From assembly GCF_011682045.1 (NCBI RefSeq), contig NZ_VVIW01000031.1, positions 1-64,000 on the forward strand: DNA of 64,000 nt, written 5' to 3'. Shown in pieces: positions 1 through 64,000 of this stretch (positions are counted from its first letter, which is position 1; every line of letters starts with the position of its first letter). The DNA comes from Massilia aquatica. Its GTDB lineage: Bacteria; Pseudomonadota; Gammaproteobacteria; Burkholderiales; Burkholderiaceae_D. Made by a program: the position numbers and the translations under genes. The notes beneath the pieces are model-generated. The model saw only the letters and a list, made by a program, of their open reading frames with translations. It was not told the DNA's origin and ran no database searches.

Positions 1-270
1 CCCAATTTGAGGCCGGAAGCTTCTATTTCATTCGACTTTCGCACGCGAAAGTGAATCGCTATCGACGGCGGCGAAGACGCGCTTGGCATGCTCAGCGAAA
101 AAACTGTCTGCCGCGCAGGCTCCTAGCGCGATAGACGCAGATCGTGTTGCGTGAGCGTCAAGCGCTTAGGCTGTGGGTGTACGCCGCCTCTGTTGTATGC
201 GGCGACAGGCTGGTCCGGTGGCCTCGACACCGGGCACCAGTTTCCTCATCACACCTTCCCGGCTCCCGGC
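1..270. other. left edge, no confident gene
   Basis: No gene can be called here. A plus-strand frame is open from the left edge to a stop near 134, and a minus-strand frame with an ATG at 89-87 is open to the edge. Both are too short and too Arg- or Ser/Pro-rich to judge. The stretch lies downstream of the minus-strand hydrolase and contains a 23-bp sequence found again at 55028-55050. Confidence 0.4.
107..129. repeat. dispersed 23-bp repeat, copy A
   Basis: These 23 bases are identical to 55028-55050 on the same strand, about 55 kb away. The core reads CTGCCGCGCAGGCTCCTAGC. Flanks differ. In this copy it lies between a possible edge gene and the hydrolase gene. Its function is unknown. Confidence 0.6.
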
Positions 271-1260
271 TTATCTGGGGGCCGGAACCACATGGTCGTT
301 GATATACGGCATCGGCACCCAGCGGTAGCCATCACCCTCGGCGCGCAGGCGGCCAACGCCCGGGAAGGCGACATGGTCGCCCGCCACCAGGTATTTTCCC
401 GTGGCCGCGTCGGCGAAGGCGCGCTTGCGCTGCGCCGCTGCCGCCTTCGCATCCACATCGAACACGATCGTCACCGACGGGTCCGGCATCTGGACTTCGG
501 CCACGTGCAGCAGGTCGCCCCAGAACACCAGCTTCTGCCCGCCGCTTTCCAGCGCATACAAGCTGTGCCCCGGCGTGTGGCCGTAGCTCGGGATCGAGCG
601 GATGCCCGGGAACAACTGCGTGGCGCCATCGAAGGTCTTGACCTTGCCGGCATCGAGGTAGGGCTTCACCTTCATCAGCGCCTGGTCGAACAGCGCGCGC
701 CTGGACTCGGGCGCTTCGCTGCGCCTGGCAGCGCTCATCCAATAGTCCAGCTCGCGCTGGTCGAGGTGCACGGTGGCGTTGGGGAATACCATGCGCTTTC
801 CATCCATCAGCCCGCCGGTGTGGTCGGTGTGGATATGGGTGACCAGGATGTCGGTGATCTGTCCCGGCTGGTAGCCGGCCGCGTGCAGGGTCGCAACCAG
901 CTTGTTCAGGGTCGGGCCGTACAGTTCGCCGCTACCGGTGTCGACCAGCAACAGCCGCTCGCCGCTCTCGATCAGGTAGGCGTTGACGGACGCGTCAACA
1001 TGGGTGCCCTGGAAGGTGGCCGCCAGGCGCGCCGCGACCTGTGCCGGCGCCACGTTGGTCAACAGCGCGCCCGGTGGAATCGCCAGGGTGCCGTCGGACA
1101 AGGCGATGACGTTCACATCGCCGACCTTGACATGATGATACCCGGGCTGGACCTTGTTGATGCGGGTGCTGGCGGCGGCCTGCGACCATGCGGCGGGCGC
1201 GGCGGCAGCGAATGTGAGGAAGGCGGCCGCCAGGGCGCCAGCGAGGACGGTGTTGTTCAT
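271..1260 (-). CDS. periplasmic MBL-fold metallo-hydrolase
   Basis: A 329-residue metallo-beta-lactamase-fold hydrolase. The N-terminus is an Ala-rich signal peptide (about residues 1-28, cleavage near S-Q-A), so export to the periplasm is expected. The metal-binding signature T-H-I-H-T-D-H is at 141-147 (His142, His144, Asp146, His147). Further candidate ligands follow in S-Y-G-H-T-P-G-H, F-W-G-D-L-L-H and A-G-D-H-V. The arrangement fits the lactonase/AHL-lactonase-like branch rather than true beta-lactamases, but the substrate cannot be read. An AAGGA ribosome site precedes the ATG by 7 nt. The gene is divergent from a LysR regulator 103 bp away, which probably controls it. Confidence 0.88.
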   Translation of the reverse strand: MNNTVLAGALAAAFLTFAAAAPAAWSQAAASTRINKVQPGYHHVKVGDVNVIALSDGTLAIPPGALLTNVAPAQVAARLAATFQGTHVDASVNAYLIESGERLLLVDTGSGELYGPTLNKLVATLHAAGYQPGQITDILVTHIHTDHTGGLMDGKRMVFPNATVHLDQRELDYWMSAARRSEAPESRRALFDQALMKVKPYLDAGKVKTFDGATQLFPGIRSIPSYGHTPGHSLYALESGGQKLVFWGDLLHVAEVQMPDPSVTIVFDVDAKAAAAQRKRAFADAATGKYLVAGDHVAFPGVGRLRAEGDGYRWVPMPYINDHVVPAPR

Positions 1261-1270
1261 GTTTATTCCT

Positions 1271-1311
1271 TGAAAGTGGACAGGCGATCGATTATATTTA
1301 TTTCACTTTCA
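1271..1311. promoter_or_regulatory. inverted repeat in divergent hydrolase/lysR promoter
   Basis: TGAAAGTG (1271-1278) and its exact complement CACTTTCA (1304-1311) are separated by 25 AT-rich bases, in the 103-bp gap between the divergent genes. The position suits a LysR-type regulator site that controls the hydrolase and lysR itself. The left arm sits next to the hydrolase ribosome site. Binding by this regulator is inferred. Confidence 0.4.
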
Positions 1312-1363
1312 TTGATACATGGGCTAAAAATACAATGTCTATCTCTCCAACGTTGATAATCGC

Positions 1364-2257
1364 ATGATCGACAACATCCTCGACCTGAGCATTTTTGCGC
1401 GCGTGGTGCAGACCGGCAGCATGACCGACGCCGCCGGCGAGCTCGACTTGTCATTGGCGGTAGTGAGCAAGCGCATGGCGGCGCTGGAAGACCGGCTCGG
1501 CGTGCGTCTGCTCAACCGCACCACGCGCAAACAGTCGCTCACCCAGGAAGGAGCGCGCTTTCACCAGCGCTGCATCCGCATCCTGGCCGAAGTACAGGAT
1601 GCCGAGGCCGACATGACCGACAGCCGCACCAGCATCGCCGGCCTGCTGCGGGTGGCGGCGCCGCGCGGCTTCGGGCGCCGCTATTTGACTGGCATCGTGA
1701 CCGCCTTCCAGCGCCAGCATCCGGCCCTGTGCATCGAGCTGAGCCTGGACGACGCCTACGTCGATATGGTCGAGTCGGCCATCGACGTAGCCCTGCGCTT
1801 CGGCAACCTGAACGATTCGAGCATGATCGCCCGCCCCATCGCCACCGGCAACCGCATCATGTGCGCCTCGCCCGGCTATATCGAACAGCACGGCGCGCCA
1901 ATGACGCCCGAGGATCTGGTCCGGCACGCCTGCATCGTGTACCGCGCCGATTCGACCCGGCACTGGGTGTTCGAGCGCGACGGCAAAGCGGTCACCGCCG
2001 CCATCACGCCGACTTTTTTCTGCAACGATGGCGACGCGGCCCAGGGCATCGCGCGCGCGGGCGGCGGCATTTTCTACAAGGCGCTGTGGGACGTGAGCGA
2101 GGATCTCGACGCCGGTACGCTGGTGCGCGTGCTGCCGCAGTACAGCGCGCCGGGCGAACCGTTGCAGGTGGTGTACCCGCATGCGCTGCATCTGTCGCCA
2201 CGGGTGCGCCAGTTCGCCGAGTTCGCGATTCAGACACTGCGGGCGCAGTTGCCCTGA
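1364..2257 (+). CDS. LysR-family transcriptional regulator
   Basis: A 297-residue LysR-type regulator of normal length. Residues about 5-62 form the winged helix-turn-helix (F-A-R-V-V-Q-T-G-S, then A-A-G-E-L-D-L-S and V-S-K-R-M-A-A-L-E). The rest is the periplasmic-binding-protein-like effector domain, with the G-L-L-R-V-A-A-P-R-G-F-G-R opening and an L-R-F-G-N-L core typical of the CrgA/DsdC-like group. It is transcribed away from the MBL-fold hydrolase and is the likely regulator of that gene. No strong ribosome site precedes the ATG. The effector is unknown. Confidence 0.9.
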   Translation: MIDNILDLSIFARVVQTGSMTDAAGELDLSLAVVSKRMAALEDRLGVRLLNRTTRKQSLTQEGARFHQRCIRILAEVQDAEADMTDSRTSIAGLLRVAAPRGFGRRYLTGIVTAFQRQHPALCIELSLDDAYVDMVESAIDVALRFGNLNDSSMIARPIATGNRIMCASPGYIEQHGAPMTPEDLVRHACIVYRADSTRHWVFERDGKAVTAAITPTFFCNDGDAAQGIARAGGGIFYKALWDVSEDLDAGTLVRVLPQYSAPGEPLQVVYPHALHLSPRVRQFAEFAIQTLRAQLP

Positions 2258-2290
2258 ACCTGCGGGGCGCCATCGGCACATGGTGCTGTC

Positions 2291-2389
2291 GCAAACTCAA
2301 TCTTGGTTATTAACCAAGGCCAGCGGTTAAAATGTCGGAATGACAAGCAGTCAACCACCTTTCAATACCGCCGACCGAGACCCAGCCCC
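2291..2389 (+). repeat. duplicated leader of WG paralogue 1
   Basis: About 99 bp directly upstream of WG gene 1 match the 100 bp upstream of WG gene 2 (5633-5732) with scattered differences. Shared blocks include CAATCTTG, AAGGCCAGCGGTTAAAATGT and ACAAGCAGTC. The tandem duplication therefore carried the promoter region as well as the coding region. The copy ahead of WG gene 3 (8889-8927) keeps only the two ends of this block. Confidence 0.8.
2303..2317. promoter_or_regulatory. palindromic candidate operator upstream of WG gene 1
   Basis: TTGGTTATTAACCAA consists of perfect 7-bp arms around one base. The equivalent before gene 2 (5644-5658) is TTGATTAATAGTCAA, with one mismatched pair. A remnant, TGATTAATCGTCAA, overlaps the stop codon of gene 2 (8889-8902). 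Conservation as a near-palindrome in all three leaders suggests a protein-binding site. The binding protein is unknown. Confidence 0.4.
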
Positions 2390-5300
2390 ATGCCAAAACA
2401 ACCCGTCCTGATCGAAAACCATCTTGAAACCGGGGAATCGCCCTACGGACTGCTGATGGTTCACCAAGGCCGCGCGATCACCTTCTCGCCGCCGCTGGTC
2501 AATGTCATCGGCGCTTTTTGCGACGACGGCCAGGGTGGCCTGATCGCCGCCGCCAAGACCCGTGGCGAGCGCTTCGGCTACATCAACGCCAGCGGCGACT
2601 GGCTGGTCGCACCCGACCTGCTCGACGCCCGCACCTTCGGCAGCGGCAAACTAGCGCGCTATTGCCAGGACGGCCTGTGGGGATTCATGGGCCTGGACGG
2701 CAAACCGGCCATCGCGCCGCGCTGGACCGAGGTGGGCCACTTCCAGCACGGCCCGGCGGCGGTGAAAATCGCACGAGGACACTGGCGCTACATCGATGAA
2801 GATGGCGCCTTCGCGTTCGACGGCAAATTTTCCGATGCGGGCGCGTTCGGCGCCAACGGCCTGGCCCCGGCCAGAATCAGTGCGGCCGCCGGGTACGGCT
2901 ACCTGGACCGCAGCGGCGCATGGGCCATCACGCCGCGCTTCGCGCTGGCGCAGGAATTTTCCGCGCACGGCGTGGCATCGGCTGCCGCGGCGAAGGGCAA
3001 GCATGGCCTGATCGACGCCAGCGGCGACTGGATCGTGCAACCGGTCCACCAGGAGATCCGCCCGTTCAATGCCGATGGCCTGGCCTATTGCAGCGGCCGC
3101 AAGGGCGGCGCCTATCTCGACGCCAGCGGCAACAGGTTCTTCGAGGAGGCGCGCGACCTGTCCGGCCGCATGGTCGACGGCGTCGTGCGCACGCGCTTCG
3201 ACACCTACATGAGGCGCGACGGCGAACTGCATGTAGATGGCGGCCTGTGCTGGGGCGGCGATTTCAATGAATACGGCTTCGCCCTGGCCCTGACCTGGTC
3301 CGGCCGCAACCGCGTCGACCGCAATGGCGATCAACTCGCCGGGTGGGGCATCGTGCGCACGGATGGCAGCTTCACGCCGGCGCCGCCGAACGCCGTCGAA
3401 CCGTTCCCGGTCGACCCGGAATACGACGAGTTCCTCGACCCGGAAACCAATACGCCGCTGGTGGTTTTCGTCGGCAACGACAATGACCTGCTGATGCTCG
3501 ACGGCGAAGCACGCATCGCTTTCCGCCTGCGCCTCGAACCAGGCAGCGACGGTCCGGTGACGGCCCTGTACGACGACCAGGCGCGCCTGCTGTGGACCAG
3601 CCCGGCGAGCGGCACGCTGGCCATGCCGGTCACCTTTTTCTTCCCGCCCGACGACTGGTTCTACGACGAGCTCGACTCGGCCGACCAGTTGGAAGAGCTT
3701 GCGCGCACCATGCTGCGCGAGACCGAGCACAAGCTGCACCAGCTGGCGCGCGATCCGCACTTCGACATCGATGGCGGCGAAGAAGAAGAGGAGCGTGAGC
3801 ACGACGACTATGAGCGGGAAGACGATGACGACAACGATGAAGAGATGCGGATCGCAAAAACCATCCGCACGCGGCGCCGCCTTTCCCATTTCTACAATGA
3901 CGAAGAGGTCGCCGGTCTGTACAGCTGTCTTGGCTACCTGCGCAACGAACGCCAGACCGAGGTCGAGCGCGATCTCGACACGCGGCTGGAGGCCTTGTTC
4001 GGCCCCAGCGACAACGATCCGGACTTTGTCGGCAAGCCGCACAATATGTACTTCGCCGCCTGGTCGTTCAAGCTCGATACGCCCGTAACGGACGATGACG
4101 CCGTTGCACCCGAGGCGAACCGCCTGTGGCTCGCTACCAGCTGGACCGGCGACACGGGCGACGGCGACGAATGGGGCAATGTGTGGCTGACCTGCGCACC
4201 GAGCATCGAAACGCTGGAGCTGGCGCTGGAGGCGCGCGCCGCGCTTGATGCGGCAGAGGGCGAAGACGAAGACGAAGCAGACGAAGCAGACGAGGAAGAG
4301 GAGGAAGAGGAGGAAGAGGACGAGGAGGACGAAGAAGAAGACCAGCCGGCAGCGCTCGCGCCACAAGACAATTCGGACGCGCTGCTGGAACTGGTCACCC
4401 GTTACGCGCATGGCATCGATCAAATCCCGCAAGACCAGGTGAGCGCCGAACTGGCCGATGCTGCCGTGGCGGCGCATACCGACGCGCTGCAATACCTGCC
4501 GGCACGTTTCCAGACCGAACAGCGTCTGGAAGCACTGATTCGCCGGAAACTCTCCACCGCCAGGGCAGTTCCGGCCCGCTGCATGAGCACCGAGGGCCTG
4601 GCACTGGCGCGCTCCCTCTACGGCGGCGACCGCGACTGGGACTGGCATGACCAGCGCCACAGTGCAGAGTGCACCACCTGGGATCAAAATTCCCTGTCAC
4701 AGCGCTGGGGGGCGCTGATCGATACCGCCTACTGCGAGCGGGCCTTGCTCGGAGGCGCACGCTATTTTTACGTGCCCCTCTGGCTGCGCACGCCGCAACT
4801 GGAAGCGTTTGCCTTGAAGGCGGACATCGACAACCTGCCTTACCTGAGCAAGGACATCATCACCGCCGAGATCGCAGCCCGCGCCGTGTCCGAAACCAGT
4901 TCGGGCCTGTTGCAATTGATTCCGGCCCATCTTGTCACGCACGCATTATGTCTGAGCTCGGTAAAGCGCAAAGGAACCACCCTGGAATTTGTCCCGCCCG
5001 CGCTGCGCAGCGCCGAGGTGTGCATGGCCGCGATCGAGAACGACTGGAAAGCCATCGGATGGGTACCGTCGGCGCTCCAGGAACAGACCTGCACCAGCCT
5101 GATCGATGCCACGATGGCAGCCGCCGCCAAGGCTGGCAAACCGGTGAGCGGCACCCGCTGGCACGGCTTGCGCGCCTGGCTGCGCATGCACTTTGGCGAC
5201 GTTGAGGGCGCGCTGGAAGACGCCAGGGCCGGCCTCGATCATGTGCTGTATCCGATCCAGGCGCGCTTCCAGCTGGCCTGGTGCCACCGCGAACTGGGGA

Positions 5301-5596
5301 ACACATTCGACAGTGCACTGGAAGCGGCAACCTTGCTTCAGATGGGACACTTCACTCCCGAGTTCGGGGCCGACATCGCCTGGCTGGGCCCCGAGTCCAA
5401 GGCGACGCTGGCAAAGGCGGACGAGGCCGACCTGCTGCACGGCCTGCACACGCATCCGCTGGCGCTGTCGAAGATCCCGCAGCGCCGCATCACGCCCGCC
5501 ATGGCCGAGGTGGCCGTCAGAGCGTCATCGGAGGCGCTGGAGTTCGTACCGAAAAAGCTGATGACGCCCGAACTGCGTGCCCTCGCCGCGCGCTGA
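2390..5596 (+). CDS. WG-repeat protein, tandem paralogue 1 (intact)
   Basis: A 1068-residue protein with no signal peptide or membrane segment, so probably cytoplasmic. Residues about 1-320 hold tandem WG-type repeats: G-Y-I-N-A-S-G-D-W, G-F-M-G-L-D-G-K, R-Y-I-D-E-D-G, G-Y-L-D-R-S-G-A-W. A middle domain follows, including an Asp/Glu-rich tract (E-H-D-D-Y-E) and N-R-L-W-L-A-T-S-W-T-G-D-T-G-D-G-D-E-W-G. Next is an almost pure acidic linker. The C-terminal third contains repeats of the style A-L-x-Y-L-P / L-E-F-V-P that resemble DUF4116 repeats. The start at 2390 was chosen because paralogues 2 and 3 begin with the same M-P-K-Q-P; the upstream in-frame extension is shifted out of frame in copy 2. 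Molecular function unknown. Confidence 0.85.
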   Translation: MPKQPVLIENHLETGESPYGLLMVHQGRAITFSPPLVNVIGAFCDDGQGGLIAAAKTRGERFGYINASGDWLVAPDLLDARTFGSGKLARYCQDGLWGFMGLDGKPAIAPRWTEVGHFQHGPAAVKIARGHWRYIDEDGAFAFDGKFSDAGAFGANGLAPARISAAAGYGYLDRSGAWAITPRFALAQEFSAHGVASAAAAKGKHGLIDASGDWIVQPVHQEIRPFNADGLAYCSGRKGGAYLDASGNRFFEEARDLSGRMVDGVVRTRFDTYMRRDGELHVDGGLCWGGDFNEYGFALALTWSGRNRVDRNGDQLAGWGIVRTDGSFTPAPPNAVEPFPVDPEYDEFLDPETNTPLVVFVGNDNDLLMLDGEARIAFRLRLEPGSDGPVTALYDDQARLLWTSPASGTLAMPVTFFFPPDDWFYDELDSADQLEELARTMLRETEHKLHQLARDPHFDIDGGEEEEEREHDDYEREDDDDNDEEMRIAKTIRTRRRLSHFYNDEEVAGLYSCLGYLRNERQTEVERDLDTRLEALFGPSDNDPDFVGKPHNMYFAAWSFKLDTPVTDDDAVAPEANRLWLATSWTGDTGDGDEWGNVWLTCAPSIETLELALEARAALDAAEGEDEDEADEADEEEEEEEEEDEEDEEEDQPAALAPQDNSDALLELVTRYAHGIDQIPQDQVSAELADAAVAAHTDALQYLPARFQTEQRLEALIRRKLSTARAVPARCMSTEGLALARSLYGGDRDWDWHDQRHSAECTTWDQNSLSQRWGALIDTAYCERALLGGARYFYVPLWLRTPQLEAFALKADIDNLPYLSKDIITAEIAARAVSETSSGLLQLIPAHLVTHALCLSSVKRKGTTLEFVPPALRSAEVCMAAIENDWKAIGWVPSALQEQTCTSLIDATMAAAAKAGKPVSGTRWHGLRAWLRMHFGDVEGALEDARAGLDHVLYPIQARFQLAWCHRELGNTFDSALEAATLLQMGHFTPEFGADIAWLGPESKATLAKADEADLLHGLHTHPLALSKIPQRRITPAMAEVAVRASSEALEFVPKKLMTPELRALAAR

Positions 5597-5605
5597 CACA
5601 TCGAC

Positions 5606-5628
5606 GCGCCCGGCCGCCGGCCGGGCGC
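5606..5628. terminator. GC-rich hairpin after WG gene 1
   Basis: GCGCCCGGCC (5606-5615) pairs perfectly with GGCCGGGCGC (5619-5628) across a 3-base loop, ten bases after the stop codon. There is no T-tract, so it could be an atypical or Rho-assisted terminator. It separates gene 1 from the leader of gene 2. Confidence 0.5.
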
Positions 5629-5632
5629 TGCT

Positions 5633-5732
5633 GCAAAATCAATCTTGATTAATAGTCAAGGCCAGCGGTTAAAATGTCGGAATAACAAGCAGTCCACCGA
5701 TCTTCAATGCCCCCGGCCAGAAAACCAGCCTC
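5633..5732 (+). repeat. duplicated leader of WG paralogue 2
   Basis: Near-identical to 2291-2389 upstream of paralogue 1. It includes the imperfect palindrome TTGATTAATAGTCAA (5644-5658). It probably carries the promoter of paralogue 2, so each intact copy may be expressed on its own. Confidence 0.8.
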
Positions 5733-8700
5733 ATGCCAAAACAACCCGTCCTGATCGAAAACCACCTCGAAACCGCGTCTTCACCCTACGGACTGCTGAT
5801 GGTCCACGAAGGCCGCGTCATCACGTATTCGCCGCCACTGGCGACCGTGACCGGCGCGTTTTGCGACGACGGCCAGGGCGGCCTGATCGCAGCGGCCAGG
5901 ACCCAGGGCGGCGGCGCCGGCTACATCAACGCCAGCGGCGACTGGCTGGTCGCGCCCGACCTGGCCGACGCCCGCTCCTTTGGCAGCGGCACGCTGGCGC
6001 GCTATTGCGAGGGCGGGCTGTGGGGTTATATGGGCCTGGACGGCAAGCCGGCGCTCGCGCCGCGCTGGCGCCTGGCCGAAGCCTTCCAGCACGGCCTGGC
6101 CGCGGTACAGATCGCGCCCGACACCTGGCGCTACATCGATGAACGCGGCCAGTTCGCCTTCGACGGCGAGTTCTTCATCGCGCACGGGTTCAGCGCCAAC
6201 GGCCTGGCGGCGGCCAGCCCCGACGCCGGCGCCAGATTGGGCTACCTGAACCGCCACGGCGCCTGGGTCATCGCACCGCGCTTCGTCAGCGCCCTGCCGT
6301 TTGCGGAACAAGACGTCGCCCCGGTCGCCTTCGAGCCAGAGAAGTTCGGCCTGATCAACGCGGCGGGCGTGTGGGTGGCCAAGCCACTGTATCGCTACAT
6401 CCACCCCTTCAATGCCGACGGCCTGGCCTGGTGCAAGGGCCTGAGCCGCGTCGCTTACCTCGACACCAGCGGCGACAACGTCTTCAAGGGCCGGGATGGG
6501 TTTTCCCATCTCATGGTCGACGGCGCGGTGCGCGCCAGCGAAGAGACTTACATGACGCGCGATGGGAATCTGAAAATCTCGGCCGGCATCTGCTGGGGCG
6601 GCGAATGGACCGAGCACGGCGTCGCCCTGGCATTGACCTGGTCGAATGGGCACACGGTCAACCAGCGCGGCGAGCAGCCCCCCGGCTGGGGCATCCTGCG
6701 CACAGATGGCCAGTTGACGGTGGCCCCCGAAAACGCCGTCGAGCCGCTCGGGGATTTCCCGCAACACGGCGATTTTCTGGCCCCCGAACCGAACACCCCG
6801 CTGACGGTATTCATCGGCAACGACGACGACCTGCTCATGCTCGATCGCGACGCGCGCGTGGCCTTCCGCCTGCGCATCGAGCAAGGCAGCCAAGGCCGGT
6901 ACAGTGCGCTGTACGACGCCCAGGCGCGCTTGCTGTGGACCGGCCCCGTGAGCGACACGCTGCGGGCGCCCGAACGCTTCTTCTTCCCCGACCCCGACTG
7001 GGTCTACGACGAACTCGACTCGGCCGACCAACTGGCTGACGTGGCCCGCGCCATGCTGCGCGAAACCGAACAGAAATTGCGCACGCTGGCCCGCGATCCG
7101 CAGTTCGACATCGATGCCGGGGACGACGATGACGAACCAGAGCGCGAGCACGACGACTATGAGCGCTACGACGACGATGACGATGAAGACATGCGGATCG
7201 CCAAATTCATCCGCACCCGGCGCCGCCTCGCCCATTTCTACAACGACGAGGAGGTCACGTACCTGTATGGCTGCCTCGGTTCCATGCGCCACGACCTCCT
7301 GTGCGACGTCCAAAGCGATCTGGAAGAGCGCATGGGCGCGCTGTTCGGCCCCGCCGACGACGCGCCCGACTTCGTCGGCCAGCCGCCCGGCATGGATTAC
7401 ACCGCCTGGTCGGTCGCGCTGGACACTCCCTTGACGGACGATGCCGCCGTCGCGCCAGAGGCGAAGCGCCTGTGGCTTGCCATCAGCTGGAGCGGCAACA
7501 CCGGCGACGGCGACGAATGGGGCAATGTGTGGCTGACCTGTGCGCCGAGCATTGAAACGCTGGAACTGGCGATGCTCGCGCGCGAGGCGCTCGATCCGGC
7601 TGACAGCCAGGAAGAAGAAGAAGAAGAAGAGGATGCAGGGGGTGAGGAGGACCTGGGCGAGCACGAGCACGGCGACCTCCTGGCCATGGTAACCGAGAGC
7701 GACGACGCCATCGCCCGCCTCCCTCAAGACCAGGTGACCGATGAACTGGCCGATGCGGCGGTGGCGGCCGATACCGGCGCGCTGAGATACCTGCCGGCGC
7801 GTTTCCAGACCCCGCAACGGCTGGAAGCGCTGATCCGTCAAAGCGCTTCCTGCGCGAGCGACATTCCCGCCATCTGCATGAGCGCACAAGGCCTGGCACT
7901 GGCCCGCTCGCTCTACAAAGACGATGAAGAATGGGCCGATCACGACGAGTTCTACTCCATGCCATGCACCGACTGGGACCGTAACGCCCTGTCGATGCGC
8001 TGGGCGGCCCTGATCGATACCAGCTTTTGCGAGCGCGCCCTGCATGCCGGCGCCAGGATCTTCGACGTTCCGCTATGGCTGCGCACAGCGCAGATGGAAG
8101 CGCTGGCCCTGCGGGCCGACATCGATAACCTGCCCTACGTGTCCAGGGAACTGATCACCGCCGAGATTGCCGCGCGCGCCGTGTCCGAGGGTTCACCGCG
8201 TCTGCTGGGCGCAATTCCGCCCCATCTTGTCACGCCCGCGTTATGCCTGGCTGCGGTAAAGCACAACGGACAGGCACTTGCCTTTGTCCATCCAGTGCTG
8301 CGCACGTTCGAGATGTGCGTGGCCGCTGTCGGCAACGACTGGAAAGCCATCGCCTCGGTGCCGGAGCACTATCAGGAAAAGGTCTGCACGCATCTCATCG
8401 ACGACTCCATGGCAGCGGCCGCCGATGCCGGCCGGGCGCTCACCGGCACCTCCTGGCACGCCTTGCGCGCCTGGCTGCGCATGCACGCGAACGACTTCAG
8501 CGGCGCCCTGGCCGACGCCACGGCAGCGCGCGAGCACGTGATGTATCCGATCCAGGCGCGCTTCCTGCTGGCCTGGGCCCATCGCGCTTTGGGCAATGCC
8601 TTCGACAGTGCGCTGGAAGCGGCCACCGTCCTGCAGATGGGCCACCTCACGCCCGAGTTCGCGGTCGACACCAGCTGGCTCGGCCCCGAGTCCCGGACCA

Positions 8701-8891
8701 CCCTGGCAGAAGCGGACGAGGCCGACCTGCTGCGCGGCCTGCACACGCATCCGCTGGCGCTATCGAAGATCCCGCAGCGCCGCATCACGCCCGCCATGGC
8801 CGAGGTGGCCGTCATGGCGTCATCGGAGGCGCTGGAGTTCGTGCCGAAAAAGCTGATGAGGCCCGAACTGCGCGCCCTCGCCGCGCGCTGA
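5733..8891 (+). CDS. WG-repeat protein, tandem paralogue 2 (intact)
   Basis: A 1052-residue paralogue of the preceding gene, alignable end to end. The order is WG repeats (about 1-320), the middle domain with E-H-D-D-Y-E and R-L-W-L-A-I-S-W-S-G-N-T-G-D-G-D-E-W-G, a shorter acidic linker (S-Q-E-E-E-E-E-E-E), then DUF4116-like repeats ending A-L-E-F-V-P-K-K-L-M. The extreme C-terminus is almost identical to paralogue 1 while interior parts differ, which suggests duplication followed by divergence or gene conversion. The stop codon overlaps the palindrome remnant that precedes paralogue 3. No ribosome site is obvious. Function unknown. Confidence 0.85.
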   Translation: MPKQPVLIENHLETASSPYGLLMVHEGRVITYSPPLATVTGAFCDDGQGGLIAAARTQGGGAGYINASGDWLVAPDLADARSFGSGTLARYCEGGLWGYMGLDGKPALAPRWRLAEAFQHGLAAVQIAPDTWRYIDERGQFAFDGEFFIAHGFSANGLAAASPDAGARLGYLNRHGAWVIAPRFVSALPFAEQDVAPVAFEPEKFGLINAAGVWVAKPLYRYIHPFNADGLAWCKGLSRVAYLDTSGDNVFKGRDGFSHLMVDGAVRASEETYMTRDGNLKISAGICWGGEWTEHGVALALTWSNGHTVNQRGEQPPGWGILRTDGQLTVAPENAVEPLGDFPQHGDFLAPEPNTPLTVFIGNDDDLLMLDRDARVAFRLRIEQGSQGRYSALYDAQARLLWTGPVSDTLRAPERFFFPDPDWVYDELDSADQLADVARAMLRETEQKLRTLARDPQFDIDAGDDDDEPEREHDDYERYDDDDDEDMRIAKFIRTRRRLAHFYNDEEVTYLYGCLGSMRHDLLCDVQSDLEERMGALFGPADDAPDFVGQPPGMDYTAWSVALDTPLTDDAAVAPEAKRLWLAISWSGNTGDGDEWGNVWLTCAPSIETLELAMLAREALDPADSQEEEEEEEDAGGEEDLGEHEHGDLLAMVTESDDAIARLPQDQVTDELADAAVAADTGALRYLPARFQTPQRLEALIRQSASCASDIPAICMSAQGLALARSLYKDDEEWADHDEFYSMPCTDWDRNALSMRWAALIDTSFCERALHAGARIFDVPLWLRTAQMEALALRADIDNLPYVSRELITAEIAARAVSEGSPRLLGAIPPHLVTPALCLAAVKHNGQALAFVHPVLRTFEMCVAAVGNDWKAIASVPEHYQEKVCTHLIDDSMAAAADAGRALTGTSWHALRAWLRMHANDFSGALADATAAREHVMYPIQARFLLAWAHRALGNAFDSALEAATVLQMGHLTPEFAVDTSWLGPESRTTLAEADEADLLRGLHTHPLALSKIPQRRITPAMAEVAVMASSEALEFVPKKLMRPELRALAAR

Positions 8892-8927
8892 TTAATCGTC
8901 AATGCCCCCGACCAGACAACCAGCGTC

Positions 8928-10945
8928 ATGCCAAAGCAACCCATCCTGATCGAAAATCACCTCGAAACCGGGCCTTCTTCCTACGGCCTGCTGATGGTCC
9001 ACGAGGGCCGCGTCATCACGTATTCGCCGCCACTGGCGACCGTGACCGGCGCGTTTTGCGAGGACGGCCGGGGCGGCCTGATCGCCGCCGCCAGGACCCA
9101 GGGTGGCGGGGCCGGCTACATCAACGCCAGCGGCGACTGGCTGGTCGCGCCCGACCTGGCCGACGCCCGCTCCTTCGGCGCCGGCACACTGGCCCGCTAT
9201 TGCGAGGACGGGCTGTGGGGCTACATGGGCCTCTACGGCACACCGGCGATCGCGCCGCGCTGGCGCCTGGCGCAAGATTTCCAGCACGGCCTGGCCGCCG
9301 TCCTGACCGGCCCGGACACCTGGCGCTACATCGACCAACGCGGCCAATTCGCCTTCGCCGGCGAATTGGCCAACGCCACCGCGTTCAGTGCCAACGGCAT
9401 GGCGGCGGCCCGCCCCGCCTCGAGCGAAAAATTCGGTTACCTGAACCGCCACGGTGCCTGGGTCATCGAACCGTGCTTCGCCGCAGCCATGCCGTTTGCC
9501 GGGCATCCGGTCGCGCCGGCCGCCCGCGAGTACGACCGGTTCGGCCTGATCGACGCGGCCGGCGCATGGCTTGCGCAGCCGGTCCATCGGTACATTGCCC
9601 CATTCAATGCCGACGGCCTTGCGTGGTGCACCGGCGCGCACGGCGACACGTACCTCGACACCAACGGCAATCAGGTTTTCGCGCTGCGCACCGGGCTTTC
9701 CCGTCACATGGTCAACGGGGTGGTGCGCGCCGGCGCGGACACGTACCTCACGCGCCACGGCGTACTTGCGGCAACGGCCGGCATCGGCTGGGGCACCGAA
9801 TTCAACGAGCATGGCATGGCTCTCGCGTTGACGTTGGAGGACGGGCACATGCTCGACCGCGAGGGGCAGGAAATGCCCGGTTGGGGCATCCTGCGCACGG
9901 ATGGCCGGTTCACGCTCGCGCCGCCGGAAAGCATGGAGCCATTTCCGCTGGACCCGCGCCATGGCAGCTTCCTGGCCCCGCAGGCGAACACGCCGCTGGC
10001 CGTCTTTGTCAGCCACGACGACAAGCTGCTCATGCTCGACCGCGATGCCCGCATCGCCTTTCGCCTGTGCATCGAGCAAGGGGGCGATGGCCAGTACAGC
10101 GCGCTGTACGACGACCAGGCGCGCCTGCTGTGGACCAGTCCCGTGAGCGCCACGTTAAAGGCGCCCGAGCGCTTTTTCTATCCTGCCGCCGGGTTCTTGT
10201 ACGACGAACTCGGCCCGGCCGGCCACCTGGCAGAGGTAGTCCGTGCCATGCTGTTCGACACCGAACAGAAATTGCAGCGGCTGGCGCACGATGCGCAGTT
10301 CGGCATCGACGCCTGCGCGCGGCAGGACCAGGCTGAACCCGAGCGCGCGCACGACGACTACGAACACGCCGACGATGAAGATGACGATGCGGACCTGCGG
10401 ATCGCAAAATTCATCCGCACCAGGCGCCGCATCGTCCATTTCTACTACGACAAGGAAGCCGGAGACCGCTACGGCTGCCTCGGTTGGTTACGTAACGAAC
10501 ACCTGTATGAGGTGAGGGAGGACCTGCAAGGCAAACTGTACACACAGTTCGGCGACGGCGAGTCCGATCCGGACTTCATCGGCCGCACGGACAACACATT
10601 TCACACCGCCTGGCCATTCGAGCTGAAGACCCCGCTGACGGACGACGCTGGCGTAGCGCCGGAGGCGAAGCGCCTGTGGATCGCCATGAGCCAAAGCGGC
10701 GGCCGGGGTGACGGCGACGAATGGGGCAGCCTGTGGCTGACCTGCGCCCCATCCATCGAGACGCTGGAGCTGGCGCTGCGGGCACGCTCCAGGCGCGCCG
10801 GGGCGCACGGCGCAGATCGGGAATTGCGCAGCACCGCATCACCCAGGCGATGGCCGAGGTCGCCGTGACGGCATCGCCGGACGCGCTCGACTTCGTCCCG
10901 AGAAAACTGAAAACGGCCGAACCGTGCACCTTGGCCGGGTACTAA
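8928..10945 (+). pseudogene. WG-repeat paralogue 3, internal deletion and frameshift
   Basis: It starts M-P-K-Q-P-I-L-I and follows paralogues 1 and 2 through the WG repeats and middle domain up to L-W-L-T-C-A-P-S-I-E-T-L-E-L-A. About 1.2 kb found in the intact copies is then missing, including the acidic linker and most of the C-terminal repeats. The last 35 or so codons of the family (R-I-T-Q-A-M-A-E-V-A-V up to L-D-F-V-P) follow in a different frame and end at 10945. The shifted reading frame stops at 10868, giving 646 residues. Its leader is also shortened, consistent with deletion between two TCAA repeats. A truncated WG-domain protein could still be made. Confidence 0.85.
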
Positions 10946-10973
10946 CACCGATCGATTGAAAGAAGCTCCGACC

Positions 10974-11464
10974 ATGTCCACCATCCCATCCTGATCCGCA
11001 ATCACCTGCAGGCCGGCGACGGCCCGCGCGAAGTGCTCCTGGTTCACCAAGGCCGCGTGATGCCGACCTCGCCCGCCCTGCTTTCCGCCGGCCCCTTCTG
11101 CGACGACGGCAAGGGCGGCCTGATCGCCCCCGCCCGCACACTCGATGGCGGCGCCGGCTACATCGATGCGCACGGCCGCTGGCTGGTGGCGCCCGGCCTG
11201 GAAAAGACCCACCCCTTCCACGATGGCCTGTCGGGGTTCCGCAAGGACGGGCTGCTGGGGTACATGAACCTTGACGGCGGCATGGCGATCGCACCGCGCT
11301 GGACCGGCGGGCAGCACTGTTCCGATGGCCTGGCGGCGGTGCCGGGCAGCGGCGCCGCAAGCGAACCGTTTGTGGCTCGGGCTGCACTGGAGCGGCGGCA
11401 TTGGCGACGGCGAAGACCACTGTGGCTGCGCACGCCGGCACTCGAGGCCATCGCGCAGGGCTGA
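10974..11464 (+). pseudogene. WG-repeat paralogue 4, fragmented remnant
   Basis: The ATG at 10974 runs into a stop after six codons. From 10982 the next frame reads H-P-I-L-I-R-N-H, the family N-terminus, so a frameshift sits just after the start. WG repeats continue (G-Y-I-D-A-H-G-R-W, G-Y-M-N-L-D-G) to about 11345. Then, in another frame, comes N-R-L-W-L-G-L-H-W-S-G-G-I-G-D-G-E-D, the middle-domain signature. Back in the first frame is P-L-W-L-R-T-P-A-L-E-A, a C-terminal-region motif. Roughly 2.6 kb of the ancestral gene has been lost in at least two deletions. It is a dead copy. Confidence 0.85.
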
Positions 11465-11491
11465 CGGCGCTGCACTGAGCCGGCAGCGCCG
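11465..11491. terminator. hairpin between convergent WG remnant and lipoprotein gene
   Basis: CGGCGCTGC (11465-11473) pairs exactly with GCAGCGCCG (11483-11491), in the short gap between convergent reading frames. No T-tract. It may terminate in both directions. Confidence 0.45.
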
Positions 11492-11495
11492 CCGC

Positions 11496-11816
11496 TCAGC
11501 GACTATCCTTGACCGCGATGTCGACCAGTGTCTTACCGTCGGCACTGACCTTGCAGGTGGTCAGCATGGTTACCGCGCTGCCAGCTTCATTCTTGGCCGA
11601 GAGTTTGATCGCGACCTCCATCTGCCCGCCCGCGCCGTGCGTGACAGGGCTGGGCATGTCGGTGAAATAGGCGATCGACTTGGGATTGGTGGCGCGCGCT
11701 TCTATGGTGCCCATGCAGGTGCGGCGCGCCGCCGCCTCGAGCGGGGTGTCCGAAACGGCCGGCTTGCCGCAGGCAGCCAGGGCCAGGATGATTGGTAGTA
11801 GTGTCAGTTTGTTCAT
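11496..11816 (-). CDS. small putative lipoprotein
   Basis: A 106-residue protein. M-N-K-L-T-L-L-P-I-I-L-A-L-A-A-C-G is a lipoprotein signal peptide with lipobox L-A-A-C, so membrane anchoring after lipidation is expected. The mature part has two more cysteines (T-C-M-G-T-I and T-T-C-K-V) that could form a disulfide. A GGGGA ribosome site favours the second of two adjacent ATG codons (11816) over the first (11819). No family is recognised. It is on the same strand as gluconokinase but 140 bp away, so co-transcription is uncertain. Confidence 0.75.
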   Translation of the reverse strand: MNKLTLLPIILALAACGKPAVSDTPLEAAARRTCMGTIEARATNPKSIAYFTDMPSPVTHGAGGQMEVAIKLSAKNEAGSAVTMLTTCKVSADGKTLVDIAVKDSR

Positions 11817-11956
11817 CATGTCCCCGTAAAGTTGGAAAAATGATACATGAGCGGGCATGTGCGCGGCAAGTGCGGAGCAATGCTTGCCATTTATAGCGAA
11901 CAGAAGCGGATGACTGGCAAGGCGCCGCTGCTGGACGCCGGAAATGGCAAGCATGT

Positions 11957-12463
11957 TCAGGCGCCGAGGATGCGCGCCACCTGTTGGCCGGGCGCGCTGC
12001 CGATGTCGAGCAGCACGCCAGCTTCGTCGCTCTGAAGCGCTTCGAGGTCGCGCAGCTGGCTCTCGAGCAGCGACGGCGGCATGTAGTGGCCGGCGCGCGC
12101 CTGCATGCGCGCCGCGATCAGTTCGCGCGGGCCGTCCAGGTGGGCGAAGCGCAGCGCCGGATCGCCTTCGCGCAGCAGGTCGCGGTAGCGCCGCTTGAGC
12201 GCCGAGCACGACAGCACCAGGCCGGCCCCGCCTGCGCGCGCCTCCCGTATCCGCGCTTGCAGGGCCAGCAGCCAGCCGGCCCGGTCGTCATCGTCGAGCG
12301 GCATGCCGGCCGACATCTTGGCCACGTTGGCGGGCGGGTGAAACTGGTCGCCTTCCACGAACGGCACGCCGAGCTCCTGTGCAAGGGCTTGCCCCACCGT
12401 ACTCTTGCCGCAGCCCGACACCCCCATCACCACCCAGCGAATCTTGTCACCCTGATCGACCAT
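11957..12463 (-). CDS. gntK: gluconokinase
   Basis: A 168-residue P-loop kinase that phosphorylates gluconate to 6-phosphogluconate in the cytoplasm, feeding the Entner-Doudoroff and pentose phosphate routes. The Walker A motif G-V-S-G-C-G-K-S-T is near the N-terminus. It is followed by the GntK signature F-V-E-G-D-Q-F-H-P-P-A-N-V-A-K-M-S-A-G and D-D-D-R-A-G-W-L. C-S-A-L-K-R-R-Y-R-D and Q-A-R-A-G-H-Y-M-P are also typical. The length matches the family. The start at 12463 was chosen over upstream in-frame ATGs because it leaves a normal GntK N-terminus and puts a palindromic operator just upstream. No gluconate permease or dehydratase is adjacent. Confidence 0.92.
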   Translation of the reverse strand: MVDQGDKIRWVVMGVSGCGKSTVGQALAQELGVPFVEGDQFHPPANVAKMSAGMPLDDDDRAGWLLALQARIREARAGGAGLVLSCSALKRRYRDLLREGDPALRFAHLDGPRELIAARMQARAGHYMPPSLLESQLRDLEALQSDEAGVLLDIGSAPGQQVARILGA

Positions 12464-12476
12464 CCTGCCCCCAAAA

Positions 12477-12488
12477 GTTAGCGCTAAC
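12477..12488. promoter_or_regulatory. GntR/LacI-type operator upstream of gntK
   Basis: GTTAGCGCTAAC is a perfect 12-bp palindrome 13 bp upstream of the gluconokinase start. It resembles LacI-family GntR operators, which have a central CG flanked by GTTA/TAAC arms. Repression relieved by gluconate is the expected logic. No gntR gene lies in the window, so the regulator would be encoded elsewhere. Confidence 0.6.
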
Positions 12489-12572
12489 ATCCGAACTCGA
12501 AGTCTAGCGAACTGGGCGTATTTGTAAAGAGTTTTGCGTCGGGCCGGGGCGATGTTGGCCATGATGTCCACA

Positions 12573-12804
12573 GTTGTAAACAAATTCTGTGGATAAGTAT
12601 GTTAACAAGCCATGCGGGACGTCGGCAAGTGCTTGCTTTTAAAGGAGAAAATGGCACTGCCTGATTTTAGGGCACTGTGGACAGTTGCCGGTCAGACTGA
12701 AGTTGCAAACAGAATCTGTGGATAAGTTTGTTAACAAGCCAGCCGCTCGCGTGCTAAGTCCTTGCTTCTAAACACAAAAGTGCACCTGCGTGCTTTTCGG
12801 GCAG
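12573..12804. repeat. imperfect 129-bp-period tandem repeat with two DnaA boxes
   Basis: Units at 12573-12675 and 12702-12804 align across about 103 bp: GTTGxAAACA, then TCTGTGGATAAGT, TGTTAACAAGCCA, CTTGCTT, and a shared CTG...GCTTTT/GATTTT...GGGCA end. Each unit holds TGTGGATAA (12588-12596 and 12717-12725), the exact complement of the consensus DnaA box TTATCCACA. The region lies between gntK and a hypothetical gene. No dnaA, dnaN, rpmH or parAB is nearby, so an origin is unlikely. A regulatory or DnaA-titrating element is possible. Confidence 0.65.
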
Positions 12805-12832
12805 CAGGTATGAAGCGTTTTGGAACGCTTGT

Positions 12833-13420
12833 TCAGCCAATCAGACACCTTGCGAATCCGCCAGGCAGCATGGTTTCTTGCAGATGATCGGTACCGCCTC
12901 TGCGTAGAATGACGTCTTCCGCGCAATACGTTCGGACTGACAGCCGTGCCTGCAATGGGCGCGTAAAGTCCCACAGGACCATGAAGGTGAAACGATCGTT
13001 CTGAGGATCGCTGTTGACCGAACACCTTGCGCCGGAACTCGTTTCGACTTCCATCGAGAACGCGTCTTTCAGGCGCGGTCTTGCCCGCAATTCGGCGGCC
13101 CGGGCCTCGGTCATGGTGAAGTCGAATTCTTCCGATGAATCGTCTTCCGGGAACATGTCGGCCGGCGTCCGGCCCTGATCGAACGGTCCATCGCATTCGA
13201 TCAAGCTGACCTTGACGGACTGTCCCGCTGCGAGCGGGTTGTCGCTGACCCAGATCCGATGTCCGCTTACCTGCTCACCATAGGTGCCACCGTGAATCTC
13301 AAGCGATGCTGGCGTCTCTGCGTCCAGTGAACTATGGACACTGACGTGAAGCAGATGCATGCCATCCACGTTCACAGTCGCCAGAACGGTTCCGTCAACG
13401 TCGATTCTGATTGCCACCAT
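12833..13420 (-). CDS. hypothetical protein
   Basis: A 195-residue soluble protein of unrecognised family, without signal peptide or membrane segment. The N-terminal half (M-V-A-I-R-I-D-V-D-G-T-V-L-A-T-V-N-V-D-G) is rich in short alternating hydrophobic strands, suggesting a beta-sandwich. Residues about 90-105 are acidic (F-P-E-D-D-S-S-E-E-F-D-F). Two cysteines lie near the C-terminus (Y-C-A-E-D and R-C-L-I-G). It ends 19 bp before the M48 peptidase operon on the same strand. No function can be assigned. Confidence 0.7.
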   Translation of the reverse strand: MVAIRIDVDGTVLATVNVDGMHLLHVSVHSSLDAETPASLEIHGGTYGEQVSGHRIWVSDNPLAAGQSVKVSLIECDGPFDQGRTPADMFPEDDSSEEFDFTMTEARAAELRARPRLKDAFSMEVETSSGARCSVNSDPQNDRFTFMVLWDFTRPLQARLSVRTYCAEDVILRRGGTDHLQETMLPGGFARCLIG

Positions 13421-13439
13421 CGCACATCTCCCAAAGTGA

Positions 13440-14255
13440 TCAAGGTACCGGCGCCAGCGGCGTGACCGGCCCCACTTTCATGGCGCCGGCGCGGATCGCG
13501 GCGTTGATCGCATCGATGCGCTGCTGCATGGCCGGATGCGAGGCGACGTAATGGGACAAGCCGCTGGGATCGGCGTCGCCTTCTTTCAGCGAAACAAACA
13601 GCTCGGTGGCCCCGCCCGCATGGCCGTAGCGGCAGTTCAGGATGCGCAAGGCCGCCGCATCGGCCGCCGCTTCGCGCGCGCGCGAATAGGTGGCGTCGCC
13701 CAGTTTTCCGACTGGCGCGACCAGGTCGCTCAAGCCCGAATCGCTGCCGGTCAGCAGCGCCGCCATGCCGTACAGCACAATGCCGCGCCCGAGCGCGCGC
13801 AAATGGTCGCGCTGGGTGATGTGCGACAACTCATGCGCCAGCACGAAGGCCAGGCCGTTTTCGGATTTCACTTCGTCGAGCAGGCCGGTGAAGACGATGA
13901 TGTTGCCGCCCGGCAGAACCGCCGCGTTGGGCGTGTCGGACTTGTGCAAGCTCACATTGGCCGGCAGGCGCAGCCCGGCGCAGGCGCGCATGCTCTCGAC
14001 CAGCGCCTGCACCTGCTCCTGGCGGGCGCGCTCGGCCGGTTCGGTGGGCATCGGCTTGGACGGCAACAGCGCGTACAGGCGCGCTTCGCTGTCGTGATCG
14101 AGGTGCTCGACCGCCGTGTCGACCGCCAGCGCCAGCACCCAGAACAGCAGGGCCGCGCCCGCCAGCAGCCACAGCCCGATCACGAAAAAATCCTTGAGCG
14201 GATGCTGGTCGGAGATATTGTCGTTATGTTCGGGCAGTGAGGGCTGGTATTTCAT
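13440..14255 (-). CDS. M48-family membrane metallopeptidase
   Basis: A 271-residue zinc peptidase of the M48 (Ste24/HtpX-like) family. One hydrophobic segment at about 24-46 anchors the N-terminus. The zinc motif H-E-L-S-H is at 141-145 and the third ligand is Glu195 in R-E-A-A-A-D-A. P-G-G-N-I-I-V-F-T-G-L-L precedes the active site as in YcaL/BepA-like proteins, so a role in envelope protein quality control is plausible. It is the last gene of a minus-strand operon with two YbjQ-type genes, 9 bp after the second. Confidence 0.88.
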   Translation of the reverse strand: MKYQPSLPEHNDNISDQHPLKDFFVIGLWLLAGAALLFWVLALAVDTAVEHLDHDSEARLYALLPSKPMPTEPAERARQEQVQALVESMRACAGLRLPANVSLHKSDTPNAAVLPGGNIIVFTGLLDEVKSENGLAFVLAHELSHITQRDHLRALGRGIVLYGMAALLTGSDSGLSDLVAPVGKLGDATYSRAREAAADAAALRILNCRYGHAGGATELFVSLKEGDADPSGLSHYVASHPAMQQRIDAINAAIRAGAMKVGPVTPLAPVP

Positions 14256-14264
14256 GGCGCGCTG

Positions 14265-14720
14265 TTACTTGGCGAAGTAGATGGCGGTGCCGTAGGCCAG
14301 CACTTCGACCGAGGTCACGCTGCCGGGCCGCTTGCCGGAAATCGACATCGCTTCCAGACGCAGGTTGATGATCTCGTGCGCGTTCGGGCAGCTTTCCTTC
14401 AGGCGCAGCACGGCTTCGCGGCGGGCCCGGTCGATCAGCGTTTCGTGCGAGGTGACGGCGCCGCCGATGAACGAGCGCAAGCCCAGCACAGCCTGCTTGA
14501 AGTAATCGATCGAGACGACCACGTTGCCGTACACCAGTTCACTGCGTTCAACCGGACGGGCCGGATCGAGCAAGGTCTTGAGCGAGGTGGACGGCAGATG
14601 CAGCCAGGTTTTTTCGCGGCTGTGGATCGAGGCGTAATGCTTGGTTTCGGCGGCGCGGCCGAAAAAATAGCCGACCACGACCAACAACAGCCAGAACCCG
14701 AGGATGGCTAACTCAGCCAT
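14265..14720 (-). CDS. membrane-anchored YbjQ/UPF0145-type protein
   Basis: A 151-residue protein. Residues about 4-22 form one membrane helix (L-A-I-L-G-F-W-L-L-L-V-V-V-G-Y-F-F-G). The rest has the YbjQ-like (UPF0145, 'heavy-metal-binding') pattern: V-Y-G-N-V-V-V-S-I-D-Y-F-K, an R-A-R-R-E-A-V-L-R-L helix and an ending V-L-A-Y-G-T-A-I. Metal binding is a family label and no clear ligand set is visible. The start was chosen at 14720, 4 bp after the upstream gene's stop; the upstream extension is a shadow. It is the middle gene of a three-gene operon. Confidence 0.8.
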   Translation of the reverse strand: MAELAILGFWLLLVVVGYFFGRAAETKHYASIHSREKTWLHLPSTSLKTLLDPARPVERSELVYGNVVVSIDYFKQAVLGLRSFIGGAVTSHETLIDRARREAVLRLKESCPNAHEIINLRLEAMSISGKRPGSVTSVEVLAYGTAIYFAK

Positions 14721-14724
14721 CGTC

Positions 14725-15039
14725 TCAGCCCACGGTGACGGCGGTGCCGTACACGTAGATTTCGGCAGCACCAGCGGCCACCGAGGAGGTCGAAAAGCGC
14801 ACATTGACGATCGCGTTGGCGCCCATCTGCTTGGCCTGGGACTGCATGCGCTCGATGGCACTGTCGCGCGATTCGTTGAGCAGCTCGGTGTAACCTTTGA
14901 GCTCGCCACCAACGATGTTCTTCAGGCCGGCCATGATGTCGCGCCCCACGTGCTTGGCACGCACGGTGCTGCCCGAGACGACGCCGTGGCAGGTCATGAT
15001 GTTTTTGCCCGGGATGGTTTCGATATTCGTCATTAACAT
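14725..15039 (-). CDS. YbjQ/UPF0145 family protein
   Basis: A 104-residue cytoplasmic protein that covers the whole YbjQ/UPF0145 family. It opens T-I-P-G-K-N-I, followed by G-V-V-S-G-S-T-V-R-A-K-H-V-G-R-D-I. Then come the L-L-N-E-S-R-D-S-A-I-E-R-M helix and the closing G-A-N-A-I-V-N-V-R-F and Y-G-T-A-V. Related proteins form pentamers; the role is not established. An AAGGA site lies 9 nt before the ATG at 15039; an alternative ATG is at 15033. First gene of the operon with the membrane-anchored paralogue and the M48 peptidase. Confidence 0.85.
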   Translation of the reverse strand: MLMTNIETIPGKNIMTCHGVVSGSTVRAKHVGRDIMAGLKNIVGGELKGYTELLNESRDSAIERMQSQAKQMGANAIVNVRFSTSSVAAGAAEIYVYGTAVTVG

Positions 15040-15542
15040 GAGTTAGGTTCCTTGCTACTTTAAATGGAAGTCAATTATAGTTGCAATCCTGCTAATAAGA
15101 TAGCTTTTCCACACATTTGACAAGTTGACTGCGCATGCATACCGGGCAAAAACGCAACAGGTACGATGCGCCGGCGCTTGCCTGCCGCGAGCCGCGCGGA
15201 CCGCCGCATGCAGCGCGCATGCACCTGCTGTTGCGGGCGCGCTGCGATGCAAGCGCCGCCAGCAGGGCGCCGCGCCATCCTGCACGTCAGTCCCTCTTGC
15301 CGGCAGCTGGCCAATGAAACTATTGAGCTTTCGCCACGAACTGCGTACAGTGGAAAGCTTGTTAAATACTCACATGCGCGTCAGACAGCCATCACCTTGA
15401 CCAACAAACCTTCTTTTCCTGCTCCGCAAGAACAACTTCCTGCCGTCGGCAGCAGAGACGGTTTCGGATATCGTGGCCGACATGGCTTCCATCAACGCCA
15501 TTGGCGTCACCGCACTTTCCTCATCCCCACGGAGCCACCAGC
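15040..15542. other. divergent intergenic region, 500 bp
   Basis: It separates the minus-strand YbjQ operon from the plus-strand TonB receptor. A TATAAT-like -10 for the operon is visible on the minus strand (ATTATA at 15074-15079), without a good -35. The middle (about 15160-15300) is GC-rich and shows no credible coding frame. The receptor has a GGAG about 9 bp before its ATG. No operator was recognised. Confidence 0.4.
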
Positions 15543-18296
15543 ATGCGCAAGCAAGACCGTCTGAATCCCCAATTCCTCCCTGTTTCGCGCCTGACCCGCG
15601 CCGTTCGCGGGGCGCTGCACGCGAGCGCCTGCGCCGGCCTGCTGGCCCATGGCGCCGCCTCGGCCCAGTCCGTTGATGCGCCGATGCCGAAGGTGGAGAT
15701 CACCGGTTCGGCCATCAAGCGCATCGTCACCGAAACCCCGCTGCCGGTGCAGATCGTCACGCGTGAAGAAATCGAAAAGACCGGCGTGACCACCGCCGCC
15801 GAACTGATGGCGCGCATCTCGTCGAACGTGGGCGGCCTGACCGACGGCGCCAGCATCAACGTCGGCGGCGACCAGCGCGGCTTCAACAGCGCCAACCTGC
15901 GCGGCATCGGCACCTCGTCGACCCTGGTGCTGCTCAACGGCCGGCGCATGGCCAACTTCGCCTCGCCCGGCGACGATTCCGGCGTGGACCTGAACAATAT
16001 TCCGGCGGCGGCGATTGCGCGCGTTGAAGTGCTGCTTGACGGCGCCTCGGCCCTGTACGGCACCGATGCGGTCGGCGGCGTGATCAACTTCATTACGCGC
16101 AAGGATTTCCGCGGCGTGGAATTGAACGCCTACGCGCTCGGCACCAGGGAAGGCGGCGCCGGCAAACGCGCCGCGTCCCTCAGCATGGGAACGGGCGAAC
16201 TGGAAAAGGACGGCTACAACGTGTTCGCCGTGCTCGACCTGCAAACCACCGAGCGACTGAACACCTCGCAGCGCAGCTTCATCAACGACCTGCGGATTCC
16301 ACAGCGCCTCGGCCATTTGCTGTCGAGCTACACCAGCCCGGCCAACATCCGCCTCTCGTCAAGCCAGCGCGACTACCTGCAGGAAACCGGCTTCCTGCTG
16401 GACGGCCGCACCATCACCAACCGCCAGATCAACCTGTCGATCCCGACCTGTGCGGCGCCGGCCAATCTGTACCTGCCGGACGGCACCGGCGGCGTCGATG
16501 CCTGCACCTACAACTACATGGGCGACACCGAGCTGTACCCCAAGTCGAACAAGCAGAACCTGCTCAGCCGCGGCGTGTTCAAGCTCGGCGCCGACACCCA
16601 GGCCTACGCCGAAGTGGCCCTGAGCCGCTCGCGCACCAACTACGTCGGCTCGTCGGCGCGCGTGACCGCCTACATCGATTACCGCAAGATTCCGGCCTTG
16701 GCCAACAGCGGCCTGGACCAGCTCGACGACGACACGCCGGGCGAACTCCAGCTGCGCATGCGTCTCAATGAAGCCGGCATGCGCACCAGCGAACTGACCA
16801 GCGAAAGCCAGCGTTACGTGGCCGGCGTGACCGGCATCGCGGCCGGCTGGGATTACGACGTGGGCTTTAACCACAGCGTGAACACGGTCAAGGACAAGGA
16901 TACCCACGGTTACGTGCTGCTCGACAAGTTGCTGGCCGCCGTGGCGGACGGCAGGATCAACCCGTTCGGCCCTTCCGGCGCCGAAGGCCTGGCGCTGCTC
17001 GACAGCATTCAGGTCAACGATGTGGTGCGGCGCGCGCGCGGCACCATGGACTCACTCGACTTCAAGGCCTCGCGTTCCTTGATGACCCTGGCCGGCGGCG
17101 ACCTGGGCGTGGCGGTGGGTGCCGAAGCGCGGCGCGAGCGCACCGATTTCAATCCGTCCGCCCTGCTCATGAGCGACAACATCAACAACGATGCCGCGCC
17201 GGAAGGCGGCAAGGCCACCAGCGACCAGCGCAAGGTGTACGCGGTGTTCGGCGAAGTGCTGGCACCTTTCACCAAAGAATGGCAGGGCCAGTTTTCGGCG
17301 CGCTACGACCGCTACCAGAAGGTCGGCGGCGCCCTGAGCCCGAAAATCGGCCTGGCGTTCACCCCGAACAAGTCGCTCACCGTACGCGCGTCGGCCGGCA
17401 AGGGTTTCCGCGCGCCGTCGATGTCCGACCTGTACCGCCCGACCGTCTACAGCAGCACCGCCACCCTGCCCGACCCGGTCTACTGCGCCACCGTGGATAA
17501 CAACTATTCGGACTGCGCCACCAACTGGGACACGCGCCGCTACAGCAACGTCAACCTGAAACCGGAGAGCAGCCGCCAGGTCTCGGCCGGCATCGTGCTC
17601 GAGCCGAGCAAGCACTGGAACGCCAGCCTGGACTACTGGAAGATCAAGCGCACCGACCTGATCAGCGAAATCGGCGACGACATCATCCTCGGCAACCTGG
17701 GCAAGTATGGCGAGCTGGTGCACCGTGATGAAGACGGCGTGATCGAGTACATCGAACTGCACAAGGAAAACCGTGGCGCCCAGATCGCCAGCGGCCTGGA
17801 CCTGGTGATGAACCTGCGCAGCGCCAATACCAGCCTCGGCCGCTTCGGTGCGCGCCTGAACGGCACCTACGTGCTCGATTCCAAGATCCAGACCGGCAAC
17901 GGCGATCCCTACATCAGCAACCTGGGCAAGTTCGTCACCGACAGCGTGGTGCAGCGCTGGCGCCATACCGTCAGCCTGGACTGGGACCAGGGTCCGCTGT
18001 CGGCCACCGTGTCGAACAGTTTTTCGGCCGGCTACGACGACCAGAACTCGGCCATCAACGTCGACAACGGCACCGTGGTCGCGGCCAACCGCGTCAAGGC
18101 GTACTCGCTGTGGGACATGTCGCTGGCCTATGAATTCGGCAAAAGCCTGAAACTGCGCGCCGGCGTGCAAAACCTGTTCGACAAGGCGCCGCCGTACTCG
18201 AACCAGGCCAACTTCTTCATCTCCGGCTACGACCCGACCTACACCGACCCGCGCGGACGGCGCTTTTATGGCAGCGTGAACTACGCCTTCCGCTAA
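15543..18296 (+). CDS. TonB-dependent outer-membrane receptor
   Basis: A 917-residue outer-membrane receptor. After an N-terminal signal peptide (cleavage near A-A-S-A-Q), the plug opens V-E-I-T-G-S-A-I-K-R, continues T-P-L-P-V-Q-I-V-T-R-E-E-I and includes N-L-R-G-I-G-T-S-S-T-L-V-L-L-N-G-R-R and D-A-V-G-G-V-I-N-F-I-T-R-K. The barrel fills the rest and ends S-V-N-Y-A-F-R with the usual terminal aromatic. This is the large 'G-S-x-I-K-R' receptor type often tied to carbohydrate or peptide uptake rather than siderophores. The start at 15543 has a GGAG site. The propeller gene follows 4 bp downstream, so they are probably co-transcribed. Confidence 0.9.
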   Translation: MRKQDRLNPQFLPVSRLTRAVRGALHASACAGLLAHGAASAQSVDAPMPKVEITGSAIKRIVTETPLPVQIVTREEIEKTGVTTAAELMARISSNVGGLTDGASINVGGDQRGFNSANLRGIGTSSTLVLLNGRRMANFASPGDDSGVDLNNIPAAAIARVEVLLDGASALYGTDAVGGVINFITRKDFRGVELNAYALGTREGGAGKRAASLSMGTGELEKDGYNVFAVLDLQTTERLNTSQRSFINDLRIPQRLGHLLSSYTSPANIRLSSSQRDYLQETGFLLDGRTITNRQINLSIPTCAAPANLYLPDGTGGVDACTYNYMGDTELYPKSNKQNLLSRGVFKLGADTQAYAEVALSRSRTNYVGSSARVTAYIDYRKIPALANSGLDQLDDDTPGELQLRMRLNEAGMRTSELTSESQRYVAGVTGIAAGWDYDVGFNHSVNTVKDKDTHGYVLLDKLLAAVADGRINPFGPSGAEGLALLDSIQVNDVVRRARGTMDSLDFKASRSLMTLAGGDLGVAVGAEARRERTDFNPSALLMSDNINNDAAPEGGKATSDQRKVYAVFGEVLAPFTKEWQGQFSARYDRYQKVGGALSPKIGLAFTPNKSLTVRASAGKGFRAPSMSDLYRPTVYSSTATLPDPVYCATVDNNYSDCATNWDTRRYSNVNLKPESSRQVSAGIVLEPSKHWNASLDYWKIKRTDLISEIGDDIILGNLGKYGELVHRDEDGVIEYIELHKENRGAQIASGLDLVMNLRSANTSLGRFGARLNGTYVLDSKIQTGNGDPYISNLGKFVTDSVVQRWRHTVSLDWDQGPLSATVSNSFSAGYDDQNSAINVDNGTVVAANRVKAYSLWDMSLAYEFGKSLKLRAGVQNLFDKAPPYSNQANFFISGYDPTYTDPRGRRFYGSVNYAFR

Positions 18297-18300
18297 GTAA

Positions 18301-19413
18301 GTGCGGATGTTGTGGGTGCCTGTGGCCGGCACGGTGATGCTGGCCTCGTACCTCGGCCTGTGGCCGGTGCCGATCGCACCGGTCAGCTGGGACGCGCCCA
18401 GCGCGCCCGGCTATACAGGCGTACACGCCGCCAACAACAAACTGGCTGGCGTGCAGCGCATCGACCTGCACGGTGAAGTCGGCCCGGAACACGTTGTCGC
18501 CGGGCCGGATGGCAGGCTGTACACGGGCCTAAAAAGCGGCAAGATCGTGCGCATGCAGCCCGATGGCAGCGGCCAGGAAGTGTTCGCCGCCACCGGCGGG
18601 CGTCCGCTCGGCATGGCCTTTGCCGCCGATGGCAGCCTGGTGGTGGCCGACGGCATCAAGGGCTTGCTGTCTGTCGCGCCAAACGGCCAGGTGTCGTCCC
18701 TGGGTGACGGCCAGGCGCGCTTTCTCAACGCGGTGGCGATTGCCGCCAGCGGCAAGATCTACGTGACCGAATCGTCCACCCGCTTCACCCCTGCCCGCCA
18801 TGGCGGCACGGTGGAAGCGGCCATGCTCGACGTGATGGAGCAGTCGGCCACTGGGCGGGTGCTGGAATACGACCCGGCGAGCAAGGCGCTACGCGAAGTC
18901 GCTCGCGGCTTCTCGCTGGCCAACGGCATCGCCCTCAGTACCGATGAAGCGAGCCTGTTCGTCAGCGAAAGCGGGCGTTACCGGGTGTGGAAGATCGCGC
19001 TCGACGCCGATCGGCTTGATGTGGGCCAGCCGTCCGCGCAGGCACAAATCCTGTTCGACAACCTGCCCGGCTATCCGGACAACCTGACGCGCGCGCCCGA
19101 CGGCACGCTGTGGCTGGGTTTCGGCGGCCAGAGAAACGATTTGGACAAGATGGCGCGCACACCCTTCATGCGCAGCATGGTGCTGCGCATCCCGCGCTTT
19201 TCGTGGGCCAAGCCCAAGCCGTACGGGCACGTCATGGCATTCAGCGAAGACGGCAAGGTGATCGACGACCTGCAAGACCCCGGCGGCGCTTCGCCGCTGA
19301 CGACCGGCGCCACCGGCATCGGCGGGCGCCTGTACATTCACAACGCCGATGGCGCCACCCTGGACTGGGTCGAGCGCGCAGTTACTTCCGCTGACGCAGG
19401 TACTGGAAAGTAA
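18301..19413 (+). CDS. SMP-30/strictosidine-synthase-like beta-propeller protein
   Basis: About 370 residues. The N-terminus has one hydrophobic segment (V-A-G-T-V-M-L-A-S-Y-L-G-L-W) acting as anchor or signal. The rest is a six-bladed propeller of the gluconolactonase/strictosidine-synthase-like kind, with repeats such as G-P-D-G-R-L-Y-T-G, A-A-D-G-S-L-V-V-A-D, F-L-N-A-V-A-I, L-A-N-G-I-A-L and Y-P-D-N-L-T-R-A-P-D-G-T-L-W. These proteins often hydrolyse lactones. Start is GTG at 18301 or ATG at 18307. Coupling to the TonB receptor 4 bp upstream suggests they handle the same compound. Its 3' end overlaps the convergent gene by 32 bp. Confidence 0.8.
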   Translation: MRMLWVPVAGTVMLASYLGLWPVPIAPVSWDAPSAPGYTGVHAANNKLAGVQRIDLHGEVGPEHVVAGPDGRLYTGLKSGKIVRMQPDGSGQEVFAATGGRPLGMAFAADGSLVVADGIKGLLSVAPNGQVSSLGDGQARFLNAVAIAASGKIYVTESSTRFTPARHGGTVEAAMLDVMEQSATGRVLEYDPASKALREVARGFSLANGIALSTDEASLFVSESGRYRVWKIALDADRLDVGQPSAQAQILFDNLPGYPDNLTRAPDGTLWLGFGGQRNDLDKMARTPFMRSMVLRIPRFSWAKPKPYGHVMAFSEDGKVIDDLQDPGGASPLTTGATGIGGRLYIHNADGATLDWVERAVTSADAGTGK

Positions 19414-19654
19414 AAGCGAAGACGAAGAACACCGCGCCGATCGCGGCGCCGATCTCGGGCGCCCGGCTGCCGTCGAACCAGTCGGGATGGCTGCGCGACA
19501 AGGCGGCCACCAGCAGGCCGCTCACGTAGCCGCCCGCCGCGCAAAGGGCTGCGCCGAATATCACCAGCACGGCCGGCAGCATGCTCAAGAGGCCGATCAT
19601 CACGTTTATCGGCAAGTGACGGCGTGGCTTTGGGGTCTGCTCTTCTTCCTGCAT
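19382..19654 (-). CDS. small two-helix membrane protein
   Basis: A 90-residue protein with a charged N-terminus (M-Q-E-E-E-Q-T-P-K-P-R-R) and two hydrophobic stretches (about 17-47 and 66-83), ending in a basic tail. No family can be named with confidence. It lies downstream of the PepSY gene and a 58-residue membrane protein on the same strand. Small membrane proteins in that position are common in iron-uptake clusters, so a shared operon is plausible. The 3' end overlaps the convergent propeller gene. Confidence 0.65.
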   Translation of the reverse strand: MQEEEQTPKPRRHLPINVMIGLLSMLPAVLVIFGAALCAAGGYVSGLLVAALSRSHPDWFDGSRAPEIGAAIGAVFFVFAFTFQYLRQRK

Positions 19655-19715
19655 GGGGCGCTTTCCGCTGACAAAACGATATCATACCGTCAATGTCCGA
19701 AATGCCGCCAGATGA

Positions 19716-19892
19716 CTATCCGCGCCGGCGCTTGAACGAATACCACCCGCACGCCAGCACCGGCGCGCCCAGGGTCACGGCCGACACCAGATCCCACCAG
19801 CCATCGCCGAGCAGGGCCGCGATCAGGCCGATGCAGGTGAGCACGCCAAAGACGATGGGCCAGCCCCACAGGGTCAGGAACGGCGCTTTCAC
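19716..19892 (-). CDS. 58-residue membrane protein coupled to PepSY gene
   Basis: It starts at a GTG whose last two bases are shared with the TGA of the upstream PepSY gene (GTGA, 19889-19892), a translational-coupling arrangement. The product, V-K-A-P-F-L-T-L-W-G-W onward, has two membrane helices (about 8-26 and 31-50) and a basic end (K-R-R-R-G). A longer frame starting at 20054 exists but overlaps the PepSY gene extensively. The family is unknown. It probably accompanies the PepSY protein in iron uptake. Confidence 0.65.
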   Translation of the reverse strand: MKAPFLTLWGWPIVFGVLTCIGLIAALLGDGWWDLVSAVTLGAPVLACGWYSFKRRRG

Positions 19893-21019
19893 GAAACGCT
19901 CCCGGTGCGCCCACGTTTGCGCCACAGATACAGCCCGCTGCCCAGCACCACGATGGTGGCGATATCGAGCAAGGCCCACCAGAGCTGCATCCAGATGCCT
20001 CCGTAATCGCCAAAATGCAGCGGCTGCGAAATCAGCAAGCCGGTCAGGTACCACGGCAGGTCGCGGCTGTCGGTCACCCGGCTGGTGACGGCGTCAACCA
20101 GCACCGGCTTGTACAGGCGCGAGGTCAGCGCTTCCTTGCCGTGCATGAAGATGCCGTAGTGATGGGGACTGGAAAACGCCGTCCCCGGCCACGCGATGAA
20201 GCCGACCTGCATGCCCGGCTCGAGCTTGAGCGACGCGTCCACGCCCGGCTGCAATAGCCCCAGCGCGGCCGGCGCGGGCAGTGCCCTGTAGGGAGCGATC
20301 ATTTCCGCCAGCTGGTCGTTTTGCCAGTACTTGAGCAGCAGATCGGCCCAGGTATTGATCATGCCGGTGGCGCCCACCACCAGCGCCCACACCAGGGTGA
20401 CGATGCCGAGCAGATTGTGCATGTCGAGCCACTTGAGGCGGCTGGCGCGCTCGCGCCGCACCGTGCCGAATTGCAGCTTGCGCATGAACGGCGCGTACAG
20501 CACCACGCCGGACACGGTGGCGACCAGGAACAGCAAACCCATGAACCCCAGGAACAGCATGCCCCACAGCCCGGCGAACAGGTCGGCGTGCAGGCGCAGC
20601 ATGATGTTCATGAAGGTGCCTTCGAACTTGTTCTCCTGGATCACCTTGCCGCTGCGCGCATCGACCGCGATCGACTTGAAGTCCGGATCGAGCCGGGTCT
20701 TGCCCACGGTGAGATGCCAGATCTTGTCGTCGCCGGCTTCCTGCGACATGTATTGCATCACCAGGTCCGGGTACATGGCCAGGCCGGCCGCGATGACGGT
20801 GTCGACACTGGCCCTGGGCGTGCCGGGCGCCATCTCGGGCGCGACGATCTCGTTGCCCAGCAGCTCCCCGATCTCGTGATGGAAGATCAGCGGCAGGCCG
20901 GTCAGGCACAAGAGCAGCATGAAGATCGTGCAGACCAGGCTGGTCCACTTGTGAATCCAGGCCCAGCGGCGGACGGTGGTGGGTGTCATGACAGGGGCGC
21001 GCCGGGCAGGCTCGTGCAT
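19889..21019 (-). CDS. PepSY-associated TM protein (PiuB/FsrB-like iron-uptake protein)
   Basis: About 376 residues with four membrane helices. The first follows R-R-W-A-W-I-H-K-W-T-S-L and contains L-C-L-T-G-L-P-L-I-F-H-H-E-I. Later come H-A-D-L-F-A-G-L-W-G, M-H-N-L-L-G-I-V-T-L-V-W and a C-terminal helix ending L-Y-L-W-R-K-R. The paired histidines in membrane helices are typical of the PepSY_TM family, whose members are linked to release or reduction of ferric siderophores at the inner membrane. ATG 21019 is preferred to 21049, which lies inside a Fur-box-like site; 20989 is possible. It is divergent from a siderophore receptor. Confidence 0.85.
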   Translation of the reverse strand: MHEPARRAPVMTPTTVRRWAWIHKWTSLVCTIFMLLLCLTGLPLIFHHEIGELLGNEIVAPEMAPGTPRASVDTVIAAGLAMYPDLVMQYMSQEAGDDKIWHLTVGKTRLDPDFKSIAVDARSGKVIQENKFEGTFMNIMLRLHADLFAGLWGMLFLGFMGLLFLVATVSGVVLYAPFMRKLQFGTVRRERASRLKWLDMHNLLGIVTLVWALVVGATGMINTWADLLLKYWQNDQLAEMIAPYRALPAPAALGLLQPGVDASLKLEPGMQVGFIAWPGTAFSSPHHYGIFMHGKEALTSRLYKPVLVDAVTSRVTDSRDLPWYLTGLLISQPLHFGDYGGIWMQLWWALLDIATIVVLGSGLYLWRKRGRTGSVS

Positions 21020-21034
21020 TGGATAAACGCGAAT

Positions 21035-21053
21035 CATAATGCAGATCATTCTC
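21035..21053 (-). promoter_or_regulatory. Fur-box-like site for PepSY gene
   Basis: Read on the minus strand, GAGAATGATCTGCATTATG matches 14 of 19 positions of the consensus Fur box. It lies just upstream of the preferred PepSY start. Iron-dependent repression is the expected effect. Confidence 0.55.
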
Positions 21054-21084
21054 GTTTGCCAGAACCCTTGTCGGTCGGACAGAT

Positions 21085-21103
21085 TATAATGAGAATCGTT
21101 TCC
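21085..21103 (+). promoter_or_regulatory. Fur-box-like site for siderophore receptor
   Basis: TATAATGAGAATCGTTTCC matches 14 of 19 consensus Fur-box positions, including the central GAnAATC core. It is 24 bp before the receptor ATG. With the site at 21035-21053 it would give coordinated iron control of the divergent pair. Confidence 0.65.
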
Positions 21104-21126
21104 ATCTGACTTCTCGCCTACCCGCC

Positions 21127-23328
21127 ATGCATACTCCCCGCTTCTGCCCTACCCCGTTCGCCCTCGCCGCCTTCCTGCTTGCCAGTGCCGGCGCGCAAGC
21201 GCAGACCACCGCTACCGACAACGCCGCCGACGCCGTCATGCCCACCGTTACCGTGACCGCCTCGGCCGATGCGTCGGCGGAAGGCTTGTCGCGCGCGTAT
21301 GCGGGCGGCCAGGTGGCGCGCGGCGGGCGCATGGGGCTGCTGGGGAATATGGACATCATGAATTCGGCGTTCAGCAGCACCAGTTACACCCAGCAGTTCA
21401 TCGCCGACCAGCAGGCCCGCAGCGTCGGCGACCTGCTCCAGAGCGACCCGGCGGTGCGCCTGTCGCGCGGCTACGGCAATTTCCAGGAAGTCTATATGAT
21501 CCGCGGCTTCGCGCTCGACTCGGACGATGTCGGCTACAACGGCCTGTACGGCGTGCTGCCGCGCCAGTATGTGTCGCCCGAACTGCTGGAACGGGTGGAA
21601 GTGTTCCGTGGCGCCAGCGCCTTCCTGAACGGGGCCGCGCCGGGCGGTAGCGGCAATGGCGGCGCCATCAACCTGATGCCCAAGCGCGCCGGCAACAGCG
21701 CGCTGACGGAAGTGACAGCCGGCATCGAGAGCGGCGGCCATGGCTACGCCGCCATTGACCTGGGCCGCCGCTTCGGCGCGGACAAGGAGTTCGGCGTGCG
21801 CGTCAATGCCGCCAGGCGCGCCGGCGAGACCAGCGTGGCGCGCGACGAGCACGGCGTGAGCATGCTGTCGGTGGGCCTGGACTACCGCATGCGCGACCTG
21901 CGCCTGTCGGCCGACGTGGGCTATCAGGATTTCGACCTCGACGCCCCGCGTCCGAGCGTTGGCACGGCCGGCGTTGCCAGCATTCCGTCCGCGCCTGATG
22001 CCAAGCGCAACTTCGGCCAGCCATGGAGCTTTTCCAGGGAGCGCGATGTGTTCGGCACCATGCGCGCCGAAATCGACCTCGGCAACGAGATGACCGCCTG
22101 GGCGGCCTTCGGCAACCGCGCCACCAAGGAATCGAACAGCCTGGGCGAGCCGGCGCTGTCGTCGACCAACGGCAATGCCAGCGTGTATCGCTTCGACAAT
22201 GCGCGCAAGCAGGAAATCCGTACCGGCGAACTCGGCCTGCGCGCCAGGGTGCGCACCGGCGCGCTCACGCACGCACTTGTCGCCAGCTGGTCCGGCCACT
22301 GGAACGAGGCAAAAAACGCCTACGCCATCAGCAATTTCGCCGGCGTGCCGACCAATATCTACAATCCGGTCGACGCGGCCGCGCCGACGCCCGATTTCTT
22401 TACCGGCGGCGTGCTGAGCGACCCGCGCCTCACCCAAAAAACCATTCTCACCAGCTACGCCGTGGCCGATACGGTGTCGCTGCTGGACGAGCAGTTGATG
22501 ATCACCCTCGGCCTGCGCCGCCAGACCATCAAGGATGCGGCTTTCGCCTACGGCAGCGCGCAGCAGAGCTCGCAGTACGACGGCAGCGCCAACACGCCGG
22601 TGGCCGGCGTGGTGTTCAAGGTCAACAAGAGCGTGTCGGTGTATGCCAACTATATCGAAGCACTGGTCAAGGGACCTGTCGCCAGCGGCAATACCGCAGC
22701 CGGACGCCAGGTGGCTAATCTGGGCGAGGTGTTTTCGCCGTACAAGTCGAAACAGAAAGAAGCCGGCGTCAAGGTTGACGGCGGCAAGCTCGGCATGAGC
22801 GCGGCGGTATTCACGACCGCCAAACCGCTGCTGGCGATCCAGGGCGAACTGGCCGGCCTGTTCGGCGAACAAACCAACCAGGGCGTGGAACTGTCGCTCT
22901 TCGGCGCCCCGCTGCGCGGCGTGCGGCTGCTGGGCGGCCTGACCCTGCTCGATACCGAGCAAAGCGACACCAGCATCGCCACCAACAATGGCAAGCACGC
23001 CATCGGCGCGCCAAAAACGCAGCTCAACGCCAGCCTTGAATGGGATGTGCCCGGCGTGTCCGGCCTGAGCGTCAATCTGCGCTCGCTGTACACCTCGACC
23101 CAGTATGCCGACCTGGCCAATACCAAGCAGGTCCCGGCCTGGACCCGCTTCGACCTCGGTGCGCGCTACCTGACCAGCATCGGCGCACGCACCCTGACCC
23201 TGCGCGCGCGCATCGACAATGTCGCCAACCGCAACTACTGGGCCTCGACCGGCTCCTCGTTCGATGCCGGCTACCTGGTGGCGGCAACCCCGCGTACCGT
23301 GGTGCTGTCGGGCAGCCTGGCGTTCTGA
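21127..23328 (+). CDS. TonB-dependent siderophore receptor
   Basis: A 733-residue outer-membrane receptor. The signal peptide ends at A-G-A-Q-A-Q; a V-T-V-T-A TonB-box region follows. The plug contains V-G-D-L-L-Q-S-D-P-A-V-R, E-V-Y-M-I-R-G-F, R-V-E-V-F-R-G-A-S-A-F-L-N-G-A-A-P-G-G and G-G-A-I-N-L-M-P-K-R, the usual signature of ferric-siderophore receptors. The barrel ends S-L-A-F. A Fur-box-like site upstream and the divergent PepSY gene support iron uptake. The siderophore cannot be identified and no synthesis genes are in the window. Confidence 0.92.
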   Translation: MHTPRFCPTPFALAAFLLASAGAQAQTTATDNAADAVMPTVTVTASADASAEGLSRAYAGGQVARGGRMGLLGNMDIMNSAFSSTSYTQQFIADQQARSVGDLLQSDPAVRLSRGYGNFQEVYMIRGFALDSDDVGYNGLYGVLPRQYVSPELLERVEVFRGASAFLNGAAPGGSGNGGAINLMPKRAGNSALTEVTAGIESGGHGYAAIDLGRRFGADKEFGVRVNAARRAGETSVARDEHGVSMLSVGLDYRMRDLRLSADVGYQDFDLDAPRPSVGTAGVASIPSAPDAKRNFGQPWSFSRERDVFGTMRAEIDLGNEMTAWAAFGNRATKESNSLGEPALSSTNGNASVYRFDNARKQEIRTGELGLRARVRTGALTHALVASWSGHWNEAKNAYAISNFAGVPTNIYNPVDAAAPTPDFFTGGVLSDPRLTQKTILTSYAVADTVSLLDEQLMITLGLRRQTIKDAAFAYGSAQQSSQYDGSANTPVAGVVFKVNKSVSVYANYIEALVKGPVASGNTAAGRQVANLGEVFSPYKSKQKEAGVKVDGGKLGMSAAVFTTAKPLLAIQGELAGLFGEQTNQGVELSLFGAPLRGVRLLGGLTLLDTEQSDTSIATNNGKHAIGAPKTQLNASLEWDVPGVSGLSVNLRSLYTSTQYADLANTKQVPAWTRFDLGARYLTSIGARTLTLRARIDNVANRNYWASTGSSFDAGYLVAATPRTVVLSGSLAF

Positions 23329-23342
23329 GACGCGGCGGCGGC

Positions 23343-23837
23343 ATGATCCAGGCCATCTATCCGGTCGTCAGCCGCTGCCTGCCCGACAGCTTCCTCGAGC
23401 AGTCGCTCGACGCGGTCAACGGCAGGGAAAACCTGCCATCCGGGCACAGCCCACTGGCGCAGCGGGTCCGGGCGGCGCAGGCAAAGCCGATCAAGCTGCT
23501 TCAGACCGACGAGCTATGCACCCTGCTGCGCCAGCGCGAGGGTGGCGTGCTGGCGCTGGCGCTGGCCTTGTACATCGTCGACCATGAACCGCTGATCAGC
23601 GCCGACGCCAGCCCGGGCGACCTGTTCAGGCTGACCCTGGAATACGACTGGGTCGACTGGCATGCGGCCCAGCGCTTCGGCATCGATCCGTGGGTGTGCC
23701 TGCTGGCAGCGCAGGCGACCATCGCCGGCCTGCATGCATTAATCGCCGGCAGCGACAGCCTGTGCGCCGAGCTCGACGCCGCCAGCACGGCGCAGCCAGC
23801 CGTGTATCTGGTTCCGGAGCCGCAACTGGCGCGCTGA
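23343..23837 (+). CDS. hypothetical protein downstream of siderophore receptor
   Basis: A 164-residue soluble protein beginning 14 bp after the receptor stop, so probably in its operon. No signal peptide. The central part (L-A-L-A-L-Y-I-V-D-H-E-P-L and L-E-Y-D-W-V-D-W-H-A-A-Q-R-F-G-I-D-P-W) is helical and aromatic-rich. No known family was recognised. The stop codon lies in the arm of a hairpin shared with the convergent gene. Confidence 0.65.
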   Translation: MIQAIYPVVSRCLPDSFLEQSLDAVNGRENLPSGHSPLAQRVRAAQAKPIKLLQTDELCTLLRQREGGVLALALALYIVDHEPLISADASPGDLFRLTLEYDWVDWHAAQRFGIDPWVCLLAAQATIAGLHALIAGSDSLCAELDAASTAQPAVYLVPEPQLAR

Positions 23838-23864
23838 ACCCGCAGCCCCAGGCAACCGGGTTCA
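23835..23864. terminator. bidirectional hairpin spanning two stop codons
   Basis: TGAACCCG (23835-23842) pairs exactly with CGGGTTCA (23857-23864) around a 14-base loop. The plus-strand gene's TGA (23835-23837) is at one end and the minus-strand gene's TGA (complement at 23862-23864) at the other. It probably ends both convergent transcripts. Confidence 0.55.
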
Positions 23865-24548
23865 AGCATCCGGACACTTGCGCCTGGGTTGCCAGTCCCA
23901 CACGCCGCCGGTCTTGACCAGCTTGACGCGCCACGGCGCCACCTTGCCGGCCAGGCAGGTCGCCTGCGCACTGAGCTCGCCATTCGCTTCCCACTGTATC
24001 TTGCCGAGGGTGGCCACCATCGAATCCGCTTTGGTGGGGTGCGGCAGGTAGTCTCTTCCCTCCCAGGAAACGCGGCCATCGAGCGCATGAACGGCCAGCG
24101 AGGTGGCGTCCAGACCATTGCTCTGCGAACTGGCCAGGTAGGCGCGCCGGTCGGCCGAAAATTCGACCGTGCCGCCCGCATCCGTGATGTTGCCGTTCGC
24201 CTCGTTGATCAGCTTGCCCGTAAAGTCGCCGCCATCTTCATGGGCCACCAGGATAAAGCCCTCCTTACGCTGGCAAAATTCGTAGCGCACCCCATCGAGC
24301 GGCTCGTCGTAGGGCGGCTTGTCGGTAAACTTGTGGGTCTTGCCGGCCACCGTCACCTGTAAGACATGCTTCGACAGGCGCTTGACCACGCCGTCGGCCT
24401 CGGCCTTGATGCGCTTCGCCTCCAGGCCGGGCTTGCCGCTGTCGCAGTTCAACACCATGTTCGCCGCGCATGCCGGTCCAGCCACCAGAACTGCCAGCAA
24501 GGCGCCACATTGTCGAAGTCGCTTGTTCACTCGATTCCCCTTGTTCAT
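23862..24548 (-). CDS. secreted hypothetical protein
   Basis: A 228-residue protein with a signal peptide (basic N-R-V-N-K-R-L-R, hydrophobic A-L-L-A-V-L-V-A, cleavage after A-C-A-A). The mature part has four or more cysteines (N-C-D-S-G, F-C-Q-R-K, A-T-C-L-A, R-K-C-P-D), suggesting periplasmic disulfides. Short beta-strand blocks are visible but no family is recognised. It stands alone between a convergent neighbour and a divergent sensor kinase. An in-frame alternative start (M-V-L-N) would remove the signal and is less likely. Confidence 0.7.
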   Translation of the reverse strand: MNKGNRVNKRLRQCGALLAVLVAGPACAANMVLNCDSGKPGLEAKRIKAEADGVVKRLSKHVLQVTVAGKTHKFTDKPPYDEPLDGVRYEFCQRKEGFILVAHEDGGDFTGKLINEANGNITDAGGTVEFSADRRAYLASSQSNGLDATSLAVHALDGRVSWEGRDYLPHPTKADSMVATLGKIQWEANGELSAQATCLAGKVAPWRVKLVKTGGVWDWQPRRKCPDA

Positions 24549-24668
24549 TCATAGCGTTCATTAGCAATCTGCAATTATGCAATATTTGCCCCGGCACGCA
24601 AGCAGGAGCGCCGCCGATTTGTTACATCCTGTTATGGTAAAGTCCGGTGTCGCCCGGTTTGCGGGGAC

Positions 24669-26927
24669 ATGATGGCACTCTGGCCCCTCGTACCGATGAA
24701 CATTCGAAACCGACTCCTTAAACTGGTCCTGGCGATCCTGATTCCCGCCTTCGTCAGCGCCACCGTGGCAGTCTGGTACGTCTACGACAAACAACGCGTG
24801 GAGCAGGGTGAGCGCATGGCCGAGGCAGCCCACGTCATGTCCTTGCTCATCGACAAGGACCTGCAAACCATCGAAGGCACCTTGCGCGCCCTGGCGACCT
24901 CGCCCGCGCTGGACCAGCCGACCCTGGCGCAGTTCCACCAGCAGGCCGCCAGCCTCCCGCTAAAACCGAACTCGACCATCGTGCTGTCGGACCTGGACGG
25001 CATCCGGACGTTGAACACCCGCGTTCCATTCGGCGCCGACCTGCCCAGGACCGCGTCCGCGGTGCACGCCTACCGCCAGCAAGCCGGCGCGCGCGCGACC
25101 GTCATCACCGACCTGTTCTTCGCGCCGATCGGCAAGCGCCACGATTTCGCGGTCCAGGTTCCGGTGATCCGCGATGGCCAGGTGCGCCAGTACCTGGCCA
25201 TGGGCGTGGGCGCCGGCAACCTGCAACCGCTGCTGATGAACACCCAGTTGCCGGCCGGCTGGGTCGGCGTGATCATCGACCGGCGCGGAACGGTCATCGC
25301 GCGCACGCAGCATGCCGACAGGTTCGTCGGCAAAACCGTTGGCGAGGCGCTTCTGGCGCGCATCCTGGCCCGACAAAAGACCGGAATTCACTTCGGCGTC
25401 ACGCTCGACGGCGTGCACACGGCCGGGTATTTCACGCGCAGCGACACGTCCGGCTGGACCGTGGTGCTCAACGTGCCGCTGGCCGAACTGCGGCGCCCGG
25501 CGGTCAATGCCGCGATCTTCCTGGCGGCGATCCTGGTACTGGTGCTGGGCGTGGTGCTCGCCGTTGCCCAGCGTTACGCGAAACGCACCGCCGCGCCGAT
25601 CGAAGCCCTGCTGCTGGCGGCGCAGCGCATGGCGCGCGGTGAAACGGTAGCGCACACCCCGTTCGGACTGATGGAAACGGATGCGGTCGGCCTTGCCCTG
25701 AGTAACGCCAGCGCCGAAATCGCGCGCAACAAACGCGAGCTCGAAGGCCGCGTGCGCGACGCCGTCACCAGTGCCGAACGGGCCCAGCGCGCCCTGCTGC
25801 AAGGCCAGAAGCTCGAAGCGCTGGGACGCCTGACGGGCGGCATCGCCCACGATTTCAACAACGTGCTGCAAACCTTGTCGGCCGCGGTGCAACTGCTCCA
25901 GCGCACCAGCGATCCGCAGCGCCTGGCCTGGATCGCGGCCACCTGCCAGAAAGCGATCGACCGCGCCGCCGCCCTGACCGCCCAGATGCGCTCGTTCGGG
26001 CGGGTGCAGGAAGTGAACCTGGAACTGGTCGACCTGAACCGGGTGGTGGCCACGGTCAGTCCGCTGCTCACCAGCGCGCTGCCGGACAGCATTACGCTCG
26101 ACATTGCCATCGACCAGGCGGTCTATCCGGTGCGGATCGACGTCCTGCAATTCGAAATGGCCTTGCTCAACTTGCTGATCAACGCCAGGGATGCGATCGG
26201 CGCCAGCGGCAAGGTGCGCCTGTCGATTGCCAACGCGGCGCCCGGCGCGCCGCTGGACACGCTCGCCGCCGCCGACTTCGTGCGCGTACGCGTCGCCGAC
26301 GATGGCAGCGGCATGAGCGCCGACGTGCTGGCGCGCGCCACCGAGCCGTTCTTCACCACCAAGGGGCCCGGCAGCGGCTCCGGCCTGGGCTTGTCGCAGG
26401 CGTACGGATTCGCCGAGCAGTCGCAGGGCTTGCTGCACATCGACAGCGTGCCGGGCCACGGCACCACGGTCACGATCTACCTGCCGCGCGCCGAGGCACC
26501 GTCCGCGCGGGCGGCCGCGCCGCCGGCCGCCATGGCGCAGCGCGACGCGCCGGCGCCGGTCCGCTGCAGCGTGCTGTTCGTCGACGACGACGCCCTGATC
26601 CGCGAAATGATGGTACCCGCGCTGAGCGAGCGCGGCTACCGGGTGCGGGTGGCCACCAGCGGCGACGACGCCGTGGCGGCCCTGGAAACGGGAACGGCGT
26701 TCGACGTGGTCCTGTCCGACATCGTCATGCCGGGCGCGGTCGACGGCATCGCGCTGGCGCGCATCGTGCGCGCGCGCTTTCCGGCCACGGCGGTGGTGCT
26801 GGCCAGCGGCTACACCGACAAGCGCATCGACCTCGACGCCGTGCGCGCGCTGGCCAAACCGTACAGCGTGGACGACGCGGCGGCCGCCATCGACGCCGCC
26901 TGGCGCGAACAGCCCGCCGTCCGCTAG
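24669..26927 (+). CDS. hybrid sensor histidine kinase with extracytoplasmic Cache-type domain
   Basis: A 752-residue inner-membrane hybrid kinase. The first membrane helix is at about 15-35. A periplasmic double-Cache-like sensor follows to about 280 (A-R-A-T-V-I-T-D-L-F-F and G-W-V-G-V-I-I-D-R-R-G-T-V). The second helix is at about 282-302, followed by a HAMP-like linker. The phospho-acceptor His394 is in G-G-I-A-H-D-F-N-N. The ATPase domain has N-L-L-I-N-A-R-D-A, D-D-G-S-G-M and G-S-G-S-G-L-G-L-S. A C-terminal receiver (from about 635) has D-D-D and acceptor Asp684 in L-S-D-I-V-M-P-G. A start at M10 (24696) is possible. No cognate output regulator is adjacent. Confidence 0.92.
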   Translation: MMALWPLVPMNIRNRLLKLVLAILIPAFVSATVAVWYVYDKQRVEQGERMAEAAHVMSLLIDKDLQTIEGTLRALATSPALDQPTLAQFHQQAASLPLKPNSTIVLSDLDGIRTLNTRVPFGADLPRTASAVHAYRQQAGARATVITDLFFAPIGKRHDFAVQVPVIRDGQVRQYLAMGVGAGNLQPLLMNTQLPAGWVGVIIDRRGTVIARTQHADRFVGKTVGEALLARILARQKTGIHFGVTLDGVHTAGYFTRSDTSGWTVVLNVPLAELRRPAVNAAIFLAAILVLVLGVVLAVAQRYAKRTAAPIEALLLAAQRMARGETVAHTPFGLMETDAVGLALSNASAEIARNKRELEGRVRDAVTSAERAQRALLQGQKLEALGRLTGGIAHDFNNVLQTLSAAVQLLQRTSDPQRLAWIAATCQKAIDRAAALTAQMRSFGRVQEVNLELVDLNRVVATVSPLLTSALPDSITLDIAIDQAVYPVRIDVLQFEMALLNLLINARDAIGASGKVRLSIANAAPGAPLDTLAAADFVRVRVADDGSGMSADVLARATEPFFTTKGPGSGSGLGLSQAYGFAEQSQGLLHIDSVPGHGTTVTIYLPRAEAPSARAAAPPAAMAQRDAPAPVRCSVLFVDDDALIREMMVPALSERGYRVRVATSGDDAVAALETGTAFDVVLSDIVMPGAVDGIALARIVRARFPATAVVLASGYTDKRIDLDAVRALAKPYSVDDAAAAIDAAWREQPAVR

Positions 26928-27019
26928 CGCCGCGTGCGCAGTCGCGCAATAAGCGTGTCATTGCTATAATCGGCGTTCGCGCTGTACAAGCTGGCGCCCT
27001 TCCATCTGAAAGATCTTGC

Positions 27020-27823
27020 ATGGGTATTGAACGCCGCAATAACGTCAAGGTATGCGGACAAGGTGAAACCACGCTGGTGTTTGCGCATGGCTTCGGCTGT
27101 GACCAGTCGATGTGGCGTTTCCTCGTGCCTTCGTTCCAAGACCGCTACCGGATCGTGCTGTTCGATTCAGTCGGCAGCGGCGCATCGGACGCGGCAGCGT
27201 ACGACCGCGCCAGGTACGACAGCCTGCACGGCTATGCCCAGGATCTGCTCGAGATCGTCGCCGGATACGCGCGCGGGCCGGCCGTCTTCGTCGGCCATTC
27301 GGTGGCGGCCATGGTCGGCGTGCTGGCCACCATCGAGGCGCCCGAGCTGTTCGCCGCCCAGGTCATGGTCAGTCCGTCGCCCTCCTACATCAACGACGGC
27401 GACTACGTCGGCGGTTTTACCCGCGACGATATCGACGAACTGCTGCAGACCCTGCAAGACAACTATCTCGGCTGGTCGAGCAATATGGCGCCGGCCATCA
27501 TGGGCGCGCCCGACCAGCCCGAACTGGGCCACGAACTGACCAACAGCTTCTGCCGCAACGACCCGGACATCGCCGCCCATTTCGCGCGCGTCACGTTCCT
27601 GTCGGACCACCGCGCCGACCTGCCCAGGTCGGCCACGCCGGCGCTGATCCTGCAGTGCACCGACGACATGATCGCGCCGGTCAGCGTGGGTGAATACATG
27701 CAGCGCACGCTGCCGTCGGCACAGTTGGCCCTGATCGACAATATCGGCCACTGTCCCCACATGAGCGCGCCGGGCGCCAGCACGGACGCGATCAAGTCCT
27801 TTCTGGCGCGGACGCTGCGCTGA
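27020..27823 (+). CDS. RsbQ-like alpha/beta hydrolase
   Basis: A 267-residue alpha/beta hydrolase that closely fits the RsbQ/KAI2 group: N-N-V-K-V-C-G-Q-G near the start, F-A-H-G-F-G-C-D-Q-S-M-W, and nucleophile Ser94 in V-G-H-S-V-A-A-M. The acid is at Asp215/216 (C-T-D-D-M-I-A-P) and His247 in G-H-C-P-H-M-S. In Bacillus, RsbQ supplies or processes a small hydrophobic cofactor for the PAS-domain phosphatase RsbP. Here the next gene, starting 2 bp after the stop, encodes a PAS-domain histidine kinase, so the hydrolase probably serves that PAS sensor. Cytoplasmic, no signal peptide. Confidence 0.9.
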   Translation: MGIERRNNVKVCGQGETTLVFAHGFGCDQSMWRFLVPSFQDRYRIVLFDSVGSGASDAAAYDRARYDSLHGYAQDLLEIVAGYARGPAVFVGHSVAAMVGVLATIEAPELFAAQVMVSPSPSYINDGDYVGGFTRDDIDELLQTLQDNYLGWSSNMAPAIMGAPDQPELGHELTNSFCRNDPDIAAHFARVTFLSDHRADLPRSATPALILQCTDDMIAPVSVGEYMQRTLPSAQLALIDNIGHCPHMSAPGASTDAIKSFLARTLR

Positions 27824-27825
27824 AC

Positions 27826-29409
27826 ATGATGCCGGCACTCGCACTGCCCTCGTCGGAAGACACGTTCGCCGAGGCGGCGTGCGGCCTGATGACAACCGAT
27901 ACGGGCGGGCGCATTCTGCGCGCCAACCGCACCATCCTGGCTTGGCTCGGCTACACCGAAGCCGAGATGACGGCCGGCATGCGCCTGCAGGACTTGCTCA
28001 GCGTGGGCGGGCGCGTGTTTCACCAGACCCATTGCGCGCCGCTATTGCAGCTGCAAGGATCGGTCAGCGAGGTCCAGGTCGACCTGGTGTGCAAGGACCG
28101 CAGCCGGGTCCCGGCCCTGCTCAATATCGCCCGGCGCCGCGCCGGGGTCGGCTTCGTGGACCAGGTGGCGGTGTTCATCGCCAACGACCGCCGCGCCTAC
28201 GAGCGCGAACTGCTGCGCGCGCGCGCGGCGGCCGAAGCGGCGCTGGCGGCGCAGAGCGGGGCCGAAGCGAAGCTGCGCGAGGCGAACCAGCAATTATCGC
28301 TGGCGGACCGGCGCAAGGACGAATTCCTGGCCACCCTGGCCCATGAACTGAGAAACCCGCTCGCGCCCATGCGCAGCGGCGCCGACCTGCTCAAGATGAC
28401 CATGGGCGCCAACGCGCCGCACCAGCGCATCGTCGACATGTTCGACCGCCAGCTGCGCCAGATGTCGCACCTGGTCGACGACCTGATGGAAGTGGCGCGC
28501 ATCAGCCAGGGCAAGCTGGTGCTGCGCATCGAGCCGGTGTGCCTGGGCGAGATCGTGCGGGCGGCGGTGGCCGACTTGCAGGCGCAGATCGGCGCCGCCG
28601 GCCATGCGCTCACGCTGGCCTTGCCGGCCACGCCCGTGAGCGTGCGGGGCGACCCGACCAGGCTGACCCAGATGCTGGTCAACCTGCTCACCAACGCCTG
28701 CAAATACACGCCGCCGGGCGGGCGCATCGCGCTCGCGCTGCGCGAGGAAGATGGCGAGGCCGTGATCGCGATCAGCGACAGCGGCATCGGCATTCCGCCC
28801 GAGGCGCTGGAAAGCGTGTTCGAGATGTTCTCGCAGCTCGAACCGGCGCTCAAGCGCGCCCACGGCGGCCTGGGGATCGGCCTGGCGCTGGTCAAGGGCC
28901 TGGTGGCACTGCATCAGGGCAGCGTGCGCGCCGACAGTGCCGGTGCGGGCCAGGGCAGCACCTTCACGGTGCGCCTGCCGCTGGCGCCGCACGCGGCCAG
29001 TAGCGCGCACCAGGGGCAGGAGCAGGCGCCGCGCAACGCCGCCCCGCTCCAGGTGCTGGTGGTGGACGACAACCGCGATGCGGCCGAAATGCTCACCGCG
29101 GTGCTCGACCTGAACGGCTATCGCACCGCCGTCGCCTATTGCGGCGAGCAGGCCACCGGCTACCTGCGCGCGCATGCGGCGCAGGCGTGCATCCTCGATA
29201 TCGGCCTGCCCGACATCGACGGCTACGAACTGGCGCGCCGCATCCGCGCCATGCCGCTCGAAAAACAGCCGGTCCTGATCGCGCTGACCGGCTGGGGCCA
29301 GCCGTCGGATGTGGATGCCGCCATCGCCGCCGGATTCGACCATCACCTGTCCAAGCCGGTCGAGTTCGCGGCCGTGCAGCGCCTGCTGGCCGGGCTGGAA
29401 GCGGCCTGA
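27826..29409 (+). CDS. PAS-domain hybrid histidine kinase partnered with RsbQ-like hydrolase
   Basis: A 527-residue cytoplasmic hybrid kinase. An N-terminal PAS domain (about 10-125) has G-L-M-T-T-D-T-G-G-R-I and the F-H-Q-T-H-C-A-P-L-L pattern seen in PAS domains next to RsbQ-like hydrolases. A coiled linker (about 125-160) leads to His173 in L-A-H-E-L-R-N-P-L. The ATPase domain has N-L-L-T-N-A-C-K-Y, D-S-G-I-G-I-P and G-G-L-G-I-G-L-A-L. A C-terminal receiver has V-V-D-D-N-R-D-A-A and acceptor Asp458 in I-L-D-I-G-L-P-D. It follows the hydrolase by 2 bp. No DNA-binding output is nearby, so phosphate probably passes to a distant partner. Confidence 0.92.
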   Translation: MMPALALPSSEDTFAEAACGLMTTDTGGRILRANRTILAWLGYTEAEMTAGMRLQDLLSVGGRVFHQTHCAPLLQLQGSVSEVQVDLVCKDRSRVPALLNIARRRAGVGFVDQVAVFIANDRRAYERELLRARAAAEAALAAQSGAEAKLREANQQLSLADRRKDEFLATLAHELRNPLAPMRSGADLLKMTMGANAPHQRIVDMFDRQLRQMSHLVDDLMEVARISQGKLVLRIEPVCLGEIVRAAVADLQAQIGAAGHALTLALPATPVSVRGDPTRLTQMLVNLLTNACKYTPPGGRIALALREEDGEAVIAISDSGIGIPPEALESVFEMFSQLEPALKRAHGGLGIGLALVKGLVALHQGSVRADSAGAGQGSTFTVRLPLAPHAASSAHQGQEQAPRNAAPLQVLVVDDNRDAAEMLTAVLDLNGYRTAVAYCGEQATGYLRAHAAQACILDIGLPDIDGYELARRIRAMPLEKQPVLIALTGWGQPSDVDAAIAAGFDHHLSKPVEFAAVQRLLAGLEAA

Positions 29410-29429
29410 CAGCATTGGCATGATCTGGC

Positions 29430-30389
29430 TCACTTGCGTTTGGCCGCCACGCCCGCGAAGCGCGTCCACTCGACGTTGCCGTCGAAGGACTTGATCTCGT
29501 TCCAGCCCGGTTCGAAGTCGCCATCCTTCAGTTCCAGCAGTTCACGGTCCAGCAGTTGGCGCAGGGCGGCCACGTCGCCGGTCTTGCTGCCGCTAAAGGG
29601 ACGCGTCACCAGCACGTTCTGCACCGCCAGCGCCTGCACGTTGTAGACGCCGATATTCTTGTAGCTGAACGGGCGCACGCTGTACGGGCTGCTGGTCGGC
29701 ACGTCGAAGCTGGCCAGGGTCAGGCCGCTGTTCTGCGCCAGGCGGCTGATCTGGCCGTGCGGCCAGCCGGCCACCGAGAATGCCGCGTAAGCTTCGCCGG
29801 AGCGCACTTTCTGGAACGCGGCGGCATCGGTGTCGACGTCGATGTAGCGCATGTTGTAGCCGAGGACCTTGTCGAGCTGACGCACCATCAGCTGGGCCGA
29901 GCCGACCAGCACCACCGGCGCGCCGCGCAGCTCCGACATCTTGGTGATGCGCACGGTGCGCGTGTCGCCCTTGAGCACGCCGTATTTTTTCGGTCCTTCG
30001 ACGGTGAAGCCGTTGGCGGCGGTGACGATGTGCAGGTAGTTGCTGTTGAGCGAAGCGACCACCAGCAGCGAAGCGATGCTGGCGTCGCCTTCCGCCATTT
30101 TCTTGAGCGCATCCATCGGCACGATGCCGACGTCGGCCTTCTTGATCGACAGCGTGGTCAGGTTATCGAGTCCGCCTTCGGTGTTCACTTCGCACAGCGG
30201 CACGCTGTTTTTCGACACCCGCACCAGGTCGGCGTAGAGCTTGGAGTAGCCTTTGCCGGCGGGGCCGGTGGCGACCTTCAGGCCCTCGCAGGCGGGGGCT
30301 GGGGCGCCGTCGACGCGGGCGGCGTGGGTTGACGCTGCGCAGAAGGCCAGGGCCAGGATCAGCGACAGTGGGATCATCTTGGTTTTCAT
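29430..30389 (-). CDS. TAXI-family periplasmic solute-binding protein
   Basis: A 319-residue exported protein (signal peptide ending A-S-T-H-A-A). It resembles TAXI-type TRAP binding proteins in the opening K-V-A-T-G-P-A-G-K-G-Y-S-K, the N-T-E-G-G-L-D-N-L segment, D-V-G-I-V-P-M-D-A-L, and paired loops P-V-V-L-V-G-S-A-Q and A-Y-A-A-F-S-V-A-G-W-P. TAXI proteins normally feed a DctQM permease, but none is present. The two upstream genes encode a 55-residue membrane protein and a coiled-coil membrane protein, so it may be a sensor or adaptor. ATG 30389 was chosen for its signal peptide. Confidence 0.75.
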   Translation of the reverse strand: MKTKMIPLSLILALAFCAASTHAARVDGAPAPACEGLKVATGPAGKGYSKLYADLVRVSKNSVPLCEVNTEGGLDNLTTLSIKKADVGIVPMDALKKMAEGDASIASLLVVASLNSNYLHIVTAANGFTVEGPKKYGVLKGDTRTVRITKMSELRGAPVVLVGSAQLMVRQLDKVLGYNMRYIDVDTDAAAFQKVRSGEAYAAFSVAGWPHGQISRLAQNSGLTLASFDVPTSSPYSVRPFSYKNIGVYNVQALAVQNVLVTRPFSGSKTGDVAALRQLLDRELLELKDGDFEPGWNEIKSFDGNVEWTRFAGVAAKRK

Positions 30390-30421
30390 GGTGGTTTCCT
30401 TGTTTTTATATGAATGCATGG

Positions 30422-30589
30422 TCAGAAATTGAAGTTCTTGTTGGTCTGCTGCTGCACGTCGGCCGGTTGCACCGGCGTGGCGCTTTGCTCGTGCTGCGTT
30501 GATTCGTGCTGCATTGATAAAGTACCTGCGGCGAGGACCAGCACCACCACCGCCGCAGTGCCACCCCAGCGTATGAGTTTCCAGAACAT
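30422..30589 (-). CDS. 55-residue single-helix membrane protein
   Basis: It starts M-F-W-K-L-I-R-W-G-G and has one hydrophobic helix (about 9-24), then a Gln/Thr-rich tail (S-M-Q-H-E-S-T-Q-H-E-Q-S, ending N-K-N-F-N-F). AAGGAG lies 7 nt before the ATG, and it starts 2 bp after the upstream gene's stop, so it is translated in the operon. A signal-anchor or exported short protein; family unknown. Confidence 0.75.
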   Translation of the reverse strand: MFWKLIRWGGTAAVVVLVLAAGTLSMQHESTQHEQSATPVQPADVQQQTNKNFNF

Positions 30590-30591
30590 GA

Positions 30592-31383
30592 TTAGCTCCT
30601 TGCCTTTTCCATGCTGCTCATCCGGATCGACGCCAGGTCGATCGCCATGCCGTCGTCGAACGACAGCGCTTGTGCGTTGCTGAGTTTTTCGGCTTCCATG
30701 TCGAGCTCCGAGAACACCTGGTTGAAGTTGTCGCGCACGCTGTCGAAGGCTTCGTCGGCCAGCATCTGGTTCAGCAGTTCCTGGCCGCTGGTGGCGTTCA
30801 GGTTGTGCAGCGCGGCCTGGCCGGCCTGGCCGAAGCGCCATTCGAATTTCTTGTCCTCGACCACCTCGCCCAGCTGCACCAGCGCCAGTTCGGCGTTCTT
30901 GTACTTGGCCACCAGCAGCACGTGCGCCTCGCGCATCGCGTTGATCGCGTTTTCCTGGCGGCTGGCGTCGTAGCCGGGCTTCTGGCGCTTTCGTTCCTCG
31001 ATCATGTCGGTCATGCTTTTGATTTGCGCCCCGATGCGCACCACCGACTGCTTGAAGGCCACCACCCGCTCGCGCTTTTGCAGCAGGAAGTTCTGCAACT
31101 GCTCGATCGGGTTGGCGCGCGCTTCGGCCTTGCGCGCCGCCAGCAGGCGGTTTTCAAGCTTTTGCCCGAGCAGCGGCAAGGCCTGGAACAGGCCCACCCC
31201 GAGCGCGCCGACCAGCATCAGGGCGAGCAGCCCCAGTCCGCCGCTGACCGCGCCCCAGATAAGCGGCGCCAGCGCCCCCAGCGTGACCACGGCGCCGGCG
31301 CCGGCCGCCACGCGCAAGGCCCACACCTGCTGGCGGCCGCTGAGATTGAACGTGAACGTTTCTTTGTTGTCGGGGATGCTCAT
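30592..31383 (-). CDS. membrane protein with long coiled coil
   Basis: 263 residues. Two adjacent hydrophobic segments (about 22-45 and 48-70) near the N-terminus are followed by a long, charged, helical region (about 72-190; E-N-R-L-L-A-A-R-K-A-E-A-R, I-K-S-M-T-D-M-I-E-E-R-K-R-Q-K) typical of coiled coil. No known family was recognised. AAGGAG precedes ATG 31383 by 6 nt. The same frame stays open upstream to 31656 through a strong terminator, but the ribosome site argues for the internal start. First gene of the operon with the 55-residue protein and the TAXI protein. Confidence 0.78.
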   Translation of the reverse strand: MSIPDNKETFTFNLSGRQQVWALRVAAGAGAVVTLGALAPLIWGAVSGGLGLLALMLVGALGVGLFQALPLLGQKLENRLLAARKAEARANPIEQLQNFLLQKRERVVAFKQSVVRIGAQIKSMTDMIEERKRQKPGYDASRQENAINAMREAHVLLVAKYKNAELALVQLGEVVEDKKFEWRFGQAGQAALHNLNATSGQELLNQMLADEAFDSVRDNFNQVFSELDMEAEKLSNAQALSFDDGMAIDLASIRMSSMEKARS

Positions 31384-31434
31384 GCGGGCTCCTTGTTGGT
31401 GGAAAGCGGGTGTCTGCGACAGGTAGTGGGGACG

Positions 31435-31464
31435 AAAAAAAAGGCATCCGAGGGGATGCCTTTT
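31435..31464 (-). terminator. strong intrinsic terminator upstream of TAXI operon
   Basis: On the minus strand AAAA, GGCATCC, loop CCTC, GGATGCC and eight T residues form a textbook Rho-independent terminator. It lies 52 bp before the first gene of the minus-strand operon, inside a divergent intergenic region. It must therefore end a transcript begun further upstream: a small RNA or an attenuated operon leader. The plus-strand reading has only four Ts. Confidence 0.8.
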
Positions 31465-31845
31465 GATATCGATATTGCGCAGGGTAGTGAAGCTGCGCGC
31501 GCCGGAAGGGGGACTGCCCGGCGCCGGGCGCGTGCGCATGGTGCGGGTGCGCGGTGTGGTGTTCTTTGTGGTGTTACCGGCCATGTTGACCGCCTTGATT
31601 GTTGTTGTTATGGGTTGCACTCTAGCGCCGGAATATGACCGCTTGATGACAAACATCGCGGCGCTGCGGCGCGCGCCGATTGATCCAGCTCACGCTCGCC
31701 TGCCACGTTACGGCAAATCAAAACGCATTTTCCAGTCCATCTAAATGACCGATGTTTGGTTGCTCCCGCGATCCACGCTGGGTAAGCTCTTGTTGCATAT
31801 AAATCAACATTGCATGCCCTCCCCAGCCAGTCAAAGGACATCCGC
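31465..31845. other. divergent region, possible leader or small RNA
   Basis: It lies between the terminator at 31435-31464 and vgrG. On the minus strand an open frame from ATG 31584 begins M-A-G-N-T-T-K-N-T-T and is Thr/Arg-rich. It could be a leader peptide but has no clear ribosome site. On the plus strand, AT-rich sequence near 31795-31815 may hold the vgrG promoter. No protein gene is called. Confidence 0.4.
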
Positions 31846-33900
31846 ATGAGTACTTTACCGACCGTGCCTTCCCACGCCATCGGCGGCGAGCGCCAGAGTA
31901 CGCGCCTGCTGCGCCTGACGTTTCCCGCTGGCGGACCGTCCGGCCTGATGCTGGCCAACCGGCTCGACGCCGTCGAAGGCCTGTCGCGCGATTTCAATTT
32001 TACGGTCGAGGTCTTGTCCGACAATCCGTCGATCGCGCTCAAGGATGTGCAGGGAAAACTGGCCACGGTCGAACTGGTGCGCGAAGACGGCAGCCTGCGT
32101 TATTTCAACGGTCACGTGTTCGAGTTCCGGCGCGTGCGCGCCGACGGCGGCTACGTGTATTACGAGATGGTCCTGCTGCCCTGGCTGGCCTACCTGCGCC
32201 TGCGCCGCGACAACTACCTGTATCACAACATGAGCGTGCGCGACCAGACCGACGATATCTTCGGCGAGTACGCGGTGCGCAAGAGCGAGATGCGCATCGG
32301 CGGCCCCGACCCGGCCATGACCGACGCCTGCCAGTTCGACGAAACCGACTACAACTACGTGCACCGGCGCTGGGAGGCGAAAGGCTGGTTCTACTGGTAC
32401 GAGCACACGGCCGGCGGCCACACCCTGGTGCTGGCGGACGACTCCACCAGCGCCGCGCCGATCGACGGGCGCAGCGACATTCCGTTCCAGGCCGAAGCCG
32501 GCAGCGAAGAAGACGATGGCCTGCGCGAATGGACGCCGGTGCGCAACCTGGTTCCGGCCCACGTGGCGCTGGCCAGCTTCGACTTCAAGAAGCCCAAGCC
32601 AGTCAGGGTCGACCTGCCGACCACCAACCAGCAAGGCGACGTTCTAAAAAAGGAAGTGTACGAATACAGCGGCGCGTACGGCTTCAGGGATGCCGGCGAA
32701 GGCGACGCCCACACCCGCCTGCGGCTGGAAGAAATCGAAGCCTCCGGCAAGCACTTCGAAGGCGCCGGCAACGACCGCTACGCCCAGCCGGGACGCAGCT
32801 TCGAGCTGACCGAACACTACGACGGGGCCGACACCTTCCTCATCATCGAGGTGGTCCACACGGCCACCAACAACTACCAGGTCAACCGCGACATGGGGTT
32901 GTCGCACTACGAAAACCGGATCGGCTGCATCCGCAAGAAGATCCCGTGGCGGCCGGGGCGCGGTTTCAACAGCACTGCCACCAAGGTGTACGGCCTGCAG
33001 ACGGCGATCGTGACCGGCCCGCCGGGCGAAGAAATCCACACCGACGAATACGGCCGCGTGCGCGTGCAGTTCCACTGGGATCGCATCGGCAGCTACGACG
33101 ATAAGAGTTCGGCCTGGATCCGCGTGGCGACCGCTTGGAGCGGCCCCGGTTTCGGCATGACTTCGATTCCCCGGGTGGGCACCGAAGTCGTGGTCCAGTT
33201 CCTGAACGGGAACCCGGACCGTCCGCTGGTGACTGGCATGGTGCCGAACCAGGACACCATGCCTCCGTGGAAGCTGCCCGACAACAAAACCCAGAGCGGC
33301 GTGCTTTCGCGCAGCACGCCCAAGGGCGGCCCGGACAACGCCAACGGCATGCGCTTCGAAGACAAAAAAGGCGCCGAGCAGCTGTGGATGCAGGCCGAAC
33401 GCAATCTCGATGGGCTGGTCAAGAACGACCAGACCTACACCGTGCGCCACGACGAAACCCGCACCGTGGGCAACGACCAGAGTCTCAGCGTGGGGAACAA
33501 CCAGGCGATTTCGGTCGGGGGCGACCGCACCAGGTTCGTGGGCAAGGACGAAATCAACCGGGTCAAGAAAACGCTGACGGAAACGGTCAAGAGCCACACC
33601 CTGCAACAGGTCGGCGGCAACAAGCACACCCTGGTCGGCAAGCACTTCAAGATCGAAGCGGGCGACAGCTTCGAGATCACCTGCGGCAAGGGCACCTTCT
33701 TCATGGACAAGAAGGGCAACGTCGCCATTACCGGCGCGAACATCAACATCACCTCGAGCGGCCCGCTGCAAATCAACGGCAAGAAGGTCGACCTCAATCC
33801 GGGCGGTGGCGGCGCGGCCGTCACGCCCAAGCCGAAAGGCGGCGGCGCGATCATCGCCGATGTCGACGCCCAGTTTGCGCCGCCGCCCCCTGCGAAGTAA
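31846..33900 (+). CDS. vgrG: type VI secretion VgrG spike protein
   Basis: A 684-residue VgrG, the trimeric spike of the T6SS needle. The N-terminal gp27-like region begins L-L-R-L-T-F-P-A-G and includes G-L-S-R-D-F-N-F-T-V-E-V-L-S. The gp5-like OB domain (about 385-480) has G-P-P-G-E-E-I-H-T-D-E-Y-G-R-V-R-V-Q-F-H-W-D and S-A-W-I-R-V-A. The C-terminal beta-helix has repeats such as V-G-N-D-Q-S-L-S-V-G-N-N-Q. It ends in a short Gly/Pro-rich tail without an added effector domain. AAAGGA lies 8 nt before the ATG. First gene of a cargo module with an Eag-like chaperone and Rhs effector. No core T6SS genes are in the window. Confidence 0.95.
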   Translation: MSTLPTVPSHAIGGERQSTRLLRLTFPAGGPSGLMLANRLDAVEGLSRDFNFTVEVLSDNPSIALKDVQGKLATVELVREDGSLRYFNGHVFEFRRVRADGGYVYYEMVLLPWLAYLRLRRDNYLYHNMSVRDQTDDIFGEYAVRKSEMRIGGPDPAMTDACQFDETDYNYVHRRWEAKGWFYWYEHTAGGHTLVLADDSTSAAPIDGRSDIPFQAEAGSEEDDGLREWTPVRNLVPAHVALASFDFKKPKPVRVDLPTTNQQGDVLKKEVYEYSGAYGFRDAGEGDAHTRLRLEEIEASGKHFEGAGNDRYAQPGRSFELTEHYDGADTFLIIEVVHTATNNYQVNRDMGLSHYENRIGCIRKKIPWRPGRGFNSTATKVYGLQTAIVTGPPGEEIHTDEYGRVRVQFHWDRIGSYDDKSSAWIRVATAWSGPGFGMTSIPRVGTEVVVQFLNGNPDRPLVTGMVPNQDTMPPWKLPDNKTQSGVLSRSTPKGGPDNANGMRFEDKKGAEQLWMQAERNLDGLVKNDQTYTVRHDETRTVGNDQSLSVGNNQAISVGGDRTRFVGKDEINRVKKTLTETVKSHTLQQVGGNKHTLVGKHFKIEAGDSFEITCGKGTFFMDKKGNVAITGANINITSSGPLQINGKKVDLNPGGGGAAVTPKPKGGGAIIADVDAQFAPPPPAK

Positions 33901-33930
33901 GCCTCTCTCCACTTTCATGACAGGACCAGC

Positions 33931-34368
33931 ATGGACTATCAGATCAATGAAGGCAGCTTTACGATTCCGGCCAATGCGCAAGACCGCAGCGTCAACATGC
34001 TGCTGCTGAACCTCGGCCCCGGCGGCCTGACCCTGGTCGCCACGCGCGACCAGGTGCAGCAAGGCGAAGACCTGGACGGCTTCGTCACGCGCCAGCTGCG
34101 CGTGCTGGCCTCGCAGGTCAAGGGCTTCAAGGAGCACGAGCGCGCCGCGCTCACCGTCGGCAGCGCGCAGTTGCCGGGAATGCAGCTGGCCAGCTCGTTC
34201 AAGCAGAACGGCGCCAGCATGCACCAGCGCCTGACCGTCATCCGCCTGGCCGGCAGCGCGGTGCTGGTGCTGACCATGACCTGCGCAGCGCCGCTGAACG
34301 CCGAGCAGGACGCGTATGCGCGCCAGCTGCTCGACAGTTTTGTGCCGGCGTCCGGCCCCGCGCAGTAA
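33931..34368 (+). CDS. DcrB/DUF1795 family T6SS effector chaperone (Eag-like)
   Basis: A 145-residue cytoplasmic protein of the DUF1795/DcrB type, opening Y-Q-I-N-E-G-S-F-T-I-P, then D-R-S-V-N-M-L-L-L-N and R-L-T-V-I-R-L-A-G-S-A-V-L-V-L-T. Proteins of this family, between vgrG and a PAAR-Rhs gene, are Eag chaperones. They shield the N-terminal membrane helices of the effector and load it on VgrG. The position (30 bp after vgrG, 39 bp before rhs) and the prePAAR helices of the next gene fit this exactly. Confidence 0.88.
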   Translation: MDYQINEGSFTIPANAQDRSVNMLLLNLGPGGLTLVATRDQVQQGEDLDGFVTRQLRVLASQVKGFKEHERAALTVGSAQLPGMQLASSFKQNGASMHQRLTVIRLAGSAVLVLTMTCAAPLNAEQDAYARQLLDSFVPASGPAQ

Positions 34369-34407
34369 GCCCGCGCCGCACCTTCCCTCACCTGCCGGAG
34401 CCTGTTC

Positions 34408-37400
34408 ATGTGCCCAGCCGCTGCCCGCCTGCATGATCCGATTGCCCACACCTCCCTCATCGGCATGATCGCCAAGATGGGTAGCTCGCTGATCGTGAGC
34501 GTGCTGGTCGGCGCGGCGCTGACGGCGCGCGTGATGCTCGTGGTGGGCCTGGTGGTGACGGGGCCGGTCGGCTGGGTCGCCGCGCTGGCGATCAACCTGG
34601 CGGTCGGCTTCGCCGTCAGCCTGGCGCTGGAGGCGAGTGGAGCGAACGCATTCATCGACCGGGGAGTCAGCCATGCGGTCGACAGTTTCATACCCAAGCC
34701 GATCGAAGGAATGATCATCAGCGGCTCGCGCAATGTACTGACCAACTCGCGCCCGGCGGCACGCGCCGCTTCACCCGGCAGCCATGACCAGGTCACGTGC
34801 GCCAAGCACGGCGCGGGGCCGCCGCCGATGCTCGCGCAAGGGTCGGACAACGTCTTCATCAACGACCAGCCGGCGGCGCGCAAGGGCGACATGACCACCT
34901 GCGGCGGCACCATCGCCGAGGGCTCGGGCGACGTGTTCATTGGCGGCGGCACCAAAACGGTACGCGCGATCAAGGACGAGCGGCCGTGGTATGTAGCCGC
35001 GGCCGGCGTCGCCATCGGCGTGGCGCTGACACTGTGCGGCAAGGGCAGGATCAACCTGTCCTCGCTCAAGTCGGCCTGGCCATGCCTGGCAGGTATCGGC
35101 GCATCCATGCTGGGCAGCGCGGCGGGGCATTCGATCAGGACCACGATGGGCCACCCGGTCAACGTCATCACGGGCGGCAAAATCCTGCGCGAGGAGCCGG
35201 ACTTCATCCTGGCCGGCCCGCTGCCGATTGCATGGGAGCGTTTTTACAGCAGCCATGACCGGCGCGACGGCGGCCTGCTGGGCGTAGGTTGGAGTTTGCC
35301 GTGCGAAGTGCAGTTGACAGTGGAGCGCGACGCGCAAGGCGCCGTGAGCGGCCTGCACTACTGCGATGATCAGGGACGCGGCATGACGTTTCCGCCGGTC
35401 GCGCCGGGCGAGTGCCATTTCAGCACGGCCGAGGGCTACTACCTGATCCGCACCCGACTCGGGCAGTATCTGGTGCAGGATATCGACGGGCTGTTTCGCG
35501 ACTTTGGGGTGCCCGGTGCCGACCATGCCGGCATCCTGAGATTGCAGCGCCTGGAAGACCGCAACGGCAACTGGCAGGCGTTCCGCTATGACGACGCCGG
35601 CCGGCTATACGAGATCAACGATGGTTGCGGGCGCAGCCTGGAGATCGTCCACGACGCCATCCATCCCCTGCGCGTGGCCGAGGTGCGCCTGGCCAAAGGG
35701 GCCGACGGCGAACTGCCCGAGACGCTGGTGCGCTACCGCTACACGGCGCACGGCGAACTGGCGCACGTGCTTGAGCGCAGCGGCCGCGCGTGCCGCCAGT
35801 TCGGCTATCGCCACGGCTTGATGAGCGAGCACCACGTCCCCGCTGGCCTGCGCTGCCAGTACGAGTGGAGCGGCGAAGGCGCCGCTGCGCGCGTCATCAG
35901 GCACTGGACCGACGACGGCGAAGCGTACCGGTTCGACTACGACCTGGCGGCGCGCCGGACCACGGTGACCGACCAGACCGGGCGCGTTTACCGGTGGACC
36001 TGGAGCGAAGACAAGCAGCCCACCGCCTACACCGACCCGGAAGGCCATGTCTGGTGCTACGCATGGGACGAGAACCGGCAACTGGTGGCGCTGAGCGATC
36101 CGGCCGGCGCGGTGACGCGCTGGGAATACGACGAGGCGGGTCGTCTGAGCGCCACCATCAATGCGCTCGACCAGATCGAAGAGACGGAATGGGATGCGGA
36201 CCTTGACCTGCCCACGGCCGATACCGACGCCGCAGGCAACCGCTGGGCGTATCGGTACGACGAGCGTGGCAATCTGCTGACCGTCACCGATCCCGAAGGC
36301 TACGACACCGAGCAGTTCTACGACAGCCGCGGACTTCCCCACACTGTGCGCGATGCGCGCGGCGGCTACCAGCACATGGAATGGAATCTGCGCGCGCAGA
36401 TGGTGGCGTACATCGACTGCTCCGGCAAGCGCACCAGCATCGGCTACGACGCGCGCGGCGAACTGGCGCGCCTGACCGACGCCCTTGGAAACGATACGCT
36501 GTACCGCCATGACGCCGCCGGCCGGGTCGAGGCGATCGAGCGCGCCGACGGCGGCGTGGAGACATTCACGTACGACCAGTGCGGCCGCATGGACGCGAGC
36601 ATCGATGCCGCCGGCTACCGGACCGGGTACCAGCGCAACGCCCGCGGACAGCTGCTGCGCCGCACCGACGCGCTCGGGCGCACGGTCCATTTTGCGTACG
36701 ACAGCGCGCACCGGCTGGAGCGCCTGATCAACGAAAACGGCGAAGCGTACCGCTTTGTCTACGACCGCAACGACAACGTGGTCGAAGAGATCGGGCTCGA
36801 TGGCGTGGTCAGGCGCATCGAACACGATGCGCGCGGGCTGCCGGTGAGCGTGACCGACGCCGTGGGCGAAGCGGACGCGCTGACCTTGAGCATGCAGCGC
36901 GACGCCCTCGGGCGCCTGAGCGCAAAGCATGCGCGCGGACGCAGCACCGGGTATCGATACGACCAGGTTGGCCAGCTGCTGCAGGCGCAGCAATACACAG
37001 ACCATGGCGGTGCGCGCACGATCCACGACGACCTGCAGTTCGCTTACAGCAAACGCGGAGAAGTGCTGAGCGAGACCGGGCATATGGGAATGCTGAGCCA
37101 CCAGTACGATGAACTGGGCAACCGGGTGGCCACCACCCTGCCGGACGGACGCGTCATCAACAGCCTGTATTACGGTTCGGGGCATCTGCACCAGGTCAAT
37201 ATCGACGGCGCGATTGTGAGCGACATGGAACGCGACGATTTGCATCGGGAAGTGATGCGCAGCCAGGGGCAGCTATCCACCCGTTTTGACTACGACAGCC
37301 TGGGTCGCAAGACTGCAGAACACGCGACGCGCGCGATGCTGACCGAACCCGTGCTGCGCAAGGCGTGGCTGTACGACGCGGCTGGCGAGGTGCGCCAGAA

Positions 37401-38661
37401 GCGTCATTCACGGCACGGCGTGACGGAGTTCACGTACGATCCGCTGGGGCGCATCAAGAGCAGCGTGAGCGAGGCGCGGCGAGAGCTGTTCAGTTGGGAC
37501 GCGGCGGCCAATCTGGTCGACAGTTCGCGGCCTGGCGGCTATGTGCGGCACAACCGCTTGCTGGTGTTCGAAGACAAGCGCTTCGATTACGACGTGCACG
37601 GACGGCTGGAACGCAAGTGCATCGGCGCGCACACCGAGCAGCATTTCGGGTACGACGGCGAGCACCGGCTGCGCAAGGTCGAAACAGTGCGCGCGGGCGT
37701 GCGGCAGCTGGTCTATTTTGACTATGACGCGCTGGGACGCAGGATCAGGAAGACCGACGCGTTCGGGTCGACCGCATTTCTGTGGGACGGCTTGCAGATG
37801 ATGCAGGAGCAGCGCGGCAGCAATGTGGCGACGTATGTGTATGAACCGGACAGCTATGTGCCGCTGGCCAGGATCGACAGCGTTGCCAGGGGCGCGGACA
37901 CGCGCACTGCTGTGTCCGACGACGCATGGATTGGGACGAGCTCGCGTGACGACGGCGCGGGCCGCGTGTACTATTTTCATAACGATGTATCGGGTCTTCC
38001 GGAGGAACTGACGGGGCCGGCAGGAGAAATTGCCTGGCAGGCGCAGTACAAAATCTGGGGAAACACGGTCAGCGAAAGCTGGGTGCAGGCGCGGCAGGAT
38101 TCAACGTCGAGCGCCGCTGACCCGTTGCCCCAGAACCTGCGCTTCCAGGGGCAGTATCTCGATCGGGAAACGGGGCTGCACTACAACACGTTCCGGTTTT
38201 ACGATCCGGATGTTGGGCGGTTTGTTTCGCCAGATCCGATCCGTCTGGCTGGCGGAATCAACCTGACGGCTTATGCGCCAAACCCGATATCGTGGATCGA
38301 CCCTTGGGCATGGGCCTGCATCCAAAACAAGGTGGATGGAACTAAGCGGGAGATTAAGTTTGGCAATAGATTGCGTCGAAAATTCGGAGAAGAGAATGTA
38401 ATGCCGGAACGCTATTTACGTGACTCCAAAGGAAAAATCGTTAGAGATAGCAACAATGAGGCGCGCCGTGTCGATTTCGTAGTGGTTGGCAAGAATAACA
38501 AGGGAACTGCGTTTGAAGTCACCAGCAAAACAGCAAACAAGGAAGTACAAATACAAAAAGAAACAAACATCAGAAATGCTGGGGGCACCTATGTACGGCG
38601 CCCAGGAAAAAAGGAGTTAATAGAGGTAGTGAATTTATCGACAGAAGTTAGACTAAAATAG
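34408..38661 (+). CDS. PAAR-Rhs T6SS effector with C-terminal nuclease-like toxin tip
   Basis: 1417 residues. A prePAAR motif (A-A-R-L-H-D-P-I-A-H) is at 5-14, then hydrophobic helices (about 20-75), a PAAR domain (about 95-190; N-V-F-I-N-D-Q-P-A-A-R and G-S-G-D-V-F-I-G-G-G), and a long YD-repeat Rhs cage to D-P-W-A-W-A (1298-1303). The last 114 residues are a variable, AT-richer toxin tip. Asp1356 (R-V-D-F-V-V-V), Glu1370 and Lys1374 (F-E-V-T-S-K) and the following T-A-N-K...Q-I-Q-K-E resemble PD-(D/E)xK-type nuclease toxins. DNase activity is inferred. Immunity candidates follow 8 bp downstream. The codon and base change at the tip is typical of toxin exchange. Confidence 0.9.
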   Translation: MCPAAARLHDPIAHTSLIGMIAKMGSSLIVSVLVGAALTARVMLVVGLVVTGPVGWVAALAINLAVGFAVSLALEASGANAFIDRGVSHAVDSFIPKPIEGMIISGSRNVLTNSRPAARAASPGSHDQVTCAKHGAGPPPMLAQGSDNVFINDQPAARKGDMTTCGGTIAEGSGDVFIGGGTKTVRAIKDERPWYVAAAGVAIGVALTLCGKGRINLSSLKSAWPCLAGIGASMLGSAAGHSIRTTMGHPVNVITGGKILREEPDFILAGPLPIAWERFYSSHDRRDGGLLGVGWSLPCEVQLTVERDAQGAVSGLHYCDDQGRGMTFPPVAPGECHFSTAEGYYLIRTRLGQYLVQDIDGLFRDFGVPGADHAGILRLQRLEDRNGNWQAFRYDDAGRLYEINDGCGRSLEIVHDAIHPLRVAEVRLAKGADGELPETLVRYRYTAHGELAHVLERSGRACRQFGYRHGLMSEHHVPAGLRCQYEWSGEGAAARVIRHWTDDGEAYRFDYDLAARRTTVTDQTGRVYRWTWSEDKQPTAYTDPEGHVWCYAWDENRQLVALSDPAGAVTRWEYDEAGRLSATINALDQIEETEWDADLDLPTADTDAAGNRWAYRYDERGNLLTVTDPEGYDTEQFYDSRGLPHTVRDARGGYQHMEWNLRAQMVAYIDCSGKRTSIGYDARGELARLTDALGNDTLYRHDAAGRVEAIERADGGVETFTYDQCGRMDASIDAAGYRTGYQRNARGQLLRRTDALGRTVHFAYDSAHRLERLINENGEAYRFVYDRNDNVVEEIGLDGVVRRIEHDARGLPVSVTDAVGEADALTLSMQRDALGRLSAKHARGRSTGYRYDQVGQLLQAQQYTDHGGARTIHDDLQFAYSKRGEVLSETGHMGMLSHQYDELGNRVATTLPDGRVINSLYYGSGHLHQVNIDGAIVSDMERDDLHREVMRSQGQLSTRFDYDSLGRKTAEHATRAMLTEPVLRKAWLYDAAGEVRQKRHSRHGVTEFTYDPLGRIKSSVSEARRELFSWDAAANLVDSSRPGGYVRHNRLLVFEDKRFDYDVHGRLERKCIGAHTEQHFGYDGEHRLRKVETVRAGVRQLVYFDYDALGRRIRKTDAFGSTAFLWDGLQMMQEQRGSNVATYVYEPDSYVPLARIDSVARGADTRTAVSDDAWIGTSSRDDGAGRVYYFHNDVSGLPEELTGPAGEIAWQAQYKIWGNTVSESWVQARQDSTSSAADPLPQNLRFQGQYLDRETGLHYNTFRFYDPDVGRFVSPDPIRLAGGINLTAYAPNPISWIDPWAWACIQNKVDGTKREIKFGNRLRRKFGEENVMPERYLRDSKGKIVRDSNNEARRVDFVVVGKNNKGTAFEVTSKTANKEVQIQKETNIRNAGGTYVRRPGKKELIEVVNLSTEVRLK

Positions 38662-38669
38662 GAGCAATA

Positions 38670-38999
38670 ATGATTGACCACGTCAGATATAGCTATTTCG
38701 ACTTTCTAAATAGGAGCAAAAAAACAGCCTACCGAGAGGCAGTCACAATGAGAGCAAAGGCATTAATGACGTTTTTGTCGAACAATGGACTTATTCTAAT
38801 TGATCCTTTTAAGGAAAATGGAGAATTAAAAGATGATTTGGTCGCTTGCATTTCAAACCTTACTCCAAAGGGTGTTGCGATTTTAAACGAGCCGGTGGCA
38901 AAGTGGTGGTCTTTCGTAGAAAGTGGCGGAGACACAAACGACATCAGCATCCTGAATAAATCACTTGAAAAGATGCGCTATGAAAACTCATCAATTTAA
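38670..38999 (+). CDS. candidate immunity protein 1
   Basis: A 109-residue soluble protein starting 8 bp after the rhs stop with a TAGGAG ribosome site. It is AT-rich like the toxin tip, unlike the surrounding GC-rich genes. The sequence is mainly helical (Y-F-D-F-L-N-R-S-K-K, L-M-T-F-L-S-N-N-G-L-I-L). The gene directly after an Rhs toxin tip is normally its cognate immunity, so this is the first choice for neutralising the effector. No named domain was recognised. Confidence 0.75.
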   Translation: MIDHVRYSYFDFLNRSKKTAYREAVTMRAKALMTFLSNNGLILIDPFKENGELKDDLVACISNLTPKGVAILNEPVAKWWSFVESGGDTNDISILNKSLEKMRYENSSI

Positions 39000-39444
39000 C
39001 CTGAAATACGACGATGCCAGCTGGCACAGCGAAGGCGATTTTCCAGCAAATTTCCCGCCAGAAGCGGGAGGGACACACATCGCCATGTTTTTGATATGGG
39101 CTTGGCTAAATGGGCTTGGAGGGGAATCTTTTGAGGAATTTATGGATGAGTTCAATGATGCCGTGGAAAGCCAGAAAATGTCTCCAGCGGAGATACTCTT
39201 TGCCATGTGCGATGGCAAATTGACAAGCGAGGATCTGAACGATGAAGGAAACGCGTTTGCGGACGCATATTATCAAGATACTTCAACCGGGTATTTACCC
39301 GACTATATAAAATATATTGCGGTCGGTTTGCCCACAATTTACCACGTGCAAGACACATGGGAAAATTTTGGCTTAGTGTCCCATATGATCAGCGAAAAAT
39401 ATAGCGAATGGGAGCATTCAAGCAATGCGCGCAACCAGCACTAG
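38980..39444 (+). CDS. candidate immunity protein 2 (DUF7832-like)
   Basis: A 154-residue soluble acidic protein. The start at ATG 38980 overlaps the previous gene by 20 bp and has a GAAAAGA site; an upstream TTG (38965) is also in frame. The opening Y-D-D-A-S-W-H-S-E-G-D-F-P, with P-E-A-G-G-T-H-I-A-M-F-L-I-W-A, resembles a small family (DUF7832, from memory) often found next to polymorphic toxins. It may be immunity to this toxin or an orphan immunity kept from an earlier tip. AT-rich, like its neighbour. Confidence 0.75.
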   Translation: MKTHQFNLKYDDASWHSEGDFPANFPPEAGGTHIAMFLIWAWLNGLGGESFEEFMDEFNDAVESQKMSPAEILFAMCDGKLTSEDLNDEGNAFADAYYQDTSTGYLPDYIKYIAVGLPTIYHVQDTWENFGLVSHMISEKYSEWEHSSNARNQH

Positions 39445-39566
39445 TGTAATTAACATCGGAAGACGCGCAAATTCCTTCGACAAGCAGTGCCGACTGGGAG
39501 CTATTTACAATTAGGACCTCACTGGCGACCGCCAGCTGGTTATCGGTGAAAAGCCAATTGATTTAG

Positions 39567-39672
39567 ATGACGACGCGCTGGGACGCAGGATAAGGAAGAC
39601 CGACGCGTTCGGCTTGACTGTATTCCTGTGGAATGGCTTGCAGGTGATGCAGGAACAGCGCGACAGCAGTCT
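39567..39672 (+). pseudogene. orphan rhs core fragment
   Basis: About 105 bp encode D-A-L-G-R-R-I-R-K-T-D-A-F-G, then F-L-W-N-G-L-Q and Q-E-Q-R. This nearly repeats the Rhs core segment at 37728-37830 of the upstream effector (F-L-W-D-G-L-Q-M-M-Q-E-Q-R). It has no start, no continuation and no toxin tip. Such fragments remain when a new toxin tip recombines into an rhs gene and displaces the old one. Confidence 0.85.
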
Positions 39673-39703
39673 GAAGCGCTCCGCCTGCAACACGCCTGAA
39701 GCA

Positions 39704-41911
39704 TCAAAACTTCAATTCAGCAATCGCCCGCAGCACCGTGTAGGTCGGCGCCGTCACGGTCTTGGTTTGCCACAGCCCCTCCCCTGCATAGCTTGACCCC
39801 TTGCGATCATCCTCATGCAGCAAGTTCGACGCACTCAGGCGCAGGTGCACCTTGGGCGTGAACTTCCACAGCACATAGCCTTCAAGCACGCGCTTGTTCG
39901 AGTCGCTGGCTGTTTCATAGCCCGACCGGCGCACCGTCCCGTTCTTCACAAACCCGACCGTCGCCCCGGCCGATACCGGCGCCGAGCTGAAGTTGTAGTC
40001 GGCGCCAACATTCACCGACAGCGGCGCCTGGTTGCCGATCCGGTTGTCCGGCCCCGGCACTGCGTCGATCGTCGACCACGTGCGCGCGAGCGCGGCGCGC
40101 ATCTCCAGCGCCGGGGCGCCGGCAAGCAACTGCGGCAACTTGAATTTGGTCTCGAGCGTGATCCCGCGCGCCAGCGCCCGGCCGCTGTTGAACGGGCGCG
40201 CCACCCAGCGCCCGCCATCGCGCACGGTGCGGGTCAAGGTCACATCGTCGATGCGGCGTGTGAACAGGCCCACGCTGAGCATGCCATCCTGGCTCAGATA
40301 ATGTTCGTAGGCCAGGTCGAGCCCCAGCGCGCGCTCGGGCCGCAGACCGGGATTGCCGCTGGTATCGGGCCGCGTCACCATGTTAAGCACCGACACGCTG
40401 CGTCCGGCGATCAGGCGCTCGCTCGCCGGCACGCGCCAGGTGCGCGCCAGCCCCAGGCGCACCTGGTCCGCTTTGCTGCCGGGCAGGCGCCACACGCTCT
40501 GCAGCACGGGACTGAACATGCCCCTGGCAAAATCCACCCGCTCCCCGAGATTGTTGGCACTGTGCAGCTCCACCCGCTCCCAGCGCAGGCCGAAGTACAG
40601 CGCCACGCGCGCCGTGACGTCCCACTCATCCTGGGCGTACAAGGCATAGCGGCGGCTGTCGACCCGAAAACTGTTGCCGGCCTGGTCCAGCCGCGAGCGC
40701 CCATCGATCACGTCGCTGCGCTGAGACTGGTTACGGTCGCGCTGGAGCTCGATGCCGCTCACCAACGCGTGCTTGTCGGTGTACGCCGTGCGCAGCTTGG
40801 CCGAGGCCGTCACGCTGCGGTTGTGCTCGTCGCGCGCGGTATCCTGGCGGTTGCGCAGGCGCTGCTCGCGGTCGACGAAATCGATCCCGCTCGACGCCTC
40901 CGAGCGCGCGTAGGTCGCGCCGGTTTTTGCCTCCAGCTTGCTACTGGCGTCCAGCGTCTTGATCCACGTCAGGTTGTTGCGGATGGTCAGCGACGAACCG
41001 GCGCTGGTGTAGTTCTCGTTGGCGAACGGCGTCTGCGCCCCGCGCAAAAAATCGGTGCGCCCGAAGCCCGCGCTGTCGTACTTGATGCCGGACAGATAGC
41101 TTTGCAGCGCCAGCGAATCGTCGCCCCCCAATTTTTTGCTGATGCGCGGCGCCAGGCTCCAGTTCCAGCCACGATCCTCGTTGAACTGCGTCATCTCGCG
41201 CAGGATCGCCCCCTCCTCGTCCGCGCCTTCGGTCCGGGTCAGGTAGGTTTCATCGCCGCTCAGCTGGCGCGTGGCGGCCGTCACCAGCCAGTTGAGCGTA
41301 TCGTCCTGGCCGCTCCAAGTGCTTGACAGTTGCGGCTTGGTGCGGTCGTTGTCGTGATAGATGCCGGCGCGCAGTTGCCGCTGCTGCTTGCCGTTGCTGC
41401 GTTTGAGGATGATGTTGATGGTGCCGGCAATCGCCTGCGTCCCCATCTCGACCGTGGGAACGGCGAGGATCTCGATGCGTTCGACCAGGTCCGGCGCGAG
41501 GTTCTCGAGCATGAAATTGGGGGGGGCCGGCTCGCCATCGAGCAGAATGCGCACATAGCCGCTGCCCAGGCCGCGCATGCTCACTTCGCCGCCTTTGCGG
41601 CCCGGAACGCCATTGACGACAATGCCGGGCTGGCGCCGCAGCACGTCGAGCACGCTGCCGTCCCCATAGCGCACCAGCTCGGCCGCGCCGACAGTCTGGC
41701 GGAACGTGCCCGATGCGCGCCGCTCGTCGACGCGGCTGGCGCCGATCTCGACCTGCGGCAGCGCTGCCGGCACGGCTGATACGGGCGCCGGTGTTGCTGA
41801 TGTTGCCGGCGGCGCGGCAGGCGGCGCGTCCTGCGCATGGGCCTGGCCGCACAGCGCCATGGCGGCGAATACTGGTGGACTGAAAAGCCGGGACAAATTG
41901 GTCAACGTCAT
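39704..41911 (-). CDS. TonB-dependent outer-membrane receptor
   Basis: About 735 residues from ATG 41911 (an upstream in-frame ATG at 41959 adds 16). The signal peptide ends Q-A-H-A-Q, followed by an Ala/Pro-rich spacer and the plug: L-P-Q-V-E-I-G-A-S-R, V-L-D-V-L-R-R-Q-P-G-I-V-V-N-G, M-R-G-L-G-S-G-Y-V-R-I-L-L-D-G-E, and G-T-I-N-I-I-L-K-R. The barrel ends A-I-A-E-L-K-F. The plug style (R-x-I-L-L-D-G) matches receptors for various ligands, so the substrate is open. It is monocistronic. A 15-bp palindrome lies about 80 bp upstream. Confidence 0.9.
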   Translation of the reverse strand: MTLTNLSRLFSPPVFAAMALCGQAHAQDAPPAAPPATSATPAPVSAVPAALPQVEIGASRVDERRASGTFRQTVGAAELVRYGDGSVLDVLRRQPGIVVNGVPGRKGGEVSMRGLGSGYVRILLDGEPAPPNFMLENLAPDLVERIEILAVPTVEMGTQAIAGTINIILKRSNGKQQRQLRAGIYHDNDRTKPQLSSTWSGQDDTLNWLVTAATRQLSGDETYLTRTEGADEEGAILREMTQFNEDRGWNWSLAPRISKKLGGDDSLALQSYLSGIKYDSAGFGRTDFLRGAQTPFANENYTSAGSSLTIRNNLTWIKTLDASSKLEAKTGATYARSEASSGIDFVDREQRLRNRQDTARDEHNRSVTASAKLRTAYTDKHALVSGIELQRDRNQSQRSDVIDGRSRLDQAGNSFRVDSRRYALYAQDEWDVTARVALYFGLRWERVELHSANNLGERVDFARGMFSPVLQSVWRLPGSKADQVRLGLARTWRVPASERLIAGRSVSVLNMVTRPDTSGNPGLRPERALGLDLAYEHYLSQDGMLSVGLFTRRIDDVTLTRTVRDGGRWVARPFNSGRALARGITLETKFKLPQLLAGAPALEMRAALARTWSTIDAVPGPDNRIGNQAPLSVNVGADYNFSSAPVSAGATVGFVKNGTVRRSGYETASDSNKRVLEGYVLWKFTPKVHLRLSASNLLHEDDRKGSSYAGEGLWQTKTVTAPTYTVLRAIAELKF

Positions 41912-41990
41912 GGCAAGGTCGAAAGAAAGAGTGAGCGTGGACCGCGCCGGGATCATCATTCATTTTGCCAACAATGTCAATTTCCACATT

Positions 41991-42005
41991 TTGCATTGAA
42001 TGCAA
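41991..42005. promoter_or_regulatory. palindrome upstream of TonB receptor
   Basis: TTGCATTGAATGCAA has perfect 7-bp arms around one base, within AT-rich sequence 80-94 bp upstream of the receptor start. It is not a good Fur box. A regulator-binding site is possible. Confidence 0.35.
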
Positions 42006-42208
42006 TTTTTCCGGGGTGCGGCCGGCGCGGGCGGCAGAGGCAAACGCGCCGACCATCCGCGTGGCCAGGGCGGCGTTGATCGGCGCACACCGCGCGCACC
42101 GGGCTCCACGCCACCGGCGGCGCGTTAGAATGGCGGCAACAGACACGGCGCTTGCTCCCCGGCACGGGCCGACGATGTCACTACGCGCCAAGCGGAAAGA
42201 CGAGCGCC

Positions 42209-42751
42209 ATGCACATCAGCCAGCATCCGACCCACAACCTCGACCTGCGCGTGCGCGAATTGCGCCAGCTGTTCAACTCGCTGGACCCGACGCCGTTCTT
42301 GAACAAGGATCTCGACCGCGCCTGCGAAGCGTACATCGAGAACTGGGCGCTGGCGCTGCCGAGCGATTGCCACCTGCACCTGACCATCCATATCGAGGAG
42401 CCGACGGCGGCCAAGGAAGCCGGCGAGCTGGTGGCCGACGCCATCCACAACTATTACAGCTACAAGATTGGCCTGGTACGAGGCGAGCTCAGCCAGCTAC
42501 TGCGCGTGGGCCGGCTCAGCCTCGTCATCGGCCTGGTCTTCGTCGCCGCCTGCCTGCTGCTGGCCGAAGCCATTACCAGCCTGATCCCCGGCCCGGCCGC
42601 CAAGATCGCCCACGAAAGCCTGACCATCATCGGCTGGGTGGCAATGTGGCGCCCGGTGCAGATCTTCCTGTACGACTGGTGGCCCTTGAAGGGACGTATC
42701 AAGGTCTACGAGAACCTGCGCTTCGCCCGCGTCAACGTCGTGCTCGCCTGA
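42209..42751 (+). CDS. inner-membrane hypothetical protein
   Basis: A 180-residue protein. The cytoplasmic N-terminal part (L-R-V-R-E-L-R-Q-L-F-N-S-L-D-P-T-P-F, then D-C-H-L-H-L-T-I-H-I) is followed by a helical segment (E-A-G-E-L-V-A-D-A-I-H-N-Y-Y). Two membrane helices lie at about 103-123 and 134-158. Its ending is Y-E-N-L-R-F-A-R-V-N-V. No domain name can be given. The start at 42209 follows a GGAAAGA site. Stands alone. Confidence 0.72.
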   Translation: MHISQHPTHNLDLRVRELRQLFNSLDPTPFLNKDLDRACEAYIENWALALPSDCHLHLTIHIEEPTAAKEAGELVADAIHNYYSYKIGLVRGELSQLLRVGRLSLVIGLVFVAACLLLAEAITSLIPGPAAKIAHESLTIIGWVAMWRPVQIFLYDWWPLKGRIKVYENLRFARVNVVLA

Positions 42752-42918
42752 TCGACCGAGCCTGTTGCAAATGAGCATCACGACACGGGTACGCACGCAA
42801 CAGGACTTCCTGCCTTGCAGGCAATTTGATCCATAATCGACGCTCCAGTGTCCGGCGGGCGCGACAGCCGTGCGGACACGTTCCCGCTGGACCGGCCACT
42901 CACGACCTTCGGATTGTC

Positions 42919-44940
42919 ATGCCCCTCTCCTCTCGCCTGCTGCTGTGCCTCGCCCTCGGCGCCTGCCTGCCGGGCGCGCCCTTGCTGGCCGCAGCCCCGG
43001 CGGGCGCGCCGGCCGCCGCCGAACTGGCGGCGATCCGCACCCTGTCGCAAACCTCGACCGTGGACGCCCTGGTCCGGCTGGAGGCGCTGCGCTCGCGCAC
43101 CGGCCAGGACGCGCCCTACCCGCTGCGGCGCGACCTGCTGCGCACCGAAGTGGCGCTGCGCGAAGATGCCGGCCAGCTCGAGCGCGCCTATGCGCTCGAA
43201 CGCGAGGCGCTGCTGCTGGCGATCGACAACAACGATCCCGTGTTCGCGGCACTGGCCAGGCTGGGCGCGGTGCACCAGTTGCTTGACCAGAACCGCGCGC
43301 GCGAAGCCCAGGAGGCGCTGGCGGAAATCCGGGCCGGCTTGCCGGACCATCCGCCGCGCATGCTGCGCGTGGCCCTGGGCCGCGCCGAGGGCGACGCCTT
43401 CAATGCCAGGGCCCGCTTCGACCAGGCGCTGGCGGCCTATTTGCAGGCACTCAAGCTGGAACAGGACGATCCGGACGCCGGTGAAAGCCGCGCCATGCTG
43501 CTGGCGCAGATCGCGCGCGTGTACATCAACATCGACAACCCGGCCAAGGCGATCGAGACCACCCGCGAGGCGCTACGCGAGCGCGTGCTGCCGGCGCGCA
43601 CCTTGGGGCGGCTCCAGTTCACCGAGGGCATCGCCCTGCTCAAGCTACAGCGCGACAAGGATGGCATCGCCGCCTTCCAGCACGCCCTCGACACCGCCAC
43701 CCGCGGCGCTCTGGGCAGGCTGGAAGCGCAAGTGCGCGGCAACATCGCCGACTATTTCCTACGCCAGCACGACTACCGGCGCGCCGAACAGGAAGCGCGC
43801 CTGGCCCTGGACGCCTCGGAGCGGGTCGAGGACGAGAACATGGTGCTCATGGCCAAGGCCAACCTCGGCTTCGCGCTGATGGGGCAACAGCGCGTTGCCG
43901 AAGGGCTTGCCTATGTCGATGCCGTGATCGCCAGCATGGAGCAGGCCGGCGCCAGCACCGACGTGGCCGCCATGCTCGATGAAAAGGGCCGCATGCAGGA
44001 GCGGGCCGGCCTGTACAAGGAAGCGCTGGCGACTGCGCGCCGGCATCAGGCCGTGCAGCACAGCGGCGACCGCGCCGTGGCCGCCTTGCAGGAAGAATAC
44101 GAAGCCGGCCAGCGCACCCGCCAGATCGACCTGCTGCGCCGCGAAAACCAGGTCAAGGACGCCGACCTGCGCAGCCGCCGCCTGCTGCAACTGCTGACCA
44201 CGGTCGGGGCCTTGCTGATCGTCGCCGCCGGCGCGGTGGTGCTGGTGCTGTACCGGCGCTCGGCCGGCACCAACGTGCGCCTGAACCAGCTCAACACCCA
44301 GCTCACCTATCACTCCCGGCACGACGCCCTGACGGGCCTGTACAACCGGCGCTCGTTCCTCGACAAGATGGCCGCGCGCGGCACGCCGGCGCCGCGCAAG
44401 GACGAGCCGCCCGGCGTCGATTGCATCATGCTGATCGACATCGACCACTTCAAGCACATCAACGACCGCTGGGGTCACGGCGCGGGCGACGCGGTGCTGG
44501 TCGAGGTGGCGCGGCGCCTGTGCGCGGCAGTGCGCGATTCCGACATGGTGATGCGCTGGGGCGGCGAAGAATTCCTGATCTACGCCCCGGACGCCGACCC
44601 GGCCCACGTGGCCGCCATCGTCGCGCGCGTGCTGGACGGCATCGGCGCCACGCCGCTCGAGGCCGGCGCGGGCAAGATCCCGGTCACGCTGACCGCCGGC
44701 GTGGTCACCCTGCCCCTGCCCGGCGCCGCGGACGATGGCAGCGACTGGGAACGCGGCATGCGCCTGGCCGACTGGGCGTTGTATCACGGCAAGGAGAACG
44801 GCCGCAACCAGGCGCGCATCGTGACAAGCCTGCTGGCCCCGCTCGACTCGGTGCTGGCGGCGCTCGACGGCGCCAACGCCGGGGAGCCAGGATGGATCGA
44901 GACGGCCTGCCTGCACGGGCCGGCGCAAGGCACGGCGTAG
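42919..44940 (+). CDS. TPR-containing diguanylate cyclase
   Basis: 673 residues. A signal peptide (cleavage near L-L-A-A-A) leads to a periplasmic region of TPR-like helical pairs (about 40-400). One membrane helix (about 425-445; V-G-A-L-L-I-V-A-A-G-A-V-V-L-V-L) precedes a cytoplasmic GGDEF domain: H-D-A-L-T-G-L-Y-N-R-R-S-F, active site W-G-G-E-E-F near 548-552, and inhibitory I-site R-D-S-D five residues before it. It should make cyclic di-GMP and be subject to product inhibition. The TPR sensor and GGDEF layout is common in betaproteobacteria. ATG 42919 was chosen to give the signal peptide. Confidence 0.92.
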   Translation: MPLSSRLLLCLALGACLPGAPLLAAAPAGAPAAAELAAIRTLSQTSTVDALVRLEALRSRTGQDAPYPLRRDLLRTEVALREDAGQLERAYALEREALLLAIDNNDPVFAALARLGAVHQLLDQNRAREAQEALAEIRAGLPDHPPRMLRVALGRAEGDAFNARARFDQALAAYLQALKLEQDDPDAGESRAMLLAQIARVYINIDNPAKAIETTREALRERVLPARTLGRLQFTEGIALLKLQRDKDGIAAFQHALDTATRGALGRLEAQVRGNIADYFLRQHDYRRAEQEARLALDASERVEDENMVLMAKANLGFALMGQQRVAEGLAYVDAVIASMEQAGASTDVAAMLDEKGRMQERAGLYKEALATARRHQAVQHSGDRAVAALQEEYEAGQRTRQIDLLRRENQVKDADLRSRRLLQLLTTVGALLIVAAGAVVLVLYRRSAGTNVRLNQLNTQLTYHSRHDALTGLYNRRSFLDKMAARGTPAPRKDEPPGVDCIMLIDIDHFKHINDRWGHGAGDAVLVEVARRLCAAVRDSDMVMRWGGEEFLIYAPDADPAHVAAIVARVLDGIGATPLEAGAGKIPVTLTAGVVTLPLPGAADDGSDWERGMRLADWALYHGKENGRNQARIVTSLLAPLDSVLAALDGANAGEPGWIETACLHGPAQGTA

Positions 44941-44954
44941 CGGCGCCATCGTGT

Positions 44955-44988
44955 ATCATCGTGGACAATTCGACAACACCACGATGAT
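44955..44988. promoter_or_regulatory. 10-bp inverted repeat between GGDEF and SMI1-like genes
   Basis: ATCATCGTGG (44955-44964) and its exact complement CCACGATGAT (44979-44988) surround a 14-base AT-rich loop. It lies 14 bp after one stop and 21 bp before the next start. It could be a terminator without a T-tract or a regulator site for the downstream gene. Confidence 0.45.
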
Positions 44989-45009
44989 CACTGACAAGGA
45001 TAGTCCCGC

Positions 45010-46296
45010 ATGAGCGCAAAAAGTACCCCGGAATCGACGGCGTGGGAATTGCTGCACGCAGCGAACAAGCAGCAGCAAGAACACCATTTCGAGCAAGCCC
45101 TGGCGCTGGCCGGCACGGCGCGCGCGGCGCTGAACCGCATCACTGCGGGAGAGGCGAAAGTCGCACACTATCCCGTCTGGGGCAAGCTGTTCGAGGTGGA
45201 ACTGGCGGCGCTGGAGGCACTCGGCAGGCCGGCCGACATGATCGCGGTGGCGACCGAGCTGACCGACAAGTTCCGCTTGTCCGACGACACCCTGTTCGGC
45301 AACGATCTGGTCTCGTTTCGCGAGGTGCTGCGCCAGGCGCACGGGATCCTTGCGCTCGATTGCCTGGCGCGCCAGGACACAACCCACGCCATCGCGCTGA
45401 TCGAAGCCGCCTTCAAGATCAAGGCCGGCCTGGGCGAGTATCTCGATCCGTTCGAAGCGCTGTACGACATCCGCGCCCAGGTGTATTGCCAGGCCGCCGA
45501 CACCGATCCGGAAACATACCGCGAGCGCCTGTTCAGCGCCTTGAACACCCTGCAAAAGAAGGAAGTCGAGCATTACAGGACGGTGGCGTCGGCCAGGCCG
45601 AAGGCGCTGTTCGCCGACCCCGACTTCCTGGCCTACCAGCAAAATACGCCGCTGCAAAAACTCATGCGCCGTAACGCCGGCGACACCTGGAAGGACGCCA
45701 TCAAGCGCTTCGCCGACGTGGCCGAGCTGCTCGGGTTCGATGACTACCAGGCCAGCTTCAACGAGCTGACGGTATCGCCGCCGGAAACCGAAGCGGCGCT
45801 GAGCCAGCTGGAACTGCAACTTGCCTGCACCATCCCCGCCGCCTTGCGCCAGTTGTATCTGGAACACGGTGCCTTGCAGATGCGCGAGGACGGCATGTGG
45901 GGCACCCTGGCCGTGTACGGCAGCGAGCACGAGCCGCGCACGCCGCCGCTGTCGGGCCTGATGGACGGCATCGATTCGCTGTGGGGCGGACGCCCGGAAT
46001 TCGACGACAGTTTTTCAGAAGAGGAGCTCGGCTACTTGAATGCGCACTACGTCGTCTTCGGCCATATTCACCATGACGACAATTCGTACACGCATTTGTA
46101 CTTCAACAAAAACGGCGGCTGCGGCGCGCTGTACTACCACCAGGATGACTGGGATGACGCGTACTCCTCGTTCGAGGACATGCTCACGCCCCCGCACGCC
46201 GGCGGCGCGAGCTTCGACAGCCTGTTTTCCAACGCGGTCGATGAGGTCATCGAGAGCATGGTGAGCTGGAAAGAAGACGAGGACAACGAGGCGTAA
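45010..46296 (+). CDS. SMI1/KNR4-like domain protein
   Basis: A 428-residue soluble acidic protein. The N-terminal about 220 residues are helical and TPR-like (E-H-H-F-E-Q-A-L-A-L-A-G-T-A). The C-terminal part has SMI1/KNR4-style features: A-L-S-Q-L-E-L-Q-L-A-C-T-I-P-A-A-L-R-Q-L-Y, and G-H-I-H-H-D-D-N-S-Y-T-H-L-Y with D-D-W-D-D-A-Y. In bacteria this fold is common among immunity proteins, but no toxin gene is adjacent. AAGGA lies 9 nt before the ATG. Role unknown. Confidence 0.7.
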   Translation: MSAKSTPESTAWELLHAANKQQQEHHFEQALALAGTARAALNRITAGEAKVAHYPVWGKLFEVELAALEALGRPADMIAVATELTDKFRLSDDTLFGNDLVSFREVLRQAHGILALDCLARQDTTHAIALIEAAFKIKAGLGEYLDPFEALYDIRAQVYCQAADTDPETYRERLFSALNTLQKKEVEHYRTVASARPKALFADPDFLAYQQNTPLQKLMRRNAGDTWKDAIKRFADVAELLGFDDYQASFNELTVSPPETEAALSQLELQLACTIPAALRQLYLEHGALQMREDGMWGTLAVYGSEHEPRTPPLSGLMDGIDSLWGGRPEFDDSFSEEELGYLNAHYVVFGHIHHDDNSYTHLYFNKNGGCGALYYHQDDWDDAYSSFEDMLTPPHAGGASFDSLFSNAVDEVIESMVSWKEDEDNEA

Positions 46297-46384
46297 GCCG
46301 CCTCATCAGGAGTCAGTCGGCAAAGGCCCCGGAGGATCGCCTTTTCCCGGTCGATTCACCGCGCGCAGTTGGTATGATGGAGCA

Positions 46385-47125
46385 ATGTACTTCCATTGCA
46401 TCGCTGCCCTGCTGGCCATTTGCCTCCTGCTGTCAAGCGGGGGCGCGAGCGCCGTCACCGAAGAGGAAGTGGTGGCGGGCGCCGCCAGGCTGTATCGCGT
46501 CCGGATAGACGCGCTGGCGCAGGCCGGCATGCTCGACCGCGACGCATTGTTCGTGGCGCGGGTCGCGCGCATTGCGCAGCGCTTGAGCGAGCAGGCCCGG
46601 CACGACGACCCGGCCGCCCAGGTGGTGTCGTGGGAAATCCACACCAGCAGCGATCCGGACGACAATGCCTCATGCATGGCCGGCGGCAAAATCCTGGTCA
46701 GCCAGCCCTATGTCGAGCAATTGGCATTGACCGATGCCGAACTGGCGATGGTGCTCAGTCATGAGATGCAGCACGCTATCTTGCTGCACAACCTGAAGGA
46801 ATACCACGAGGCGGTGCGCCTCGATCCGGCCTGGCTGGCGCGTCCGTTTTCCGCGCTGGAAGCGGCGGTCGACAATGACGCACGCCTGATGGGGCAACTG
46901 GCAGAGCTTAACCGCGAGCAGGAAGTCGAGGCCGACCGGGAGGGAATGGCGATGGCCTGGCGCGCGGGCTGGCGGGCCAGCGAACTGGCCGCCTATTTTC
47001 GGAAACTCGAGCAGGCCGCCACCATGAGCCACATCGGCAGCGCGACTCACCCGTCGCCGCTACAGCGCTGGCGCGCGGCACGGCGCCAGGCCGAGGCGCT
47101 TGCACGCGGCCGAACTGGCGAGTAA
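46385..47125 (+). CDS. secreted M48-type metallopeptidase
   Basis: 246 residues with a signal peptide (M-Y-F-H-C-I-A-A-L-L-A-I-C-L-L-L, cleavage near G-A-S-A). The zinc motif is H-E-M-Q-H at 126-130, with third ligand Glu182 in V-E-A-D-R-E-G. G-K-I-L-V-S-Q-P-Y-V before the active site is the M48 layout. Likely a periplasmic peptidase. There is no transmembrane anchor, unlike the M48 protein at 13440-14255. GGAG lies 5 nt before the ATG. Monocistronic. Confidence 0.85.
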   Translation: MYFHCIAALLAICLLLSSGGASAVTEEEVVAGAARLYRVRIDALAQAGMLDRDALFVARVARIAQRLSEQARHDDPAAQVVSWEIHTSSDPDDNASCMAGGKILVSQPYVEQLALTDAELAMVLSHEMQHAILLHNLKEYHEAVRLDPAWLARPFSALEAAVDNDARLMGQLAELNREQEVEADREGMAMAWRAGWRASELAAYFRKLEQAATMSHIGSATHPSPLQRWRAARRQAEALARGRTGE

Positions 47126-47446
47126 TCGTGTTTTCAATGCGGTTCAACTGGCCCGACATACAGGCTGAGGTACCCGCCCCCGATCGCCAAGACCGGCGGC
47201 GGGCACTATGTTACGATACCGCCATTCATCTTGCGACGAACACAGCTGCCGCCACAAACGCCATCGCACCACTTTCCGCGCTTTCCCCGCGACCGCTTTG
47301 CAGGTCGCCGGTCCGCAGTTCGGGCTTCGGCGCGGAAAGGTGCGTTCGTCATCATTTCCGTCACAGAGAACGAAAGACACAGTGAAAAAAATCAGTGAGC
47401 GCGGTGTGGCCGGTCGCCAGGCCGGCTTGACGCCCGGTGTGCGCGC
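47126..47446. other. intergenic region upstream of bacteriophytochrome
   Basis: No convincing gene. A 22-codon frame from GTG 47382 (V-K-K-I-S-E-R-G) ends at a TGA overlapping the bacteriophytochrome ATG (ATGA, 47447-47450) and could couple translation. No ribosome site supports it strongly. The left half is GC-rich without recognisable signals. Confidence 0.35.
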
Positions 47447-49633
47447 ATGAGCGCCGACACGGCGCCGCAGACGGCCATCGTCACACTGCAAAATTGTGCG
47501 GACGAACCGATCCATGTGCCTGGCAACGTGCAGGCGCATGGCGCGATGCTGGTGTTCGACGCCGGCGCGCGCCTGGAAGCGTGGAGCGCCAACGTCGGCA
47601 CCTTGCTCCTCATGGAGCCCGGCATGGGCATGCCCCTGCAAGCAGTCGGCCTGCCTGCGCCGATTGCGCAGATGGTCCAGGAATGCCTGGCGCTGTGCGC
47701 CGGCGACGCCATACCGTGGATGCTGGCGGTGCACATTGGCGGGCGCGAGTTCGATTGCGTGGCGCATGCGCATCTGGGCCGCGTCATCGTCGAATTCGAA
47801 CTGCGCGATGTCTCGCTCGACGAGGTCGGCATCTTTGCGCTGAAAGCGCACAGTGCACTGGACCGCCTGAAGCGCCAGACCACAGTGACCTCCTTGCTGC
47901 AGATGGCCACCGACCAGGTAAGGGAGATTACCGGTTTCGACCGGGTAATGGGCTACCGCTTCGCCCAAGACGGCAGCGGCGACGTCATTGCCGAGTCGCG
48001 CAGCGCCAGCCTTGCGCCATTGCTGGGCATGCGCTACCCGGCCAGCGACATCCCGGCCCAGGCACGGCGCTTGTATGTGATCAATACCCTGCGCTTGATT
48101 CCCGACGTCAAGGCGGCCGTGGTGCCCGTGCTCGGGCGCGACGGCAGCGCGGCGGTCGACATGAGCCATTGCGTGCTGCGCAGCGTCTCGCCGGTGCATA
48201 TTGAATACTTGAACAACATGGGCGTGGGCGCATCCATGAGCGTGTCCATCATCGTTGACGGTTGCCTGTGGGGCCTGATCGCCTGTCACCACATGAGCGC
48301 GCGCCGCGTTCCGTACGCCATCCGCATGACAGCCGATGTGATCGCCCAAGTGCTGGCGGCCACGGTTCAGACCCTGGAAGCCCAGCGCCGCACGGAAACC
48401 ATTGCGCTCGCCGCCGACATGCGCTCGAACCTGATGCAGTCGCTGCTGATGGGCGAAGACACGCTGCGCGACGTCGCCGTGCACGCGGGGGCCATGTGCG
48501 ACGCCCTCCAGTGCCCGGCGCTGATCGTCACCCAGTCCGGACGCCACGTCGCGCATGGCGCGATCGATGCGCTGACGGCGGCGGTGATTGCCCGCGCCCA
48601 TCCGCTGGCGGGCGACTTGCTGCTGGAGCGGCGCCAGGTCAGCGACTGGCCCGAGTCCGCGCGCGCGCACATCGCGCACTGGCCCGGCATGCTGGCGATC
48701 TGTTTCGATCCACCTCGCGACGGCTGGATCATGGCCCTGCGCCCGGAGCAGATCGCCTCGATCCGCTGGGCCGGAAAACCGGAGAAAATTCTCCGGGTGG
48801 GCCCCCTGGGCGGGCGCCTGACCCCGCGCGGATCGTTCGACGAGTGGCTCGAAACGGTGCGCGGGCGGGCCGAAGGCTGGTCCGCCACGCACCTGGCGAT
48901 CGCCCGGCAAATGCAGGATGAGCTGCACCGCGCCAGCATCGCCAGGCAGACCGAGACCGACCTGGCGCGCGCCCAGCTGATGGCCATGCTGGGACACGAC
49001 TTGCGCGAGCCGCTGCAGGCGATCCAGATGGCCGCCGCCGTGCTGCAACAAGGCGGCGCCGCGGCGCCCATCGGGCTGCGGATCCAGAGGTCGAGCAGCC
49101 GCATGAACCGGCTGATCAGCCAGGTGCTCGATATGAGCAAGATCCAGATGGGCGTCGGCCTGGGCGCGCAGATGCGCAGGCTCGACCTGGCAACGGTAAT
49201 CGGCGACGTGGTCGATGAAGCGATGACCGGCCATCCCGACGTGTGCTATCGCCTCGTTGCCGACGCTGGCGCGCTGGTCGAGGGCGACGCCGACCGCCTG
49301 GCGCAGCTGGCCTCCAACCTGCTGAGCAATGCGCGCAGTCATGGCGAGCGCACGGCACCGATCGATATCGTGGTCGCGGCCGGTGCCAAGGAAGCGACTT
49401 TCTCGGTCAGTAACGTTGCCGAGGCACTCGACCAAGCCGCCGTGCGCAGCCTGTACCAGCCATTCAAGGCAGCCTCCCTGCACAACGCGCATAACCGCGG
49501 CGGCATGGGACTGGGCCTGTACATTGCCGAACGCATCGTCACGGAGCACGGCGGCACCCTGGCCTATGCGCACGCGCAGGGCCGGGTCACCTTTACTGTC
49601 ACGCTTGCGCTGGCGACCGGCGCAGGCGGGTGA
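47447..49633 (+). CDS. bphP: bacteriophytochrome sensor histidine kinase
   Basis: A 728-residue red/far-red photoreceptor kinase. Cys17 in N-C-A-D-E-P-I-H-V-P-G lies in the N-terminal segment where bacteriophytochromes attach biliverdin. A PAS-like domain (about 15-115), a GAF domain (about 140-310; F-D-R-V-M-G-Y-R-F and the P-A-S-D-I-P motif near 200) and a PHY domain (about 320-500) follow. The kinase has His517 in L-G-H-D-L-R-E-P-L, N-L-L-S-N-A-R-S-H and G-M-G-L-G-L-Y. There is no receiver domain. No heme oxygenase (bphO) or response regulator is adjacent, so biliverdin must come from elsewhere. Start at 47447, with a weak ribosome site. Confidence 0.93.
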   Translation: MSADTAPQTAIVTLQNCADEPIHVPGNVQAHGAMLVFDAGARLEAWSANVGTLLLMEPGMGMPLQAVGLPAPIAQMVQECLALCAGDAIPWMLAVHIGGREFDCVAHAHLGRVIVEFELRDVSLDEVGIFALKAHSALDRLKRQTTVTSLLQMATDQVREITGFDRVMGYRFAQDGSGDVIAESRSASLAPLLGMRYPASDIPAQARRLYVINTLRLIPDVKAAVVPVLGRDGSAAVDMSHCVLRSVSPVHIEYLNNMGVGASMSVSIIVDGCLWGLIACHHMSARRVPYAIRMTADVIAQVLAATVQTLEAQRRTETIALAADMRSNLMQSLLMGEDTLRDVAVHAGAMCDALQCPALIVTQSGRHVAHGAIDALTAAVIARAHPLAGDLLLERRQVSDWPESARAHIAHWPGMLAICFDPPRDGWIMALRPEQIASIRWAGKPEKILRVGPLGGRLTPRGSFDEWLETVRGRAEGWSATHLAIARQMQDELHRASIARQTETDLARAQLMAMLGHDLREPLQAIQMAAAVLQQGGAAAPIGLRIQRSSSRMNRLISQVLDMSKIQMGVGLGAQMRRLDLATVIGDVVDEAMTGHPDVCYRLVADAGALVEGDADRLAQLASNLLSNARSHGERTAPIDIVVAAGAKEATFSVSNVAEALDQAAVRSLYQPFKAASLHNAHNRGGMGLGLYIAERIVTEHGGTLAYAHAQGRVTFTVTLALATGAGG

Positions 49634-50105
49634 CGCCGGCAAGCAGGTCACAGTTGCCGGGCCAGCCGCCGGTCACCGATACCCACACCCATCAGGGCGA
49701 AACGCGCACCTTGCGTGGCGCCAGATGGCGCCCCACGGGTCGCCTTTCCAGATTAGCCGAAATGAATGGTCAATAGTTAAGAAAGTAGCCTTAATACTAT
49801 TTATTTTTCGACAGGTAGGCATGTCGAATTTTTCGGCCGTTCATGTGTATAGTCATCGTCATGAGTGTGCCGGCGATCGTGTGGATGCATCGCGTTTCTT
49901 TCTCACTGAGTAACAAAGAAACCGCACACTGGCGCGCCCCGCTGCCGATCGACCAGCGCAAGCTCGACAGTGGCAACCCAGTAGTGCGCTGCCGGGCGCC
50001 ACTGGCGGAACGCGCCGGCGCCGCCATCGTTTCTTGGTTAGGACGGCCCTGCCCGGGCCGCGTACCGCATCTTGCTGCCTCTTTTGTCAACGCTGAAAGA
50101 ACAAC
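49634..50105. other. intergenic region between bphP and VioB-like pair
   Basis: 470 bp without a convincing gene. A hairpin CCGGCAA/TTGCCGG (49636-49642 and 49654-49660) right after the bphP stop may terminate it. An AT-rich block at about 49755-49815 is the best place for the promoter of the VioB-like genes. AAAGA precedes the ATG at 50106. Confidence 0.45.
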
Positions 50106-51917
50106 ATGAGCTACCTGAACCCTTTGCGCCTGCACTTCTGCGGCCGCTTCCAGGCCAATCCTTCGACGGTCAACAACACGGTGGCCAACTTCGACAGCGA
50201 CGCCTTCGTTGCGGATGCCGACAAACTGTGGAATCCGGGTGGCGATGCGGCATGGCGCTTGTCCGGTTGCAAGGTCACCTGCGCATTCACGGCGGCGGGC
50301 CCGGTCGGCGCGGACGACCCCATCCTGGGATACAGCATTGCCGATTCGAACGAACAGGTCTGCGCCAAGATCGTCGATCTCGATCCCGAGCAGCAGCTGG
50401 TATCGGAAATCTGGGGCCTGCAGGTGCGCATCGCCGACGCCAACGGCAATACGCTTGTCGTGGGCGACTTCACGCCGGCGGCGTTTACCGATATCTGGTT
50501 TGGCCGGTCACAGGGCAAAAGCGGGGACATGGGGGCCGGCGCCATGTGGCAGTCCGTGCTGACCAAGCTGCGCTGGGGCGACGTGTCGCACTCGCGCTTC
50601 CTTACCGCGCTCCAACAGGCCGCCGGCTCGGGCAAGTTGTCGATCAAGTTTAATTGCGATGGTTACAACATGACCCCGACCGCGCCGGATTTCAGCTATG
50701 GCCGCGTGTATGGAACGATCGGACCGGCCCTGGCCGGCGAACCGGATCACCTGGTAGTCGGGCGACAGTTCATTGCCGCTGATCCCGGCAAGCAAGGGAT
50801 CAACCATTTTTCCGCGCGCGTCGACACCAGCGCCGCTTGCCTGTTCCTCGACCTGGGCAATGCGTTGCCCACCGTGGTCGCGGGAGGACCTGCGGCCTCG
50901 CTCGGCACCCTGTCGGTAGGCATCGTCGATCCACTCATGACACCGGGGACGCCGGCCGGGCACGTCACGGTGCTGGGCACGATCGCGCCGGCGGTGTATC
51001 AGCAACCCGACTGGTTCGCCCGGACGGCCGGCGTGGTCGTTCTTGCGCTCGATGCCGCCCAACTGCGGGCAGTGGCGGCCAGCCCGCTTGCCCTGGCGGG
51101 CGATGGGCCTGCCGCGGCATTCATCTCCGAAGCGCTGGACGGCAAGTTCGTCCGGGCTGACCGCTTCGTGTTTCGCCTGTGCCCGCACGAGCAGGCCGAG
51201 ATCGCGGTGCACGCGAGCCTGTGGGGCGTGCCCTACCCGGACGCCGAAGTCACCTTCCCCGCAGACAATCAGCAACTCCAGGCCCAGGTCCAGGTCTTGC
51301 AGGTGGGCTTACCGCCGCTGTGGGCAACGGCAAGCAACCCGGCTGCAACGACGGACCGCAACGGGGTAGCGATCCTGAGAATGACGCCGCCCGATCCTGG
51401 CACCCCGCGCTTCTTTCCCGACCATCCCGACTGCGCTATCGACGGCCAGGTGTACGCCATTCGGCCGAAGCTGGCTGATCAATCCATCGATGCGAATGTC
51501 AACGCGTCCAATTTCATCAGCATCCTGCTCTGGAGCGGGTTTGCCGCGCCAGCGCCGCTCACCTGGGATGCGATTTATCCCATCTTCCTGCAATACGCCA
51601 ACCTGTACCCGGTGATGAAGCGCTTTCTCGACTTGTCCAGGTACGAGGACGTGGTCGCGAACGCGCGCCTGCTCAAGCTCGCGTTCGGGCTGCCCGCCTC
51701 CGATCCGAACGCCATGCCGGTCACGCGTGATCTGTCACCGGCCAAGCGCGCCGCGATCCTCGCCTGGCTGGACAACCCGTTGCCCGGTACCGCACCCGCC
51801 GTAAAGCGTGTGGAGGCGCTCCTTGAAACGGTACCCGCTTCACCGCCCCCCGGTGACGGCGAAGGCGGCAAATCGGCCGCGTCAAAACGCCGGCTTGTGG
51901 TACGCGAAGCAGAGTAA
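50106..51917 (+). CDS. VioB N-terminal-region-like protein
   Basis: 603 residues, no signal peptide. The opening L-R-L-H-F-C-G-R-F-Q-A-N-P-S-T-V-N-N resembles the VioB start (P-R-I-H-F-R-G-W..N-A-P-T-A-N). A long beta-rich body follows. Near the C-terminus Y-A-N-L-Y-P-V-M-K-R-F-L-D-L, a Leu-rich helix, then T-R-D-L-S-P-A-K-R-A-A-I-L-A-W-L parallels the VioB segment just before its ferritin-like half. VioB (iminophenylpyruvate dimer synthase family) is one chain of about 1000 residues; this gene and the next together make about 950. The comparison with VioB is from memory. The substrate here is unknown and no vioA/C/D/E is present. Probable operon with the next gene (25 bp gap). Confidence 0.65.
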   Translation: MSYLNPLRLHFCGRFQANPSTVNNTVANFDSDAFVADADKLWNPGGDAAWRLSGCKVTCAFTAAGPVGADDPILGYSIADSNEQVCAKIVDLDPEQQLVSEIWGLQVRIADANGNTLVVGDFTPAAFTDIWFGRSQGKSGDMGAGAMWQSVLTKLRWGDVSHSRFLTALQQAAGSGKLSIKFNCDGYNMTPTAPDFSYGRVYGTIGPALAGEPDHLVVGRQFIAADPGKQGINHFSARVDTSAACLFLDLGNALPTVVAGGPAASLGTLSVGIVDPLMTPGTPAGHVTVLGTIAPAVYQQPDWFARTAGVVVLALDAAQLRAVAASPLALAGDGPAAAFISEALDGKFVRADRFVFRLCPHEQAEIAVHASLWGVPYPDAEVTFPADNQQLQAQVQVLQVGLPPLWATASNPAATTDRNGVAILRMTPPDPGTPRFFPDHPDCAIDGQVYAIRPKLADQSIDANVNASNFISILLWSGFAAPAPLTWDAIYPIFLQYANLYPVMKRFLDLSRYEDVVANARLLKLAFGLPASDPNAMPVTRDLSPAKRAAILAWLDNPLPGTAPAVKRVEALLETVPASPPPGDGEGGKSAASKRRLVVREAE

Positions 51918-51942
51918 TTGTCGATCCCTACAGGAGAACACC

Positions 51943-52998
51943 ATGATCCATCTCCAACGCGAACGGCTGCGCAGCCTGCGCTCGACCACCCCCAAACTGG
52001 CCGACGTGCGCGCGGTACTGCAGGATGCCATCGAACTGGAACACGCAACCATTCCCGTTTATCTCTACGCGCTGTATTCGCTGGACCCGTCCAAGAACGG
52101 CGCCGTGGCCGCTATCATCGAGTCTGTGGTGATGGAGGAAATGCTGCACATGCTGCTCGTTGCGAATGTCCTCAACGCCATCGGGGGCCAGCCGGACATC
52201 GCCGCGCCTGGTTTTATCCCGCGTTATCCCGGTCCACTGCCTGGCGACGTGGAGGGCGAACTGATTGTCCATCTCGCGCCATTTTCGCAAGACCAGCTGA
52301 GCGCTTTTCTGACCATCGAGCAGCCGGAGAATCCCTTGGTGTTCAAGCACGTGCCAGGAGAAGACGACCGCAGGGTGACCATCGGCGAGTTCTATGCGGC
52401 CATATCGGCATCGCTGGCGCGCCTCGACCCTTCGGTGTTCAGCAATACGCCGCGCAACCAGGTGGGGCCGGACCTGTTTACAGGCAGTATCGTGGTGACC
52501 GATTTGAAAAGCGCGCAAGCGGCGATCAATCTGATCGTCGAGCAGGGCGAGGGCACCAGCACATCGCCGGAGGAAACCGGCGGGGGCGGATTTGCCCACT
52601 ATTACCGGTTCATGCAGATACGTAAAGGCCATGCACTCGTCAAGAATCCAGGCGTCAATCCCCCGCAGAAGCGCTATTCCTATTCCGGAGCGCCAATCTC
52701 GATCGACCCGGACGGCGTGTATGCACTGCCGACCAACCCCAAATCAGCCGATTATCCGGATGGCTCAGCGCAGCGTTACGCGTCCGACAGGTTCAACTAT
52801 ACCTATACGGCGCTGCTCAATTGCCTGCACTGCCTGTTTGGAGGGGAAGAAACGGCGCGCCAGCTGGACGTGGCGGTTGGCTTGATGATGTCGCTGAAGG
52901 GACAAGCCAAGGCCATGGCAAGCGGGGTTCCGAACCCGGCAATTATCATAGGCCCCAGCTTCGAGTACCAGGCCGGCAATCCACCCGGCCCGGCGTAA
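51943..52998 (+). CDS. ferritin-like protein (VioB C-terminal-domain-like)
   Basis: A 351-residue ferritin-like protein. Helix 1 has Q-D-A-I-E-L-E-H-A-T-I-P-V-Y-L-Y-A-L-Y (Glu31, Glu33, His34). Helix 2 has M-E-E-M-L-H-M-L-L-V-A-N-V-L-N-A-I-G-G (Glu65, Glu66, His69). This ExxH pairing is the diiron signature, and both blocks parallel VioB's D-L-E-L-S-V-M-L-Q-Y-L-Y-A and A-H-E-E-M-I-H-Y-L-V-V-N-N-L-L. It is probably the Ferritin-like family that also covers VioB, RebD and StaD. AGGAG lies 7 nt before the ATG. It likely forms a complex with the upstream protein, so the pair acts as a split VioB-like enzyme. Reaction unknown. Confidence 0.78.
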   Translation: MIHLQRERLRSLRSTTPKLADVRAVLQDAIELEHATIPVYLYALYSLDPSKNGAVAAIIESVVMEEMLHMLLVANVLNAIGGQPDIAAPGFIPRYPGPLPGDVEGELIVHLAPFSQDQLSAFLTIEQPENPLVFKHVPGEDDRRVTIGEFYAAISASLARLDPSVFSNTPRNQVGPDLFTGSIVVTDLKSAQAAINLIVEQGEGTSTSPEETGGGGFAHYYRFMQIRKGHALVKNPGVNPPQKRYSYSGAPISIDPDGVYALPTNPKSADYPDGSAQRYASDRFNYTYTALLNCLHCLFGGEETARQLDVAVGLMMSLKGQAKAMASGVPNPAIIIGPSFEYQAGNPPGPA

Positions 52999-53067
52999 AG
53001 CCGCATCATCGGCATGGCGCGGGACGGTTGATCAAACCGCCCGGTTGAGGTTTGCGGGCCGGGTGGA

Positions 53068-54156
53068 TCACGCTGCCAGTGGCTGGTGAATATCGACCCG
53101 CTCCAGCATGTCGCTGCCAAAGTCGGACAGGAAGCGCGGCGATTTTTCCCTGAGGCCGTCCAGCGTGTCGCGCAGGCCGGCGGTGAGTTCCCCGGCGCGT
53201 ACATGCTGCCTGGCCTTGTCCATGAAGATGGCCAGGCCGATGGCCACGAATACGGAATGGAAGGCGATGTTGACCCCGCGCGGATATTTTTTTATCGCCG
53301 AGATAACCAGCCCATCCTCGGGTGCATACCAGTGCGGCGTGGTGAAGATCTTTCGTACCAGGTCGGCCAGGAAAATGGTGTTATGGATGTATTCGTGGAC
53401 GATGCTTTCGGCAAAATCGAGAACGGTCCAGGATGCATCCGGATTGATCCAGATCAGTCCAACCATCGACGACACGGTGCCGCTACTGCCCTCGCGCCGT
53501 ACACAGGCAATGGTGCCGATCATCGCGTGGATGGCGGTGTACAGGTCGCCGTCGACGGCCTTAATGAATGCCAATGCGTCTCCAATCCTCCCTGTAATGG
53601 TTTGTTGTTCGGCAGCTGAATAGAACTGCGGTTGCGAGCGCGATATCAAGCCTTCCCTGCACAGTTCTTCCAGGAGGCGCGGATTGTCAAAAGACACCAT
53701 CAGCGCGTCCTGGCAGGGAATCGACGTGTTTTGAATGGCGTTCAGGCTGTTGATGTAACTTTGCTTGAAGGTCGCCGCCACCGGCAGGCACCCGGTGATG
53801 GCAGCGATGGCCTGGATCTGGTTGTTGATATTCTGGCGCAGGTTGAACGGATCGTAACGGCCTTGCTCCGTCAGGGTGGCCAGGCCGGACAGCGCAGCCG
53901 GGTCATTCGCAACTGGTCCCTCCTTGGTTGCTGCGAGCTGGCGCCGACGGTCCTCGGCTTCCGCCGCCGAGGGATCGATCGGACCATTCGCCGTGCTCGG
54001 CAAAGGGGGCGGCGGCTCTGGCCGTAGCGCGCCGTGCATCATATTGATCGACGCATACCACAGGATATTTTTCTTGACGGTGTTCAATTCGTCGCCGTCC
54101 GCCTCGAATGCGGCGATGGCACTCTGCCTTAACTGGGTAATCGGAGTATCGTTCAT
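53068..54156 (-). CDS. HExxH-type putative peptide-modifying enzyme
   Basis: A 362-residue cytoplasmic protein. The key motif is H-E-Y-I-H at 254-258 in S-I-V-H-E-Y-I-H-N. About 40 residues later comes Y-P-R-G-V-N-I-A-F-H-S-V-F-V-A-I (His300). That spacing and the 'R-G/P...H-x-x-Y/F' context resemble the HEXXH-motif family found beside RiPP precursors (TIGR04267 from memory), members of which act as 2-oxoglutarate/iron peptide beta-hydroxylases. It is not a typical zinc protease: no signal peptide, no M48 or zincin context. It lies 140 bp downstream of a small gene with repeated Tyr-Val-Trp motifs, its proposed substrate. ATG 54156 was chosen. Activity is inferred. Confidence 0.68.
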   Translation of the reverse strand: MNDTPITQLRQSAIAAFEADGDELNTVKKNILWYASINMMHGALRPEPPPPLPSTANGPIDPSAAEAEDRRRQLAATKEGPVANDPAALSGLATLTEQGRYDPFNLRQNINNQIQAIAAITGCLPVAATFKQSYINSLNAIQNTSIPCQDALMVSFDNPRLLEELCREGLISRSQPQFYSAAEQQTITGRIGDALAFIKAVDGDLYTAIHAMIGTIACVRREGSSGTVSSMVGLIWINPDASWTVLDFAESIVHEYIHNTIFLADLVRKIFTTPHWYAPEDGLVISAIKKYPRGVNIAFHSVFVAIGLAIFMDKARQHVRAGELTAGLRDTLDGLREKSPRFLSDFGSDMLERVDIHQPLAA

Positions 54157-54221
54157 GTGGGAATCCAGTTGTGCGCCCTGCGCGGGCGACGTTTCACCTG
54201 CTGGAATAACCGGGCGGGAAA

Positions 54222-54285
54222 CGCGGGACTTGCCCCGCGCCTGGCGCCCGGCCAAGCGAATTCACCTCGCAAGGGGCTTCGCCCC
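54222..54285. promoter_or_regulatory. hairpins between precursor and HExxH enzyme genes
   Basis: CGCGGG/CCCGCG (54222-54227 with 54234-54239) and GGGGC/GCCCC (54273-54277 with 54281-54285) lie in the 140-bp gap. There is no T-tract. Hairpins at this point in RiPP operons can favour precursor over enzyme expression; here that is inference. Confidence 0.35.
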
Positions 54286-54296
54286 CGGCAAGCTAG

Positions 54297-54662
54297 TTAC
54301 CAGGTCCGGGGCGGCAGCAAACCATCCGTGACTTGCCTGCCCGCTGGCGCACTTGTGCGCGCGGAGGCGTCGCAGCGGTCGATCGCCACGGATTGCTGGC
54401 TGCGGCCGCTACCATGGTCATTGACGGCAGCCCACACGTAGTTTGCCGGCCCGTGCGCGTTGGCATCGCCCGCGTTGGACGGCCCCCCACCCTGGGAACC
54501 CCATACATACTGAGCCGCAGGTGGTGCCGGCGTCCCAATCTGTGATCCCCAGACGTACTGGGCGGCAGGCGGTGGTTGTTGCATGCGAACGTGTAATTGC
54601 GCATCCGGGGTGATTTCGATTTCGTGCAACACGCGGCCTTGATGTGTAATTCTGATTTCCAT
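54297..54662 (-). CDS. candidate RiPP precursor with three YVW motifs
   Basis: A 121-residue peptide. The first 28 residues (M-E-I-R-I-T-H-Q-G-R-V-L-H-E-I-E-I) look like a leader. Then A-A-Q-Y-V-W-G-S-Q occurs at 33-41 and again at 49-57, separated by a Pro-rich linker. A third, looser copy P-A-N-Y-V-W-A-A is at 72-79. The two exact copies use different codons at nearly every third position, so selection acts on the peptide. A Gly/Ser/Asn-rich stretch and a tail containing one Cys (97) follow. AAAGGA lies 7 nt before the ATG. An in-frame ATG at 54971 exists but lacks support. The HExxH enzyme gene follows. No peptidase or transporter is adjacent. Confidence 0.65.
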   Translation of the reverse strand: MEIRITHQGRVLHEIEITPDAQLHVRMQQPPPAAQYVWGSQIGTPAPPAAQYVWGSQGGGPSNAGDANAHGPANYVWAAVNDHGSGRSQQSVAIDRCDASARTSAPAGRQVTDGLLPPRTW

Positions 54663-55043
54663 ATATATTCCTTTAGTAGCGTTAAGCTGCATAACGTGGT
54701 TGTCGGAATGCCCGCCAGCAGGGCAAAGAAAATTCAAAACACTCAGTTCATGCAGACCGCCCACCCGGTCCGCATCACTCACACCCTTGGACGGCGCCGG
54801 TGGTAGCACCAATCCATCCAAGTAAAAGGCATATGGCCTGCCAGCGCCAGTGCCGGACACTGTTGCGCCGGACCTGTGATTCGGAAGTCTCCTCCTCAAG
54901 GCAGTCGCTTGCGAGAATGTGTCAACAACTCTACACAGAGTCACAACACAAAAATTCACTAAATGTAACAATAAGAAAATTATATGGAGGCTGGTGCCAC
55001 GATCCGATAATGCTAAATGTCCTTGCTTCTGCCGCGCAGGCTC
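54663..55043. other. AT-rich region upstream of precursor gene
   Basis: About 380 bp with no convincing gene, despite a few open frames. It is much richer in A/T than its surroundings at about 54925-55005, where a minus-strand promoter for the precursor gene could lie. The precursor ribosome site is at its left end. It also lies downstream of the FecR gene; no terminator hairpin was recognised. Confidence 0.4.
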
Positions 55044-55050
55044 CTAGCGC
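55028..55050. repeat. dispersed 23-bp repeat, copy B
   Basis: Identical to 107-129. Here it covers the last bases and the stop codon of the FecR-domain gene (the minus-strand TAG lies at 55044-55046). Confidence 0.6.
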
Positions 55051-55790
55051 ACCTCGCAGTCGACCGCCTGCGGCCTGGCGGTCCCGGCGAGCGTTTGCGA
55101 TCCTGGCGACAAGCTAAATGCCACCGGCGGGGTAAACCTCAGTGCCGGATTGTTCGGCACCATCAGCGGCGGCTGCTGCCTGGTCGGCGTAAAACCGAAC
55201 TGCCCCGCCGAAAAATTCATGCTGCCCCCGGCATTGCTGACCATGATCGTTCCGTCAACGACGAACACATGCAAGCCGGGCGCCAGTGCGCCCGCGCCCG
55301 CTTGCGCCGGCGGCGCCCCACCCGGCGGCGGCACAAACTGCGCAACGAAGGTCGTGCCGCGCACGCCGATCGTGGCAATCGGCGTCTTGAGCTCGAACTT
55401 TTCCTTGTTGCGCTTGCCCAGCAGCCCGGTCAGCGAGCGCAGTCCGCCCTGGAGCAGGCTGAAACTGGCGCTGTCGGCTTCCGGCTTGCCGCTTTCATAG
55501 GCGAAGGCCTCGATCTTGAAGGTTGTGCCCGGGCGCAAGGTGATTTCGCTGTTGTCGATGAAGCGGATCCGGGCGTAGGTGTTCTTTTCGGACACCAGCG
55601 TATCGCCCTGCGCCACTTCCGACTTGAGGCCCAGCACCTTCACGCTGCCGTCCGCCTTCCTGACCATCAGCGGCCCGTTCAGGTTGACGATGGTGCCGAC
55701 CACCTGGGCCGCCCACGCCATCGCGCCTGAAGCGGCCAGCAGGAGAGCGGCGAACGCCTTAATTGCAATACGTCTTTTTGCGCAGTTCAC
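55044..55790 (-). CDS. FecR-domain protein of two-partner-secretion operon
   Basis: A 248-residue exported protein. It starts at GTG 55790 with AAGGAG 8 nt upstream, and the first 32 bp overlap the end of the exoprotein gene. The signal peptide (A-A-L-L-L-A-A-S-G-A-M-A-W-A-A) is followed by a FecR-like beta domain: V-V-G-T-I-V-N-L-N-G-P-L, V-A-Q-G-D-T-L-V-S, I-R-F-I-D-N-S-E-I-T-L-R-P-G-T and T-P-I-A-T-I-G-V-R-G-T-T-F-V. There is no anti-sigma region or sigma factor gene, so it is probably a periplasmic or surface accessory of the exoprotein rather than a regulator. Confidence 0.82.
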   Translation of the reverse strand: MNCAKRRIAIKAFAALLLAASGAMAWAAQVVGTIVNLNGPLMVRKADGSVKVLGLKSEVAQGDTLVSEKNTYARIRFIDNSEITLRPGTTFKIEAFAYESGKPEADSASFSLLQGGLRSLTGLLGKRNKEKFELKTPIATIGVRGTTFVAQFVPPPGGAPPAQAGAGALAPGLHVFVVDGTIMVSNAGGSMNFSAGQFGFTPTRQQPPLMVPNNPALRFTPPVAFSLSPGSQTLAGTARPQAVDCEVR

Positions 55791-58700
55791 TCGCGTCTCC
55801 TTGAACAGTCCTTGTCGCGACGGTATTGGCGCCGTCGTCCTTGATGCCCGCTGTTTCCTCGTTGGCCGGGGTGACGCTGTTGACCGCATTGACCGTGTTG
55901 ACGATGACCTCCTTGAGCAGCGCAGCGCTCGCCTGCTGCGGCGGGGCCACCACGGTGCAGCCGGGTGCGCCCGGATCGGCCGCGCAGGCGCTCACTGGCG
56001 GCAGTACCACGGAGCAGCCCTGCAGGGTCGGGCTGGCCACGCACTCGCTCACGGTCGGCAAGACGGCGGCGCATCCGGCCAGCGCCGGCGTCGCCACGCA
56101 CTGGCCCAGGCCTGGCAGCACCACCGCGCAACCGGCCGCCGATGGCGTGGCAAGGCACTGGGCCAAGGCCGGCAAGACCACGCCGCAACCGGCCAGGCCT
56201 GGCGCGGCTGTGCACTGCCCAAGGGTCGGCAACACCACCGAGCAGCCCGCTGCGGCCGGATTTGCTATGCATCCCTGCAAGCTCGGCAAGACAGCGCCGC
56301 AGCCGGGCAGGCTGGCATTGCCGACGCACTGGTTCACGCTCGGAAGCACAACGGCGCAGCCCGGCACGGCGGCATTGGCCGCGCATTGCGCAAGCGATGG
56401 CAGTACCACCGCGCAGCCGCTGGCGCCCGGATTGGCCAGGCACTGGCCCAGCGACGGCAGCACCGCCGCGCAGCCGGGGGTGGCCGGATTGGCCAGGCAG
56501 CGGGCCACGCTCGGCAAGACCACGGCGCAACCGGGCAGGCTGGCCGAGGAAATGCACTGCGCCAGGGTCGGCAGCACCACCGCGCAGCCGGCCTGGGTGG
56601 GCGCCGCCACGCATTGGGCCACGCCCGGCAGCACCACCGCGCAACCCGGCACGCCCGGGCTGGCGCTGCAAGCGGCCAGCGAAGGCAGCACGACGGCGCA
56701 ACCGGCCTGGCCCGGATTGCTCACGCACACGGCCAGGCTCGGCAAGACCACCGCGCAACCGGCGCGCGACGGCGTCGCCAGGCAGGCGTTCAGGGTTGGC
56801 AGCACCGCGCTGCATCCGCTGGTGGACGGCGCGGCAATGCACGACGCCAGGCTCGGCAACACTGCCGAGCAGCCCGCCTGGGCAGGGTTGGCGCTGCACT
56901 GGGCCAGGGTCGGCAGGACCGCGCTGCAACCGGGCGTGCCCGGCGCACTTGCGCACTGCGCCAGGGTCGGCAGGACGGCACTGCAACCGGCACTCGCCGG
57001 ATTGCTGGTGCACTGCGCCAGGCCAGGCAACACCACACTGCAACCTGGCGTGCCGGGCGCACTCGTGCACTGTGCCAGGGTCGGCAGGACCGCACTGCAG
57101 CCGGCGCTCGCCGGGAGGCTGGTGCACTGCGCCAGGCTTGGCAGCACGGCGCTGCATCCCGCCGTGGCGGGCGCGGCGGTGCAGGACGCCAGCGTCGGCA
57201 ACACGACGGCGCAACCGGCGGTCGATGGCGCCGCGACGCATTGGCTCAGGCTCGGCAGCACCACAGCGCAGCCCGGCAAGCCGGGATTGGCCGTGCAAGC
57301 GCCCAGGCTCGGCAACACCGAAGCGCAAAAGCTCAGTGTTGGATTGGCGCTGCAGGCGCTGACCGCATTGGCCAGCACGCTCGCGCAGCCTGCCAGGGTG
57401 GGCGTGGCGATACAGGCGTCGATGGTCGGCACGGTGGACGGTACGCCGCTCACCGTGCCGCTGGCACTGGCGAGCGTTCCGCTGCCGCTGAGCGAGGCGG
57501 CGCTCACCGAAATATTGCCGCTAGATGCAGCAACGCTGCCATTGTTGACGATCGATCCCGCCACCAGGGCAATATTGCCGGCGCCGGAGGCGACGCTGCC
57601 GCTGGGGCCGATTGTCAGGACCCCGCCGTTACCGGCTTCCAGGCCGATCGCGCCGCCGTTCGAGGCCACGCTGCCATTGATGGTCAGCGGGCTCTGGGTC
57701 GATAGCTTGATTGCGCCGCCCAGGCTGCTCACCGACACTGGCGTGCTTGAGCCCGGTTCGTACTGCAGCAGCGTCATGCCGCCCTGGTTGGCGACCGTGA
57801 TCGCGCCGGTGTTGGCGCCGCCGCTCTGGAGCACGCTGCCAAGATCGAGCGTGCCGCTGTTGCTGATGTTGATCGGGCCGCCGCCGCTCTCGGTTTCGTT
57901 GATTGCCGTCAGATAGGCGGTCTGGGTGCTGAACGGGGTCGATGCCGAACCGGCCTGCTGGCGCGTGCGCAGCTTGATGGCGGCGGCCTTGGCCGGCGCC
58001 GCGCTGCTGTTGCCGACGCTCCAGCCGACCAGGCGCAAGGCGCCCGGCGTGGTGAGGGGATCGAGCAGCGTGATCATGCCGTTGCCGGCGTCGATGGTCA
58101 GCGTGCTGGCCGCCGTCAGATTGCTGGTCAGGTCGAGTGCGCCGTTCACATCCACCGCGCCGGTCTGCGCCAGTTCGCCGCCTATCGTGAGGCGGTTGGC
58201 GTAGATCCGGTTCAACTCGCTGGTATTCAATCCCAGGCGCCCGGTGGCGTCGAGCGCGTTGTTACCGATATGAACCAGGGTTTGCGGATTGCCGGGACTG
58301 AGGACCACCTCGCCGCCGGCGCTGCCGGTGCCGGTGATGGTGGCGCCGATGTTGATATTGTCCGACAGGAGCAGCACCCTGTCGGCGCTCAGGCTGCCGT
58401 TGGAACCGGTGTTGATCAGCCCGACGGCGCCGAAGCGCTCCAGCGCCAGCGTGCCGCCATTGTCCGGCTGTAAGGTGATCGGCGCATTGACTTCGATATT
58501 GCCGCCGCTGCGCAGGCGCAGCACGGTCGTTTCGGCCTGGGTGGCCTGGCCGCCCAACGCTGCGGCGACCAGGATCTTGCCGCTGTGGCCGAAGCCGCCG
58601 ATGGTCAGTTCCTGCGAGCGGATCGGGTTCAGGTGAAACGGCGACAATTGCAGCAGCGCGCTCGAGGGCGTGCCGCCGGCGATCACGATGTCGCGGTTGC

Positions 58701-60480
58701 TGGTGTATGGCGCAATGCTGACGGTCGGGCGCGGGCCGCCGGAAACCGGTCCGATCATGCCACCCGGCATATCGACCCGGTCGGCCACGATGGCGATATC
58801 GCCACCGCCCTGCAAGGCGCCATTCGGCGCCAGCTGGAACAGGTCGGTCGCACTGAACGTCATCGATCCGCTGCCGCTGTTGACGATGGCGCTGCCGCCA
58901 GTGCCGATTTTCACATCCTTGCCGCCGAGGGTCAGGCTGCCGCCGCCGGTACTGAGCGCCGCGTCGACCAGCACACTGCCGCTGCCGCTGGCATACGGCG
59001 CCACGTTCGCGTTGAGCAAGAGCGCCCCGCCCGAGGTGGCGACCGGGGCAGTAACGGTGATGTTGTTTCCCGCTTCGATCGACAGGCTGCCCGAGGTGCC
59101 GCCCGGACGCGTGAGCGCGCCATTGACCAGCACATCGTGGCGCGCCTGGATGACGATATTGGCGGCGCTCCCCGCACCGTCGAGCTTGGACGAGTCGATG
59201 AAGGTCATGGTATCGGCCGGCGTATCGGTGAACTGGTCGACCGTGTCCAGCAGGTCGGTGCTGCCGTTGGCGCCGATGGTCACGTCGTACGGGTCGAGCA
59301 GCCAGGTGCCGCGCTGGCCGGCGTCCACCCGCAAGCCGTTCACATCCAGGTAATGGCCGGAGGTTTCCACCATGGCGCCCTGGCCGCCGCTTGCCGAAAT
59401 GGTGCCGTAGGCGCGCGTGGCGCCATCCGACCACAGCACCACGGTGCCGCCCGCGCCGCCGCCGCTGTCGGCGCGGATCGACGCCGCCTTGCCCATCACG
59501 GTCTGGCGCGCATTGCGCACCAGCGCATTGTTGCCCTGGTAGCCGCCGCCGACCAGCACCGTGCCGCCGGCGGTCGCGCCGCTGGCGTCGATGCGGGCGT
59601 CGCCGGTAAGGCCGACCCGCTCGCCCTGCACGCTGATCGCGCCGCCCTCCCCGGCGCCGGTGACGCTGCTCACGCTGCCGCCTTCGAGCAGCGCATCGGC
59701 GCTGGCCCTGAACACGATCTTGCCGTTGGCGCCGACCTGGGCGCTGTTGGCGCTGACCAGCCCGCGCTGCCTGACCAGCGCGCCGTAAATGCCGATCTTG
59801 CCGCCCTGGGCAATCAGCTGCCCCAGGTTCAGCGCGGCGTCGGCCGGGCTCGAGACCACCACATGCAGGTCGGGATTGCCCGAATCGACCAGTTGCACGC
59901 TATGCCCGGCCGCCAGCACCACGGCGCCCTGCGGCGAGGTGATGATGCCGCTGTTTTCCACGTTCGGCGCGATCAGGAACACGGTGCCGCCCGATGGCGT
60001 GGTGATCGCACCCTGGTTGACGATGCCGGCGGCCGTGGCCGGACCGTTGAAATTGAGCCTGCCGGACAGGAAGTCGGCATTCGTCAGATTCAGGGTCGAG
60101 GCGCTCAATCCATGGACATCGATGCGCGCGTCGCGTCCGAACAGGATGCCGTTCGGATTGATCAGGAATACCTGCCCGTTCGATTGCAGCGCGCCCAGGA
60201 TGCGGCTTGGATCTTGCCCGGTGATGCGGTTCAGCACCGCGCTGCGCGCATCCTGCTGGATGAAGCGGGTGATGTCGCCCGCCGCCACCGAAAAGCTCTG
60301 CCAGTTGATGATGGTGTTCGGCGTGTTGGTGATCGAAAAGACGTGTCCCTGCTGGACAAAGGTGGCCTGCCCGGCCACCACCTGCGGCGCCCCCGGCGCG
60401 GCGACGGCGCCGCCGAAGGCCAGCAGCAAGGGCAGGCAAAGACGCTTCAGCAAGCGCGGGCGGAAATTCTGGGTGTTCAT
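55759..60480 (-). CDS. two-partner-secretion exoprotein (TpsA) with cysteine repeats
   Basis: About 1573 residues. A signal peptide (cleavage near G-A-V-A-A) precedes a filamentous-hemagglutinin TPS domain (about 30-150): V-V-A-G-Q-A-T-F, N-T-I-I-N-W-Q-S-F, I-L-G-A-L-Q-S-N-G-Q-V-F-L-I-N-P-N-G-I-L-F-G. A beta-helical region runs to about 1000. Residues about 1020-1505 consist of about 24 repeats of 19 residues (G-C-x-x-V-L-P-x-L-x-x-C), two Cys each. The end is R-K-K-T-Y-C-N. Secretion by the upstream TpsB barrel is expected. AAAGG supports ATG 60480 over GTG 60489. It may act as surface adhesin; no toxin domain is seen. Confidence 0.88.
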   Translation of the reverse strand: MNTQNFRPRLLKRLCLPLLLAFGGAVAAPGAPQVVAGQATFVQQGHVFSITNTPNTIINWQSFSVAAGDITRFIQQDARSAVLNRITGQDPSRILGALQSNGQVFLINPNGILFGRDARIDVHGLSASTLNLTNADFLSGRLNFNGPATAAGIVNQGAITTPSGGTVFLIAPNVENSGIITSPQGAVVLAAGHSVQLVDSGNPDLHVVVSSPADAALNLGQLIAQGGKIGIYGALVRQRGLVSANSAQVGANGKIVFRASADALLEGGSVSSVTGAGEGGAISVQGERVGLTGDARIDASGATAGGTVLVGGGYQGNNALVRNARQTVMGKAASIRADSGGGAGGTVVLWSDGATRAYGTISASGGQGAMVETSGHYLDVNGLRVDAGQRGTWLLDPYDVTIGANGSTDLLDTVDQFTDTPADTMTFIDSSKLDGAGSAANIVIQARHDVLVNGALTRPGGTSGSLSIEAGNNITVTAPVATSGGALLLNANVAPYASGSGSVLVDAALSTGGGSLTLGGKDVKIGTGGSAIVNSGSGSMTFSATDLFQLAPNGALQGGGDIAIVADRVDMPGGMIGPVSGGPRPTVSIAPYTSNRDIVIAGGTPSSALLQLSPFHLNPIRSQELTIGGFGHSGKILVAAALGGQATQAETTVLRLRSGGNIEVNAPITLQPDNGGTLALERFGAVGLINTGSNGSLSADRVLLLSDNINIGATITGTGSAGGEVVLSPGNPQTLVHIGNNALDATGRLGLNTSELNRIYANRLTIGGELAQTGAVDVNGALDLTSNLTAASTLTIDAGNGMITLLDPLTTPGALRLVGWSVGNSSAAPAKAAAIKLRTRQQAGSASTPFSTQTAYLTAINETESGGGPINISNSGTLDLGSVLQSGGANTGAITVANQGGMTLLQYEPGSSTPVSVSSLGGAIKLSTQSPLTINGSVASNGGAIGLEAGNGGVLTIGPSGSVASGAGNIALVAGSIVNNGSVAASSGNISVSAASLSGSGTLASASGTVSGVPSTVPTIDACIATPTLAGCASVLANAVSACSANPTLSFCASVLPSLGACTANPGLPGCAVVLPSLSQCVAAPSTAGCAVVLPTLASCTAAPATAGCSAVLPSLAQCTSLPASAGCSAVLPTLAQCTSAPGTPGCSVVLPGLAQCTSNPASAGCSAVLPTLAQCASAPGTPGCSAVLPTLAQCSANPAQAGCSAVLPSLASCIAAPSTSGCSAVLPTLNACLATPSRAGCAVVLPSLAVCVSNPGQAGCAVVLPSLAACSASPGVPGCAVVLPGVAQCVAAPTQAGCAVVLPTLAQCISSASLPGCAVVLPSVARCLANPATPGCAAVLPSLGQCLANPGASGCAVVLPSLAQCAANAAVPGCAVVLPSVNQCVGNASLPGCGAVLPSLQGCIANPAAAGCSVVLPTLGQCTAAPGLAGCGVVLPALAQCLATPSAAGCAVVLPGLGQCVATPALAGCAAVLPTVSECVASPTLQGCSVVLPPVSACAADPGAPGCTVVAPPQQASAALLKEVIVNTVNAVNSVTPANEETAGIKDDGANTVATRTVQGDASELRKKTYCN
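55950..57420 (-). repeat. about 24 tandem 57-bp repeats in tpsA
   Basis: Each 57-bp unit encodes 19 residues: G-C, two small residues, V-L-P, then L-x-x-C and a Pro-containing turn of seven. Cysteine spacing is alternately 9 and 8 residues. Units are divergent at DNA level but constant in length. The repeats generate long open frames on the other strand and frames, which are not genes. Confidence 0.9.
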
Positions 60481-60491
60481 TCGGTTCACCT

Positions 60492-62075
60492 TTAGTAAGC
60501 CAGGCCCACACGCACATGGACTTTGTTCTTGCCGGCCACGGCGGCGTCGCGCCGCAGCACATGGCCGTAATCGATCTGCACGTCGAGCGACTTGCCCATC
60601 GAAAAGCGCCAGCCCGCGCCAGCGCTCGACAAGGTGGCGCGCGCCGCTTCACCGGGCAATACCGCGCGGCGCCGCCCGTGGGCCGCGTCGACGAAGGCCA
60701 GCACGCGGCACTGCCAGTGCTGGCGCGCCGCGCACCAGTTGGGACTGTACAGCTCCAGGTTGGCCAGCACGCCTGAATCGGTGGAGACGGCGCGCTCGTC
60801 GACCCCGCGCACCGAGGACGCGCCACCGGCACCGAACTGCTCGCCCGGCACCAGGGCGTCGCCGCTCGCCTGGCCGCTCACCGCGGCGCGCCCTTGCCAG
60901 TCGCCGCCGAAGGCGCGCTGCCAGCCGGCCGCGAAGCGCGCGATGCTGTAGCCGGCCGTGGCGCCGGAGCGGGCACGCGCAAAGTCGGCGCTGCCGCCCC
61001 GGCTGCCGCCTGGCACGTTGCGCACCACGCCGAGCGAGAAGCTCGCTTGTCCGCCGGCCAGCGCCATGCTGGCCAGATAGGTTGCGCTGAGCGGATGGAC
61101 AGTGACCTCGTTGCCGACATCCTGGCCGGCCAGCAGCACGCTGTTCTTGTAGGCCTTGTGGTCGACGCCGAACACCAGGCGCGGATCGAGCCCGCCGCGC
61201 CGCGCCAGCGTGCGGTTGTAGCGCAGCCCGGCCACCGTGCCCTTGCCGCTCACGGCCAGGTTGAAGATGCCGGCCGTGACGGCGCCCGAATCGATGTCCG
61301 AATAGCTGGCGTACAGGTCGAGCGAGTCGCCCAGCTGGTACAGCGGAATGTGATATCCGGCGCCGTACACGCTGACCTTGCCGGGTTCCTCGACCGTGGT
61401 GGTGTACTGCAGGCTGCCGACATGGTCCCGCCCCCACAGGTTGGCGTGCTGCAGCACCACGCCGGCGTGGGTGTTGCCGGTCGGCCCGGTGCCGCTGTTG
61501 TCGAGGTTGAGCGCGACGGTCCAGGGTTTGCTGTCGCTCACCAGCAGGCGCGCATCGAGTTCATCGTCGGCGCTGCCGGTTTGCAGGTTCAGGCTGATTT
61601 TGCGCGCCGGGTTCTGGTTGGCCATGCGCAGATTGGCCGAAACCCGGTCCAGGTCGGGGGTGGCGCCCGCTTGCAGGGCCGGCACGGCGCGCCGCACATT
61701 GGTGTCGTCGACCACGGTGTTGCCGGACACCAGAATGCGGCCGATGCGGGTTTGCACCACGTCCAGGCGCACCACGCCGCGATTGAGTTCCTGCTCGGGC
61801 AACTGGACCGTGACGACCTGGTAGCCGCGCTGGTGGTACAGCGCTTCGAGCGCTTCGAGCGCGCGCTGCACGTCGCCAAAATCGCGCCCGCCGCCGGTAT
61901 GGGCGCGCAGCGCGGCGTCGATCTCGCCCGCGCCGAGCAGGGTATTGCCGGCCACCTCGTAGCGCAGGATGTCGAAGCGGATCGGGTCCGGTACGGGCGG
62001 CTCGATCCCCCAGGCGGCCCCGACCGCAGCCGCCAACGCGGCGCCGCAGGCAAGGCGGGCAAATGGTCTAGTCAT
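60492..62075 (-). CDS. TpsB/ShlB-type outer-membrane secretion protein
   Basis: A 527-residue outer-membrane transporter of the FhaC/ShlB/HecB family. The signal peptide ends A-A-W-G. POTRA domains follow: F-D-I-L-R-Y-E-V-A-G-N-T-L-L and G-R-I-L-V-S-G-N-T-V-V-D-D-T-N-V-R-R. The 16-strand barrel carries the conserved V-R-G-V-D-E-R motif near 420 and ends V-H-V-R-V-G-L-A-Y. It secretes the TpsA protein encoded 11 bp downstream. GGAG lies 7 nt before the ATG. First gene of a three-gene operon. Confidence 0.92.
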   Translation of the reverse strand: MTRPFARLACGAALAAAVGAAWGIEPPVPDPIRFDILRYEVAGNTLLGAGEIDAALRAHTGGGRDFGDVQRALEALEALYHQRGYQVVTVQLPEQELNRGVVRLDVVQTRIGRILVSGNTVVDDTNVRRAVPALQAGATPDLDRVSANLRMANQNPARKISLNLQTGSADDELDARLLVSDSKPWTVALNLDNSGTGPTGNTHAGVVLQHANLWGRDHVGSLQYTTTVEEPGKVSVYGAGYHIPLYQLGDSLDLYASYSDIDSGAVTAGIFNLAVSGKGTVAGLRYNRTLARRGGLDPRLVFGVDHKAYKNSVLLAGQDVGNEVTVHPLSATYLASMALAGGQASFSLGVVRNVPGGSRGGSADFARARSGATAGYSIARFAAGWQRAFGGDWQGRAAVSGQASGDALVPGEQFGAGGASSVRGVDERAVSTDSGVLANLELYSPNWCAARQHWQCRVLAFVDAAHGRRRAVLPGEAARATLSSAGAGWRFSMGKSLDVQIDYGHVLRRDAAVAGKNKVHVRVGLAY

Positions 62076-62381
62076 CGATCAGCTCCACGGTAGGTGCTTG
62101 TCATGGCGTACACAGTTTCACCGAGTGTAATCGGGCGCCGTCGCGCGGGTGATGAATTCCAATCGTGCCGGACAGAATTTTGCAAAGCGTTGTTTGGCGG
62201 AGTCAGCGCGCGCCACGATTGTGGCCATGAGGAAATTGCTGGGCGCCGGGCCGGCCATCAAAACGTGCAGCCATGCTCAAGCAAAAGGGCTATGATCGAG
62301 CGTAGTACAGCGTGCGCGACGCGCTCCGGCGGGCGCCGCCCCGGCATCGCATAGAACTGAACCAGCCGAAAGCGAACATTC
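62076..62381. other. divergent intergenic region, about 305 bp
   Basis: It lies between tpsB (minus) and the GspE-like gene (plus). No coding frame, repeat or clear promoter could be supported. Confidence 0.4.
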
Positions 62382-64000
62382 ATGAATCCAGCGGCAAGCG
62401 GCAAGCACGAAAGCGGGCACCAGGACACGGGCGCACGCCTGGACTTTTCCAAAAAACTACAAGCGGTGACAAACAAGATCCACGCCACCGCCAATCTCGA
62501 TGAAATCATGCTCGACCTGGGGATGGAATTTTGCGACCTGTTCGACTGCGACCGCTTCACCCTGTACGCGGTCAATCCCGAGAATGACCATATCGTCTCC
62601 AAGGTCAAGACCGGCCTGACCACCTTCCGCGAACTGCGGCTGTCGATTTCGCCGAGCAGCATCGCCGGCTTCGTGGCGATGAGCCGCAAGACGCTCAATA
62701 TCGCCGACGCTTACGACGAAGAAGAACTGCGACGCCTGGCGCCCGGCCTGCACTTCCAGCGCGGCGTGGACCAGCGCACCGGCTACCGCACGCACCAGAT
62801 GCTGGTGGCGCCGCTGCTGTCGGTGCAGTCGAACGACCTGCTCGGCGTGATCCAGTTCATCAACAACCGTCAGGGTGTGGCGTTTTCCGCCATCGCCGAG
62901 GAAGGCGTGCGCGACCTGTGCGAGACTTTGTCGGTGGCATTCAGCCAGCGCCTGAAGCCACCGCAAACGGTGCGTACCAAATACGCCGGCCTGGTGCACG
63001 ACGCGGTGCTGGCAGCGCCCGAACTGGAACTGGCCACGCGCTCGGCGCGCAAGAAGAATCTCGATATCGAAGACGTGCTGCTGCACGAATTCCAGGTGCG
63101 GGCGGCGGCCATCGGGGCTTCGCTGGCGAAGTTCTTCGCCACGCCCTACGAGCCGTACAAGGCGGAGCGCGTCAAGCCAGGCGAACTGCTCAAGAACCTC
63201 AAGGCCCAGTACGTGGAAGAAAACCAGTGGCTGCCGCTGGAAGACAGCGCCGACGGCCTGGTGGTAATGGCGCTCGACCCGGAACGGATCCACGCCAGCC
63301 GCGTCGTCAATCAGATTTTTCCCAAGGCGAAGGTGGTGTACCGGGTCACGACGCGGGAGGAATTCCGCCGTACCGCCGAGCAGTTCTTCGGCGCCGCCGG
63401 CGACGCCGGCGCCGGCTCGGTGGGCGAACTGCTCTCAGGCATGGAACACGACGAGGACGAGGGGGAAGGCAGCTACGAGGTCCCGGCCGCTGTCGAAAAC
63501 GAACTGGTCAAGCTGCTCAACAAGATCATCATGGACGCCTATCGCCAGGGCGTCTCCGACATCCATATCGAGCCGCTGCCGGGCAAGGGCAAGACCGCCA
63601 TCCGCTTTCGCAAGGACGGCACGCTGGTACCCTACATCGACATTCCGGCCAGTTACCGCAATGCCCTGGTGGCGCGCGTGAAAATCATGTGCGACCTCGA
63701 CATTTCAGAGCGCCGCAAGCCGCAGGATGGCAAGATCAAGTTCAAGAAGTACGGCCCGCTCGACATCGAGCTGCGCGTGGCCACCATTCCCTCCTCCGGC
63801 GGGGTGGAGGACATCGTGATGCGGATCCTGGCGGCGGGCGAACCGATCCCGCTCGACAAACTGGGCGTGCTGCCGTTCAACCTGGAGCGCCTGCGCACGG
63901 CCATCGAAAAGCCGTACGGCCTGTTTTTTGTGTGCGGGCCGACCGGTTCCGGCAAAACCACGACCCTGCACTCGGTACTCAGCCACCTCAATACCCCGGA
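62382..64000 (+). CDS. GAF-domain GspE/PilB-type secretion ATPase (3' truncated by window)
   Basis: 540 residues are visible; the frame runs off the window. A GAF domain (about 28-170; I-M-L-D-L-G-M-E-F-C-D-L-F-D-C-D-R-F) is followed by a type II secretion/pilus ATPase N-terminal domain (about 205-330; I-E-D-V-L-L-H-E-F and Q-W-L-P-L-E-D-S-A-D-G-L-V-V-M). The catalytic core starts near 365 with V-S-D-I-H-I-E-P, R-K-D-G-T and Walker A G-P-T-G-S-G-K-T-T at 519-527. Such ATPases power pilus or pseudopilus assembly. An added N-terminal GAF suggests ligand or nucleotide control. No other secretion genes are visible. Confidence 0.88.
   Translation, partial: MNPAASGKHESGHQDTGARLDFSKKLQAVTNKIHATANLDEIMLDLGMEFCDLFDCDRFTLYAVNPENDHIVSKVKTGLTTFRELRLSISPSSIAGFVAMSRKTLNIADAYDEEELRRLAPGLHFQRGVDQRTGYRTHQMLVAPLLSVQSNDLLGVIQFINNRQGVAFSAIAEEGVRDLCETLSVAFSQRLKPPQTVRTKYAGLVHDAVLAAPELELATRSARKKNLDIEDVLLHEFQVRAAAIGASLAKFFATPYEPYKAERVKPGELLKNLKAQYVEENQWLPLEDSADGLVVMALDPERIHASRVVNQIFPKAKVVYRVTTREEFRRTAEQFFGAAGDAGAGSVGELLSGMEHDEDEGEGSYEVPAAVENELVKLLNKIIMDAYRQGVSDIHIEPLPGKGKTAIRFRKDGTLVPYIDIPASYRNALVARVKIMCDLDISERRKPQDGKIKFKKYGPLDIELRVATIPSSGGVEDIVMRILAAGEPIPLDKLGVLPFNLERLRTAIEKPYGLFFVCGPTGSGKTTTLHSVLSHLNTP

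What the first reader, a model, noticed from the sequence alone, without database searches (positions are those of the whole stretch)
54297..54662. Candidate RiPP precursor with repeated Tyr-Val-Trp core motifs
The small protein carries A-A-Q-Y-V-W-G-S-Q twice and a third N-Y-V-W-A copy, spaced by Pro/Gly-rich linkers behind a leader-like N-terminus. The two exact copies differ at synonymous sites, so the peptide itself is conserved. A multi-core precursor is the simplest reading. I know of no characterised RiPP class with a YVWGS core, but no search was possible.
Basis: partly seen in the sequence, partly recalled or inferred. Interest (0 to 1): 0.85.

Follow-up and report, generated by a model that had tools for sequence, protein, structure and literature searches.

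The report
Repeated-core peptide precursor with HExxH enzyme
A small bacterial gene encodes a peptide with three Tyr-Val-Trp repeats and sits next to a gene for an iron oxygenase of a family that chemically modifies such peptides, so it most likely is the raw material for a modified natural product.

Summary
The ORF lies on the minus strand (54662 to 54297, 121 aa). It carries AAQYVWGSQ twice, with six base differences that are all third-position and synonymous, and a third ANYVWAA copy. The multi-core RiPP reading is well supported. The next gene downstream (54156-53068, minus) passes the NCBIfam cut-off for TIGR04267, aKG-HExxH-type peptide beta-hydroxylase (50.1 bits, cut-off 40), a family shown to modify RiPP precursors (PMC12636437, PMC13060819, read in part). 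Homologues of both genes lie side by side in two genomes of one other genus (one is Pseudoduganella violacea CECT 8897), each with three YVWG copies. Leader and the first two repeats evolve almost only synonymously, while linkers and most of the rest drift. A VioB-half-like gene lies within 3 kb of the enzyme gene in all three loci; in the two relatives the two genes overlap by 4 bases. This suggests a second oxidative partner. Best mechanism: the N-terminal 26 aa recruit the Fe/alpha-ketoglutarate enzyme, which oxidises each repeat; VioB-like chemistry may follow. Product, modified residue, protease and export are unknown. New variant of a known kind.

The parts
54297..54662 (-). Precursor peptide gene, 121 aa (multi-core RiPP precursor)
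   Evidence: homologues
54585..54662 (-). Residues 1-26, conserved leader-like segment MEIRITHQGRVLHEIEITPDAQLHVR
   Evidence: 26 codons window vs G313: 12 identical, 12 synonymous, 2 nonsynonymous; coordinates
54540..54566 (-). Core repeat 1, AAQYVWGSQ (residues 33-41)
54492..54518 (-). Core repeat 2, AAQYVWGSQ (residues 49-57)
54426..54446 (-). Core repeat 3, degenerate, ANYVWAA (residues 73-79); AQYVWGA in both homologues
54315..54401 (-). C-terminal part (residues 88-116) with conserved islands IDRxDA and GLL; otherwise variable
54157..54296 (-). Intergenic stretch between precursor and enzyme genes; GC-rich stems (z -2.46, 5 of 200 shuffles fold as well), possible attenuation or RNA-stability element
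   Evidence: 54146-54302, so a few bases of either gene included; no terminator-like site found
53068..54156 (-). aKG-HExxH-type peptide beta-hydroxylase family protein, 362 aa
   Evidence: TIGR04267 50.1 bits, cut-off 40; coordinates
53383..53397 (-). HEYIH motif (H254-H258, Met = 1) of the enzyme; R293 and H300 are also kept
50106..51917 (+). VioB-N-like protein, 603 aa, related to the N-terminal half of VioB; convergent with the RiPP genes; relatives follow the HExxH gene directly in G313/G323
51943..52998 (+). PF12902 ferritin-like protein, 351 aa (start codon chosen by me), related to the C-terminal half of VioB
   Evidence: PF12902 208.7 bits; TIGR04492 partial match; coordinates

Best explanation
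The ORF is a multi-core RiPP precursor. Its first about 26 residues act as a leader that docks the adjacent HExxH protein. That protein is an Fe(II)/alpha-ketoglutarate-dependent oxygenase and not a protease. It oxidises a residue in each PAAQYVWGSQ unit, most likely by beta-hydroxylation, working from one leader along several cores. The VioB-half-like protein encoded beside it (with a ferritin-like partner in the window; followed by a GNAT acetyltransferase gene in the relatives) probably carries out a further oxidation of the aromatic residues. Proteases encoded elsewhere then cut in the variable Pro/Gly/Ala linkers. Shown here: the repeats, their purifying selection, the enzyme family membership, and gene linkage in 3 of 3 loci from two genera. 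Inferred: that the peptide is the substrate, the modified residue, the order of steps, cleavage, export and function.
For: The adjacent enzyme passes TIGR04267 (50.1 bits vs 40), as do both homologues (51.4, 51.3). HExxH is kept in 9 of 10 sequences looked at (window included; L029 reads YEMTH), the downstream Arg and His in 10 of 10. Precursor and enzyme are neighbours in all 3 genomes in which both were found. Window vs G313 codons (identical/synonymous/nonsynonymous): repeat units 1 and 2, 8/12/0 of 20; leader 12/12/2 of 26; linkers between residue 26 and unit 2, 1/2/7 of 10; everything after unit 2, third unit included, 12/10/35 of 57. In the third unit Tyr, Val and Trp are kept with synonymous changes at Tyr and Val. 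In the relatives the genes run precursor, HExxH, VioB-N-like (4-base overlap), GNAT (8-base overlap). A VioB-N-like match at E 1e-20 or better occurs in 5 of 245 sampled family genomes, yet one lies within 3 kb of the enzyme in 3 of 3 loci. Published aKG-HExxH enzymes hydroxylate His, Asp, Phe, Gln and Pro of RiPP precursors (PMC13060819, abstract and passages; PMC12636437, abstract, sections 4, 6, 13 and passages).
Against: Only two homologues were found, from one other genus and close to each other, so there are effectively two lineages. The TIGR04267 match covers 131 residues in the C-terminal half; the first 190 residues lie outside the model, and the plasmid and phage relatives align only from about residue 122 on. 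Pfam shows no hit for precursor or enzyme. AlphaFold gave poor models for both proteins (pLDDT 43 and 33). No protease gene was recognised directly beside the genes; the nearest seen in the window is an M48 peptidase about 6 kb from the enzyme gene (46385-47125). No peptide exporter was recognised in the window; in G313 an MFS gene and a LysE gene lie near. Repeats sit mid-protein with conserved islands after them, unlike the usual leader-then-core layout. In the window the VioB-like genes are on the opposite strand, and the window and G313 VioB-N-like proteins are only about 30% identical. The short ORFs beside the nearest distant aKG-HExxH relatives read here show no YVW repeats.
Confidence: 0.8

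Rival explanations
1. The precursor is modified but never cut: the repeats form a hydroxylated or cross-linked structural or metal-binding protein that acts whole.
For: No protease gene was recognised directly next to the genes. Conserved islands follow the repeats.
Against: Linkers between repeats are free to change (7 of 10 codons nonsynonymous), as expected for discarded spacers. Some RiPP clusters lack a protease gene and are thought to rely on proteases encoded elsewhere (PMC12636437, section 6).
Confidence: 0.12
2. The HExxH protein is a zincin protease, and the small protein is its substrate or inhibitor with no oxidation.
For: HExxH is the zincin motif. PflC shows proteolytic activity when the leader is missing (PMC12636437, abstract and section 13).
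Against: The protein scores above cut-off for the aKG-HExxH family and keeps that family's pattern around W-x-NP, HExxH, R293 and H300.
Confidence: 0.06
3. The repeats are an ordinary low-complexity stretch, and the enzyme neighbour is a coincidence.
For: The region is Ala/Pro/Gly-rich, and only three copies exist.
Against: Synonymous-only divergence of units 1 and 2, the same neighbour in 3 of 3 loci, and the only YVW-bearing frame of 816 in the window.
Confidence: 0.02

Closest known systems
pfl/pos RiPP clusters of Pseudomonas with aKG-HExxH enzymes PflC/PosC (PMC12636437)
   Same: An aKG-HExxH enzyme acts on a precursor with an N-terminal recognition part. The pfl cluster has a GNAT gene, as do the two relatives here. 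No protease gene nearby.
   Different: PflA/PosA have a C-terminal Gln run plus ARMD and a nitrile-hydratase-type leader; PflD is an MNIO-nitroreductase. Here there are mid-protein YVW repeats and a VioB-half-like partner; no MNIO appeared among the neighbours that were profiled.
pes cluster, nitrilobacillins (PMC13060819)
   Same: aKG-HExxH enzyme (PesO) modifying a ribosomal precursor.
   Different: PesO hydroxylates Pro; the cluster has an MNIO and an Asn-synthetase-like enzyme, neither seen among the profiled neighbours here.
ChlBH, radical SAM fused to aKG-HExxH (Morishita et al. 2024, seen only as cited in PMC12636437 and PMC13060819)
   Same: Family of the HExxH domain.
   Different: A fused radical SAM domain builds a cyclophane first; the protein here is not fused to one.
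Thiovarsolin and multi-core microviridin precursors (PMC6511847, PMC5934393; search listing only)
   Same: Repeated or multiple cores on a single precursor; the thiovarsolin model weakly hits one homologue (E 0.021, 15.1 of 35 bits).
   Different: Different enzymes (YcaO/TfuA; ATP-grasp, recalled) and different cores.
VioB, iminophenyl-pyruvate dimer synthase of violacein biosynthesis
   Same: The window's VioB-N-like and ferritin-like proteins resemble its two halves.
   Different: Split in two genes; far below the VioB equivalog cut-off (28.6 of 1250 bits for one half, no hit for the other); beside a peptide gene. G313 has a true VioB elsewhere (1855.9 bits).

Membership tests
aKG-HExxH-type peptide beta-hydroxylase (TIGR04267) | Score over the curated cut-off | tested here: met
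   50.1, 51.4 and 51.3 bits vs 40 in window, G313, G323
aKG-HExxH-type peptide beta-hydroxylase (TIGR04267) | Conserved HExxH and downstream Arg/His | tested here: met
   Present in the window protein (H254, E255, H258, R293, H300). HExxH in 9 of 10 sequences read, Arg and His in 10 of 10; L029 reads YEMTH. That these residues bind iron and alpha-ketoglutarate in this protein is not tested
aKG-HExxH-type peptide beta-hydroxylase (TIGR04267) | Family fold | tested here: inconclusive
   AlphaFold pLDDT 43 with two sequences; no PDB sequence hit at E 1
aKG-HExxH-type peptide beta-hydroxylase (TIGR04267) | Fe/alpha-ketoglutarate-dependent hydroxylation | not testable with these tools
   needs an assay
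RiPP precursor | Short gene next to a peptide-modifying enzyme gene, conserved in relatives | tested here: met
   3 of 3 loci
RiPP precursor | Conserved leader and conserved core | tested here: met
RiPP precursor | Post-translational modification and release of the core | not testable with these tools
   needs mass spectrometry
Described precursor families (NCBIfam, Pfam) | Match over cut-off | tested here: not met
   only P0001 hit at E 1: phazolicin family 11.7 of 33 bits; no Pfam hit
VioB (TIGR04492) | Full-length equivalog over cut-off | tested here: not met
   ferritin-like part 28.6 of 1250 bits; VioB-N-like part no hit
VioB (TIGR04492) | Collinear homology to both halves | tested here: met
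   profile of six VioB-N-like proteins vs the true VioB of G313 (1855.9 bits to TIGR04492): 35.8 bits in three ordered segments, a one-sequence search. Ferritin-like part matches positions 662-833 of 1003 of the VioB model. The window VioB-N-like protein alone gave only a 31-residue match (E 0.092)

The most novel reading that the evidence does not exclude
A RiPP class in which a split VioB-type oxidase, recruited from small-molecule indole coupling, makes a carbon-carbon or carbon-heteroatom link within each Tyr-Val-Trp unit (or between units) of a multi-core precursor, after or together with hydroxylation by an aKG-HExxH enzyme. This would be peptide chemistry from a pigment-pathway enzyme scaffold. 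The Y-x-W spacing (i, i+2) suits a three-residue macrocycle.
Probability: 0.17. Interest if true: 0.88.

Novelty: new variant of a known kind. Interest (0 to 1): 0.62.

Why it matters
aKG-HExxH enzymes are a young family whose reactions cannot at present be predicted (PMC13060819, passages). A precursor with built-in repeats gives a short, testable substrate and a natural series of positions in one molecule. The linkage with a VioB-half-like protein offers a concrete test of whether the violacein-type oxidase scaffold also acts on peptides. One of the two relatives is a named culture-collection strain (P. violacea CECT 8897), so it can be worked on.

Tried and rejected
Chance repeat and plus-strand gene: rejected. 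The 9 other matches in 8 genomes at E 7.6e-4 to 0.009 from the family search with P0001 and the 3 weak hits in the own genome (E 0.05 to 0.3): none of these 12 loci (match plus up to 1.5 kb either side) holds a YVW in any frame, so they were dropped as composition matches. AlphaFold models of enzyme and precursor were too poor to use, and no fold search was made. Rfam at gathering threshold (49500-55900), PADLOC, and promoter and terminator scans (52900-55100) gave nothing. Viral contigs gave no relative of the enzyme (two peptide patterns). Plasmid search with the G313 precursor gave no match; plasmids hold 9 records and phages 1 with distant enzyme relatives. A biarylitide-like reading (Y-x-W cross-link by a P450) was considered from memory; no P450 appeared among the neighbour genes that were profiled, but no dedicated P450 search was run. 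Literature: a phrase search for Tyr-Val-Trp, YVWG and AAQYVW found one unrelated paper. Searches for multi-core precursors, VioB with RiPP and HExxH with Massilia/Pseudoduganella/RiPP showed no description of this system in the titles and abstract starts listed (searches listed only part of what they found). The ebo/VioB search was swamped by Ebola papers and says nothing.

Full report
What is there. The finding's coordinates hold an ORF on the minus strand, 54662 to 54297: MEIRITHQGRVLHEIEITPDAQLHVRMQQPPPAAQYVWGSQIGTPAPPAAQYVWGSQGGGPSNAGDANAHGPANYVWAAVNDHGSGRSQQSVAIDRCDASARTSAPAGRQVTDGLLPPRTW. The plus-strand reading of the same bases in the first frame has two stops. A longer TTG-started reading of the same minus frame exists (224 aa), but both homologues have the same MEIR start, and the window ATG is preceded by AAAGGA.

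More than chance. Copies 1 and 2 differ only at third positions (6 of 27 bases); with that many random changes, 0 of 20,000 simulated copies kept the peptide. Shuffled proteins gave a repeated 9-mer in 0 of 20,000 cases. Of 816 frames in the window, 1 has any YVW, and it has three.

Relatives. P0001 against 392 genomes of the family gave 11 genomes at E 0.01 or better: the own genome, G313 (E 2.7e-27), G323 (E 8.7e-27), and 8 whose matches hold no YVW. The enzyme alignment A1 gave 8 of 392 in the family: 3 full-length (753-797 bits) and 5 partial (27-42 bits). It gave 2 of 399 in the order, the own genome and one partial match (that table lists the genome G707); 2 of 74 in the genus of G313, namely G313 and G323; 1 of 397 in the phylum and 1 of 17 in the own genus, both the own genome. 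These samples overlap and were drawn from larger groups, except the two genus searches. The system is rare and patchy in what was searched.

Precursor anatomy. The three precursors share the N-terminus, YVW units at a spacing of 15-16 residues (in the window the third unit lies 23 residues after the second) and the islands IDRxDA and GLL. Codon comparison of window and G313 (identical/synonymous/nonsynonymous): leader 12/12/2 of 26; units 1 and 2, 8/12/0 of 20; linkers up to unit 2, 1/2/7 of 10; everything after unit 2, the third unit included, 12/10/35 of 57. Window vs G323 gives leader 12/11/3, units 6/13/1, linkers 0/3/8, rest 10/9/38. The closer pair G313 vs G323 gives leader 22/3/1, units 15/4/1, linkers 9/2/6, rest 36/15/6, so between these two the part after unit 2 is also constrained. 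One unit of G323 reads GLQ in place of GSQ. The third window copy reads ANYVWAA and may be decaying; its Tyr, Val and Trp are kept.

The enzyme. The next gene on the same strand (54156-53068, 362 aa) is a TIGR04267 protein, aKG-HExxH-type peptide beta-hydroxylase, 50.1 bits over a cut-off of 40. The match covers 131 residues in its C-terminal half. Of 10 sequences read (window, G313, G323, S. warneri, L025-L030), 9 keep HExxH and 10 keep the downstream Arg and His; L029 reads YEMTH (7 of the 10 were aligned, the other 3 read by motif). Papers read here in part show that members of this family are Fe/alpha-ketoglutarate-dependent and act on RiPP precursors (PMC12636437: abstract, sections 4, 6, 13 and passages; PMC13060819: abstract and passages). 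Biphenomycin's BpmH is predicted to be one (PMC12257519, passages). Several distant relatives looked at also have a short ORF just upstream: Bacillus phage SPbetaL1, S. warneri and Cytobacillus plasmids, and L025, L029, L030. I did not check every distant hit, and these short ORFs were picked by eye. None of those read has YVW repeats.

The VioB link. In G313 and G323 the order is precursor, HExxH, VioB-N-like gene (start overlaps the HExxH stop by 4 bases), GNAT (8-base overlap; PF13302 tested in G313). In the window a VioB-N-like gene and a PF12902 ferritin-like gene face the HExxH gene from the other strand; the window VioB-N-like protein is about 30% identical to the G313 and G323 ones. 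A profile of six VioB-N-like proteins matches the true VioB of G313 (1855.9 bits to TIGR04492) in three ordered segments, 35.8 bits; this is a one-sequence search and the score is modest. Other copies sit with genes that resemble ebo-type clusters (names recalled, judged by eye, not tested by profile) in L050-L052 and L062-L065. A VioB-N-like match at E 1e-20 or better occurs in 5 of 245 family genomes, own genome included. The chance that one lies within 3 kb of a given point is about 0.002 in the own genome and 0.004 in the relatives. The two relatives are not independent of each other, and the ferritin-like partner is not beside the enzyme in them. I take this as good but not conclusive evidence for a shared pathway.

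Mechanism. Most likely the leader docks the HExxH enzyme, which hydroxylates each unit; a VioB-like step may follow; linkers are cut by proteases encoded elsewhere. The first step rests on family knowledge and linkage, the second on linkage and remote homology, the third on codon patterns only. An M48 peptidase gene lies about 6 kb from the enzyme gene in the window (46385-47125), beyond a phytochrome-type kinase gene; nothing ties it to the precursor. Export is unexplained. A GC-rich structured gap separates precursor and enzyme genes (fold z -2.46), which could lower enzyme relative to precursor; this is inference.

Known or new. The enzyme family, and RiPPs with several cores, are known. 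No precursor family model matches over cut-off, and the searches listed no description of YVW cores or of a VioB-type protein with a RiPP. The library lacks most subscription journals. I rate it a new variant of a known kind.

Noticed in passing
window 55759-60489 (-) with 60492-62075 (-): A two-partner-secretion exoprotein (TPS domain, 1576 aa) beside a ShlB-type transporter carries a long array of Cys-bearing repeats (57-base period, 13.2 copies in one block) of the form CxxxPxxxGCxxVLPxL.
   Followed up: partly
L050 6533-9484; L051 6831-12885; L052; L062-L065: VioB-N-like genes, mostly paired with a PF12902 ferritin-like gene, occur in apparent ebo-type clusters of several genomes, some with a lipoprotein-like protein holding GGVHNxKxC and NCIAPRKPGE; function unclear.
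   Followed up: partly
L067 2684-3768 (Bacillus phage SPbetaL1): A phage carries an aKG-HExxH family gene (TIGR04267 58.2 bits) right after a 66-aa ORF, so it looks like a phage-borne RiPP pair annotated as hypothetical proteins.
   Followed up: partly
L025, L029, L030: Short ORFs ending in sequences like PLNMIAYE precede aKG-HExxH genes and transporter-like sequence: a separate apparent RiPP family. In L029 the motif reads YEMTH, though the protein scores 60.5 bits.
   Followed up: partly
L020 11485-12363 (-) and 10773-11420 (-): A protein with a sub-threshold 2OG-Fe(II) oxygenase match and a LysE-type exporter lie just past the G313 RiPP genes on the other strand; similar ORFs stand in L021. 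Unclear whether they belong.
   Followed up: no
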